From: Panorpa germanica
Lineage: Eukaryota; Arthropoda; Insecta; Mecoptera; Panorpidae
Direction of reading: 5' to 3'
Length of the DNA: 64,000 nt
Assembly: GCA_963678705.1 (NCBI GenBank)
Contig: OY783223.1
Location: forward strand, 7,968,721 to 8,032,720
Part shown: piece by piece, positions 1-64,000 of the stretch
Position numbering within the stretch: position 1 is the stretch's first letter
Layout of the letters: every line of letters starts with the position of its first letter
Notes under the pieces: generated by a model
Databases searched by the model: none
Seen by the model: only the letters and a program-made list of their open reading frames with translations
What the model was told of the DNA's origin: nothing
Made by a program: the position numbers and the translations under genes

Positions 1-462
1 AGTATCATATTACTGTTTGTGAAAATTATCACTATTATTGGTCTTTTTTGACTATTGACAAATTGAAATTTACTGTCTTAATTCAAATTTATTAATTATT
101 TCTATAACGTTATTTATATAGTTCTTATTAATAATTTATAAAATTGTTAACAGTTAGGTCAATAAGCGAATGTCAGAATTTGAACAAACAATAGAAAAAA
201 ACAAAGCATTTATTTGTAAAACAAAACTTAATACAAAGTAATGAATAAAAGAAACATTCTAATTTCTAAGCATGTTTTGGTCTTAACTTTACGTTCTCTG
301 CAGTACAACGAAAGTCGAAGAATAGCGCGCTTGGGTCTGCCTCGACTTGCTTGAGACGAAGCTAGTTGAAAAGAGAGAATAGTGACAGCCGACAGTGAAG
401 CTCTACATTCGGGGCTAGGATCTATTAAATAATATCTTAAACTTTTACAGCCTACCCTTCAA
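1..462. other. Intergenic, no gene seen
   Basis: AT-rich sequence with no supportable coding region. A somewhat GC-richer patch at about 295-420 has no open frame of useful length; it could be an untranslated exon or a promoter, but nothing decides this. Confidence 0.4.
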
Positions 463-1062
463 AATCAATTGATGTTAATAAATATGTATTGGCGTGTCTA
501 TTTTATTAAATATCTAAATGTTAACGGAGATATTGCAATTAAAATTCGGCCATTTGTATGACGTAAATGCATTTTATACGTCAGTTATTTGTTGAGTAGG
601 TCAGTGCTGTGGTAATGTTTTGTAGTTGTTGGTAGTGAAATAATCAAGTCAAGTCAAAGAATAATAAGTTTTTATTTTATTTAACCCTGTTACGGCAGAC
701 ATAATATTGAAATTCTATTGTTCCTTGAAATAGTTGTAAATAATATTTGATATATAAATACATATAGCAGAGATTTATGAGCTGTAAGGTTGGTAACCTG
801 TAAACTTGTCAGAGTTCTGTCAAGAATATATCTCTTTTACGCTCTGTTGTATAAAAGGGATAGCAACTAGTTGTTGTGAGGTCACATGCACATGCATTTG
901 TAATGTTGTCCAACGTTGAATCCCTTTAATAATTAAAGAGACAAAATGACTTTTTTAATTGTTAATATCTCTTAACATATAAGGAGTTATTAAAAAATAA
1001 CTGAACATTTGAGGTTCTATTAACCCACTTAATAATCAATATGTAGTACACTTTTATAGAAA
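463..1062 (+). mobile_element. MITE family 1, decayed copy lacking both ends
   Basis: This stretch matches the interior of the elements at 17020-17585, 31735-32324, 57332-57972 and 61635-62240. Shared landmarks are TTAATAAATRTGTATTGGCG near the start, a CGTCAGTTATTTGTTGAGTA block, and AGTACACTTTTATAGAAAT near the end. The terminal inverted repeats are missing on both sides, so it is a truncated relic. It codes for nothing. Confidence 0.85.
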
Positions 1063-4000
1063 TGATAATTGATAACAAATGATTTTTTAAAAATGCAGTT
1101 GGCCATTCCTGTTATATGATGTAATGTCTTCTGTTGGGCGGTAGTTTTGTTATTTTTTTGTATTATAGAAATATACCGTTAACATCATGTAGTAAGGAAA
1201 ATATAGTAAAAGCCAGAACCAAACTTAGAAATTTTATCAACACTCTCAATTGGTAGAATCGTTTATAAATACTGCTGTTCACCATTTTTATTAAAATATT
1301 GTTTATTAGATTTGCAAATTAAAATTGGAAGTATATTTTATCCGTGATTCAATGGTTAGCATACATTATTAATTAAAACAAAGGTAAATTTCTAGCACTT
1401 TTCATTTACAATCATTTTATGTATGGAAATCAAATACCTATCGTAAAGCAAGTATAACAGGTGTGGAACTGTCAAAAAGTGTACTTTAAAAATGACGTCA
1501 TGTTTTATAATACTTTGGCAAATGAAAACAACATAATGGATCTACCTATCTGTGTTCTTGATGAGTTACTTTTTTAATTGATATAAAATAAATACAAACA
1601 CAACGTAGCAAACGTTGTTCTAGTCTCTCTAAACAGGAACGACAAGCTCAGTTGAACGAACTACAAATTAATTACAATAAAAAATATATTATAAAAATAT
1701 GAACGCTATATTTGATATATTTTTTATAAAAGTATTTTTTTTTCTTTTTACAATGATGGTATTACTTTAGCTCAGGGCAATATTTTTTAATTACAAGTTT
1801 ATATTTTTATAACGAGAGGTGAGAGATGTTAAGTCTTCTGGCTATAATTTGCTAAATGACCAGATTTGCATCTAACTGTATATTAAGTTATTTAATCTAG
1901 ATTTTCAAATAATATCTTTTGATGCTGAAATAAAATAACTTTCATGGATTTTAACCGGAACTCTTGCACTTTTATTGTTAGGCAAACTTCATGGTTATGC
2001 ATATGTCATTTATTCTGTTAAGTACTCTTCCGGCTTTAATCGTTTGTAAAGATTTAAATCAATGCATTTGTAATATTTATAATTACAACAATTAAATCAG
2101 TTAATTTACTTTATATTAAATCTAAAAGTGATTGTAATAGTATTTACAGTAGAATCTAACCTACTGTAAAACTATAGTTTTGTAAAATAATTTTAATCTA
2201 ATAGAATTGCAATGCCGGCATAACCTAAAGTTTATATTTGTAGTGTCAAAATGTGTTTATTACTTTTGAAACTGTTTGCAAATACCAAAATTTCATTACT
2301 TGTGATAATAGGCATATGTCATTAATGTTTTGTGCTTTATTTATGTTTGATAATCATAAAAAAAACTTTACAAATTTTGTTAGGTTATGTCTATTCAAAG
2401 TGCTCTTATACAAAGTGTAGTGTTTATATGTACTTTTATGGATTATTGAGCTGGATTCACACATTCTGCAGCTTCCTAAAGGTTAGTAATGTATATTATT
2501 ATCTTTTGCCAATTACTATTAGGGAAAAAAATGTTGCCTTCGTTCTGAAATTTTGTTTTATCGTTGGGTTAATACAGTTATTTTTGTGTTCTATTGCAAA
2601 ATTTCTGAACACGAACGTCATAAATGCTTGTCTTTACCTTTTAGTATAATAATTATCAAATAATAAATATGTGTTATGTAATTTATGTCATATATATCAC
2701 ATGGTCATCAATCATATATAAGTTTTAAAGAATTGAAGAATAAAGAATTAAGCTTTCATAAAAATTAATGACAATAACAAAAGGTTTGTTATTGTATTTA
2801 GAGAATGTATATACACCAGTATGTATATATGCTCCCTAGTTATTTCAGATTCATATGTGTGTTTATATATATCTAAAAAAGCCTGTGCAATATCCCAGTG
2901 TAAATCGATTATTATTCAGTGAAGGAACAGGTAGTTTCATTTTGTATAAGTATAGGTAGAATGTTTGTTGTAAAAAAATGTTTGAAAATAACACGGCTGT
3001 CGTGACAGTAGAGCAAGCGTGATCTGGAAAACATAAGACGTTTCTTTTAGCCTGAGTAAACAAATATGTAGAAAACGATGGAAAACAGCGAAAATCAATA
3101 CTAAGCCTGTTATTTTTTAATGTATAATACTTTGCTATGTATTATGTATTGAAATATTAGTTATATGTATTACAGATTTATTTAACATAAGAAAAGTTAC
3201 GTTTTATGTAATAAATATCACTAATATTTGTTTAGAATATTATCTATAATTTATTTTGACCTGAAAATGACCTTTTTCTATTTTTGTCACTATCTTTTTG
3301 GGATTACTAAAATATACAATTGTTCAATCAAAGATTAAAAAAAGGACCCCTAAAAAAAGAGTACATTGGTTCCATTGACAACCTATTTCTTCGTCCGACC
3401 ATTAGGGAAAATATTCTTTCTAAATTGGCATTGTGTGCCGGAATCGCAAATACGTATGTCAATTTTAGATAAAAACAGTAAATTAAATATCAAAACAGTG
3501 AGTGGGAATGAGACTTTAAACTATATGTTTTCGAAAAATAGAACTGTTTTAAAATAAAACAACTCTTTCACTCTGGTGTGAAATCGTCATAAGTAACAGT
3601 ACTCTGGAAGATGAAAACAAAAATTTTCACGAAGGAAAACGTGCATTAAAACGAAGTCTATCACGCCGAGTGCGGCTAATACTATACCTCAGGTATAAAT
3701 AAAATAAAATCAAATACAAAAACAAATAATACAATAATTAAATAAATGTTAAAATGTTTATTGATACAAATACTTAGACCCCGGTACATTATATAACAAA
3801 TCTTGTACTAGACCAGTTTCTTCGTGCATCCCCTCTTATCCCGCTCCCTTCCTACATATTATAGGTGGTGTATACCAGTATACAGTGAATGAGTAATAGA
3901 GAAAGTAATATACAGTTATGAATGAGTAAGTGAGAGATAGTTAAGTTCATTGAACTTCTTGCATCTCATGCTATGTTAGTATATAACTGGTACATTCAAT

Positions 4001-5475
4001 GATAATGTATTTGTTTATTTGTTACAACAATTTTTGCAATTTGTTTATTAGAATATGTGTACGGTGAAATTGTTGCTAAAATAAATTAATATTACTAAAT
4101 ATTTTACCCTTGAGGGGTGGTTTGATGGAGATAAGATTGTCTTTAGATTAAATCGTAGATTGAGGCAATACTACAAAATTTGATAAAATTTAAATATGAT
4201 AATTTAATTATAAAAATTCAAATATTTTGATCAACTGTGAAACGAGATATTAATAGTTAAAGTGTCTATATTTAACATGCAGGAGGCCTAGAAAGTATAA
4301 AAAAACGAGCCGTGTTTCGTGACTATAGAATTTTTAACAATAGCATAATAGGAGATTTTATTATGTCGTATTCTGAGGTATTTGTATGTATTTAAATACT
4401 TTTGAATAGTATTTGTGCACATCTCTGCTCATGATGTCACCATAAAAAGCATGCAACGTAATTGCCTTGCGACCAAGAAAAACAGTCGCTCAAGACCAAT
4501 TTCAAATCAGTTTAGTTTCGTTCGTGCCGTGTGGTTTCTCTCACTCGTATACACGTGCATTCTCTCACTAACAACACAGTTGCATTCTCATTCGGTTCGG
4601 GCAGATTCGAAGCTCGCGTTTGCAATCAGTCGACCCATGTGCGGACTGCCTTAAAGTTTATATTTTCTTAAAACGCAATTTAGAAAGGTAGTATATTGTC
4701 ATGCTTTGCGCGCGTTAATATACTACAGTTAACAGTGTGTATTTATTTAGTATATAAACGATTACATACATTTAGTACAAAAAATAAAATAACCTAAACT
4801 ATCTGAAGTGTACACACAGTTTGTACTTAAAATCCGACTGTACTTTTGCCTATGATTATCACTTCCCTCTTGAATGTACGCACAAGGACGTATTTAAACT
4901 ACACCCGGGCGGAATGTTATTCCTTGATAGAAATTGTCTTTTAAATTGTATAAAAAGAAATCAATAATTTGAAGGTTTTTCTTATATATTTATTTCCTAT
5001 CTTATAATTATAATTGAATAAATAAATCAATAATATATTGATGGACACCCTGTACTTATACACCAATCATTTACACCATTATGTTATAAAATTGTTAAGG
5101 GTCTTCTATACTAAAAACTTTTTGTTATATATTTTCTTTTAATAATAATTTGTATCACTAGATGAAGGTATTTTTCCATTAAAAAGCAATGGTTTATCAA
5201 CACATAAAATTCAGATTTTCCATTGTTTTAAAAATTACAAAGTAGCGTCAGTAAAACCACTGTAACTCGTAAAGTAAAGTTCGGAATGTCATGAAATTTT
5301 GACACATATCCTTTGAAGATTGGTATTATCTAAAAATCAAATTAAGGTTTATTTAATATAGAAAAAATTACTGTTCATGTAAAAAATATTATCAAATTTT
5401 AAAAGAATTTCAGATAATAGTTTCCCTATTATCCCTGAAAATAGTTTCCCTGAAATTGAAACCTTTTACCGCTTT
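1063..5475. other. Intergenic or intronic, no gene seen
   Basis: About 4.4 kb of AT-rich DNA. The open frames at 2332-2649 and 3366-3557 are low-complexity, biased to Tyr/Leu/Phe/Lys and show no domain. A GC-richer patch at about 4430-4650 (many CTC/ACTC motifs) could be an untranslated exon or promoter. A TGACGTCA CRE-like palindrome lies near 1493. Confidence 0.4.
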
Positions 5476-5577
5476 ACAAATAAATCTGTTATAAAATTTA
5501 TACCAGGTATAAAGCCCATCCGAACAGGCTTATTATCAGTTCATACCTGGTATAAATTTTATAACAGGTTTATTTGT
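5476..5577. repeat. Short inverted-repeat element (34-bp arms)
   Basis: The arms are 5476-5509 and 5544-5577. They are reverse complements with a single mismatch in 34 positions and are separated by 34 bases. This looks like a tiny foldback element or the remains of a MITE. I saw no second copy in the window. Confidence 0.85.
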
Positions 5578-8125
5578 TAGGCGATTAGTGTATTACATAA
5601 GTTGATAATATTATGCTTTTAAATTAGGTTTTGGGCTACAGTGAATTGATAATTCTTTCACCAGTGAAGACATGCCTTTACTTGAGTCTTCAGTCTAACG
5701 TAAAACCCCATTCCCACTCACTGTTTTTAGTTTTAATTTAAGGTTTTAATCTTAAATGTAATTTTTAACTTGTGAAATTATGCCCCATACGTCAGTAATT
5801 ATTTAATATAAATTATTGTATTTAATATAATTAATTTGATTTCTTTATATTTCACAAGCTGAACTATATCTTTTCTCATAGCAGAATATTATTTTTAATG
5901 AAAAATGAACCCACGTATATTTCAGAACACCTGTTGATAATAGTATTAAACATAAAACAAGAGTGGGGGATGAGAGTATGAGGGGGAGGAAGAGGGTGTG
6001 GGTGCGGGATCGGGTTGTCTGTAGTATGAGGTAAAACGAGGAAAGGATTACCGTTATTTCTCAGCGTGCATTTTATATTATTTAACTTAATTACGATGCA
6101 TTAAAAAACAATAAACTTGGATTTATGTAATTCGTTTGTAGAAGACATTCCGTCTAACAGGGACGGCGTAGGGGCGGGCGCAGGTGCTGTCAAGTAGGCC
6201 ATTGAAGTCAAGCCGGTTTGGGTATAAATAATTTAAGGGTGGTAATTGTAGCTATAAGTTTAGTACGATAGAAAAGTAAGGAACATTTTGGTCAAATCGA
6301 TACAAAAAAGGCATATTTTCGATAATGTTTTCTGACGACACAGTTAACATATAATTATTTCTATAATTACTACATGATAAAATAACATTTAAAGAATACT
6401 TTGTGAAATTTTCATAAATAAATATCAAGAAATGAGGTATTGACAGCGAATCTCCGCTGACGTCACAAAAAAAAGTTGCATTGCGGTGTCCCTCATAACT
6501 CATCACTGGATTATTTAAATTCAAAAAACCAAAATGATTTCATTAGTTGATAAGTTTGATTTTTCAATTTTTTACAGCAGAAAAAAATCAGTAATTGTCT
6601 TATTCTAAAATACGATAAAATTAAAAAAAAAAACTCGATAGCTTTACCTCAGCATTTATGTAAAGAAAGAATGTGCAAAATTTCAAAAGGATCGGTGCAA
6701 TAGATTTTGTGCTAGAGAGGACACCGACTCTGATAAAGCTAAGTGTGAGAAAACGCGTTTAAAAGTTTCAAAGAAAGACGAAACCAGACCAGAGAGGTGA
6801 AGACTTAAAACTCTATATCTCCGACAGTTTTACTCCAACCGATTTCAAATTTTCACACAATAAACTTAATATGTTGTACATTAATATAAAGTGATTTTAC
6901 GAGTGTACTACCTTAATTGTCAAAAACAAAAACGAAAAGTTTAACTTATACTTGTATCACTTTTTGTCAATGAACTTCAAAATTTTTAGAGAATATTAAT
7001 TTACCGACCATTGATGGATAGTGATCATTTAAATTAATTAATTATCGTATTTCAAAAAAATTAATTATTTCCTGCATATTTTCAATTTAATTTGTTCAAA
7101 AAATATGTAGCAATCTTAAAAATATTAATGAGAAACGGATATCGCTTGAAATATATATGTACATTAATCATTTAATCAATCTGATATTATTAACCAATGT
7201 TCCGTTATACGGTGTAGTGATTTTAATAGTTATCATATTTATATTTACCTAATAAATATATAGCATTCAGTGACCTATTTTGATGCTATTAGAATCAAAT
7301 AATAAAGCTTCTTATTTCCATTACTCAAAATCTTTAAGACATGTGACAACGTGTACTACAAATCTGTCTTAAAACAAAATGTCTTACGACCACACGTACA
7401 GAACGAAAACAAATTTGTCTTACGATTTTTCAGTTCCCAAAGAAACGTATGCGATAGACAAAGACAACACCATATAAAAAACACATTGAAGAAATAAAGA
7501 CAACCTATCAATTCTGCCCTAGTTTAATAATATAATAAAAACTAGAGATTACCCCTGTCGCAAGCGACGACTTTCCTTTGTATGTAAATTAAATTTCATT
7601 TAAAATTCCATTTTTTATTTAATTAAAATATTTAACTCGTTCTATATTAATTTTACATATAAGAACAAATAATTTTTCAAATAAACTGACTAAAAATATA
7701 TTTTTTTCAATAAAATGTTTTCAATTTGTGCATTTATTTGACCTACTTTTTTTCAAAACTTGTGATTTTTTTTTCGATTTGTATATTAGATACCAAAGTT
7801 AGCCTATATACAAAATTTCAACTTTCTGGCACATTTTTTACCCTCAGCGCCCTTTTTATAAAATTTTGAAGCTCAGAAGAGCTCACTTTTTTCCAGTTTT
7901 TCCAAAATTACGGGTATCCAGGGAAACCAGGGGAAAATCCGGGAACGCCAAAAGTCTTAGAATTGTTTTCTCTACGAAATAGGAAATTTTCAAAAACATA
8001 GACGGAGCCGTTTTCGCGCTGCCATACAAAATTCAGTACCAAACATATAAGAATATAAATATACACCTGGAACATTAAAATAAGGATAATAAGCCCTCTA
8101 CCTTAGTTAAGCATTCATAGTAGTA
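5578..8125. other. Intergenic or intronic, no gene seen
   Basis: About 2.5 kb without a supportable gene. A purine-rich, G-rich run lies at about 5960-6040 and a CRE-like TGACGTCA near 6459. The open frame on the minus strand at 6252-6524 has no recognisable domain. Confidence 0.4.
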
Positions 8126-8291
8126 TAGTTTAAATTATGAGAGATTGGCGGTGACTACGATATAGTGAAAAAGCACTGTCTCATTAATTCTTTTATCATA
8201 TATTTAGAAAGGAATAAGATAAAATTTACCATTTTATCGACTATACATACATTCAAGCATGATCATCGTCAAACTCTCGTAATTTTAACTA
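8126..8291. mobile_element. MITE family 2, diverged copy
   Basis: The ends are TAGTTTAAATTATGAGAG and CTCTCGTAATTTTAACTA, close to inverted repeats of each other and to the termini of the cleaner 214-bp copies at 10191-10404 and 62990-63203. It also keeps the internal AAAAAGCACTG landmark. It is shorter (166 bp) and mutated. It is non-coding. Confidence 0.8.
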
Positions 8292-8398
8292 TATCTGACT
8301 CGTTAGTGGGACTTGTTTACTCTTTGATAGATCTTAAATAAGACAGTCTAATTGTAAACTCAGCCCCGAACAATTTCTTATTGTATTCCACAAATTAC

Positions 8399-11300
8399 CT
8401 TGTTTAATAACGACTGTAGAGGTAGGCGCTTGCAGAACAATGCCCCCTCCATTACCCCCAATACCTCCCTGTATCTGACAGTGTTTCAAGGGCGGTGGTG
8501 ACCCGGCCGTAGTGGAACCTACAGACCCCGGATCACTAAACCCTTGTGTGTTCGAATCTTCCGGATTATCAAAAAAATTTAAATTAAACTCCGATCCGGC
8601 ATCAAAGGAAACTTCAGGGGTCAAATCAGGAGAGGGCACATTCACTACAATGCCGGATTGTAGTCCGGGCTCCATCTTGAAGACATCCATCGTTGTAGGA
8701 AAATCTTCTTCGTTGCACTTTGTTTAATAAAGTTCGCTTCTTATTATTCATTAATTCTTTATCACTTCTAAATTAATCATTTGAAATAAATATATTGATT
8801 TTTCTACTTGGAAAGTATGCGTTACAAGTCCATAGTCTGCTTAATTCGCCTTCTAAAAGTTTTATATATTGTTTGCAATTTGAAACGGCATTTAAGCGGG
8901 AACGGTGTGATGTCAACGCTGCTTCTAATGTTATAGGCTTCGCATACAGTATTATATCAAAAACTGCACTGCATTTTTTTGTGCATACTGGCTTAAAATA
9001 CTTCTAACGTAAAACCACATTTCGATTTTTTTTTTAAATTTTGTTTGTAGGCTAAGAGTAACGTTTGCTAATAAATCGCGAAGTTTCAGAATTTTTGACC
9101 AACGTTTAGAATTCGAGATAATTAATAACAAAGTTAGCAATCTTCAAGCTCACCGCATGTAAAACTTCCTCTCCGCCAAACTATTTTCTATTATACACAA
9201 AAAATCTCTCTATAGAATTTTGAACATAATTTACGAGAGTAAAGAAAAATGTTCCTTAAGATGAAACGATACTTGGCCATTTTTGATTCGCGAAATATAG
9301 ATGGCGATACTATACAGCAGGTTAAATATTATCAAAAAAACCATAACATTTCTAAGGATTTTTCATAACCCTTAGAAATGTTACCAGTCATATAAAAATT
9401 GGAATTTAACTAGAAAATATAACAATATTCATTTTCAAAACTTATTTTTGCGGTTCCAACTCATTAAAAGTCAGTGGAAGGAAGCTTAAAATGTAGATAC
9501 GTTATTCATTTAACTAACTGCATCTTTAGATTTTGATTCGCGTTTATAGTTACTTACATAAAACGATTTAAATTTAAAAAAACATGGTTTTTTTTGATAA
9601 TATTTAACCTGCTGTATAGTATCGCCATCTATATTTCGCGAGAGAAAATGGCCAAGTATCGTTTCACCTTAAACAAATTAAAATAAATTGGACTCTCGTT
9701 CTTTTTAAAAAAAATTATGTGGCTGTAGGAGAAAGGAAGAGGATTCCATCAATCAGGAATATTTGATCGTCTGTAAATACCCTATTTTCTGTAGTACAAT
9801 TTTAACAATCAAAAACTATTTGATCAAAACTTGTTACTATATATAAAAATAAAGAAATAATTTCTATTTAACACGTGAGAAAATATTATATAAATTTGTT
9901 TATAAATAGTACAAAATAATATAGTATAAATTACGAGAGATCGCAGACGACTGATGCTTAAAACCAGTCGTGGCGTATAAATTTACGATACAATGGAGAA
10001 GCACTGTTTCACTATTTTTTTATTATGTAATGTATTTTGATAAATTTCACCATCGTTTCGCAGATTAATACGATTTTTAAAACTTATTTTATTGACGATC
10101 AATCCCTCTTAATTTGAACTATACAAAAACGTATTTCTATTAAATGTACCTGTAATAATTATCCATAATTATTACACGATAAATTTAATATAGTTCAAAT
10201 TACGAGAGTTCGGCGGCGACTCATACTTAAAACAAGTTGTGGGGTATAAACTGCCGATATAACTAAAAAGCACTGACTCGCTAATTTTTCTATAATGTAT
10301 ATAGAAATGAATAAGTTAAAATTCATTATCGTATTATAGATTTATACCGCTCTTATAACCTCTTTTAAGTATAAGTCGCCGCCAAACTCTCGTGATTTGG
10401 ACTATAAAATATTGAACACTGTTTTTAAATGGTCTTTTGCCTCAAATATGTACTACAATATCTCTAATACCGTTTAAATCTGAAGTAATTAAGAATTTCG
10501 CATCCTATGGACTCGTAATAATTATTAGAATTAAATAAAAGTAATAATCAATAATTATAATCTTTAACTTACTAATAATTAATAACAAATAACACTTCAA
10601 ACTAACACTGAATTTATTTTCACTTATTTTTAATTTATGTACTTACATTTTTAACTTAGAAACTTTTATTTTATTTAATAATTTCTTTTACTTATTTATT
10701 TCAACATTTATACATGTATATATATATATACATTATGTATACAATACATCCATCAACAGCTGATTATGTCTTTAACAAATTCAAATTTCAAATTTCACAT
10801 TCTTCAAAATTTTTCACATATTTATATTATTTGAAATATTCAACAGGTGAGATGATGTGACTTTTTGACTGAATTTTTTTTTCTAGTTGCCTTTTTCAAT
10901 TGTTTTGTTATATCGCACTTCCATTGGTTATTTTGTACAGATAGTACCTAACTTCTGCAGGCTTAACTCGCTAACGTAAGATCTCTTCGTGGAGAGCCAA
11001 CAACCAGCTACGAAATGGCCACATAATACTACCAGCCAGGGTCTTTACTAAATTGCTTCTTTTTTTTACTTACATGTTATATATATATATATATAAGTAT
11101 ATTGTACATATACTAGCATATATTATTCAAATTTTGTTTATACATGAACAAACTTCTTCGCTATAACAAATAGCGGTTGTTGCTTAATTATTATTGTTTT
11201 TTGCTCAAGTTTTTTATTATTTAGTTTGACTAACTCGAGATTTTAAATCAATTAATATTTTCTATTAAAATAATGAAGTAGATACAGCAGCGAAGTTACC

Positions 11301-14300
11301 AATTAAAAATGCTGTAGCTTCTTCAATTGTGAATATTTTTATTTAATATTTTAAGACAATGTTTAAGCTAGTATGGCCGTAAATCCACTTTTCTTAAGAA
11401 TTTGATATAGTGTCAATCTAGGTGTATTTAATTTGTCAAAAGAAAAAGAAATTTTCCCGCGAGATATTTATAATTAAAGAGATAAAGATATAAAAATATA
11501 TTTCCGTGTGTATTTGAAAAACGTGTTTAGGAATGTTCTAAAAAACTAATATTTAATAAAACAAAGAATTAAGAAAATTTAAAAATGAAAATCATTTTTT
11601 TTTATCGATTTGTTATTTTTTTTTCTTTTTACAAACAATTAATTTGAAAATGCGTTATGAGTTTGAATTTTGGTAAATAAAAATTGGACCACTTCTATTT
11701 CGTGTTGTTAGATCATTTTATTTAGTTAATTATTAATTAATCATTTATTAATTATTTTACTCTCTCTTTCCATTTTGTTTTTCTCTTAGCTATCACAGTG
11801 CCGTATTTTCGTATCCAGTAGCAAAGAGTAACATTTAAAATTTGTATCGTGTTATTTTGAAAAATATTTACTCTGTGTACCGGAAGTGCAACATTTTTTT
11901 CTATTGGAAACTCCATTAGCTTTTTGTACTAAGATATTAAATTTATTATATTTTTTATTATAGTTTACAGATAGTTTACTAGGTTCTAATTATACTTTTT
12001 ATAATTTATTGAGTCTTTGGTTTACGTAGTTATCATTTCCTGCATCCATTAATCTGCGGTCGCCATCTTTGTTAATAACGTTATTTGGACAAGTTCTTCA
12101 GTGTCAATTGTCAAGTGTTTAATAGAATAGTAAAAAATTAACAGTCTGCAAAATATTATGGCGCAACATGGAGCTGCATTGCAATCTTACAATCAGGAAA
12201 TAGTAAAGAGTAGGAATTTTTATTTTATTATAAAATAGATTTATTCTTTTTATAGGTTATGTTTACATGTTACTAACGTTCCTTTTTTCCAGTTTTGGAA
12301 GACTCAATTAAAAAACGCAACGATTTACAATCTATTATAGAAAAACAGGAGGAAGAAAAAACAAGGGTGTGTGCAAAACTATTAAACTAAAAGGATAGAA
12401 TAATTTTTATTCTAAACTCGGCACGGAATTCCAATTTATCATAGATTAAATAATTACAGGTACAAAAAGAAATAGAACGATTGTCTTATAAGTTAGTTCA
12501 ACTCAACGAAAGCTTAGGTCAAAAAGTAGCATCCAGAGAAGATTATGACAGAGTAATAGCTGAAATTGAAGAAGGATAATTTTATTTGTTTATTTAATTT
12601 ATTTAACGTCGGCCTATTTCCGATGCTGAGTCCTATCACCGACGACCTCCTTCAATGTTGGCAGTATTTATGGTGTCGTGGCCTCATATATGTGGGCTAC
12701 ACCACTGCCTAATAACTGTATGATTATGTATGACCATAATCAATATAAGTTCATAATAACCAAACCCAGAAAATATATATCTGGTCCGGGGATCGAACCC
12801 GAAGACACAGCAGTCGGCGTCAAGCATCAATGCTCTCGCCCACTGTGTCGTCTATCGATTTGTTAAAAAGATCTCATTTAAAGGTAACAATTCGTTGATA
12901 AAATTGCAGATAGATGGCACTAGTATCTTCAAAATTTCTTCCGCGTATATTTATATTTTCATTTTGATAAATAGAAATTCACAAATTAATTTTAATACAT
13001 GGATGTGATATAGATGTATTAAAATAATCGAATAAATTTGTTGCTTTGTTGATTTTGGTGTTAACCAATTCTTTATCAGCATAATAAGTAAATAAGCTAA
13101 GGAGATAACATTTGGAAAAGTCATGTTTTACGTATATAATTAATAAAAGGTTATATACTTTTAATATTTATTTCTATTTTTCAAATATAAGTTCTGAGAT
13201 TTCTAAGATACCCGTATAAATTGAAATATGTAATACACAAATTGTTTATTCTATTCTAAATAATGTTAAGTTTAGTAAGACTATCAGCATGAAACTTGTC
13301 ACGTTTGCTACTTATGATGTAGTGAATGAAAAAATGCAGCGACACAAAATGTGTGACCACCTAGGAAGAAGTTATTCACGGAATTGTTCGATGAAGGCCC
13401 GTTTTTATAATTTTTAGATATGTTTCGACATCGGATGACGGGCATAATTGTTCTTTCTCGCAATATCTCATCAGTAGTGGCTTCTACGATAAATATAGTT
13501 ATTATCAGTTTTATAGAGGATAAAATTTGCTACAATTTTTGTCTATAACATTTTTTTCTATGTCTAGCAGGTAAGAAGTTCTAGAGCCGCAAAGTTGAGC
13601 ACTTCAATGTTTAAAATTTTAATATCAGCTGCCATGTTTAATAATTTCTTCCCAGCTTTGTAGCGCAGTATTTTTTCATTTACCGCATCATAATAAGCAA
13701 ACACATCAAGTTTTATGCTGGTATCCAGAGGTGCAGAATGCTGAATTTATTTGCGTGTAATTCAGGAAAGGATCTTTAAAATTCAAATGTTTTTTTTAAA
13801 GTTAAATTAACCTTAAATACACATAACTGCGTTTTCTGTAAAACTTGACTTGGTAATTAATATCAAGATTATATAAAACTATTGATACTTATTAAAAATA
13901 AATAAAAATAATAAAATTGACTAACAAAAGTAAAACAAATGATAATTATGGATCATATATAATCGCCCTGGCAGGTAGATGCCAATGCCACGGCCATCGC
14001 TATAGGCAAAAAAGAGATAAATGTATCTATAATGATTAAGATGAAAAGAGATGCAGCATGAATCAGGAAGGAGTTGGAGAACGGGTCATTGACCTGAGTA
14101 GTAGTTTTGTTTGAAACAAACCGTGAGTTATTTATTGTTAGTACTGAGAGTGTGACTACGGACTGCGGTCGTAGGAATACGGATGGTGGACTTCAAGAGA
14201 AGAGGAGAGGCAAGGGAAGGGGGTAAATCGGGAGAGATGGGAGGGAGGCATCGCGATACACGATTAATAAAAAGATGATGTGTGATTGGGAGTACATCAT

Positions 14301-17300
14301 TACCAAATCATTGTATTATAATATATATATATATATGTATATAAATATATATAAATATACAGAAACGATTTTCCCATAACGTTATCAAGAGAAATTTAGA
14401 CAATAAATATTAAATTGTCACTCTGTTGCATAACAGAGATGGCAATTGTTAAACTGAGAAAACATACATAGTAAATATTAGCACTATGGGGATTTCCATA
14501 AATAACACATTTATAAGCATCGACAGTAAAATTATAAATTGTATTTTTTACTTTTTATAAATATTCATTTCTTTTAATCGACCTTCCAGATAATTAGTAC
14601 GTTATATCGAGATTCTATTGTTGTATGATCTGTATTTTCTCCTACTTTTTTTTACACGTGTTAATGTTACTCTTGCATGGTCTATTGTTAACATATTAAA
14701 TATATTTTGCAGAAATATAAAAATCAAAATTTGGTGTTTTTTTTTAACGATTTTACCAACCCTTTAGCCCATGCTGTAATAAGGGCTGCGCCAGAGTTAA
14801 GAATCGAATTCCATTTAATCATTGAAGATACAAAAATGTCTATTATAATTGGTATAATATCTTATTATAAATTGATAAATTTCAACATCCAAACGCCCAT
14901 GCATATGTAGATATAATCCAATTATATAAATCGAAAAAATGAATAAATCTCAAAATGAAAATTATACTAAAAACTTTGTTTTGACATTTTATAAGTTCTC
15001 TCAAAAATTTTATAGAATGTCGTGATATTTAAGAGTCAAGGTCACAATAATCAGTTTTTTGTAGTTATCTTACCCCCACTTCTGTGGTATATCCCGGGAA
15101 GGGTTGATAATACGAAAAATTGCACAAAATCAAATTTGAAGAGAAATTTATACTCTACTACTTTACTAATAAATATCATTTCGAACATAGGAATGAAGAT
15201 ATCTACAAAAGAAACGATTTTTGAACCTTTGACCTTTGAAAATCACGACTTACATACACGAGGTACTAGAGATTTTTGAGAGAACTTATAAAATGTCAGA
15301 AGCAATTCTTATTTCTTTAAAAAAGAGAACTCAGTTTTGAGAATTGAAAAATGTAATACATTCTCCAAATGTTGAATGAAATCATTTATTTCATTTAACG
15401 ACAGCCGCTTATCGTTACCAATCTGTTACCGACAACTTCCTACTATGTTGTTAATATTTATAGTATCATATATGCATCTAATTTTTATAATATTAATGTT
15501 TCACCACCCGTTCTGCTACGTTAGAAACAAAATGTCCGTGTGATTTGTAGATTTTTTTTTTTTTAAATATTCACTCACCGGCTATTGCTGGACCCGGACT
15601 CTGAGCTTCCCGCGGGCTCCGGGGTGTGGGCGGAGTGTCCGGGGTGCTTGGACCTTCTTCATCCCCGATGAGCTTAGTGCTGTAACAATTACATAAGTAT
15701 GTGTCAATTAATATCATCCACCTCTATTTTTTTATAAAAACTGTAAATTTAGAAATTAATTGATACGAAATGAAGTTTAGCAGATACGATTTTTTACCAC
15801 TGTGAAATAGTTCAGATAAAAACCTCAACATTGGTAATTTTGTACGAGTTTTTAAAATCATTAACTTAAAGCTTGTCAATCCATGTTTAAAGACGGATTA
15901 GCATTATTTTTTTAAATTTCTAGAATAATAATAAGTAATCGATTTTATTTATATTGTTTATCACATTTATAATATCAAAATTGTATACATTGCTTTACAT
16001 TTTTGATTCCTTTAATGTTTAAAGCGACAAATAGATTATTTTAATTGTTAATATCTCCTATAATATTAAAACTAATACTCAGTAGGTGCGAATGCCTCTT
16101 AAGTCTATTTAATACCTCCGACGGCTCCATCAAGTCACCTGCACTTGTTAAATTCATAAAATAATCTTCAACTGACGGTCTATCAAATAAATAATCTATT
16201 TTCTTGTCAAACTGTTATAGAGTCTTATCAATCTAGAGACTTCCTACCCCTCCCCCTGCGTCCCTGTCTTCCTCCCCGATAGTCTATCATCCGATCAATC
16301 CACTCTAGATGCAGGTGAGACGGATGGCCATTTCAATTTACCGTTTATTTTTCTGTTACATTTGTCGCACCCTTTTTCTCTTAAAAAAATAACATAGACA
16401 GAAGCAGACATTATGAAACTCACTAGGTGATACTTGATAGTACAGGGTGTTCATTACGTCGATGTCAATCTTCAAATAAATGATGAAATTCTACCGGAAA
16501 TTATCTATCAAAATAATTGTGTTTTACGGAATATTATTGCATTAAACTATTTTTCTACAGAATGATATTAATATAAGCATCCTTAATTGGTCGAAAAAAT
16601 GTTTGAGATGCCTCTTTCTTAGGCTGTACTGCGAAGAGGAATAGTTCGAATATAATATAAGAAAGAGAGAGATAGAAATACTGGAGCACATTAAGTTTTC
16701 ATGTGAGAAAAGAGTAAAAAGTGAAAAGAAGATTGTGCAGTTATTAAAGAGAGGCAGTGAAGGGAAGCGGTGGAGGAAGGAGCGAGGAAAGAGAAGGAAG
16801 GGTAGAGTAGAAACAGTTAAACTTCAGTTTAGAAAATAGAAGAAGGAAATAGAAATAGTAAAGGAAGAGAGTCAAGAAGAAATAATAAAAGGAGAGAAAC
16901 AACGAGGAGTAGGGAGCAAGAAAATATAAGAATAAGGGTATAAAAATCAAACATTGCTGTTGGAATTATTAAATGAAAATGTTAGAATAGTTTTAAGTTT
17001 AGATTGGCAATGAGATGTAATGGGCTTGTGTCCTCATTTTTTAGTGGTCGATTGTTGATTGAAATTGATGTTAATAAATGTGTATTGGCGTGTCTATTTC
17101 ATTAAATATCTAAATATTGACGGAGATATAGCAATTAAAAATTTGAATTGTAGTTTTAGCGCTAGAGATGGTCGGCCATATTTTTATGACGTGAAATGCA
17201 TTTTAACGTCAGTTATTTGTTGAGTAGGTCAGTGCTGTGGTAGTGTTTTGTAGCTGTTGGTAGTCAAATAATCAAGTCAAATCAAAGAATAATAAGTTTT

Positions 17301-18464
17301 TATTTTATTTAACCCTGCTAAGGCAGACATAATGTTGGAATTTTATTTTTCCTTGAAATAGCTGTAAATAATATTTGATATTTTGATATATAAATACATA
17401 TAGCAGAGATTTATGAGCTGTAAGGTTGGTAACCTTATACAAGGATTGTGATGTCACATGCACATTGGAATGTGTACAACGTTGAATCCCTTTAATAATT
17501 AAAGAGACATTTGAGGTTCTAGTAACCCACTTTATCAATATATAGTACACTTTTATAGAAATGAAGACATAGGACACAAGCCCATTACGTGATTTAATAT
17601 TGAAAGAATGTAAAGTCTAACGACACACACATTAAATTATTAAATAAAATAATAATAATAATAATTTCCATGCGACTTTTTAATAATCAGCAGAATGCGG
17701 TTGCAAAATTTAAGAGAGTGCATGTCAAAATATAAATGCAATTAAAAATGTGCATCTATCTATAACTGAGTCATTTACTTAAAAATATTGACATAATTAC
17801 GTCAGTTCCGCTTATCCAACAATACCCGACGATCTCTCAAATGACCTAGTGTACAAGGATAACGAATCCATTTCTATTTTCAACCGAATTGGGACAATTA
17901 TTTTCGGAACTGTCTTATCAATATTCATTATACCATTCCAATGTGACATCAGGGTAGTGATTCTATTTTTGGGGATGCTGGCTATTAGATATTTATCAAC
18001 TGTCATGATTTTACGTTGTATCCTTATTTAATTATTAGGTAAATTTTACCGTTGTAATATACACCCCTTTTTGCATGTATTACAGTAGAAATATTAATCT
18101 ACAAAAGCTACAGTTAGGAGCTCAGGAAGAAAAGTATAAATCTGAGTTAACAAAGAATTGAAAAAACAGCATCTATTTATTCTATCTATCTATCTATTTA
18201 AAAATCTTTGTAAATTTGTACAATATCAGATTCTATCCAGTATATATTTCTATCTAAATGTATAGTCATTTATTTATTTTTAAAAAGGATATGCAATATA
18301 AAAATAAACAGTAATAATTTTGCATGTATTTTTTTATATTGCATAAATATACCTTTAAAAAAAATCAGGTCAATGTAAGTATAAACATGTTTTTACCTTA
18401 AATTAGTATTAACAATTAAAGATGGACAAGGAGAAGAGCTCGTCGAAGTAGCCTCCATTTCCAT
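8399..18464 (-). CDS. Unidentified gene, up to three exons (transcription-factor-like composition)
   Basis: I see three minus-strand exons with coding character. Exon A, 18464-18397, begins MEMEATSTSSSPC and ends at AAG|GTAAAA in phase 2. Exon B, 15679-15579, is preceded by TTACAG and followed by GTGAGT; it continues A exactly in frame and encodes a Pro/Ser/Thr/Glu-rich stretch with SPDTPPTPRSP-like spacing. Exon C, ending at 8399 with AAG|GTAATT, encodes an acidic and then Gly-rich segment that contains MDVFKMEPGLQSG and SGIVVNVPSPDLTPEVS. The A-B join is strong. The B-C join is tentative: it needs a weak acceptor near 8707, or C may instead be an alternative first exon starting at 8690. No DNA-binding domain is visible, and the remaining exons would lie left of the window. 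The composition resembles a transcription-factor transactivation region, but I do not recognise the family. Confidence 0.45.
8700..9250. other. Intron or flank of exon C
   Basis: AT-rich and without a recognisable exon. The open frames at 8795-9007 (plus) and 8952-9140 (minus) show no domain and overlap each other. Confidence 0.35.
9254..9673. repeat. Foldback element with about 93-bp inverted arms
   Basis: The left arm at about 9254-9346 and right arm at about 9580-9673 are near-perfect inverted copies, sharing CGCGAAATATAGATGGCGAT and the adjoining CTGCTGTATAGTATCG. A separate perfect 13-bp hairpin (AACATTTCTAAGG and its complement, near 9345-9382) sits just inside the left arm. The spacer has no coding sequence. 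It is a probable non-autonomous DNA transposon. Confidence 0.85.
9922..10121. mobile_element. MITE family 2, diverged copy
   Basis: It begins TAGTATAAATTACGAGAG and ends CTTAATTTGAACTA. It keeps the internal AAGCACTG and CGTGGCGTATAAAT landmarks of the family, with more substitutions than the copy that starts 70 bases to the right. Confidence 0.8.
10191..10404. mobile_element. MITE family 2, well-preserved 214-bp copy
   Basis: The terminal inverted repeats are about 30 bp, TAGTTCAAATTACGAGAG..GGCGGCGACT against AGTCGCCGCC..CTCTCGTGATTTGGACTA. It is nearly identical in length and sequence to 62990-63203. There is no open frame. TA at both ends is compatible with a TA target duplication. Confidence 0.9.
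10405..11639. other. Intergenic or intronic, no gene seen
   Basis: AT-rich. TA microsatellites lie at about 10717-10731 and 11077-11095. No exon or RNA gene was recognised. Confidence 0.4.
11640..12077 (+). repeat. Promoter-proximal sequence duplicated at 36707-37108
   Basis: This approximately 430-bp stretch just upstream of SSNA1 reappears at 36707-37108 with small indels and substitutions. Both copies carry TTTGAATTTTGGTAAATAA, GCTATCACAGTG..CGTATTTTCG, CGGAAGTGCAACATTTTTTT and end at CTGCGGTCGCCATCTTTG. The last block contains a YY1/Pho-type core (AAGATGGCGACC on the minus strand), common near insect and mammalian start sites. It probably includes the SSNA1 promoter. Confidence 0.8.
12158..12579 (+). 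CDS. SSNA1: SSNA1 (NA14) microtubule nucleation factor homolog
   Basis: The exons are 12158-12209, 12293-12366 and 12460-12579; all junctions are GT..AG and phases close to give 81 aa. The N-terminus MAQHGAALQSYNQEIVK matches the very conserved start of Sjogren syndrome nuclear antigen 1, and the third exon carries the family's ASREDYDRVIAE segment. SSNA1 is a short, almost fully coiled-coil protein of centrosomes and basal bodies that self-assembles into filaments and promotes microtubule branching (family knowledge). The product is shorter than the vertebrate protein (about 119 aa) because it stops right after IAEIEEG, and the stop codon abuts the A-rich tail of a SINE inserted in reverse orientation. 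The gene may lie inside an intron of the minus-strand gene around it. Confidence 0.9.
12580..12856 (-). mobile_element. tRNA-derived SINE (family S1)
   Basis: Read on the minus strand it starts near 12856 with a tRNA-like head (GACACAGTGGGCGAGAGCAT as box A region, GGTTCGATCCCCGG as box B) and ends in an A-rich tail of TAAATAAAT-type repeats at about 12580-12600. Related copies are at 30864-31063 and, as partial copies, at 15371-15480 and 56824-56870. The tail touches the SSNA1 stop codon. Confidence 0.85.
12857..14982. other. Intergenic or intronic, no gene seen
   Basis: No supportable gene. A GC-richer block at about 13965-14290 includes a purine-rich run (GAGAAGAGGAGAGGCAAGGG, near 14200) and might be an exon or regulatory block, but its frames are interrupted. 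A TA/ATATAT microsatellite follows at about 14318-14360. Confidence 0.4.
14983..15297. mobile_element. MITE, 315 bp, with about 26-50 bp inverted ends
   Basis: The ends are GACATTTTATAAGTTCTCTC at 14983 and its reverse complement ending at 15297. The similarity continues inward less perfectly (GTCGTGATATTTAAGAGTCA against the complement of TTTGACCTTTGAAAATCACG). The 85-codon open frame inside it, 15022-15279, runs into the inverted end and is not a gene. Confidence 0.85.
15371..15480 (-). mobile_element. Partial SINE S1 (tail half)
   Basis: It resembles the tail-proximal half of the SINE at 12580-12856: a TTTAACGACAGCCGCTTATC-type block, ACCGACAACTTCCTACTATG and TATTTATAGTATCATATATG. The tRNA-like head is absent. 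Confidence 0.6.
16625..16945 (+). mobile_element. Non-LTR retrotransposon 3' fragment
   Basis: It is a degenerate copy of the sequence at 55613-56206 and 30415-30845. It shares ACTGGAGCACATTAAGTTTT and GTGCAGTTATTAAAGAGAGG, the latter followed by CAGTGAAGGGAAG. The zinc-knuckle codons are damaged, so it is a relic. Confidence 0.75.
17020..17585 (+). mobile_element. MITE family 1, complete 566-bp copy
   Basis: The terminal inverted repeats are ATGGGCTTGTGTCCT at the left and AGGACACAAGCCCAT at the right. It is flanked on both sides by TA, the expected target duplication for a Tc1/mariner-type mobilisation. It carries no transposase. The interior matches the other four copies. Confidence 0.9.
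17590..18390. other. Intergenic or intronic, no gene seen
   Basis: The two opposed open frames near 17812-18031 overlap on opposite strands and show no domain. The rest is AT-rich, with a CTAT microsatellite near 18180-18200. Confidence 0.35.
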
Positions 18465-18639
18465 AGTTTCTAAAACCCCAGGGCAGGCCTCCGTAAGGCT
18501 CTTGCCCTGGGTCTGTCAGACCAAAAAAATACATGTAACAACACTTTCTGAATTCATCTGTCACTAACTGAATAACACTAGTTATCTTACAACAATCACT
18601 ATTTCCACTAAACTTTAACAAAGGCATTCAAACACTGAT

Positions 18640-19420
18640 GCATTTACTAAATAATTAATTTCAAATTCATTTTTCATCACTGCAATTGAATAATTCATTT
18701 TAATTATAAGACCAGAGCTGGCAAATAAATATTTTTAAAACAATTTACCTGCACTTATTTTATCAACTACTATAGACTATATTCTATATAATATCACGTC
18801 CGAAAAGATACGGAAATAATCGAACAACCCTGCGTGTACAAGGGTTGTTTCCAAAAGAGCGCAATCGCGGATATGCAGCGCTCGCTTTTCTTGCATAAAT
18901 GTTTTTCTAAATATAATGGAATTCTTTTATAAGTTATGTCTTTTTAATTTTTATTGAATATACGTCTATGTGCTTTTTTATTTTTTGACGGAGATGTATA
19001 TATATAACTATTATTAATTGTTTACCACCTTTATAATATCACCTTAGAAATACTATTTCACGTTTGACGGGCATGCAAGAGATGCTGCTGCATCGGGTGC
19101 CAAAGTGTTAGAAAGGAGCACCTACTATAATTTAATTTTACAATAGATTATTCTATAAGGTCATATTACATTTACTATAAATTTATTTCAGACCGGCACT
19201 ACGTGCTCTCACACGGTATTTAGTTTTGTTTCGCATTAATCAGAAGATGAGGTTCTACTTTAATGTTTATCAATGCACCACTGTATCAAAAAAGTTTGTA
19301 CGTATTCATAATTTGGTTCATACGTAATACGTTCATTTTTTCTATTATATTGCGATTTATATAAAATATAAATAAACACGTGTTGGACATTGGAATTTTT
19401 AAGTATTAAAATTTCGTTTC
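18640..19420. other. Intergenic, no gene seen
   Basis: It contains a 9-bp hairpin (AACAACCCT..AGGGTTGTT, near 18822-18850) and, at about 19246-19292, a short dispersed repeat also found at 40.4-40.66 kb. No coding sequence was recognised. Confidence 0.4.
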
Positions 19421-19686
19421 TACCCAGTAAACATTTTGGAACATTTTGGAGTCACTTTGACATCATATTGGAGATGCGTATGATTTTTTTGTTATGAAAG
19501 AGTTCATTTATAATTCAGTTTCTCACAATCGTTCATATGAAATGTCTGTTTTATCGGCTACAGATGACGGAGCCATTCCACCTGTCGCAATATAAATGAA
19601 GATAAAGTTGATGCGAACTATAATTGAAGTGCAATAGTGATAGAAACGTCACAAAAAGGGGCACTTCACCAAATGTTTACTGGGTA
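19421..19686. mobile_element. MITE, 266 bp
   Basis: It starts TACCCAGTAAACATTT and ends AAATGTTTACTGGGTA, a perfect 16-bp terminal inverted repeat. It is non-coding, and no second copy is seen in the window. Confidence 0.85.
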
Positions 19687-19689
19687 ATT

Positions 19690-20476
19690 TAATTAAACAA
19701 TTCAATTTTCTCATATAGATTTAATACGGTGTACAAAGCTGTAGTTAAAAATCTCAAGTTAAATATTTTGTCATTTTTATTACTGTGACGTAATCTGCTG
19801 CAATATTTTAGATTAAAAAGATACTCTAACTATTATTTACTGAGCGCCTGCAACTTATGTAACGCAATCCATATAACACTTCGAGAGTTTTTATTCTTAA
19901 TTGAAATAATTAATTGAATAATAATAGATTATTCATCATTTCTGCAAACCTAATATACGCTGCTAATTAAAACATATATGCAAGAGCGGTCCAGAATAAA
20001 GTTATTATACACCTCCGCCTCCTCTAATTCAAAGATTTGTCTCCCTAAAAATAACCTACTGTGAATCTCTATTATATTGATATTACAGCTGCAAGTTTAC
20101 TAATTTGTCAATTGTTGCCATACACTTTATATTATATTCTTTGAAAATATTTCACAGTAAGAAATATAGAGAAACGCTAAGCTATTCTAATTAACATAAT
20201 AATAATAATAATAAAAGAAATAATACAACAATTCTATTGACTATTTCATTTTAATCGAAAAAAAAAAAGTTCCAAAAATATACAATAACTTATATAAAGC
20301 CTATAACTTAAGGTTTAACAAACAACAACTTATTCAAAAAAAATTACTACTAATAATATATTTATATATTATATTTAATAATATAGCGATCAAATACATT
20401 TGACAAAGTGAATATATTTAACTTTATTTTCGTTTAAACTACAGCACGTTTCTTTCAAACGTTTTACAACTCTAAC
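19690..20476. other. Intergenic between a MITE and AFG3L2 3' end
   Basis: AT-rich. Its right part is probably the AFG3L2 3' UTR. No other gene was seen. Confidence 0.5.
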
Positions 20477-23339
<2,863 letters not shown>

Positions 23340-23857
23340 GATAGACCACCAAAGATATTTAATATCCCTTATTACACAAATTTGTCACATTACCGACATT
23401 ACACAACCTAACTTAGAAAAATCATCACTCTGCGTGTTATTCTGGTTTATAACCAACAATCGTTTTTGTTTCAGCTGTTGGTACGAAGTATATCCAGATC
23501 CAGGTGACGCAAAGATGTTCGTATGAATCCTGGGTAAGTTTAAATAATTTGGAAACACCAAGATATGGCTTCCCTTCATATTTATCACTGTACAAACAGT
23601 TTTTGTCTAATTTCCCATTACTTTTATTATTAGAATCAATCTAAATTTTTTATTTGAATTAATTTTTTTTTTATTTTTTAATAGTCTTTATTTACGCACT
23701 AAACAGTAACCAGTTTTTGTATATTTTGCGGAGCTATAACAATTTTTTTAACTAAAATTTTTAAATTTAAATAATAATTTTTTTTATTCCACGAGAAATC
23801 GACTGTCATTTTATTAGACAACATTATTTGCAGAACAAAATACTACTTTGATTTTTC

Positions 23858-24313
23858 TTAATAAGTGGAATTTAATTGTTTATGCTTATTTATTGCTGCC
23901 TCAACAAAGCTTGTTATATTATTCAAATATTCATTATACTCTGATGTTCTTCCGCTGACTACAGGAGGCAGGTTTCTAGCTCGATCGAGTAACCCAACAA
24001 TTGTTTGTAACAAAAACGCGACAAATGCCAAAATACCTATCACGTACATGGGGTCCATTACAGTATACTGATGATACACTGGAGGAGGTTGAACCTCATA
24101 ATAACTACGTCCTTTACTTTCACTAGATTTATTCCCGACCCAATATTCACTGAGAGAAAACTTCTTTAACGCGTTTTCTAATGAAACCAGAATCTTACTA
24201 GAGTACTGATGAAATAAATCTTCACTTGATTTGTTATATTGATTTGTAAAAATTACATTACAATTGTTTAAAAGTAATATAATAACAATAACGGTACTAA
24301 TTGAATTAACCAT
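23858..24313 (-). CDS. Orphan single-pass membrane protein, about 151 aa
   Basis: The start at 24313 is chosen because an excellent splice acceptor (CTATTTTCCAG) lies 6 bases upstream, suggesting a 5' UTR intron; an in-frame ATG at 24355 is the alternative. The protein begins with a likely signal peptide (MVNSISTVIVIILLLNN), has an extracellular or luminal domain with several N-glycosylation sequons, a PPPVYHQY stretch, one transmembrane helix (YVIGILAFVAFLLQTIVGLL), then a short tail. I do not recognise the family; many insect genomes carry such short orphan membrane proteins. It sits between AFG3L2 and mRpS35 on the same strand. Confidence 0.6.
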   Translation of the reverse strand: MVNSISTVIVIILLLNNCNVIFTNQYNKSSEDLFHQYSSKILVSLENALKKFSLSEYWVGNKSSESKGRSYYEVQPPPVYHQYTVMDPMYVIGILAFVAFLLQTIVGLLDRARNLPPVVSGRTSEYNEYLNNITSFVEAAINKHKQLNSTY

Positions 24314-24607
24314 TGCGTTCTGGAAAATAGCGAAAAGTTTTACCAGTTTCTTCATAAATTCGCGCAACGCACTTCTCTTCAAAACCAGACTAAATATAAA
24401 CCAATAAAATATCCAGTTTATATAGAAATGAAGAACCAATTAGTTAGTTAAATCTTCCGTACTATGAACAGCAAGAACTATTCTTCATGCAATATTTACC
24501 TGTCGGTCTCATGTCAGTCATAAGTTAATTAAAAAAATTAGTTTTCTGTATTTACATATTTTTATTATGTATATGACAATTCACTAATAATACAATGAGT
24601 ATGATAC

Positions 24608-26062
24608 TTATTCAAGATTCGGTAAAGACAGCATCTTCTTGACAGATTCTTTATATTTGTTTACTGACCTATCGTTTTCACCTGAAAGATTTAAGGACAA
24701 TGATTTATGCGTCTAAAAAAAATCTAACTGTTAATTTAATGACAATGACTGAACAAGCAGATTTAATTACATTCTAGGTCTATATATCTACTTGCTCATT
24801 AATAGAATCATTTCAAATACAAACCTTCATTAATTAATTGACTAACAGCTTGACTATATTCTACAACATTAGGTATTTCCGATTCCTGAACCGCTTCCGC
24901 TTTTCCAAAGCTATGTATTGCTATAACGGTTTTTCGAGACTCATTTCTGGACCAATCGTAATACTCCATATCGGCTTCCGATTTATCCGCTTCCCAGGGT
25001 TCAACCATCTGTGCATATAACAATTTCAGTATCACTGTAGTACATACAGAGTATATTATATTTTCATATTTTTACCCAAGACTCGTGGAAAAGAGCTGTT
25101 AAAAGATATTGTCCGTAATCATAATTTTGCTTTCTGGTTGGGCACCGGTCCGTCACTATTGTTACAACATCCGTTTCCGGATCATATCTATCACCAACTA
25201 GTCGAAGGAATTTATCTCTTGCGTGTTGATCCAGAGGAAGAGTGGACAATTTTAACTAAAAAATATGTCACAGTGAATGATTAACAATGAATTTATAGAA
25301 ACTTAGATTAGAGTTATTGTTGCCATACTCTTATAGTGACAATTCTTGCTAAAGGATCTCGAATTGTTGGCGAACTGTGGCAATAATCAGATGTGATAAC
25401 TTCAACGGGAAAATGCTGCTTTTGTTTGTCATCAGACTCTAATCCTTCAGGCCAAGGTGTACAAAATTGCTTCAGAGCTTCACCTAAAGTTTGAAATTTG
25501 TTGATAGAAAAGAATATTAAATTTGAATTACAATATGAAACTAACATTGTTTTTTTATCACTGGAGGTGTAAGATGTAAGAAATTAGGTATTTTCATAAG
25601 TTCTGCATTTGCAAATTTTCCAGGCGGTGCTTTGCCTATAGGCACAAATCCTTGTCGAATTGAAAGCGGTACAATTGCAGGGTGAAAGGAACGTGGCCCA
25701 GGCCAAACATTTCCCCATTCTTGATCGACTGGCATTTCATTAGCCCTAAAAGTTTTAGCAAAATATAGTTAGGCAGTAGAAGAATGCAAAAGATTTCTAA
25801 TCTAACTTTTTCGTGATACCTTGGTGGCATAACATCGGGTTTCTTAAATTTTCTTCTGACCTGAGGCTGTGATTTTACTTGCTTTAGATTAAGAACACGA
25901 AATTCCTCTGAAATTAGTGTAAAAATTGGTGTTTGCATAAGAAGAGAGAACATAACCTAAACATTTACCTTCTGGCTTTGCGTCTGGAGCTTGTGAATAT
26001 TTTACATATTGGAGAACATTACACCTTGCTTTTCTATCCAACAATCTTACAAATTTTATCAT
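24608..26062 (-). CDS. mRpS35: Mitochondrial ribosomal protein S35 (mS35)
   Basis: The seven exons are 26062-25969, 25907-25820, 25745-25546, 25483-25329, 25255-25076, 25008-24825 and 24681-24608; phases close to 324 aa. It is a structural protein of the small mitochondrial ribosomal subunit, in the head region (family knowledge). Family landmarks are [68 protein letters not shown] with the following FHESW, and a C-terminal [10 protein letters not shown]. The basic N-terminus fits a mitochondrial presequence. It is divergent from the ZAD zinc-finger gene, with about 313 bp between the start codons, so the two may share a promoter. Confidence 0.95.
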
Positions 26063-26375
26063 TTTTTATACCACTTTGCACAAATACGAAAATATAATAA
26101 AGGTATAAGTAGGCGAATTAAAAGTTAGGTTAAAAAAGATGAACATACGGTGGGCAGTACTGTTTGTTTGAAATGACAGTTTATAAGAAATATAAAACTG
26201 ACTGTACACAATCAAAACAAATATATTAACTGATACTTTCTTTAAAAGTTTATTATAACGCTCGAATAAATAAAAGAATTCTCGAAGCTTAAATTTATTA
26301 CAAATAAATAAATTATTTTACATATCTTCAAATAAAATTTCGAAATATTATAACTACATATTGTTAACCTTAAAT
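26063..26375. promoter_or_regulatory. Divergent promoter of mRpS35 and the ZAD gene
   Basis: Only 313 bp separate the two outward-facing start codons, so both 5' UTRs and core promoters must lie here. No clear TATA box was seen. This is inferred from the layout. Confidence 0.5.
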
Positions 26376-27305
26376 ATGTCTACTGCAATAGATAACCCCA
26401 CGAGTACTACAGAAAACATAGAAGAAAATCCTTCTTGTTTTGTTTGTGGTAATAGAGTAAATGGTTTCTATTTTACTCTAGCAACAATACAAACACACAT
26501 ATCAAAAACCAGAATCGTTGAAAAAATCAGTGATCTCATTGGAGAAAAGTTTATGGTGATTATTTCTGAAGAAGACGTTATATGTAGAAGTTGTACAAAC
26601 TTAATTAACACCTTGGATCGTCTGCAGAATGAAGCTAAATCTATATCAGACGTTGTTCTGACATTTTTAGAGAGAAAATACTCGCTCGATGAAGGTGAAT
26701 TATCTAAACAAGATCCAAAAACTATTCAAGAAAGTGACACATTTTTATCGAGGAGAAAACGTCAATTTGAAGAATGCAGAAATGAATCAGAAATAACTGA
26801 GGCTGAAACTAATAAATCACAAAGTAGCAGTACATGGATGCAATGTGATAAATGTCAATATACCACTCAATACAACGCATACATGGTGCACCATATTCGT
26901 CAACACATGAAAACAGCACAAACACCAGGTGTGGGCTGCATTTTACAAGAAGACATTAATCAGAATACTCAACAATTAGAAACAGAGCAGATAGAGAAAA
27001 CAAACAAAACTATAAATAAAAGATCAATTAATGAAACCTCCACTCAAAAAAATGTTCCCAAGTCAAGAAGATTATGCAATGAACAAATAAGTTCAGCAAA
27101 TTTAACAGAGAGTCAGGTAAATAACGCAGCTAGTTTGTGCAAAGAATTGGAAGTCGTGAACTCTCCAAAATCAAATGTTTTATTTAAAATAGGAGATAAT
27201 AGCAAAGTTGTGGTACAAAATATCGACGGTTCTTATCAGCAAGTTAATAAATTCCCACTTATTACAGTAAACCAGGACGATTCTGATGATCCGGGGGAAT
27301 TTTGA
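26376..27305 (+). CDS. ZAD domain zinc-finger transcription factor with one C2H2 finger
   Basis: Single exon, 309 aa, from the ATG at 26376 (upstream codons in frame lack ATG). The N-terminal ZAD domain shows paired cysteines C21-x2-C24 and C70-x2-C73, with the helix LINTLDRLQNEAKSISDVV after them; this domain dimerises insect zinc-finger regulators. A single C2H2 finger follows (C157, C160, H173, H177; C-x2-C-x12-H-x3-H). The rest is Asn/Gln/Ser/Thr-rich with basic patches such as RSINETS and KSRRL. ZAD genes usually have several fingers in tandem, so one finger is few; the protein may act as a partner rather than an independent DNA binder. ZAD expansion is typical of insects. Target genes are unknown. 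Confidence 0.85.
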   Translation: MSTAIDNPTSTTENIEENPSCFVCGNRVNGFYFTLATIQTHISKTRIVEKISDLIGEKFMVIISEEDVICRSCTNLINTLDRLQNEAKSISDVVLTFLERKYSLDEGELSKQDPKTIQESDTFLSRRKRQFEECRNESEITEAETNKSQSSSTWMQCDKCQYTTQYNAYMVHHIRQHMKTAQTPGVGCILQEDINQNTQQLETEQIEKTNKTINKRSINETSTQKNVPKSRRLCNEQISSANLTESQVNNAASLCKELEVVNSPKSNVLFKIGDNSKVVVQNIDGSYQQVNKFPLITVNQDDSDDPGEF

Positions 27306-27879
27306 GATGAAAATTTAACAAAGCTTTATCAAACATCTCCAACTTAGCTTTCAAAAAGCTAATCATTACTTCAATTTATTTGATTGGAATTGTGCAATTT
27401 ACATGGAGGATTTTATACCATGTAATAATTTTTAATATTTATTGTTTCCTTTTTTGGTTTTGGTTTATAGTTAAAGGTTTTTTAAATGAGCAATAAATTT
27501 AAGAATTGATTTTAATAATACTAATACCTCATATTGGAAAGAATTATGTCTTTAATTTTATAATATATTTTACTAACTCTTATTTACGAGCCTATATATA
27601 AATTAGAATGTTATTAAATATGTACTAATGAGATTTCTTGCTAAACAATAAAAGATTATATTTTTTTAGTTATATTAGAGATTTCTTTCATATTTTTTTT
27701 TTAAATGGATGCTTGATTGATTTTCATGTTTTTCTACAAATATTTTATATTTTTTTATTAACGTTATACAAAATTAAACAATATATTGTTTTTTTATATA
27801 ATTCTTTAAACTTAAACGCTAATGCAACTCTATAAAACTACTTTATGAAAAGCTGATTCAGCCAAAAAAAATTTATCTC
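27306..27879. other. Convergent intergenic space, ZAD gene and NVL 3' UTRs
   Basis: AT-rich sequence between two stop codons facing each other. The frame at 27638-27835 is Phe/Tyr/Leu low-complexity and not a gene. Confidence 0.5.
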
Positions 27880-30800
27880 TTAGGAGTCATCCATGGGTTC
27901 GTACGTATCACCTAGTGTAACAGCGTATTTCTTGCGAAGAGTTTCATAGTGCTTTTGATCCTGAAAATAAGTAACTCTTATACAATACTGTCCAATTATT
28001 ACTGCATGAACAGCTTCACGAGAAAATCATACAGAGAAAAGTTAATGGTAACAAAAGCATACCTGTGATGAAACAGACGGCCGAATCGATGCCAAGGCTT
28101 GCAGGAAATGTTTCTGAGTAACACAAAGATTACTAACAGGTTCAACTTGCGTCATTGATTCTCGTAATGCTTGCATACTAGCTTGTCGAACGAGCCCTGC
28201 TAAATCTGCCCCCGTATATCCAGCACAAGCTTGACTATTGGCTACAGCAGACAAATCTACATCGGAATGTAGTACTGGCTTGGTTCCATTCTAAAATTTA
28301 AAACCAAAATATGATTTTCTATGATTCAATCATAAATATTCCAAAAGTAACGCTTCTACCTTAGTAACAGCTTGTAATATTTCGAGCCTATCAGACGCAT
28401 TTGGCAATCCAACATATAAAATCTTATCTAATCTACCAGGGCGCATTACAGCGGGATCTACAATATCGGGTCTATTTGTAGCTGCCATTAAAAATACACC
28501 AGCTCTTCCTTCAACACCATCCATTTCCGTCAACAATTGATTCACAACTCGAGAACTAACACCTCCCTGTTAAGAAAGAAATGAATGATTATCTCTTCAC
28601 AGTCGGAATGTTACAGAAGAATATTCTTGAAGAGATATTTACCTCAGATCCTCCAGATCGTTTTGGACATAATGAATCAAACTCGTCGAAGAATATTACG
28701 CAGGGTGCAGAATTTCGTGCCCGTGTAAAGCACTGCCTAACTGCACGTTCACTTTCACCAACATACTATACAAAAATAAAATTTAAATTATTAATCTTAA
28801 TACATAAATGTTGATAAAATATAACGTATACGTTAAAATCCTTTTTACCATGTTTAAAAGTTCAGGCCCTTTTACTGATATGAAATTAATTCCTGCTTCA
28901 TTAGCAATAGCTTTAGCAAGCAGGGTTTTTCCACATCCTGGTGGCCCACATAGAAGTACACCACTTGGAGCATTGAGACCCAGTGCTAGTAATCTATCTG
29001 GGTAACGAACTGGAGCTAAGATTGCCATTTGTAATTCTGATCTTATATCTCTTAATGATCCAATTTCGTCCCATGTTACTCCAGGTATTGTGATAAATCC
29101 CTCTCTCTTGGCTGAAGGTTGAATTGTTTTCAACGCTAACTCAAAATCCTAAAACACACATATAATATATTCTCCTGAAACATTCTTACTTGATTTAATC
29201 TAAAATATAATAATTGCCGTGTATCTACCTCCATACTAATGCGTAGACTTTGTAATTGATTAATATTTAAAGGTGGTTCTGGATCATCTAACCATGCTTC
29301 CATTTCTTCTAATGTCCAATCTTTAACAGGTTCAATTTTTTTTATCTTATCTGAATTAACACTTGCCACAGACATTTTCTCTACTTCTTCGGTATCAACA
29401 GCATCTTCCACTTGGTCAACACCTTTTTCTGTCACTTCACTTTCATTTTTTTCTTCTTGCTTGTCATCAGTTGATTTTGGTGTTATTTCAGCATCAGTTT
29501 TATCATCTGTTGAATCGGGCTTCGTTTTTTCTTCATTTTCATCTGCTAGTAATGTTACTTCATCTGAAGATTTATCTAAACGGACTGAACTTTCATCAGA
29601 TGTACCATTAACTAATGACTTGTCTACTTTATCATCTGTTGATTCAACTTTATCATCGTCATCTAAATTAATAGTTTGATCTACATCAATTACGTTTGCA
29701 CTATTATTTTTATTTGATTCTTCTTCATTATCGTCTCTATCAAGTAAAATTATTTTTTCATGTTCATCAACATCTACAATATCTTGTGGAGATTGAGAAC
29801 GTTGTTGCTTCAATTCATAAAATACTCTGAAAATATTAGTTTAAGTATAAAAGTATATAGCATTGTTTCTTTTACCGTTTTAATAATCACCTTTTCACAG
29901 CATTTGCTGCAGCTTTACTACTTAGTGCTAATAAATCAGCACCAACATATCCAGGAGTTACTTGCGCCAAATGATCGTAATCAAAGTCAGGTTCTAATGA
30001 AAGGTTTTGACAAACAATTCTAGAAAATAAAGTTTCCTGTATAAATTACATTACATACTATATCATCATTTACCAAATCTATTTACTTTAATATGCTAAC
30101 ACGAGCTTTTCTATCTGGGATTCCCAAACATATTTCCTGATCAAATCGTCCCACTCTTCTAAGGGAAGGATCCAGTGCATCAGCCCTGTTTGTAGCTCCA
30201 ATAACCAATACCTATAAACAAATCGGTGGGTAATAAACGAGACACAATTACATATATGTAAGGTTTACTCAACATAAAAAACTTTACCTGTTATATAACA
30301 GCAAAAGTTGTCTTTCGATGTTAATAAAGTTTTTTATGTGAGATTATATAATGAATAATAAGTTAATTAGTAAAAGATGCAATGAAAAGCATCTTGCGAT
30401 GCGAGAAAACAATTACAACACAAGATATAACAGGAGAGAGATATACCTCAGTACTTAATAGAAAAAGACATAAAAAACATGAGAAGGATAGCAAGGTTTA
30501 GATTGGGAAATGAGGAGAAAGGAAACAGATACTGGGAAAGTAGAGAGGAAAGAATGTGTAGAGTGTGCGGAACGGAGGACGAAACACTGGAGCATATTAA
30601 GTTTGATTGTCAGGAAAAAGTAGTGAGCGAGAGGAGTATTGGGCAGCTATTAAAGGGAGGCAGTGAAGGAAAGGTTGATGGCGGAAATAGAAAAAAGGAA
30701 AGAAAAACAGGACAATAAATAATCTCATATCTGGGTTGCATGGGGAACATGAAGAGAGAGGAAGTACTAAAAGAGGCAGTGAAGGGAAGCAAGAGAAAGA

Positions 30801-33800
30801 AAGAAGTAGCGAGGAAACAGTTTAACTTCAGTTCAGAAAAATAGAGGATTTGCGGAAAGTTGCGGGCCTATTAAGGTGGCAATATTTATGGTACCGTGGC
30901 TTCATATATATGTGATCTACATCGCTGCCTAATAAGTTTACATGATGTATGTACATAATCAATTTAATTTGATAACAACCAAACCCAGAAAAAATAATTC
31001 TAGTCCGGGGATCCAACCTGAAGACATACGTTCAGCATCAATACTCTAGCCTACTGTGTCATCAGACTTTTTCTTATCTTTAAATTTTGCTAGCTATAAT
31101 TACCTGATCTCCCTTTTCTTTGGTACCCAAGCCATCCATACAGCTTATTAATTGAGAAACAATTCTCCGTTCCATATCTTTCTGCGCGTTTGCTCTGTTA
31201 GATGATATTATATCAACTTCGTCAATAAATAAAACACATGGTGCTAAAGCTAAAGCTTGATCAAATATTTCACGTATCCTTTCTTCGGATTCTCCTGATA
31301 CTCCAGCCACTAGTTCTGTTGATACGACACTTATCAAAGGAATTTCTAATTTCTAGAAGAAAACAATCATTTGCATAATCATATAAAATAAGGATGTATT
31401 CATTATTAAACAATTAACTTACTCCAGCTATTGCATTTGCAAGTAACGTTTTACCACATCCTGGGGGACCATGTAATAAGAAGCCTCTAGGAGGTTGTGT
31501 ACCTAAATGTCTGTAAACTTCGGGGTGTTTTATGTGGAGCAGCATATCACATAAATCCTTAAAAGAAAATTTATTAATAAAATTTTAAATATTATTTATC
31601 ATCCAAATCACGATAGTTCGGCGGCGACTTATACAGAGGTTATAAGAGCGGTATAAATCTATAATACGATAATGAATTTTATCTTATTCGTTTCTATATA
31701 CGTTATAGAAAAATAAGTGAGTCAGTGCTTTTTAATGGGCTTGTGTCCTCATTTTTTATTGGTCGATTTTTCAATTGTTAATATCTAAATGTTGACGGAG
31801 ATATAGCAATTAAAAATTTGAATTGTAGTTTTAGCGCTAGAAATGGTCGGTCATATTTGTATGATGTGAAATGCATTTTAACGTCAGTTATTTGTTGAGT
31901 AGGTCAGTGCTGTGGTAATGTTCTGTAGCTGTTGGTAGTCAAACAATCAAGTCAAATCAAAGAATAATAAGTTTTTATTTAATTTAATCCTGTTACGGCA
32001 GACATAATATTGAAATTTGATTGTTCCTTGAAATAGCTGTAAATAATATTTGATATTTTGATATATAAATACATATAGCAGAGATTTATGAGCTGTAGGG
32101 TTCGTGACCTTACACAAGGATTGTGATGCCACATGCACTTGGAATGTGTACAACGTTGAATCCCTTTAATAATTAAAGAGACAAAATGTCTTTTTTAACT
32201 GTTAATATCTCATAACATATAAGGAGTTATTAAAAATAACATAGAACATTTGAGGTTCTAGTAACTCACTTTATCAATATATAGTACACTTTTATAGAAA
32301 TTAAGACATAGGACACAAGCCCATTATATCAGCAGTTTATACCCCACAACTTGTTTTAAGTATGAGTCGCTGGCGAACTCTCGTAATTTGAACTATCTCT
32401 AAATTTGTTAGAATTACCTTTAAGATATTGTCGATACCACCAACGTCTTTAAAAGTGATTATAGGAGTCAGGGAGTGTCCCTCACTTCTTTTCTTTTTAG
32501 CAACAGAATTTTCACTGGTTTCTCCAGCTTTGCGTTTTCTAACTATATTCTGGGAATTTGTATTTGGCGGCAGAGACTTTTCGCGTGAATGATCACGTGC
32601 TTGTTGTAATGGAATTGAGGTGGCACACTTAGTCATTGTAGTACCTTCAATAGAAAATGTTTTTGTAAATATTTTATAAATACACAAATATTTATATTAT
32701 TTGAGATTGTTGTCGCAACAAATTTTTATTTGTATTATTTTGTTTACTGTGTAATAAACAAACAAATGTTCACAAAGAACAATAGATGTTTATTGTTGCA
32801 ATATTCTTCTACCTGGTAGCCGTGACAATAATTGTTTTGTAGTCGATTCACTAGCTGATGATTTCATTTTTTCAATAAGCTCTTCTTCTTCATCGCTACT
32901 ATCAATGATATCTATCAGTTCAGTTGACTCAGCTGAACTTTTATTTGGTTTTTGATTTCTTGAACTGTAACATCAAAATAAGATTACTTAGTAATAGTTT
33001 ACCTCAACGTAAATGTTATGTAATAATGAATAGAAACTAACGCGTTGTTTTGTTTGTTGTACATATTCTGTAAGCAATCATTTAGACGATTGTGATTATT
33101 TTCAGTTTCCTAAAATCAATGTAATATTTTGTATAGTTAAGTATATTTTATATATGGTACATAAAATCTTTTAAAAATGAAATTCTACCATCATTTGGAG
33201 ATCATCTGAACCAGAGCCCCTATCTCCTCCATCTTCAGATATTACATCGTCAATACCATAGTCTCTTAAAACATGTTTATATGCTGAAATAAAAAATTGA
33301 AATGAGAAATGAACAATTGCTGAATATTTCATGTAATATAAATTGGATTCTGATGCAAATTTTAAACGCGTTTCTTAAATTGAAACCGTAAGTTTCAGCG
33401 TTAAGTAAAAGAGCTATTAGAGTGCAAAAATACAATAAAAATTTGTTATTCAACCTGTCATGTTACCGTTGTCATTGAGTTTCATGTTGCAACAACAAAA
33501 ACTATAAATATTTGTTGGGCGGAGCCTAGTTTTGAATTGTTTATAGCATAGTTTACAACAAGACCACCAACATTAGTTGTGAACTTAATTTGTGCTGTTA
33601 CGTGATGTTGATAACTTAGTTGGTAAACATGTTGTTTCGTCTATGTGGCCAATTACAGAGAAACGAAAACTTGCAGATAAAACTAAGTGTTACTTGCTTG
33701 ACTTTCATGTTATGTTCATATTATTATACCAGTAATAGTGAAATTGCATTGAAAGGAATATTACTATAGTCCTATATTATTAAGTTAGTACCAGCCTACC

Positions 33801-34361
33801 AAACACGTTCCATTTACGTAACATATACATAAATTTCTAGTAAATGCTAGTAATAAGAAGTGTTAGTAACGCAAAATGAATATAGAATTATAATAAGTCG
33901 TAATACGTATACAAAATATAACTATTTTGGGATAGTTTTTAAGTTTTTGAAGGCTTCAATCGATAACCTAGCTGAACATACCAGATTCCACCATTACTCG
34001 AAAGGGAGATTCCTTACGACGGCCGTACTCCGTATAATTCCCTCTTAAATATGTTATCATAGAAGAAACATCAACATATGTCTGATCTAAATTGTCCTCC
34101 AGATACTGAAACAATAAGAGGAAACAACGCATGAAATCTATAACTTGTGACGTTTCGCTGTAAGATATATTTTTTATGAGTATGTATAAATCTTACTCTT
34201 TTCACTCTGGGGATCAACATTGGGTCTCGTGGCATAAGATCACGATGATTTTTTTTCACTTTATTATTCATTGAATGTTTCTTTTTTGAAATACCTTGGT
34301 GGCTTTGGAAACTCGAGCTTGCTATCGGTATGATATCTATTGAATTATTAAATTTACCCAT
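27880..34361 (-). CDS. NVL: Nuclear VCP-like AAA ATPase (NVL / smallminded / Rix7)
   Basis: Sixteen exons: 34361-34197, 34105-33982, 33283-33189, 33109-33042, 32964-32813, 32644-32418, 31557-31423, 31352-31104, 30211-30087, 30019-29891, 29826-29229, 29148-28849, 28765-28643, 28566-28360, 28290-28063 and 27960-27880. Phases close to 1001 aa (human about 856). NVL is a nucleolar double-ring AAA ATPase that releases assembly factors from pre-60S ribosomes (family knowledge). Visible are the N-terminal winged-helix-like module with YGRRKESPF, a KRKAGE/KKKRSE nuclear localisation region, D1 with Walker A GPPGCGKT at 307-314 and Walker B D366-E367, an unusually long acidic linker at about 490-689, D2 with Walker A GPPGCGKT at 757-764 and Walker B FFDE (D816-E817), and the C-terminal helical subdomain. 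The two longest introns contain transposable elements. Confidence 0.97.
30415..30845 (+). mobile_element. Non-LTR retrotransposon (R1/jockey-like) C-terminal fragment
   Basis: Located in the NVL intron 30212-31103, opposite to the gene. The frame from 30479 reads [19 protein letters not shown] and then [18 protein letters not shown], the C-x2-C-x8-H-x4-C knuckle found at the C-terminus of R1/jockey-type reverse transcriptase proteins. Only the 3' end is present, as expected for 5'-truncated insertions. Codons upstream are interrupted (ACTTAATAG). Confidence 0.8.
30864..31063 (-). mobile_element. tRNA-derived SINE S1, second copy
   Basis: It matches 12580-12856 with changes: GGTGGCAATATTTATGGTAC, ATCGCTGCCTAATAAGTTTA, AACCAAACCCAGAAAA and AGTCCGGGGATCCAACCTGA (box B, mutated), ending at the tRNA-like head near CTACTGTGTC. 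It sits directly beside the non-LTR fragment in the same NVL intron. Confidence 0.8.
31600..32394. mobile_element. MITE family 2 copy split by a MITE family 1 insertion
   Basis: The outer halves, 31600-31733 and 32326-32394, are the two parts of the 214-bp element seen at 10191-10404 (here reversed). The break falls after AGTGCTTTTTA and resumes at TATATCAGCAGTTTATACC. The inserted element occupies 31735-32324. The whole lies in the NVL intron 31558-32417. Confidence 0.88.
31735..32324 (+). mobile_element. MITE family 1, 590-bp copy nested in MITE family 2
   Basis: Terminal repeats ATGGGCTTGTGTCCT and AGGACACAAGCCCAT are intact, flanked by TA on both sides. The insertion postdates that of the surrounding element. 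It contains no coding sequence. Confidence 0.9.
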
Positions 34362-34787
34362 AATTATATGAAAGTAACATTTACTAATTTGTTATTTGTA
34401 AATATTTGTATCTACACAAATTAAACGCTATTATCTTAATGTAATTAATTCTAATACCTATTTAAACAAACGAGGACAAATCGTTTACAAAATTTTGACT
34501 GAATTAAATGCGCATTCGAAATGAAGATAGCTCTAATTGGTGAAATTACGTTTAACAATACTAACAACCAAAAAACCTATCAGCGGGCATTCATTATTCT
34601 ATTTGAATTCTGAAGAAGTATTAAAGATAATAAAAAAAATAAAATGTGTTATCTAAAAACAATTACTTTATTAAAAAACATAGAAATGGTATTATAATTC
34701 TTATTGGAATGTAGTCAACTACTTGCTTTTTATACAAAATATACAATATAATAGAAAGTGAAAGTGCTGTGAAGATCTTTCTGGAAA
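34362..34787. other. Spacer between NVL start and CCDC167 stop
   Basis: It should hold the NVL promoter and the CCDC167 3' UTR. An ATTAAA-like signal and AT-rich tracts are present, with no other gene. Confidence 0.5.
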
Positions 34788-35159
34788 TCAAATGTCAAAA
34801 TACACTGCATAAGCACCATAAAGAAGAAAACAACAAAATAAAACAAAAGCAGCTACAATATACGTCTTAAAATTCTCTTTATGGAGTTTGCGTAATTGCT
34901 CTTCATTAAAAGAAACAAGTTTCTTTACTTCATTTATTTCTTGTTGTAATAATGTTTTACGATCAGGTGCAATATTATGTGATTTTAAAGCCTTTTCAAA
35001 GCTTTCTAATCTTTCATAACACGATTTTATTACTTCTTCAGCATTTTCTATCTGTAATATAAAAGAATTTATTAAATTTTTTGGATGTAATGTCTTATTT
35101 AATTGTTCTCAATATTTATTTACTTCTGTTAATATTGGACATCCTTTCACTTTAGCCAT
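34788..35159 (-). CDS. CCDC167: CCDC167 homolog, tail-anchored coiled-coil protein
   Basis: The exons are 35159-35124 and 35051-34788, joined after MAKVKGCPILTE, giving 99 aa (human 97). Residues about 12-72 are a heptad-rich coiled coil (IENAEEVIKSCYERLESFEK and LQQEINEVKKLVSFNEEQL), followed by one C-terminal transmembrane helix (YIVAAFVLFCCFLLYGAYAV) with only a few residues after it. The family is a small ER or membrane tail-anchored protein of poorly known function. The length, the coiled-coil plus terminal TM architecture and the KxNF/RENR junction support the match. It is divergent from SmD1. Confidence 0.85.
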
Positions 35160-35472
35160 TATAGATATAATATTATATTATTAATTAGTAAATAGCTAAA
35201 CAGATTACAATGTCAAAATGACATTTGGTTCCGCGAGAAATGCGTTCCTTTTTCTGCATTAATGCTGGTAACATAAATGTAATCATGCAGTGATGCCAAT
35301 ACCGCAACAATTAGTTATAAAGCCGCTGCTTCTAAAAGTCACCATGTTGTTTTTTTTCTAATTTCAACATTTTGTAGTGTTTAGCGGCATTTATTTTACG
35401 AAATAAGTGAAAGTAATTTAGCTTTAAGTAATTCCTATTTACTACATAACTCATCTAATATAATAAGTGACA
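35160..35472. promoter_or_regulatory. Divergent promoter of CCDC167 and SmD1
   Basis: 313 bp between outward-facing start codons. It contains a GC-richer GGTTCCGCGAGAAATGCG patch near 35228. Inferred from the layout; no TATA box was identified. Confidence 0.5.
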
Positions 35473-35922
35473 ATGAAGCTAGTTAGGTATCTATATTTCA
35501 AATAACCACTTACAACTCATCTAAACGTTTGTCTGTTATAACCTCAAAATGTGTATTTTAGGTTTTTAATGAAGCTCAGCCACGAAACAGTCGCTATTGA
35601 ACTTAAAAATGGGACTCAAGTAAATGGAACAATTACTGGTGTAGATGTAGCAATGAACACACATCTTAAATCAGTAAAAATGACTATAAAAAACAGAGAC
35701 CCTGTATTCCTGGACACAATCAGTTTGAGAGGCAATAACATTCGGTATTACATTCTACCTGATAGTTTGCCATTAGAAACTCTATTAATTGACGATACTC
35801 CAAAAGCAAAAGCTAGGAAGAAGGAAGCTGCTAGAGGAGGCATTCGGGGACGGGGAAGAGGTCGTGGAGGACCCCGAGGTGGTCGTGGTGGAATGGGAAG
35901 CAGAGGACGGGGCAGGCGATAG
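35473..35922 (+). CDS. SNRPD1: Small nuclear ribonucleoprotein SmD1
   Basis: Exon 1 is 35473-35486 (MKLVR, split codon) and exon 2 is 35562-35922 after a 75-bp intron, giving 124 aa. SmD1 is one of the seven Sm proteins forming the ring around U1, U2, U4 and U5 snRNA. The Sm1 motif ([28 protein letters not shown]) and Sm2 motif ([15 protein letters not shown]) are intact. The C-terminal tail is the expected RG-rich dimethylarginine region (RGRGRGRGG repeats) with the KARKKEAAR basic segment. Nearly identical to orthologs, so the call is firm. An AATAAA signal lies near 36117. Confidence 0.98.
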
Positions 35923-36521
35923 TCATGACATTCCTATTATTTATAACTTTGTTCTTATGAAATTAATTCTTATCACTTAATTTGTTTACCTTCAGGATAA
36001 ATTGTATATTTTGTTTATCCCTTATTCATATTTTTCAGCGAACACATACTTTGCTCTATCGATAACAATCTAGACTTAAAGATTAAGTTAAATTATATAT
36101 TGTAAAAATAATTTTGAATAAAGATTACTTTATCAATAAGTTTATATTAAGATTTTGTTTGTTAATTAAAACTATGTTATTCATTTAAAATGGAGACCTC
36201 TAGAGATTGGCCTTTGTCATAAGATTTAGACGCAAATTTAGGATAAATCATTTAGAATAATGTGCAGATCTTACACTGGATGTCAATTTCCACACCTAGA
36301 ATTTATCAAAATAAATTGACATAGTCTTAAAACAGAAAAATTGAATTGTCGCTGAAGTAGTAAATTACAAATTAAATTTCAGAATAATATACCTTCCGTA
36401 TATCTACATTCACGGCCAAATATGCCTTCGAAAGAGGCTTACTGTTTAAAACAATTGTGACTGGATACAATGGATTTTAAGGAAATGTAACACTTAGTAA
36501 TTCTGTATGTTTTGTTTTCAG
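35923..36521. other. SmD1 3' UTR and spacer with a DRE
   Basis: It contains the SmD1 poly(A) signal near 36117 and a perfect TATCGATA motif at 36057-36064, the core of the DREF element of insect housekeeping promoters. No gene was seen. Confidence 0.5.
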
Positions 36522-36706
36522 TTTCTGCTCGAATTAGAAGGTCTTCCTTACAATAATGGAAAAGAAAACAAGTTACGTGATAAGAAGTTAGTATTTTGCA
36601 GAAGTTGTACACATTCAGAAAGATCACACAGTGCGATTTTCATTAGTGTTGGAGACTTATAGGTAAGAAACAGATTCTTTAGAAATATGAAACAATTAAT
36701 TTAAAA

Positions 36707-37108
36707 ATGCGTTGTGGGTTTGAATTTTGGTAAATAACAATTGGACCACATCTATTTCGTGGTGTTAGAACATTTCATTTAGTTCTCTCTTTCCATTTTG
36801 TTTTTCTTTTAGCTATCACAGTGCTGTATTTTCGTATCCAGTAGCAACATTTAAAATATTTAAAATTTGTATCGTGTTATTTTGAAAAAATTTACTCTGT
36901 GTAGCGGAAGTGCAACATTTTTTTCTATTGGAAACTCCATTAGCTTGTTGTATTAAGATATTAAATTTATTATATTTTTTATTATAGCTTACAGATAAAA
37001 AGATCTTACTAGGTTCTAATTATACTTTTTATAATTGGTTTAGTCTTTGGTTTACGTAGTTATCATTTCATGCATCCATTAATCTGCGGTCGCCATCTTT
37101 GTTAATAA
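36707..37108 (+). repeat. Second copy of the SSNA1 promoter-proximal sequence
   Basis: Aligned to 11640-12077 (see there), with an internal deletion of the TTAATTATTAATTAATCA stretch and some indels. Similarity stops just after CGCCATCTTTGTTAATAA in both copies. It is either a dispersed repeat or a duplicated promoter. Confidence 0.8.
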
Positions 37109-37744
37109 AAGAATGGCCGTGTTGTCTTGCTCGCGATATTTTTTGTAAATGTAATGAGAATAATTAATGTAATGACATTAATTTGTAATGTAATGTAATT
37201 AAGTAATTTATTATTATATTAATAAATGAAATTTGTAAAGTGTGCAAGTGTTCAAACATATTTTCTGTCATGTTACAATCGGAGAATTTTTAATAGGAGG
37301 TAGGGTTATGTCTTCTTTCTACTTGTAATATTATATGAGTTTGTTTCTGTACATTTTTAGACTATAATAATTAATTAATCGAATGCATAATGATTTATAT
37401 ATAAACCTTGGTTCATTAATCGATTTTATTTCCATATAATTTCTTATGTTCCACCGTTATTGGTTAATTTAAATTGTCTGTGTTGAATGTTGACATTTGT
37501 TTTCTTCTTGTTGCAGCTGCATGAACTCCAGCAGCTACTGGAACACTCTGAGGCGTTGATCATTTAAACCTTCTTACAAGACTTCGCTGTTAACTTCGCC
37601 ATTATGGATGGATTATTACCTTTCAAGTAAGTTTATAGTTTGATTAATATTTGATCTATTATACATTTAGGGTTTCCGACAGTTTCTCTTCGTTTTAATT
37701 AAGAGTCAGTGACTTTGACCACTTTTGCTGAATTCAGTTATCAT

Positions 37745-37880
37745 GTTCAATGGGTTTGTGAACTTCTTTGAGGATGGTTTTTTAAATTTTCGATTGAAAT
37801 AAAGGTTAATATATGTATAGTGGCATTTTTATTGTTTTAAATATCTAAAAGTTGACGGAGTTATAGCTATATCAAATTTG
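37745..37880 (+). mobile_element. Diverged end of MITE family 1
   Basis: TGGGTTTGTG at the start, TTTTCGATTGAAAT, AATATCTAAAAGTTGACGGAG and TTATAGCTATATCAAA follow the order of the family's first 150 bases, with many substitutions. Confidence 0.55.
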
Positions 37881-38401
37881 AATTTAATTTTTTGTCGCCT
37901 GTTTTAACTCTGCATAAAACACCACAGAAGAAATAAGTAATTAAAATTACTTTTCCTTTTCACAACCATCGTGACATATTACTGGAATTATGTAAATTGT
38001 ATATTTAGTTTATTTGTTTAATTGTATATTTATATAAATTATATATATTTATATTTATTATTATTATTATGTATTTTTAAATATATTTGTATGTGTTTAT
38101 ATAAATTTATATGAACAAATACATACGAATATATAATTGTATATGATATATGTATATATGTGTATAATGTGTGAAATATATATTATTCATATTCATTTAT
38201 TGCAGTGCAGAGGTTTGGAGAATTTTTCCCGTGGTGAATATTTGAGTCCAATATCTTCCGGTGTATTCTCAACAATTTGATGGGTTGTCTTAGGCGTATG
38301 AAGGGCATCTGTATGCAGAACCCGCTTTTATCAACTATGGATCGGGTGTGTAGTTCTTACGTTATAATTAGTTATTAATTATAGTTATTATTATTAGTTA
38401 T

Positions 38402-38470
38402 TAATCATATATATGTATATATATATATATATATATAATACATATATATATATATACATATACATAAATT
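38402..38470. repeat. TA microsatellite
   Basis: A run of alternating TA/ATAC units with small interruptions between the third and fourth candidate exons of the non-coding RNA. Confidence 0.8.
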
Positions 38471-38742
38471 TATATAATATTTATATATTATTATTTCATT
38501 GGTTAATGTTATTTCATTGTTACAGGACGAAAGGTGATTATGCGATATTAGTTGGGGCTTTAAAATAAACATAATATGAATATTGTAATTATATATGAAT
38601 AAAAATATACTTATAAAATTTATCCCATCCTATTTATTGTATGCATGTTAATTATTTGTAGGTAGCGGTATTTACTTATCGTAGATCACACAAATGTTTT
38701 GATTTTGTTTTCATATTTTTCAATAAGAGAACCATGTGTTTT

Positions 38743-39005
38743 AGTTCCGGTTTTATATTATAGATGGCTAGCAAAGATTACAACCAGTTGCAGGTTTTAC
38801 AATATAGATGGCACATGTGCTTAGCAAAGATAGCAACCACTGTAGTACCCCTCTCATAATACAGATGGCACTGTTGATTAGTAAAGATCACAACCCGTTA
38901 CAGTTTGGTTCCGGTTTTGTAATATAGATGGCTAAAAATACTTATCCTAGATCGTAACCTTTTATTACCTAGTTCCGATTTAGTAATATAGATGGCGGTA
39001 GTATG
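38743..39005 (+). repeat. Degenerate tandem repeat, about five units of about 55-65 bp
   Basis: Each unit has a TTTxxTAATATAGATGGC block followed by a (T)TAGCAAAGATxxCAACC block. AGATGGC cores occur at about 38764, 38805, 38863, 38925 and 38990. The last unit runs into GAGAACTCGGGG. The units are strongly diverged, so this is an old array. Confidence 0.7.
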
Positions 39006-39164
39006 GTGAAGTGCATCAACAAATATGGCGGCTATTAATAATTTTAATATATAAAGAGAACTCGGGGAAAGAATTATTCAGTGTAGTTTTAGAACTACTC
39101 CAGAAAGGATGGGGGTATACGTCGATTTTTTGTCAATTTTATTAATGAATGAAAATGTTAATAT

Positions 39165-39451
39165 ATGGCACCCGCAGGGTGCCATGGCAAACGCGCAGCG
39201 TTTGCCTAAAGCCCGCGAAGCGGGCTTGGATGCCTCCGGCATCCAATGGCTCCCGAAGGGAGCCATGGCAAACGCGTAGCGTTTGCCTAAGCCCGCGCAG
39301 CGGGCTTGGATGCCTTCGGCATCCAATGGCTCCCGAAGGGAGCCATGGCAATCGCATAGCGATTGCCTATTGTCCGCTCCGCGGACAAATTTAATATATT
39401 GTATATATATAGCGGTACCTTCGGTACCGCTATATATATACAATATATTAA
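39165..39451. repeat. Array of twelve perfect hairpins with 3-nt loops
   Basis: Eleven adjacent GC-rich perfect inverted repeats occupy 39165-39185, 39186-39206, 39209-39227, 39228-39244, 39246-39266, 39267-39287, 39289-39307, 39308-39324, 39326-39346, 39347-39367 and 39370-39388. Stems are 7-9 bp and every loop is exactly 3 nt (GCA, GCA, GAA, TCC, GAA, GTA, GCA, TTC, GAA, ATA, TCC). The twelfth, 39391-39451, is a perfect 29-bp stem with a TTC loop. Hairpins 2-5 are repeated as 6-9. Composition is far from the surrounding 70% AT DNA. Similar GC-rich palindrome clusters are known from organelle genomes of some algae and fungi and from selfish palindromic elements; none is typical for insect nuclear DNA. 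The frames crossing it are by-products of the repeats, not genes. Confidence 0.95.
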
Positions 39452-39547
39452 TCTCGTTAAACGATATTGATTTGTCTATATATAATATATATATACTTTT
39501 ACAAACAACATCATATAAATACAAGTTTTAATTTTATACCAGCAAGA

Positions 39548-39765
39548 GCCACCGTGGCTCAGCGGCTAGCTCGTTGCCCCGTATTCTGTAGGTCCCGCGT
39601 TCAAACCCAAAACCCCGCGCTATAAAATAAAATCTCAATACGTAGCCCCACCCACAGCCACGCCATACACCCCGACCATTATGCAACGACCCCCCCCCCC
39701 TGGTGACACATCCTCCACCCCTTGCTGGAATTAAAAAAAAAACCTTACCTAAATAAAAAAAGAAA
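39548..39765 (+). mobile_element. tRNA-derived SINE (family S2)
   Basis: The head GCCACCGTGGCTCAGCGGCT carries a box A-like TGGCTCAGCGG, and GCGTTCAAACCC at about 39597 is box B-like; a body with a C homopolymer follows, then an A-rich tail at about 39737-39765. The head does not fold as a functional tRNA (no paired acceptor stem at the 3' side), so it is a SINE and not a tRNA gene. Confidence 0.7.
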
Positions 39766-39769
39766 ACAC

Positions 39770-40370
39770 ACTTTTGCTAAATTTTACGAAAAAAAATTAA
39801 TTTTTTTTTTTAAATTTTATTTACATATTACTTTAATACACAAAAACTTATAAAATATATATATTTTTTTTATTTCATTGATGAAGACTTCTTCCAGTAC
39901 CTGAAATTAAAAAAAAAAATGGACTTAGAAAAATCGCATGTCATATGTTTTACTCTCTTTAAGTTTTCTGAATAAATATATTGTCTTTAAGTAAGACCTG
40001 CGTATTCAATACGAATTTTATACATTTAGAGACTATCTTTGTTTGTACAACATTTTCGTAATGACTTTATCTTTCTACGGCAAACAAAGTCCTGTCTAAT
40101 GACTGGGGAGAATTATATTTGAATATTCTGTTTTCAATTTCTTACACTCTTACGTGGGATGAAAATAATATTATAACAAATTAATGAATGCACAGAGGTT
40201 TATTATAATATTCATTTCGCCCCACTTAAGAACACAACAAACTGTTAGACAGACATACATTTTACATTTGGCTAAATAATAACACAGCTTATTGAAAATA
40301 CACACGTAAGCAAGACAAATAATATAAGGCCCTCTCACATTTACGAGTATTTCAGTAGAGTGTAGATTCA
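39770..40370. other. Intergenic, no gene seen
   Basis: AT-rich with A and T homopolymer tracts. No coding signal. Confidence 0.4.
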
Positions 40371-40670
40371 TTAGTCTCACTTGAATGTTTATCAATACAC
40401 CACTGTATCGAAGAAGCTGCATTTCATACGTAAGGCATTCCCTTTATAGTGGTCTTGCACGAATCTGAACAAGGCAACATACAATGCAATACACGTATAA
40501 AAAATAAAGGCAGCACTTGCATCTAAATACGTATAAACCATAAAATGAACTGAAGTTTCTACTTTAATGTTTATCAATATACCACTGTTGTGAAATAATT
40601 CTCAGCTCTTACGTCTGTGATTATATCACAACAGGAATGTATTGATAAACATTAAAGAATCTTCATCTTA
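40371..40670. repeat. Short dispersed repeat in three copies, two forming a foldback
   Basis: TTTAATGTTTATCAATAYACCACTGT occurs at about 40560-40590 and (as CTTGAATGTTTATCAATACA) at about 40380-40410, with an inverted copy at about 40622-40662. The inverted pair 40562-40602 / 40622-40662 would form a stem of about 38 bp with a few mismatches. Another copy is at 19246-19292. Confidence 0.7.
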
Positions 40671-41106
40671 TGATGAAGTATGCTAATGCGAACATTCCAA
40701 ATACCGTACTGAAAAAGACGGAGTCACAAGTAATCGATACCAGTGTAAGAGCAGCCTTAGACTATTCATTCAATATTATTTTTACATATCCAAATACTTG
40801 CAATACATAACAGACTTAAAATACAGTCCGGGGGAAGAATAGGCATAGAACAGAAATATATAATTAATTTTGCCTGAAGTTATTTTCTTCTAAAATACTA
40901 CAGATACTTTACAATCGTTTCACACGGAAAATAAAAATGGACTATAATTAGAAGTGACATATTAAGAAGAAGGGGAAGAGGCATCTCCCATTCATCCCTC
41001 TTTTCACACAAGATTTTAACTATTAAAATTATGTAGGGCATAGTTCGTAACTTATTCGTACTGGCTTCTGAACGGTTCGGCTCAAATAATTAAATTAATA
41101 TGACAA

Positions 41107-41290
41107 CTGATTCCTACCTTTTGCATTATGTAGTATACTGCCTCTTGTAAATTATACTCAACGAGTAGGAGGGTCACAGTGAACTGCCTGGAGCCGCCAT
41201 CGGTGTAGTTCTTGGTGGTAGTAGCAGATATTCTTACATTGCCTCTTCTCAAGCTACATTCTTCTGGGGGAGAACCTTCTACTTTCAAAC
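41107..41290 (-). other. Orphan exon-like open frame, minus strand
   Basis: A GC-richer open frame reads VEGSPPEECSLRRGN, continues through NYTDGGSRQFTVTLLLVEYN and ends at an AAG|GTAGGA donor. It has no ATG of its own and the frame closes just upstream, so it would have to be an internal exon with an acceptor near ACGTAG or CCCCCAG. A possible upstream exon with a donor at about 41730 (AAAG|GTAAAT) carries only short frames. No family recognised; it could equally be an untranslated exon. Confidence 0.3.
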
Positions 41291-41927
41291 ATCTTCGAAT
41301 CTACGTGTTTTCATTTTAAGTCCTGGGAAAAGAAAATTAAATTAATGAACTAATAATGACAAGAAAACATGTTGTCAGCGTAAGCAGATCTGAGAATATA
41401 ATTACAACTAAAGCTTCTAGCAATGATTATAGGGTTTTCTGGGGTTGGCGATATAGCTACACCTTTTGTTTTCAATCTTATATAAGATGACGTATGATTA
41501 TAGAATAATATTTAATAAATTAGAAATTAACAGAGTAACTTTTTGTTTGTATTGGATGTAAAACACTAGCATAAAACATAGAACTAATGATTGAAGATAG
41601 AATTTGTCTCAGACAGTACATAAATGACATTAATAAAAAGTATCTTGGTGATTTTAGATTAGCCACACTCTATCAGTATCTTTAACCATCGGAGGTGCAG
41701 TAAAATTACTATACAATAAAAGAAATTTACCTTTAGCTTTCACAGGTGGGCCATATTTGCTCGCAAGGGGACGAAAGGGTGTCCACAGAAAACATGTTAT
41801 TTTATCTACTACAATGAAATATAACGTTTATACACTTTCACTAATTAATTTACGAGTTAACTTATTTATACGACAGCACAAACATTTAATATTAAAACAA
41901 GGCAAGGCAAGGTGTCCTTATCATTCG

Positions 41928-41962
41928 CCATTAGCGGCCATTATGGCCGCCATATTGGCGAT
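41928..41962. promoter_or_regulatory. GCCAT-rich palindromic promoter-like block
   Basis: Three to four GCCAT/ATGGC cores (YY1/Pho type) within 35 bp, including a perfect 7-bp hairpin GCGGCCA-TTA-TGGCCGC at 41934-41950. Its position upstream of the exon-like frame suggests a start region on the minus strand. Function is inferred. Confidence 0.4.
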
Positions 41963-42509
41963 GTTATTATAGATATCTATATTACCAGCATTGTCATAAA
42001 AGTTTATGATTTATATAACAGATGGCACCCCCAAAAGTAATTTGACATTTGTCAGCTTCATTATAAATTCAAAAGTCAATAAACTTTTACACGTAAAAAT
42101 GAAATATAAATTTTCTTAATAATTTGTAAAATATTTTTAATCACTTATTTATAAAGAATACATACAAATGGGGGCCCTATAAAAATATTCTACATTTTAT
42201 ATAAAGAACTATATCTAAAATATGTACATCTTTATGAAATTTGTAAGGGTGAACCAGGTATGTAAGAGTATATTAAAAAAAAAACACTTAAAAAAAATTA
42301 TATAATAATTCATAAATAAGATGTTGAAAAAAAAACTTAATAATAAAAAAATTAGACTTAATAAATGATACTTTTTATGTGAAATTTATTGACTTTTATG
42401 TAAAAGATTTAATGAATTCTTAATAGTTTGTTTATCTTTTATCCAATAAAGACCAGTCGCGTCTTCCTAACCTAGTTCCTAAATTATCACCATTGCTTCT
42501 TTCGCCTTC

Positions 42510-48385
<5,876 letters not shown>

Positions 48386-49023
48386 ATTTATATTTATATA
48401 AAGTGCACTTAATGTTATATTTGAACTTAACAACCTATTTGTTTTATCAAAATCGGTAAAAAAAATCACTGAAACTGTCTAAAATTGACATAGATAAAAG
48501 TAAACAAGCGTCCGCGGCAACCTCAACTATTTCTCTATCGTATCCGGATATCGATCAGCCAGCGACATTTTGTCAAATGCTACCCAGAGATAATATATAC
48601 ACCATGCAGTGCTACACTTGTGAACATTGTGAACTATTGTAACATTTAATAATTTGAATAATAATTATTTTGTATAATTATATTTGTCAAAGTTTACTAC
48701 AAAATATTAATTATTAAAGTAAAAAACAAATTAAACATTTATTATTAATTATAAGACACTTCTATAAATGCTACCAGAATAGCGTTCCTTCAAATATGTT
48801 CAAATAAGTTTGCTACCATTCCCCTGTGTTACTTACTGAAGTAAATGGATAAAAGTTTTGTGTTATGTGAGATGTCAAGTAGACTTTTTGTTTATTTTAT
48901 ATAATTAATGTGTAAATAAAAATTTAGTGGTTGTTAATAATATAACATGTATAGTATTTAATATTTAAGTATAATTAATTTAAGTGTTAAATATTTTATT
49001 AATTAATACAGTAATTATACAAA
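48386..49023. promoter_or_regulatory. Divergent promoter of NUDT21 and ILK
   Basis: 638 bp between outward-facing start codons. CGTATCCGGATATCGATCAG at about 48539-48558 contains an ATATCGAT core close to the DREF site. Inferred from the layout. Confidence 0.5.
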
Positions 49024-51207
49024 ATGGAGGATATATTTCATTGGTGTCGAGAGGGTAATTCAATTCAAGTAAGATTATGGCTTGATGATACCGAACATGA
49101 TATGAATCAGGGGTAAATATCTCAATAAAAATATATGCATTTTAATTAGTATGTTATCATTTTTTTTTGATACGAATGAAACTCCTTTTATAGTAAACAG
49201 TCACGCCCATTTTAATTTTCATTGCGTGGGGAAGTTGCGCGATTGCTGTGGGTTTTAGTGACGTAATGGTTATTTATTTACTTATTATATTTGAATTAAT
49301 TAATATACAGGTTGACAAGTTTAATTTACCTGTTGCTCCACCTACCATATGAAACCTATACGTTATATTTGTATTAGTAAATAAACGAAGTTCAAATAGC
49401 CATATGAATTTTATCTTTGAACAAATTTTATAATTACTAATTTTAGGATTTAGATTTTACCACAAACTTCCGCAAATCCATTAAGTTTAAACATATTATA
49501 TCCTCAAACCAAGAATGCGGTTGAGGTTTTATACAATAACTTCATTATGAGTCAGTTTTCTAACTAATTGTTACTTAATTAGTTTTGAGTCATAGAATTC
49601 ATAATAAGAAATTTTAAAATATAATATTTAAGGTTATTATTATTTCTATAGCGATGATCATGGCTTTAGTCCTTTGCACTGGGCTTGCAAGGAGGGTCAC
49701 AAAAGTCTTGTCGATCTGTTGTTATCACGTGGGGCTCGAATAAATGCTACAAATAGAGGAGACGACATCCCTCTACATCTCGCAGCGGCGCATGGTCATC
49801 ATGACATCGTTTCCACGGTATAATTTTAAATTGACGCCTTTCTTGCTCGTCAGATTAATTTAGATCAAATAATAATTGCTATAAAATTATACTCAACATC
49901 ATCAATTCATGTAGGTTTGAATTAGAAATGTAATTAATGCATTTATCTAAAGTTTACATTATTTTTACAGCTGTTGCGACAAAACGCAGACGTAAATTTC
50001 ACAAACGAACACGGAAATACCGCGTTACATTATGCATGTTTCTGGAACTACGCAGGCATCGCCGAAGAGTTAGTAAATGCTGGAGCTCTAATATCTCTGG
50101 CAAATAAAGATGGAGATACTCCTTTGGATAAAACGAAAGGAACCTTGGCGAAGAGGTAATAATACTTTCGCACTCTCTTATTTATATATACAGCTTATTG
50201 TATTAAAATAAATATAATATTTTTTAGGTTGCACGAAATGGCAATCAAAAATGGTCAGGAATTGAAGAAAATAACATTTAAAGATCAAAGTTGGCTAGGT
50301 TTAAAGACAAGGTCTCGAGATGCTACATTGTCGCGCCACCGTGGAATAAATATTGACGATTTATCCCTCCACACCAAAATAGCATCAATGCCATCAGGAG
50401 AATCATGGCGAGGGCGTTGGCAAAAGAATGATATCGTTGCAAAAATTTTAGCAATTCGGGAATGTACAGCAAGAGTTCAAAGAGATTTTAACGAAGAATT
50501 TCCAAAACTTCGTATATTTTCCCATCCAAATATTCTTCCAGTAATAGGAGGTTGCAATGCTCCTCCGCGTCTTGTTGTAATAAGTCAGTATATGCCTAGA
50601 GGTTCATTGTCAACACTTCTTCATGGCGCTGCTGGAGTTGTGGTAGATACTGCACAAGCTGTAAGATTTGCTTTGGATATTGCTAGAGGAATGGCATTTC
50701 TACATTCACTGGAAAGAATTATTCCACAATATTATCTTAGCAGCCACCACGTCATGGTATTAACAAATTATCTAAATCAATTAATTGCAGATTTTAATTT
50801 AGTTATTATTCTAAATAAATTTGTTTCAGATTGACGAAGATTTAACAGCGCGCATCAATATGGCAGATGCAAAATATTCGTTCCAGGAACGTTGCAGAAT
50901 ATACCAGCCAGCCTGGATGTCTCCAGAAGCTCTACAAAAGAAGAGATCAGATCGTAATGAAGAAGCTTGCGATATGTGGAGTTTTGCTGTTTGCCTTTGG
51001 GAGTTAGCTACAAGAGAAATACCTTTTGCAGATTTGTCACCGATGGAATGTGGTTTGAAAATTGCAACAGAAGGTCTTAGACTTGAAATTCCACCAGGAA
51101 CATCATCATATTTTGCTAAATTAATTAAAATCTGTATGAATGAGGATCCAGGAAAACGCCCTAAATTTGACATGGTTGTTCCCATTCTTGATAAAATGAA
51201 ACGATAA
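49024..51207 (+). CDS. ILK: Integrin-linked kinase (pseudokinase)
   Basis: The five exons are 49024-49112, 49652-49817, 49971-50155, 50228-50756 and 50830-51207; phases close to 448 aa (human 452). ILK is the scaffold of the ILK-PINCH-parvin complex that links integrins to actin at muscle attachment and focal adhesions. Visible are four to five ankyrin repeats ([66 protein letters not shown]) for PINCH binding, then the kinase-like domain from about residue 190. The catalytic loop reads IIPQYYLSS where active kinases have HRD, and ARINMAD stands where DFG is expected, so catalysis is not expected, as in other ILKs. The APE segment PAWMSPEAL and [15 protein letters not shown] are intact. Confidence 0.97.
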
Positions 51208-53018
51208 TTTATTTTTAATATCATCTGAAATCAATTATGGTCGAATTGTAAAAACTAAAGGTTGTTAACATGCATTTTAAGATTCAATTCACAAAATGAA
51301 AGATATATTTTTATAGAGAAGTTAAGAAAACTTGTACTTTTGTACAATCAAAGCCTTATTGGATATTTTAAAGTGTACACAAATTCGAACGTCGTTAATT
51401 ATATATTTTAAATTAGGACCTTGTATTATTAATATCGCAAGCACACTTTCTTGACGTTGTTCCAATTCCTAGATCTGATTTATATTATATTATGCCTTTT
51501 TTAGGGCTATACTTTCTACCTATAAACAATATAGCATTATATTGGTATGTAATCAACGATTTAAGGTAAGAGATTTGAACTCATAGAAATTGTAAACACA
51601 CATTGAAAAAATCACTCTTCCTTCATTTTAATGGAAATATATATTTGTTTACGATAATAAATTTGTTCAATATAGCTTGCCAAATTTCACAGACGAATTT
51701 GTTTATACATACAAGGTCTATATTTAGTTTATAGCTACATTGCAACAACAAATAGTAATGTTTAAAAATAATGATTTCAGAGTATTGAAGATTTACGTCT
51801 TGAACTGCCAGTTGACAAAAAGCACAATTAAAATATTGTTATTTTTTATTGTAAAATAAACACAAATATAATTTTTGTTAGTATAAATATATTTTAAAAA
51901 TATGCTTCATGTTGCCTAATAAAATTAACGCTTTAAAAATAAGTGTACTTATAGAATTTAAAAAGAAAGTTTACTAATATATTAATTGATTTAATATTAT
52001 AAATCGGATTTTTAAATATTATGAATAATTTAAAAAATATTTGTTAAAATTTATTAATGTTAATATTTATTTTGCCATATTACGATCAGATCTTACCTCT
52101 TTTTATTTATAAACAAATAAAGGGTCATGATAGATAGAGATAGTTTATAATTGTTTTTCTTAAAACGGAGTTATAATATTTAATATATCATCATTAATAG
52201 CATTTGTATTTATGATCATTATCTCCATATATCATCAGAGCCGGATTGACTTTTAGGTAGCCTGGCACATGCCTTCAACGGTGGGGCAAGGTTAATACGG
52301 CACTGTACACCACATACTAAAAATTTTGCAGTTGCAAATGCAAAATTTATGTGACTTATTATAAATATATCTCTAAATTATTTTAAATGTTCAAAATCTG
52401 GTCAGTTTAATTTAATAATTGTATTTTTTCATAATGTGGATATCATCCGTGCCTTAAAATAAGCACACAATCACAAATCGTGTGTTTCTATTATCCAACT
52501 ATGAAATAATACAATTAATATCTCTAGTACATAATTATAATTATAGATATTTTTCTCGAATCGTTGTCTCGCCTTTATAATAATTTTCCATGTATTTTTA
52601 TGGATAAATTATATGTAATAACTTTGGTGCTTATATATGTATATTTATTTAGATTATATTATGTAATACATTAATAAAAATAAAATTTTATTAACAATAA
52701 AAGTGTTATTATCTATGTATATCCATATAATATCATGTTTTTCATATTCACAATATTTTGGAGCTTAGATTGACTTAATTTTTAGGTAACAGTACAACAA
52801 GGAACAGCTAATCTTGGGGATAAACAAGACCTACAATAAAAGTCTTTAATTTTTTAATTTAAATATCGTTATATTGCAATCTTTAAATATTTGTGACTGT
52901 ATTTCATATTAGGAGTAGAATTATTTTTCAAAAAGAAACAATATCAGAATCAATTACAGCTCGAACTCGGAAGAATCTTTATTTAATTTATTCATCCTCA
53001 TGCCTCATCATTGAAAAT
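51208..53018. other. ILK 3' flank and intergenic
   Basis: AT-rich, with several AATAAA signals (for example near 52674). No other gene was seen. A GCCGGATTGACTTTTAGGTA stretch near 52242 looks repeat-like but has no second copy in the window. Confidence 0.4.
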
Positions 53019-53128
53019 GGGCTGGTGTTCTATGTCTTAATTTCTACAAAAGTGTACTATATATTGATAAAGTGGGTTACTAGAACCTCAAATGTTCAAT
53101 TATTTTTTAATAACTCCTCCCTGATATT
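53019..53128 (-). mobile_element. MITE family 1, terminal fragment (reversed)
   Basis: AATGGGCTGGTGTTCTATGT, AGTGTACTATATATTGATAA and GTTACTAGAACCTCAAATGT are the reverse complement of the family's last 110 bases. The rest of the element is missing. Confidence 0.85.
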
Positions 53129-53129
53129 T

Positions 53130-55612
53130 AAATCTCCGTTTATGTTACACAAATATAGTTTTTTTATTAACAATAGTGATAATTACTTGCAATGTTAAAA
53201 AAAACGGGGTTAAACTCGATATAAGACAATAAAATCTTAATTGAGAAAAACTCAAAATCTTTTCTCCTTATGTAAGACCGCAAAAGAACTAAGAAAGCGA
53301 ATGCGCCCTTAATGTCGCACGTTTCTCACTTCCGGACTAAATAGAACTTAATTAAATCCGACGCTAGGTCACGTTCCATCCCGTATGTAGATTATGCCTG
53401 CATTAGCTGTCTATATATTGTAACAAATTTAAAATAACTTGATTTCAAGCGGTTCTACTTCACGTCAAGTAACTTGACTATTGAAACGCAGCTTATACTG
53501 ACTGTGTTAGACATACTGACGCCTAACTTAACAAAAACCTTAGACTTTTTAAGAAGAAATAATATATGGTAATAAAAGTATAAAATCCAAACAATGGACT
53601 AGTTGATAACAATACAAATTCCTGGTCATTGTGTGTGTGGTGTCGAGTGACAAAGCCTATTGCTAAGGTGTTGCCCCCGCCCCACTGAATCATAAAATTG
53701 ACGTCATGTAGAGCGGTCGAGAGCGGACCTGCCGGCATGACAGGGGATTAGAAGAACTGGTTTTGTGCGCCCAAAATTGTTTTAGATTTTAGACGATTGT
53801 GCCAATATTAACAATTACGCAATATTGAACTAAAATGTTACGAAGACGATTTTAGTTGAAATAGTCTCATATCTAGATTATGCTTATAGAGAGGCTGAAA
53901 CATATTTCGAAACCTATTATCAGTGGTAGAATTTGGTCGGTTGAGACCACAGGCAAAGAAGAAAATTTTATTTTACAGAAATGCCATTAATTTTCACCTT
54001 TTAAAACAATAAGAAAAAAAATTGCTCTACCTAAAACTTACTAATATTTTATGTATTATTTAATGTAATTTTTTTAACCTAACGTTACCAAAGTTTTTAA
54101 TATACATAATTTTGTTAGATAATATTGGCATTAAATAAATGCAAAATACATTTCAAATTTTTTACTAACATATTAGTTTAATATGTAACATTATTTTTAT
54201 TATTTCTTTATGTAATGTTACATTATATTTTACTTAAATATGTTATGTAACAAGTAAACTTTTTTATGTTACATTAGTGGGTGTAGTTTTTAGTATGTAA
54301 TGCATTTTCAAAAGATATACAAGTTATAAAGGAAAATATTATATTACACAAATTAAAATACAACAATTTATGAATTTATTTAGTCTACTATTATTTGGGC
54401 TGTATTTTCCAAAATTGGGAACACGTTGTCGTCTTCTTGCTGTGTTTATGGCACCAAATCAAACTTGGTTCTGTTGGAAAATTATGTGTATCTGCCATTA
54501 AATCCGCCACTAATCGTTTACAGAAAAAATTGCGCATTATTAAACATTAATAAATGAATACTTGTTCAATTCAGATCGTGAAATTTTTAAATGTTCATAA
54601 AGTTGTGGTTTCTATGTACCATAAGAAATTATTTCAAAAACATTCCCACAAGAAGAATCCAAATAAAATATTTATTATTTATAAAATTCTGCTTAAATGC
54701 TTTATTCAATCAATATCGCATTACAATACAATCATTTACATTTTCTAAATATTGTCATATGTATATAACTATGAGAAACATTCTTTTAAGACAATACCAT
54801 ATTATATCTTTAATATACAAAACCTTAAAAAATACAATATAAAGAAAAAACAATGCCATACCAAAGAAACTCTATTCTGTTGAAATGTGAACATGAACTC
54901 GATCATCTTGCCCGGTGCAATTAACTATTTGTATATAATTTATAACTAAAATCAAATAAATAATTTCGTAATAAACTATTTAAATTTTTACAGTTTATAT
55001 GTCTATCCTTTAACAGTCTGACCTTAAGGTTACATCAAGGTCATATCATCCGTGACTAAAGTCATTAAGCACTAATTGCACAGTGTTTGATATGCCGCAA
55101 TGGATCCCTGCTTGCCTGCTCTTATCTATGTTATCACCGTGTGCCTAGATATATATATATATACATGCTTGTATATTAATAATTATGAGCTAACATTAAA
55201 TGTATTCGGTATTAAATAAATTCAAATGATCACAGGGGTGTATTTTATTGGAATATGTACCACATGACCCAGCAATGAGGATGCGGAATGTTTTAAAATG
55301 CAATTAAAATCATTATCAATGTTTATTTACTAATTATTGGCTGTAAATTTCTAAAAACTATAAATCAATCATTTGTGGTTCATTTAAGATGAAAAATAAG
55401 GAAAAAATCACATATGTAAAAAACCTCAGTATGTCTTTATTCGACTTATGCTAGAATTTGACTAGTTTAATAACTTGAAGTATTGCGATAGACATTATGG
55501 CATCATCAACGGCGTTTTATTTGCTATCAAATTGTGAAATAGGAATTGCGGAATCCTTTTCTCTTCCGGGGAATTTTTTTTGGTGTGAGCAATAGAAAAT
55601 GGAAAAATATAA
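53130..55612. other. Intergenic, no gene seen
   Basis: It holds a GC-richer patch at about 53640-53760 with a GC box (CCCCGCCCC) and a perfect CRE palindrome TGACGTCA at 53699-53706, which could mark an unannotated promoter or enhancer. The remaining frames are AT-rich and unsupported. Confidence 0.4.
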
Positions 55613-56206
55613 TTATATAAAGATATGATTCGAGGCCCGAAAAGGATAAAGTAGTATTACGAAAGGAATGGAATGGCGACAGAGGAGATAAAGAGAGGAA
55701 GACATAAGTGAATAAGAAGAGTACTTATAACAAAATATATAAAAGGATTTGGGAGAGAGAGATACCACAATACTTAAGAGAAAAAGACACAAAAACATGA
55801 GAAAGATTGTCAGATTTAGATTGGGAAACAAGGAGAAAGGTAACAGATACTGGGCAAATAGCGAGAAAAGCATGTGTAGGTGGTGCGGAACAGAGATAGA
55901 AACATTGGAGCACATTAAGTTTTCATATGAGAAAGGGGTAATAAGCGAAAAGAATATTGTGCAGTTATTAAAGGGAGGCAGTGAAGGAAAGAGGTGGATG
56001 GCGGAGATAGAGAAAAGGAACGAAGAAAGAGAAGGAATGGCAGAGTAGAAACAGAAGAGAGAGCGAAGCAGTGGCAGTAGCAATTTTGTTTTGATTTTTA
56101 TAAGGATCAAAATTGAATTAAGCACATTGACATGTAAATAAATGAGTTAAGACACAAAAATGTAATGCCAAATGGTAAAAACATTAAAAATAAAATAAAT
56201 AAATAA
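55613..56206 (+). mobile_element. Non-LTR retrotransposon (R1/jockey-like) 3' end with tail
   Basis: The frame near 55740 reads IWEREIPQYLREKDT, then a one-base loss in an A run shifts it before MRKIVRFRLGNKEKGNRYW. The zinc knuckle [16 protein letters not shown] has lost its last cysteine (Tyr in its place). The 3' UTR ends in TAAAATAAATAAATAA repeats at about 56185-56206, the expected tail of a target-primed insertion. 5'-truncated and inactive. Confidence 0.82.
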
Positions 56207-57331
56207 TAGATATGAATCGAAATTTGAGTGGACATACAAATTCAAGTGGATCTAAATTTGTACTCTATTGAAAATAGAAGTCGATCTTATCACAAATACA
56301 TAAATTTGGTTATTTTAGATTCTATTTTATCTAACATAAATTTATCTCAGATACCATTTCAAATGCATGCTTAAATTCATTTCTATTTCATACAAATACG
56401 GATTATATTTACAAAAATAAATTGATTTTCTTTTCATGAGAAATGCTTTCAAAAGATCACTAAATTTATTTACTGAAAGTATTATAAATTCTTTATTGTT
56501 GAAGCTTTAAAATTGCTCGCTGGGTATATAGTACAGGTGCGGTACTTTTAACTCACCAAGTAAAATTCAATGATGCTGAAATTTGAGTAAATAATAAAAT
56601 ACAGGTACTTAGTGTTATTGAAAATATACCTGTAATTGTTTGCAGTAACTATTTAAAAACTGTTCCTTTTTCAATTGTTACAAAATAAGACTGTAACCTT
56701 GTAACATAACGGCGCTAAGCGGCATTGTACATTCTCTTTGAGACCCCCGAAGCTCAATTTGACGCCCCTTTTTCCATTTTTATAACTAAAAACCAAGTTT
56801 TGGTAATGTGGATAATTTTTGTTTTTATTTAATTTATTCGTCGTCGTCCTATTTCCAATGCTAAGACCTATGTTATATATTTCCTGTTAAAATATCTAAC
56901 AAAACTTATTACGAACGTTATATTTTTTACATAACGTTGCGTTTTATATTTTAGAGAAGTTTAACATAATTCTATTACATTGTCCATTGAAGACACGAAA
57001 AATCTTTTACTGTTATATTAATTTAATGCGATAATTTATATAATTTTGTAAGATAAGTTTTTGTTATGTAATCTTACATTATATTAACCTAAAAAAATGT
57101 ATGTAAAAGATAAACTTTGTTATGTTAAATAAACGTAATTTTAAGCAATAGTTTAAATGACAATAAAAATGATTAAATTTTTGTTAAAGTGTGATATCAG
57201 GACCGAATTTGTTTATTTAGAGCACATTTCAATTAGAAAAAGTAATTTGGTGTTAATAGGTCGTGGAAGTCTATTTGAAGGGGTGGCAAAGGGGAATCTA
57301 TATTAAGCAAAATTTACACTGGATAGAGTGA
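56207..57331. other. Intergenic, no gene seen
   Basis: It includes a short tail-half fragment of SINE S1 at about 56824-56870 (TTATTTAATTTATTCGTCGT then CCTATTTCCAATGCTAAGAC). No coding sequence. Confidence 0.45.
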
Positions 57332-57972
57332 ATAGGCTTGTGTTCTCATTTTTTAGTGGTCGATTTTTCAATTGTTGATTGAAATTGATGTTAATAAATG
57401 TGTATTGGCGTGTCTATTTTATTAAATATCTAAATGTTGACGGGGATATAGCAATTAAGATAGATATAGAATTGTAGTTTTAGCGCTAGAAATGGTCGGC
57501 CATATTTGTATGACGTGAAATGCATTTTAACGTCAGTTATTTGTTGAGTAGGTCAGTGCTGTGGTAATGTTTTGTAGCTGTTGGTAGTCAAATAATCAAG
57601 TCAAATCAAAGAATAATAAGCTTTTATTTTATTTAACCCTGCTAAGGCAAACATAATATTGAAATTTGATTGTTCCTTGAAATACCAGTAAATAATATTT
57701 GATATTTTGATATATAAATACATATAGCAGAGATTTATGAGCTGTAAGGTTGGTAACCTTACACAAGGATTGTGATGTCACATGCACTTGGAATATGTAC
57801 AACGTTGAATCCCTTTAATAATTAAAGAAACAAAATGAATTTTTTAATCGTTAATATCTCTTAACATATAATGAGTTATTAAAACATAATTGAACATTTG
57901 AGGTTCTAGTAACCCACTTTATCAATATATAGGACACTTTTATAGAAATTAAGACATAGGACACAAGCCCAT
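57332..57972 (+). mobile_element. MITE family 1, 641-bp copy
   Basis: Left end ATAGGCTTGTGTTCTC (two changes from consensus), right end AGGACACAAGCCCAT. The interior retains all family landmarks. This is the longest copy here. Non-coding. Confidence 0.88.
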
Positions 57973-58647
57973 TTTTTGTTGGTTACCTAATTTAAAAAAC
58001 AAAAGAATTTCAAGTGTTACAAAAAGAAAGACAATAATTAAAATTATTAAAATATAATTTATTTATAAAGTTTATATATAAAAATACATTATAATATATA
58101 CATCATTATAGCTGCCGCTGTTTTAATTCTTTTATTTACATATACATATATATATATCTATAAATGTATTGGCACATTTGAATCTGAAGGCACATTATAT
58201 ATATTTTGTTAATTTGGACATTTTTTTTAATTGCTATTTTATTAACAGTTTGATAGTCTTTTATAAATTTAAATATTCTATATTAATTTACATTTTAATC
58301 TATACTATACTACGTATTTCTTATAAATAATAACAAAATCACAAATTTTGTATAAGTATGAAGCAGTCAGTGTGGATGAGTCATTCATTTGAGATTTTTA
58401 AGAATGTACGCTGTATAGTTACACACAGTTGTACATTTGAATGATTCATCGATTCACCTGCATTTGGATACCCTTCAGTGATTTTACATCGTTTTAAGGC
58501 AGTGTTTTTCTGCAAGGCTTTTTTATATATTTTATAAATTTCAACAACTTTTGGACCATAATCGAGCTTGTTTAACAGTGTACGATATAAATATATATAG
58601 AATTTACTAATATATTTCTAATTATTATTAAGAAAAACATTGTATAA
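57973..58647. other. brinker 3' UTR and flank
   Basis: AT-rich, no frame of note. It probably contains the brinker 3' UTR. Confidence 0.45.
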
Positions 58648-60240
58648 TTATGAAACAGGCATATGTATCTTTTGCCTTAATAAATCTTCTTGTTTTAACC
58701 ATTTTTGAATTTGGCGCCTGTGAATATTATATTTATTAGCAACTGCGCGTTGATTACCACGGCAAGTCATATCATGATAATAACTATCAATGGCCGATAG
58801 TTTAAAACCTATACTATAACTTTGTCTCTGTCGCACTGATGGTAATATAAGGCCACTTGTATCACATTCCATTGTTTTATATATTGGTACAGTCATCGAG
58901 AGTGAAAGGGATGCAGAGTCATCTTCACTGGGACTGTTTGAACGTATACTATCATACGTTGGTGAATGTATTGGTCGTATATGCTGCCAATTCATATCGG
59001 AACCGCCGTAACCAGTCGAATGATATCGATATCTAACTATTGCCTCATTGTAGTACTCATAATTGTACGTATATAAGTTATTATTGTTTGAAATACTATT
59101 ATGCCACACGTAAGCATCTTTGTCACATGTTGTATTAAATGAATGTGACGTCACGTCACTATCATACGATGAGTTCCTAGAATATATTGTGGCAGCCATA
59201 TTGTCTGTTGTATTATGAATTTCCTCTGTATGTGTAGGTCTAGGTGTAGGTGTTGTTACCTTTTCCTCTTGCTCTCTGTCATCAAATAAAAGATACGGCT
59301 TAAATAGCTTTACAGTTTTATTTGGAGGGGGGCCATCGTTTTCATCGTTGCAGGTGCGTACTGTGTTTTCACTAGTACTGGAGACTTCTGATTTAGGGGT
59401 GCATGTTTTATCACAGGTATCAGGCACACGTACTACAGGCACTACAGGGGGTTCTATAGATTCATTCACGAATAATCCTGTCGACGGACTATATGTAAAA
59501 TGTTCGTAATATTTACGCTTCCGACACGAAAGATCCCACACTTCTAAATCTTGATCTTGTGGTGGTGTGTGTAATGTTGGAAGACAGAATTGGCTTTCAA
59601 AACCACAGGTTTGCGTTGATACAGGAATAGACGTTATGTCATTCATATCTAATAATGGCTTTTTAAAAGATAAGTCGATGGGTTCATGATTTACAAAACA
59701 CTTGGCTTCGCTTATGCTTGATGTTTCCGAGTCACATAATTTATTCCTGTCATGTGTTGAGAAGTCTAGCGCCTGCGCACTTAATCCTGTATTTACGGAG
59801 AACGAACAAAGGGTCGAAGATGTTGGTGATGATGGAGGGGTATTCGGTGCCAGAGGGGAAAGCTTCCAGGAATCACACATTCCGCTCTCCGAGCAGATAA
59901 CACTTGTGTACGCGCTGAGACCCGCGTCGCCCTGTCTACCAGAGTCCAAGGTCATACGACGTGAGCTCTCGTTCATACCACATACTTGTCCACTCTTACT
60001 AACAGTCGTTCTTAAATTATTTTCCACCTGAAGCCACTTTTGTATTTGTCTACGATGAATTCCATATTTTCTAGCTGTAGCACGTTGATTTCCTTTACAA
60101 TCTGAATCTTGACGATATGAATCTAACACTTGTAGCTTAAATTGAGGCGTAAAAATCCTTCGCGAACCCATTTTAGTCGCATCTCCTCGAGGTTTTGGCT
60201 CAAGCTGTCGCTTTACTATCGAGTTTAAACCATTTGCCAT
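58648..60240 (-). CDS. brk: Brinker, Dpp/BMP pathway transcriptional repressor with two DNA-binding domains
   Basis: Single exon, 530 aa from the ATG at 60240. Brinker represses BMP target genes and is itself switched off by BMP signalling (established in Drosophila). The N-terminal homeodomain-like Brinker domain at 27-77 carries RRIFTPQFKLQVLDSYR, CKGNQRATARKYGIHRRQIQ and the KWL end, almost identical to Drosophila Brk. Repression motifs follow: PIDLS at 187-191 (CtBP-binding PxDLS) and FKPY at 313-316 (Groucho-binding). A second Brinker-type domain at 472-522, at the extreme C-terminus, is 30/51 identical to the first and keeps NQRA and NIHRRQIQKWL. The Drosophila protein is known for one such domain, so the second is notable. 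The gene stands alone in a gene-poor region, typical for a developmental regulator. Confidence 0.95.
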   Translation of the reverse strand: MANGLNSIVKRQLEPKPRGDATKMGSRRIFTPQFKLQVLDSYRQDSDCKGNQRATARKYGIHRRQIQKWLQVENNLRTTVSKSGQVCGMNESSRRMTLDSGRQGDAGLSAYTSVICSESGMCDSWKLSPLAPNTPPSSPTSSTLCSFSVNTGLSAQALDFSTHDRNKLCDSETSSISEAKCFVNHEPIDLSFKKPLLDMNDITSIPVSTQTCGFESQFCLPTLHTPPQDQDLEVWDLSCRKRKYYEHFTYSPSTGLFVNESIEPPVVPVVRVPDTCDKTCTPKSEVSSTSENTVRTCNDENDGPPPNKTVKLFKPYLLFDDREQEEKVTTPTPRPTHTEEIHNTTDNMAATIYSRNSSYDSDVTSHSFNTTCDKDAYVWHNSISNNNNLYTYNYEYYNEAIVRYRYHSTGYGGSDMNWQHIRPIHSPTYDSIRSNSPSEDDSASLSLSMTVPIYKTMECDTSGLILPSVRQRQSYSIGFKLSAIDSYYHDMTCRGNQRAVANKYNIHRRQIQKWLKQEDLLRQKIHMPVS

Positions 60241-60572
60241 TATTTAATACACTTTTTAAACACTTATATTCACTTAATAACACAAATTAAACACACTTAA
60301 TAATATTTTAGGAGAATTACTGGACATGGGTATTATTTTAGACCTCATTCCATTATGACTAAAGTGTATCTCTTTCATATTACTAGCATGTTTAGGTGGG
60401 GGTTTACCGACTGACTTTTTAAAACTGCTAAGACCTACGGGTGATCCACCCGCGCTTGTTCTCCACAGAGATACAACATCACTAACACCGAGACATGCGT
60501 CTTAGCTTTACCCAACGAGCTATTTCTCCTGACATCCGTTTGTAAAACGAGTTTATGAGAAACGTTGCCACT

Positions 60573-60581
60573 TTTTATATA
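60573..60581 (-). promoter_or_regulatory. Candidate TATA box of brinker
   Basis: TATATAAAAAG reads toward the gene about 335 bases upstream of the start codon, giving a start site near 60545 and a 5' UTR of about 300 bases without introns. Position and sequence fit a TATA-type developmental promoter; not tested. Confidence 0.5.
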
Positions 60582-60768
60582 AGCAGAAAACACAAGAATT
60601 TTTAATAAAATATACGATTTAAAGTTATTATAATGACTATAACACATTAAGTAATTAATATAAGAAATAATAAAATGATAAATTCAAGAAATTAACCAAG
60701 AAATATGGTTAGAATCAACGGGATATTGTTCATTCATTGAAGAAGTGACAACGTCGCATTGGATCTGG

Positions 60769-60784
60769 CAGACAGATTGTCGCC
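60769..60784 (-). promoter_or_regulatory. Mad/Medea/Schnurri silencer element, perfect match
   Basis: CAGACAGATTGTCGCC reads on the minus strand as GGCGAC-N5-GTCTG, an exact fit to the silencer consensus GRCGNC-N5-GTCTG by which Dpp signalling represses brk in Drosophila. It lies about 225 bases upstream of the inferred start site. Confidence 0.65.
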
Positions 60785-60797
60785 AGGGCTTGCAATC

Positions 60798-60813
60798 CAG
60801 ACAAGTCGTCGCT
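60798..60813 (-). promoter_or_regulatory. Second silencer-like element, one mismatch
   Basis: CAGACAAGTCGTCGCT reads on the minus strand as AGCGAC-N5-GTCTG; only the first base of the consensus differs. It is 29 bp from the perfect site and in the same orientation. Confidence 0.45.
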
Positions 60814-60819
60814 AGCATG

Positions 60820-61634
60820 GTGAGGGATAGTTGCTCAATATGTACGCTAGGTGGCCCAATCGTACAGACCTACCTACTACCTACTACCTAGTATACAAGC
60901 ACTATTCTTAAATATTTATTATTCTAACTATTATAAAAGACACATTCAAATAACACATGCAAATAAAATAGAAAGACTTCAGAAGAAATATACGTAGGAT
61001 TTAGACACCGTATGTGAAAATGCGTCTTAGATCCAGTTTAGAAAATTGAACGACCCATTATAGAAATCAATTATGTTAATTTTTTAGTTAGTATTACTCA
61101 AGTAGAAATTAGTTTGATAGTTTTACATCCATTTTCGATGAATACAGAATAATCTATGTTTTTCTAATCACAAAAGGACCATAAAAGCTTTGCTGGCATA
61201 AGTTATATATTAAATTAGTATTATTTATAACTAACACAAACTCAGGACCAAACTAGGTATCGGGCAAATATTAAGTCAGAAGTTCAATCTGTTGCATCTT
61301 AACTTCAATATTCTATCCTGTCATAATTTTTAATGGCCCGTTAAACACAAAACATGAATATTACCTTACATTCACGTAATATTTTACTTAAACAAAACTT
61401 AATAATATTAAATTTAAGACAGTCTTAGTTTATAGGTATTTTAAAAGAGTGTATTGCTGAAAAGGTCTTTTTAAGATTTTTATAATCTTTATAAGGATTT
61501 TCTTAAGAAGTTTTATGATTACGTTAATTTATTTTTCAAAAAGATGTAAAAGAGGTCACAAAAAGTTCTATATAAGGTGCTATTGTTTATGTAACAGGTA
61601 ACTTTTAATACAATAAATAAATCTCAAGTACACA
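60820..61634. other. brinker upstream region, no gene seen
   Basis: It contains a short CCTACTACCTACTACCTA tandem near 60873-60890. AT-rich otherwise. Likely cis-regulatory DNA of brinker, by position only. Confidence 0.4.
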
Positions 61635-62240
61635 TAACAGGATTGTGTCCTCATTTTTTAGTGGTCGATTTTTCAATTGTTGATTGAAATTGATGTTAAT
61701 AAATGTGTATTGGTGTGTCTATTTTATTAAATATCTAAATGTTGACGGAGATATAGCAATTGAAAGTTTGAATTGTAGTTTAAGCGCTAGAAATGGTCGG
61801 CCATATTTGTATACCGTGAAATACATTGTATACATTAGTCATGTGCTGTGGTAATGTTTTGTAGCTGTTGGTAGTCAAATAATCAAGTTAAGTCAAAGAA
61901 TAATAAGTTTTTATTTTATTTAACCCTGTTAAGGCAGACATAATATTGAAATTTTATTGTTCCTTGAAATAGCTGTAAATAATATTTGATATATAAATAC
62001 ATATAGCAGAGATTTATGAGCTGTAAGGTTGGCAGCGGTTGTGATGTCACATGCATTTGTAATGTGTACAACGTTGAATCCCTTTAATAATTAAAGAGAC
62101 AAAATGACTTTTTAATTTGTTAATATCTCCTAACATATAAGGAGTTATTAAAAAATAATTGAACATTTGAGGTTCTAGTAACCCACTTTATCAATATATA
62201 GTACACTTTTATAGAAATTAAGACATACGACACAACCCAT
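61635..62240 (+). mobile_element. MITE family 1, about 606-bp copy
   Basis: Left end ACAGGATTGTGTCC and right end ACGACACAACCCAT are mutated versions of the family's inverted ends; the interior matches with a deletion of the CGTCAGTTATTTGTTGAG block. It lies about 1.1 kb upstream of the brinker start site. Confidence 0.85.
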
Positions 62241-62780
62241 TGTGTTAAAATGAATGGAATGTTAATTGGAAGAAGTTAATTTGAGCAACTGTTTAGTTTT
62301 AACCATAAATGTAAGTTTCAGCTTGTGAAACAAGGAAATAAAAAGAATTATAGTTAATATAAGTACTACTATAAATATATTACTGGCGCACGAAGCATGT
62401 ACACTAATAAATTGAAAATAAAACAGTATGGCGATAATATTTTTAAGTTTTGCTCCGTTTGTATCACCATTGCAGAAAGAAAATAAAAACTTTGGTATTT
62501 TGGATAGAGCGTGAAGAGGTCAAATATTTTAACCCAGAAATTAGTAGTTCGGGAAAGAAACCCAACATTAAGAAAAGTATTACGAATCTGTAATAACGTT
62601 TAACACTCAGCAATACTACCAGTCCTACCATCTGTTGTTCAAATAATTTACTAATGAATAAAACTTTAATTAATAACAGCTCTCTACATTACCGATTCAT
62701 ATAATGGAATATGTTATAGAAAAAATAAGCTCGTTGAAATTGCTTAGTTAATTTTATTACTTAATTACAAATAATTTAAA

Positions 62781-64000
62781 TTAATGTGGTAGTCTTTTAT
62801 AATCAATTTTTTCAAGTTGTACCAAAGGTCGCAACTGCTCTGCAAAAATTCTAATGTCTTCAGCAATAGCGTCTTGTCCTGATGGAGCTAACACCTAAAA
62901 TTATTTATCTTAAATATATATCGCTTTTATATCTATATGCGTGGTATTATAGGAATGACTGAGCCGAATACACAAGCTCTGATGCTCTATAGTTCAAATT
63001 ACGAGAGTTCGGCGGCGACTCATACTTAAAACAAGTTGTGGGGTATAAACTGCCGATATAACTAAAAAGCACTGACCCACTTATTTTTCTATAATGTCTA
63101 TAGAAACGAATAAGATAAAATTCATTATCGTATTATAGATTTATACCGCTCTTATAACCTCTTTTAAGTATAAGTCGCCGCCGAACTATCGTGATTTGGA
63201 CTACATTCGCTTCAGTCATTCGTATATGAACAAGCATGCGTGCTAATAATCCATGAATATTTGATAAATACCGATAATTCAACCAAATAACTTTGAGATA
63301 TTGGTTCATATCCTTCATTAGGTTTTGTGGAAGTTGGTCCCATTTTGAACACTTTAGATACCGTAATTTTCATACGACCTTTCCGAAACATGTATCCTAG
63401 AACATTCATTTTAAATTTAACACGATTCTTTCATTTAATAATTAAAAATCATAATATTATAAAAACCTCGAACTGTGTATTCGAAATCAATTCTGCAACC
63501 GAGCTCTGTTAAAAATTCAACGACTGTTGCACTACAAGCAATATCTATGGAAGATCTAACAACAGCAGGTCTATTCCTATCTCCAAGTTCTGAAACTCCA
63601 ATATACCGCAGCTGATAAGGAGCTTCTTGGTCTAAAGCTTTACGGACCCGTAGAACTAGAGGTTGCTGCTTGAAAAAAATAATAAATTTGTTCCTTAGAT
63701 ATTTTTATATGCATTTCCCGTTTTATGACAAGCGATTCATATGATTATTTTCAGTTATATAACTAATGCCAAGGCAAATTTGTATATAATAAATATTATT
63801 TTTATTCCTACCACTTGCGTTGGTCCCCTTAAACTGAAGCAAACTTCTTGATCATGAAATGTTTCTGGACCAGTATCTACATTATCACACAACCCCCTTA
63901 ATCTGAAAATAGTACGACTATGTTGATATTTTATGATATACAATATTTATGTTGTCAAAAAAAGCACCTGTGTAGCAGTGCCTCAACAGCAGAGTCAAGA
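62781..64000 (-). CDS. MED18: Mediator complex subunit 18 (5' end beyond the window)
   Basis: The exons are 64000-63968 (partial), 63902-63812, 63668-63467, 63396-63272 and 62894-62781, in phase throughout. MED18 is a head-module subunit of Mediator that, with MED20, contacts RNA polymerase II and general factors. Family landmarks are LLHRLRGLCDN, PETFHDQEVCFSLRG, LVLRVRKAL, YQLRYIGVSELGDRNR, SSIDIACSATVVEFL, GYMFRKGRMKITVSKVFKM, SQSYLVELS, and the C-terminal FAEQLRPLVQLEKIDYKRL. The exon-2 donor could also be at 63815 (three bases earlier); both keep frame. The last intron contains a MITE. Only the first exon(s) are missing. Confidence 0.95.
62990..63203. mobile_element. MITE family 2, well-preserved 214-bp copy in a MED18 intron
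   Basis: It begins TAGTTCAAATTACGAGAG and ends CTATCGTGATTTGGACTA, and is almost identical to 10191-10404. It lies within the 377-bp intron between the last two MED18 exons, which it largely fills. Confidence 0.9.

Follow-up and report, generated by a model that had tools for sequence, protein, structure and literature searches.

A dispersed nuclear family of perfect hairpin arrays with three-base loops behind a predicted promoter in Panorpa germanica

Introduction

What is a tight run of perfect GC-rich hairpins, every one with a loop of exactly three bases, doing in an AT-rich insect chromosome? Such an array lies within a 64,000-nucleotide stretch (the window, analysed here in full) of contig OY783223.1 of Panorpa germanica (GCA_963678705.1, positions 7,968,721–8,032,720). 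This contig, C20 below, measures 10.1 Mb in an assembly of 464 Mb and 249 contigs. A first-pass annotation of the locus had offered four explanations: a selfish palindromic element, an insertion of organelle or symbiont DNA, a structured RNA, or an assembly artefact. Descriptions of this hairpin-array family were absent from the top matches in the open-access literature. We analysed the window array together with related loci (L numbers) on other contigs (C numbers).

Results

The block at 39165–39451 comprises eleven perfect GC-rich hairpins and a twelfth of 61 nt, all with 3-nt loops. On the plus strand, hairpins 1–11 occupy 39165–39185 (9-bp stem, loop GCA), 39186–39206 (9 bp, GCA), 39209–39227 (8 bp, GAA), 39226–39246 (9 bp, TCC), 39246–39266 (9 bp, GAA), 39267–39287 (9 bp, GTA), 39289–39307 (8 bp, GCA), 39306–39326 (9 bp, TTC), 39326–39346 (9 bp, GAA), 39347–39367 (9 bp, ATA) and 39370–39388 (8 bp, TCC), followed by the terminal hairpin at 39391–39451 (29 bp, TTC). 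At full stem length neighbours touch or overlap by 1–2 bases; elsewhere they are 0–2 bases apart. The first-pass description of twelve perfect hairpins with uniform loops, eleven closely spaced before a longer one, is therefore borne out by coordinates, stems and shuffle controls alike. It had not recorded three further features: an 80-bp super-repeat, in which 2.5 copies of a four-hairpin unit span 39165–39369 (+), a promoter-like block at 39048–39098, and many copies elsewhere in the genome.

Twelve hairpins in the 64-kb window combine a 3-nt loop, a stem of at least 8 bp and at least 50% GC in the inner 19 nt, and every one falls inside the block. The same criteria returned none in 60 dinucleotide shuffles of the window and at most one in 2000 shuffles of the block, ruling out a chance origin. 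Fold z-scores for 39157–39453 were −20.3 as DNA and −18.6 as RNA. Outside the array, an isolated GC-rich 7-bp hairpin, GCGGCCA-TTA-TGGCCGC (41934–41950), is the only other one in the window with a 3-nt loop and GC of at least 50%.

A search of the block against the whole assembly, as the first-pass annotation had advised, gave 30 matches and hence a dispersed family. The window array is one copy of a dispersed nuclear repeat family and not an artefact. The hairpin TAGTCGCC-NNN-GGCGACTA, taken from related copies and absent from the window's own array, occurs at 124 exact genomic places, and GCAATCGC-NNN-GCGATTGC at 103; the reversed control of each gave 0. We studied 44 arrays (31 first, then 13 among 20 further promoter copies) spread over 15 chromosomes of this one assembly. 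Hairpins are hard templates and the newest differences sit in loops, as an assembly or sequencing artefact would predict; the 44 arrays at different places on 15 chromosomes, with ordered, family-specific changes of both arms and conserved flanks, make that explanation very unlikely.

Many arrays are built from repeats of a unit that comprises four or five types of stem, with five-hairpin units of ~116 bp in other copies as against the 80-bp four-hairpin unit of the window. Among the first 25 arrays, 15 start with a 16–17-bp AT-rich hairpin that the window copy lacks, and 20 carry a long terminal hairpin (20–29 bp). Array size ranges from 2 to 25 hairpins, with 19–584 bp between first and last centre (43 arrays), which sets these 43 apart from the long head-to-tail arrays of satellite DNA, usually at least kilobases in length.

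Several conventional identities were considered for the array. Stems of 8–9 bp with 3-nt loops differ from the ~22-bp stems, precursor-like loops and family match of a miRNA cluster, and Rfam miRNA matches to the 29-bp terminal hairpin all scored far under their gathering scores. No Rfam family exceeded its gathering score in the window, and in 20 loci the sole match was a U2 fragment outside the array, a truncated U2 snRNA-like sequence at L022:3587-3660 (+; RF00004, 56.8 bits), ~310 bp from the hairpins. Downstream, a tRNA-like stretch (39546–39608, +) contains an A-box-like motif (39555–39565) and a degenerate B-box-like motif (39599–39607). Internal A and B boxes in a tRNA-like head, with a 3' tail and target-site duplication, are the marks of a SINE; close matches to the stretch stand beside 13 of 31 arrays, the array being upstream of the stretch and not inside it. 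Neither ARAGORN nor Rfam detected a tRNA in the window, and these searches rule out the array as a tRNA or an Rfam family. A mechanical 148-aa minus-strand ORF spans the array (39078–39524), and similar ORFs span other copies. As the 80- and 116-bp units are not multiples of three, protein coding was rejected and the array is considered non-coding; array-crossing ORFs are taken as probable by-products of GC-rich, stop-poor hairpins.

Upstream of the array lies a plus-strand block consisting of a TATA box (TATATAAAG, 39048–39056; TATAAA at −30 from the initiator A), an initiator TCAGTG (39078–39083; start predicted at 39080 from sequence) and a leader hairpin GTAGTT-TTAG-AACTAC (39083–39098). 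TATA and TCAGT are insect Pol II core-promoter motifs, and the block has the TATA at about −30 and the TCAGT initiator of a Pol II promoter unit. The promoter-leader motif TCAGTGTAGNNTTAGNNCTACTNNAG, with at most one mismatch, occurs at 60 genomic places (34 forward, 26 reverse; reversed control 0). Alignment of 17 left flanks showed two conserved islands, TATATA and TCAGTGTAG..TTAG..CTACT, within poorly conserved DNA. Among copies found by their initiator-leader, TATA starts −32 to −29 from the A of TCAGTG in 30/30 and within −36 to −24 in 19 of 20 others (exception L070); from TATA start to initiator A the distance is almost constant at 31–32 nt. Compared pairwise, 23 distinct copies differ at 17% of sites in the TATA segment, at 46% in the filler that separates it from the initiator, and at 4% from the initiator to +19, the last value being biased because the motif served to find the copies. 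The centre of the first array hairpin falls at about +92 to +98 or +125 to +130 from the initiator. Leader hairpins show paired changes (GTAGC(G)..GCTAC, GTAGTT..AACTAC and GTAGTG-TTAG-CACTAC) and one one-sided change, GTAGTT..TACTAC in L009. From these features we infer that the TATA-TCAGTG block may act as a promoter, and conservation of promoter and leader suggests that transcription matters.

This brings in the main rival of folding as DNA, in which the array forms the body of a structured non-coding RNA transcribed by Pol II, for example one that offers many binding sites to a protein recognising triloop hairpins, with stems and C-GNA-G loops under RNA selection. It draws on the TATA–initiator spacing, held while the filler diverged, and on the conserved leader with its compensated hairpin; the lack of any Rfam family and the range of hairpin number from 2 to 25 speak against it.

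Promoter and array are not strictly tied. Among the 50 of 60 promoter copies examined, 43 have an array and 7 have none; conversely, the block (TATA, initiator and leader) precedes 43 of 44 arrays, the exception, L046, having no promoter motif in 2.4 kb. Since 7/50 copies do without it, the promoter unit does not depend on the array, and the two are separable. Splitting the 60 leaders by hand gave 44 of C type (GTAGCG.., one GTAGCA..) and 16 of T type. All 40 C-type copies examined have hairpins (just 2 in one copy, just 3 in another), and the ten T-type copies examined include three with arrays (the window, L009 and L015) and seven without, in ~0.5–0.9 kb read; where read, the bodies of these seven are other repeats. 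Another repeat (GGCCCCACCCACGTCTGCTCGTCCACACCCTTACTCC..), in either orientation, stands behind the leader in L061, L062, L064, L068 and L069, and also beside the arrays of L013, L037, L042 and L046.

The promoter block also bears on foreign origin. GC-rich hairpins in AT-rich DNA resemble those of organelles, and sponge mitochondria likewise have fixed stems and variable loops (PMC2800124). Dozens of nuclear copies that carry a promoter block of Pol II type argue against a nuclear insertion of organelle, algal, fungal or bacterial origin. For a two-hairpin pattern from related copies, which the window's own array does not contain, neither viral contigs nor 84,980 prokaryote genomes held an exact match, and the window block gave 0 matches in phage records; prokaryote, phage or viral origin is ruled out by these searches. 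An insertion, which the first-pass annotation had listed, is thus scarcely credible: the copies are nuclear and 43 of 44 arrays follow the promoter block.

Copies lie on chromosomes of 10–48 Mb and not in a mitochondrial or plastid genome, some beside nuclear genes. A scaffold end is no more than 150 kb away for 13 of the 44 C-type copies (40 seen with arrays) and no more than 1.5 Mb away for 32. Random placement of 45 places on 16 chromosomes gave 0.6 and 6.2, with maxima of 6 and 19 in 3000 draws. For the 16 T-type copies the counts are 1 and 2. Of the C-type copies less than 1.5 Mb from an end, C20 excluded, 22 point away from it and 9 toward it. Copies run through the middle of C20 itself. 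Since the sequence at the start of C21, 4.7 kb from one copy, is ordinary and has no telomere repeats, "near chromosome ends" must be read in terms of the assembly.

A unit of ~5.4 kb with an array is common to C7 and C2 and has different neighbours, a SOCS gene on one side in C7 and CPSF2 on one side in C2; it therefore moves or is duplicated as a block. This is what a non-autonomous transposon would do, with the hairpins as recognition or packaging sites of a transposition machinery, and the 60 promoter copies and the different bodies headed by one promoter-leader fit as well. Such an origin is nonetheless improbable: self-comparison of the C7/C2 unit revealed no terminal inverted repeat and inspection by eye no target-site duplication, the two marks of a DNA transposon or MITE, an unsystematic look recognised no transposase or reverse transcriptase, and the length of the shared stretch varies between copies. 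Terminal inverted repeats had at first been suspected and were unconfirmed in the units checked. The selfish palindromic element of the first-pass annotation survives in modified form only, as a dispersed family with many copies. Long inverted repeats occur near the unit in L010 and L013, and L026:4774-5933 and 5881-6201 are tandem copies, ~1.1 kb apart, of the upstream flank of a C1 unit.

The window copy belongs to a wider repeat unit, a stretch (38184–42119, +) shared piecewise with related C20 copies: L009 shares 38184–39887, and L010–L012 share pieces from about 38406–38563 to 42119 (42167 in L012). Repeats of ..ATATAGATGGC.. at 38740–38998 (+), a motif also upstream of other copies, might, as a guess, be enhancer-like. 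A long imperfect hairpin (CTTTAATGTTTATCAATA..TATTGATAAACATTAAAG) lies at 40563–40656, and 40560–41045 around it is ~84–92% identical across many wider-unit copies. Exon-like fragments of a multi-copy gene (38208–38345 and 38530–38568; ..SPISSGVFST.., KGDYAILVGALK*) lie upstream of the array; they are broken in the window, related ones are inverted on the far side in L010–L012, and the peptide-like fragments had no Pfam match. Elsewhere in the window, a 530-aa ORF (58648–60240, −) has Brinker-type DNA-binding stretches near both ends as read from its sequence; among the 120 matches listed, the named relatives aligned over 95–99% of its length are beetles, at 30–34% identity.

The 43 promoter-linked arrays contain 503 hairpins with a perfect inner 7-bp stem and 31 with one mismatch, counts that leave out hairpins below 45% GC and are not independent, because the copies are related. 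The closing pair is C-G in 503/503, the pair that belongs to d(C-GNA-G) mini-hairpins. Loops are GNA in 270 (GAA 134, GTA 61, GCA 38, GGA 37), TNC in 111, ANA in 60, TNT in 34 and other in 28, so that GNA or its complement TNC makes up 381/503. UNCG or GNRA RNA tetraloops were considered and, by our own reasoning, do not fit the register. On the sense strand, GNA/ANA (330/503) outnumber TNC/TNT (145), a point in favour of the structured RNA, with the 145 weakening the idea of strand-specific GNA loops. A single C-to-T change at the loop cytosine, on either strand, would yield ANA and TNT. Loops of this C-to-T type number 94 (ANA + TNT), versus 4 hairpins with the equivalent change at the closing pair. 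General CpG methylation explains these loops poorly, since CpG is not depleted in the window (ratio 0.93).

Divergence was compared across hairpin parts. Pooled over seven groups, where pairs within a group are interdependent and alignment error contributes to the flank values, differing sites amounted to 59/4966 in stems (1.2%), 53/1047 in spacers (5.1%) and 1375/20378 in flanks (6.7%); the three loop bases, in order, differed at 28/227, 55/227 (middle, 24%) and 16/228. Stems are slower than flanks in four of the seven groups (G1, G2, G3 and G5), as RNA selection would have it, and not in G4 (32/759 vs 99/2586), G4b (1/252 vs 3/876) or G6 (5/428 vs 11/849). Four nearly identical pairs, picked as the closest at hand, differ at 9/162 loop sites and at 2/2694 of all other sites (odds ratio 79, p 2e-10), making loop change ~75 times commoner than change elsewhere; the 9 sites reflect fewer events, some lying within one loop. 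A position-matched hairpin list for these pairs holds just 3 changed loops, the remaining differences being shifted by small length differences or sitting in hairpins whose stem is not perfect in one of the two copies. Loop hypermutation of this kind could be mimicked by assembly errors that gather at hairpin loops. Reverse-complement flips make up 1 of 84 pairwise loop differences, a count that does not support loop flipping as the main process.

Arms change together. The terminal hairpin, aligned in 20 copies (9 distinct rows, five sequence families), keeps its TTC loop in 20/20. Of its 29 pairs, 18 are invariant, 9 have changed on both sides and 2 deviate by unpaired cells alone; none of the pairs in these 20 copies varies on one side alone by a standard pair. 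Cells changed on both sides number 24, compared with 8.0 in shuffles (0/500 reach 24). Nearly all shuffles fall short of the observed value in four of five covariation measures; the fifth, the number of pair types, lies within their range (11 vs 9.2; 74/500 reach 11). Both arms are one base short in L022 and L024, a paired 1-bp deletion, and L029 and L031 have one unpaired position. Arm mismatches within arrays (n = 31) show no wobble bias, with 6 G.T and 14 A.C, eight of the latter at position 7 and six of these eight a single inherited change in one subfamily. In L010–L012, an orphan arm without a partner has a different sequence in each copy, and the paired hairpin of that type does not vary among the three copies.

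These patterns weigh on the structured RNA. Tolerance at the RNA level would favour G.U, and the arrays show no G-U excess; nor does the terminal stem show any one-sided standard-pair change. A matched long AT-rich stem with a paired deletion also exceeds what RNA selection needs. We therefore regard an RNA under selection as possible but rather doubtful as the explanation of the array, and the corresponding first-pass proposal stays alive in modified form only.

Discussion

The explanation we propose, and hold at about even confidence, is a family of dispersed promoter-bearing non-coding repeats whose arrays fold as DNA in vivo, with arms corrected and loops exposed. Single strands exposed in transcription or replication would allow the array to fold into C-GNA-G DNA hairpins or cruciforms in vivo. 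One arm would then serve as template or mismatch partner of the other, so that the two would be corrected or converted together, and the unpaired 3-nt loops, open to damage (most visibly C-to-T), would hypermutate. As only well-folding hairpins (C-GNA-G) would stay perfect, the motif would be self-maintaining. Arrays may grow by tandem duplication of 80- or ~116-bp units, and whole units may spread by duplication or transposition, mainly among chromosome ends. DNA folding would account for the perfect arms, the paired changes including the deletion, the missing wobble and the decay of the orphan arm, as well as for the C-to-T trend in loops and the contrast between loop and closing pair.

Arm-to-arm correction alone explains neither the slow stem groups nor the difference between groups; low stem divergence in four groups means that selection or conversion between loci is also needed. 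DNA folding and selection on transcribed RNA may both act. That template switching can bring about compensatory change is already an accepted idea, set out in a 2022 study by Monttinen and Loytynoja (PMC8794818), and template switching could produce the observed pattern. The hairpin mutations of that study are alike in their paired arm changes and perfect stems. They represent a mutation process, however, not an element, and loops are conserved there, whereas here they are the fastest sites (PMC8794818). Loop inversion was sought there as the strongest sign (PMC8794818), and template switching between strands has no clearer fingerprint; the near-absence of such inversions here counts against the mechanism, and DNA folding does not explain the rarity of loop flips.

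None of the other known systems compared matches this family as a member either. Organelle hairpin elements (sponge RHE, Allomyces double hairpins, yeast GC clusters and chlamydomonadalean palindromes) are likewise short, often GC-rich dispersed palindromes, and accounts of the sponge elements note conserved stems and variable loops (PMC2800124, PMC7235400), as in the stems (59/4966) and middle loop bases (55/227) here. Unlike them, the present family is nuclear, forms ordered arrays of about five stem types behind a promoter and leader, and has 3-nt loops that are mostly GNA. The likeness to organelle clusters drawn in the first-pass annotation is real as an analogy of form, in fixed stems and variable loops. 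Tribolium satellite DNA with dyad symmetries also belongs to the nuclear repeats of insects that can form hairpins (PMC13081366); it consists of multi-megabase pericentromeric satellites whose symmetries reach tens of kilobases, whereas the present arrays are short and promoter-led. According to a 2026 survey, perfect inverted repeats of eukaryotes are mostly spacer-less and those are AT-rich (PMC13155455), the opposite of the pattern found here.

The loop motif is shared with d(C-GNA-G) hairpins, described as extraordinarily stable DNA mini-hairpins (PMC6479982, citing Yoshizawa 1997); the same source ranks GNA triloops as very stable and GAA above GTA. Those hairpins were studied as short oligonucleotides, whereas the Panorpa genome holds hundreds of copies. 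APOBEC3A hotspots lie in 3-nt loops, and a TTC triloop with a changed 3' C is named as a preferred substrate in PMC10948877; that deaminase was studied in human tumours, and the present likeness is confined to loop geometry and C-to-T direction. With respect to the mini-hairpins, the family is set apart by number: we know of no case in which they occur as hundreds of genomic copies.

A bolder reading, which we advance tentatively as a possibility, would make the family a novel type of nuclear element, in which a promoter-driven unit near chromosome ends carries a DNA hairpin array that perfects itself and in which folding is inherited in its own right, rather than any protein code or RNA sequence. 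Each round of transcription or replication would fold the array, copy arm onto arm and leave a hypermutable three-base tip. Do DNA hairpins or cruciforms form in the chromosomes of living animals, and what keeps perfect palindromes perfect? On both questions this genome provides hundreds of related hairpins along with internal controls: paired against orphan arms, loops against stems, and promoter units with and without arrays. If the explanation is true, the loops would naturally record the exposure of DNA as single strands, and the arms would serve as a natural assay for correction templated by hairpins.
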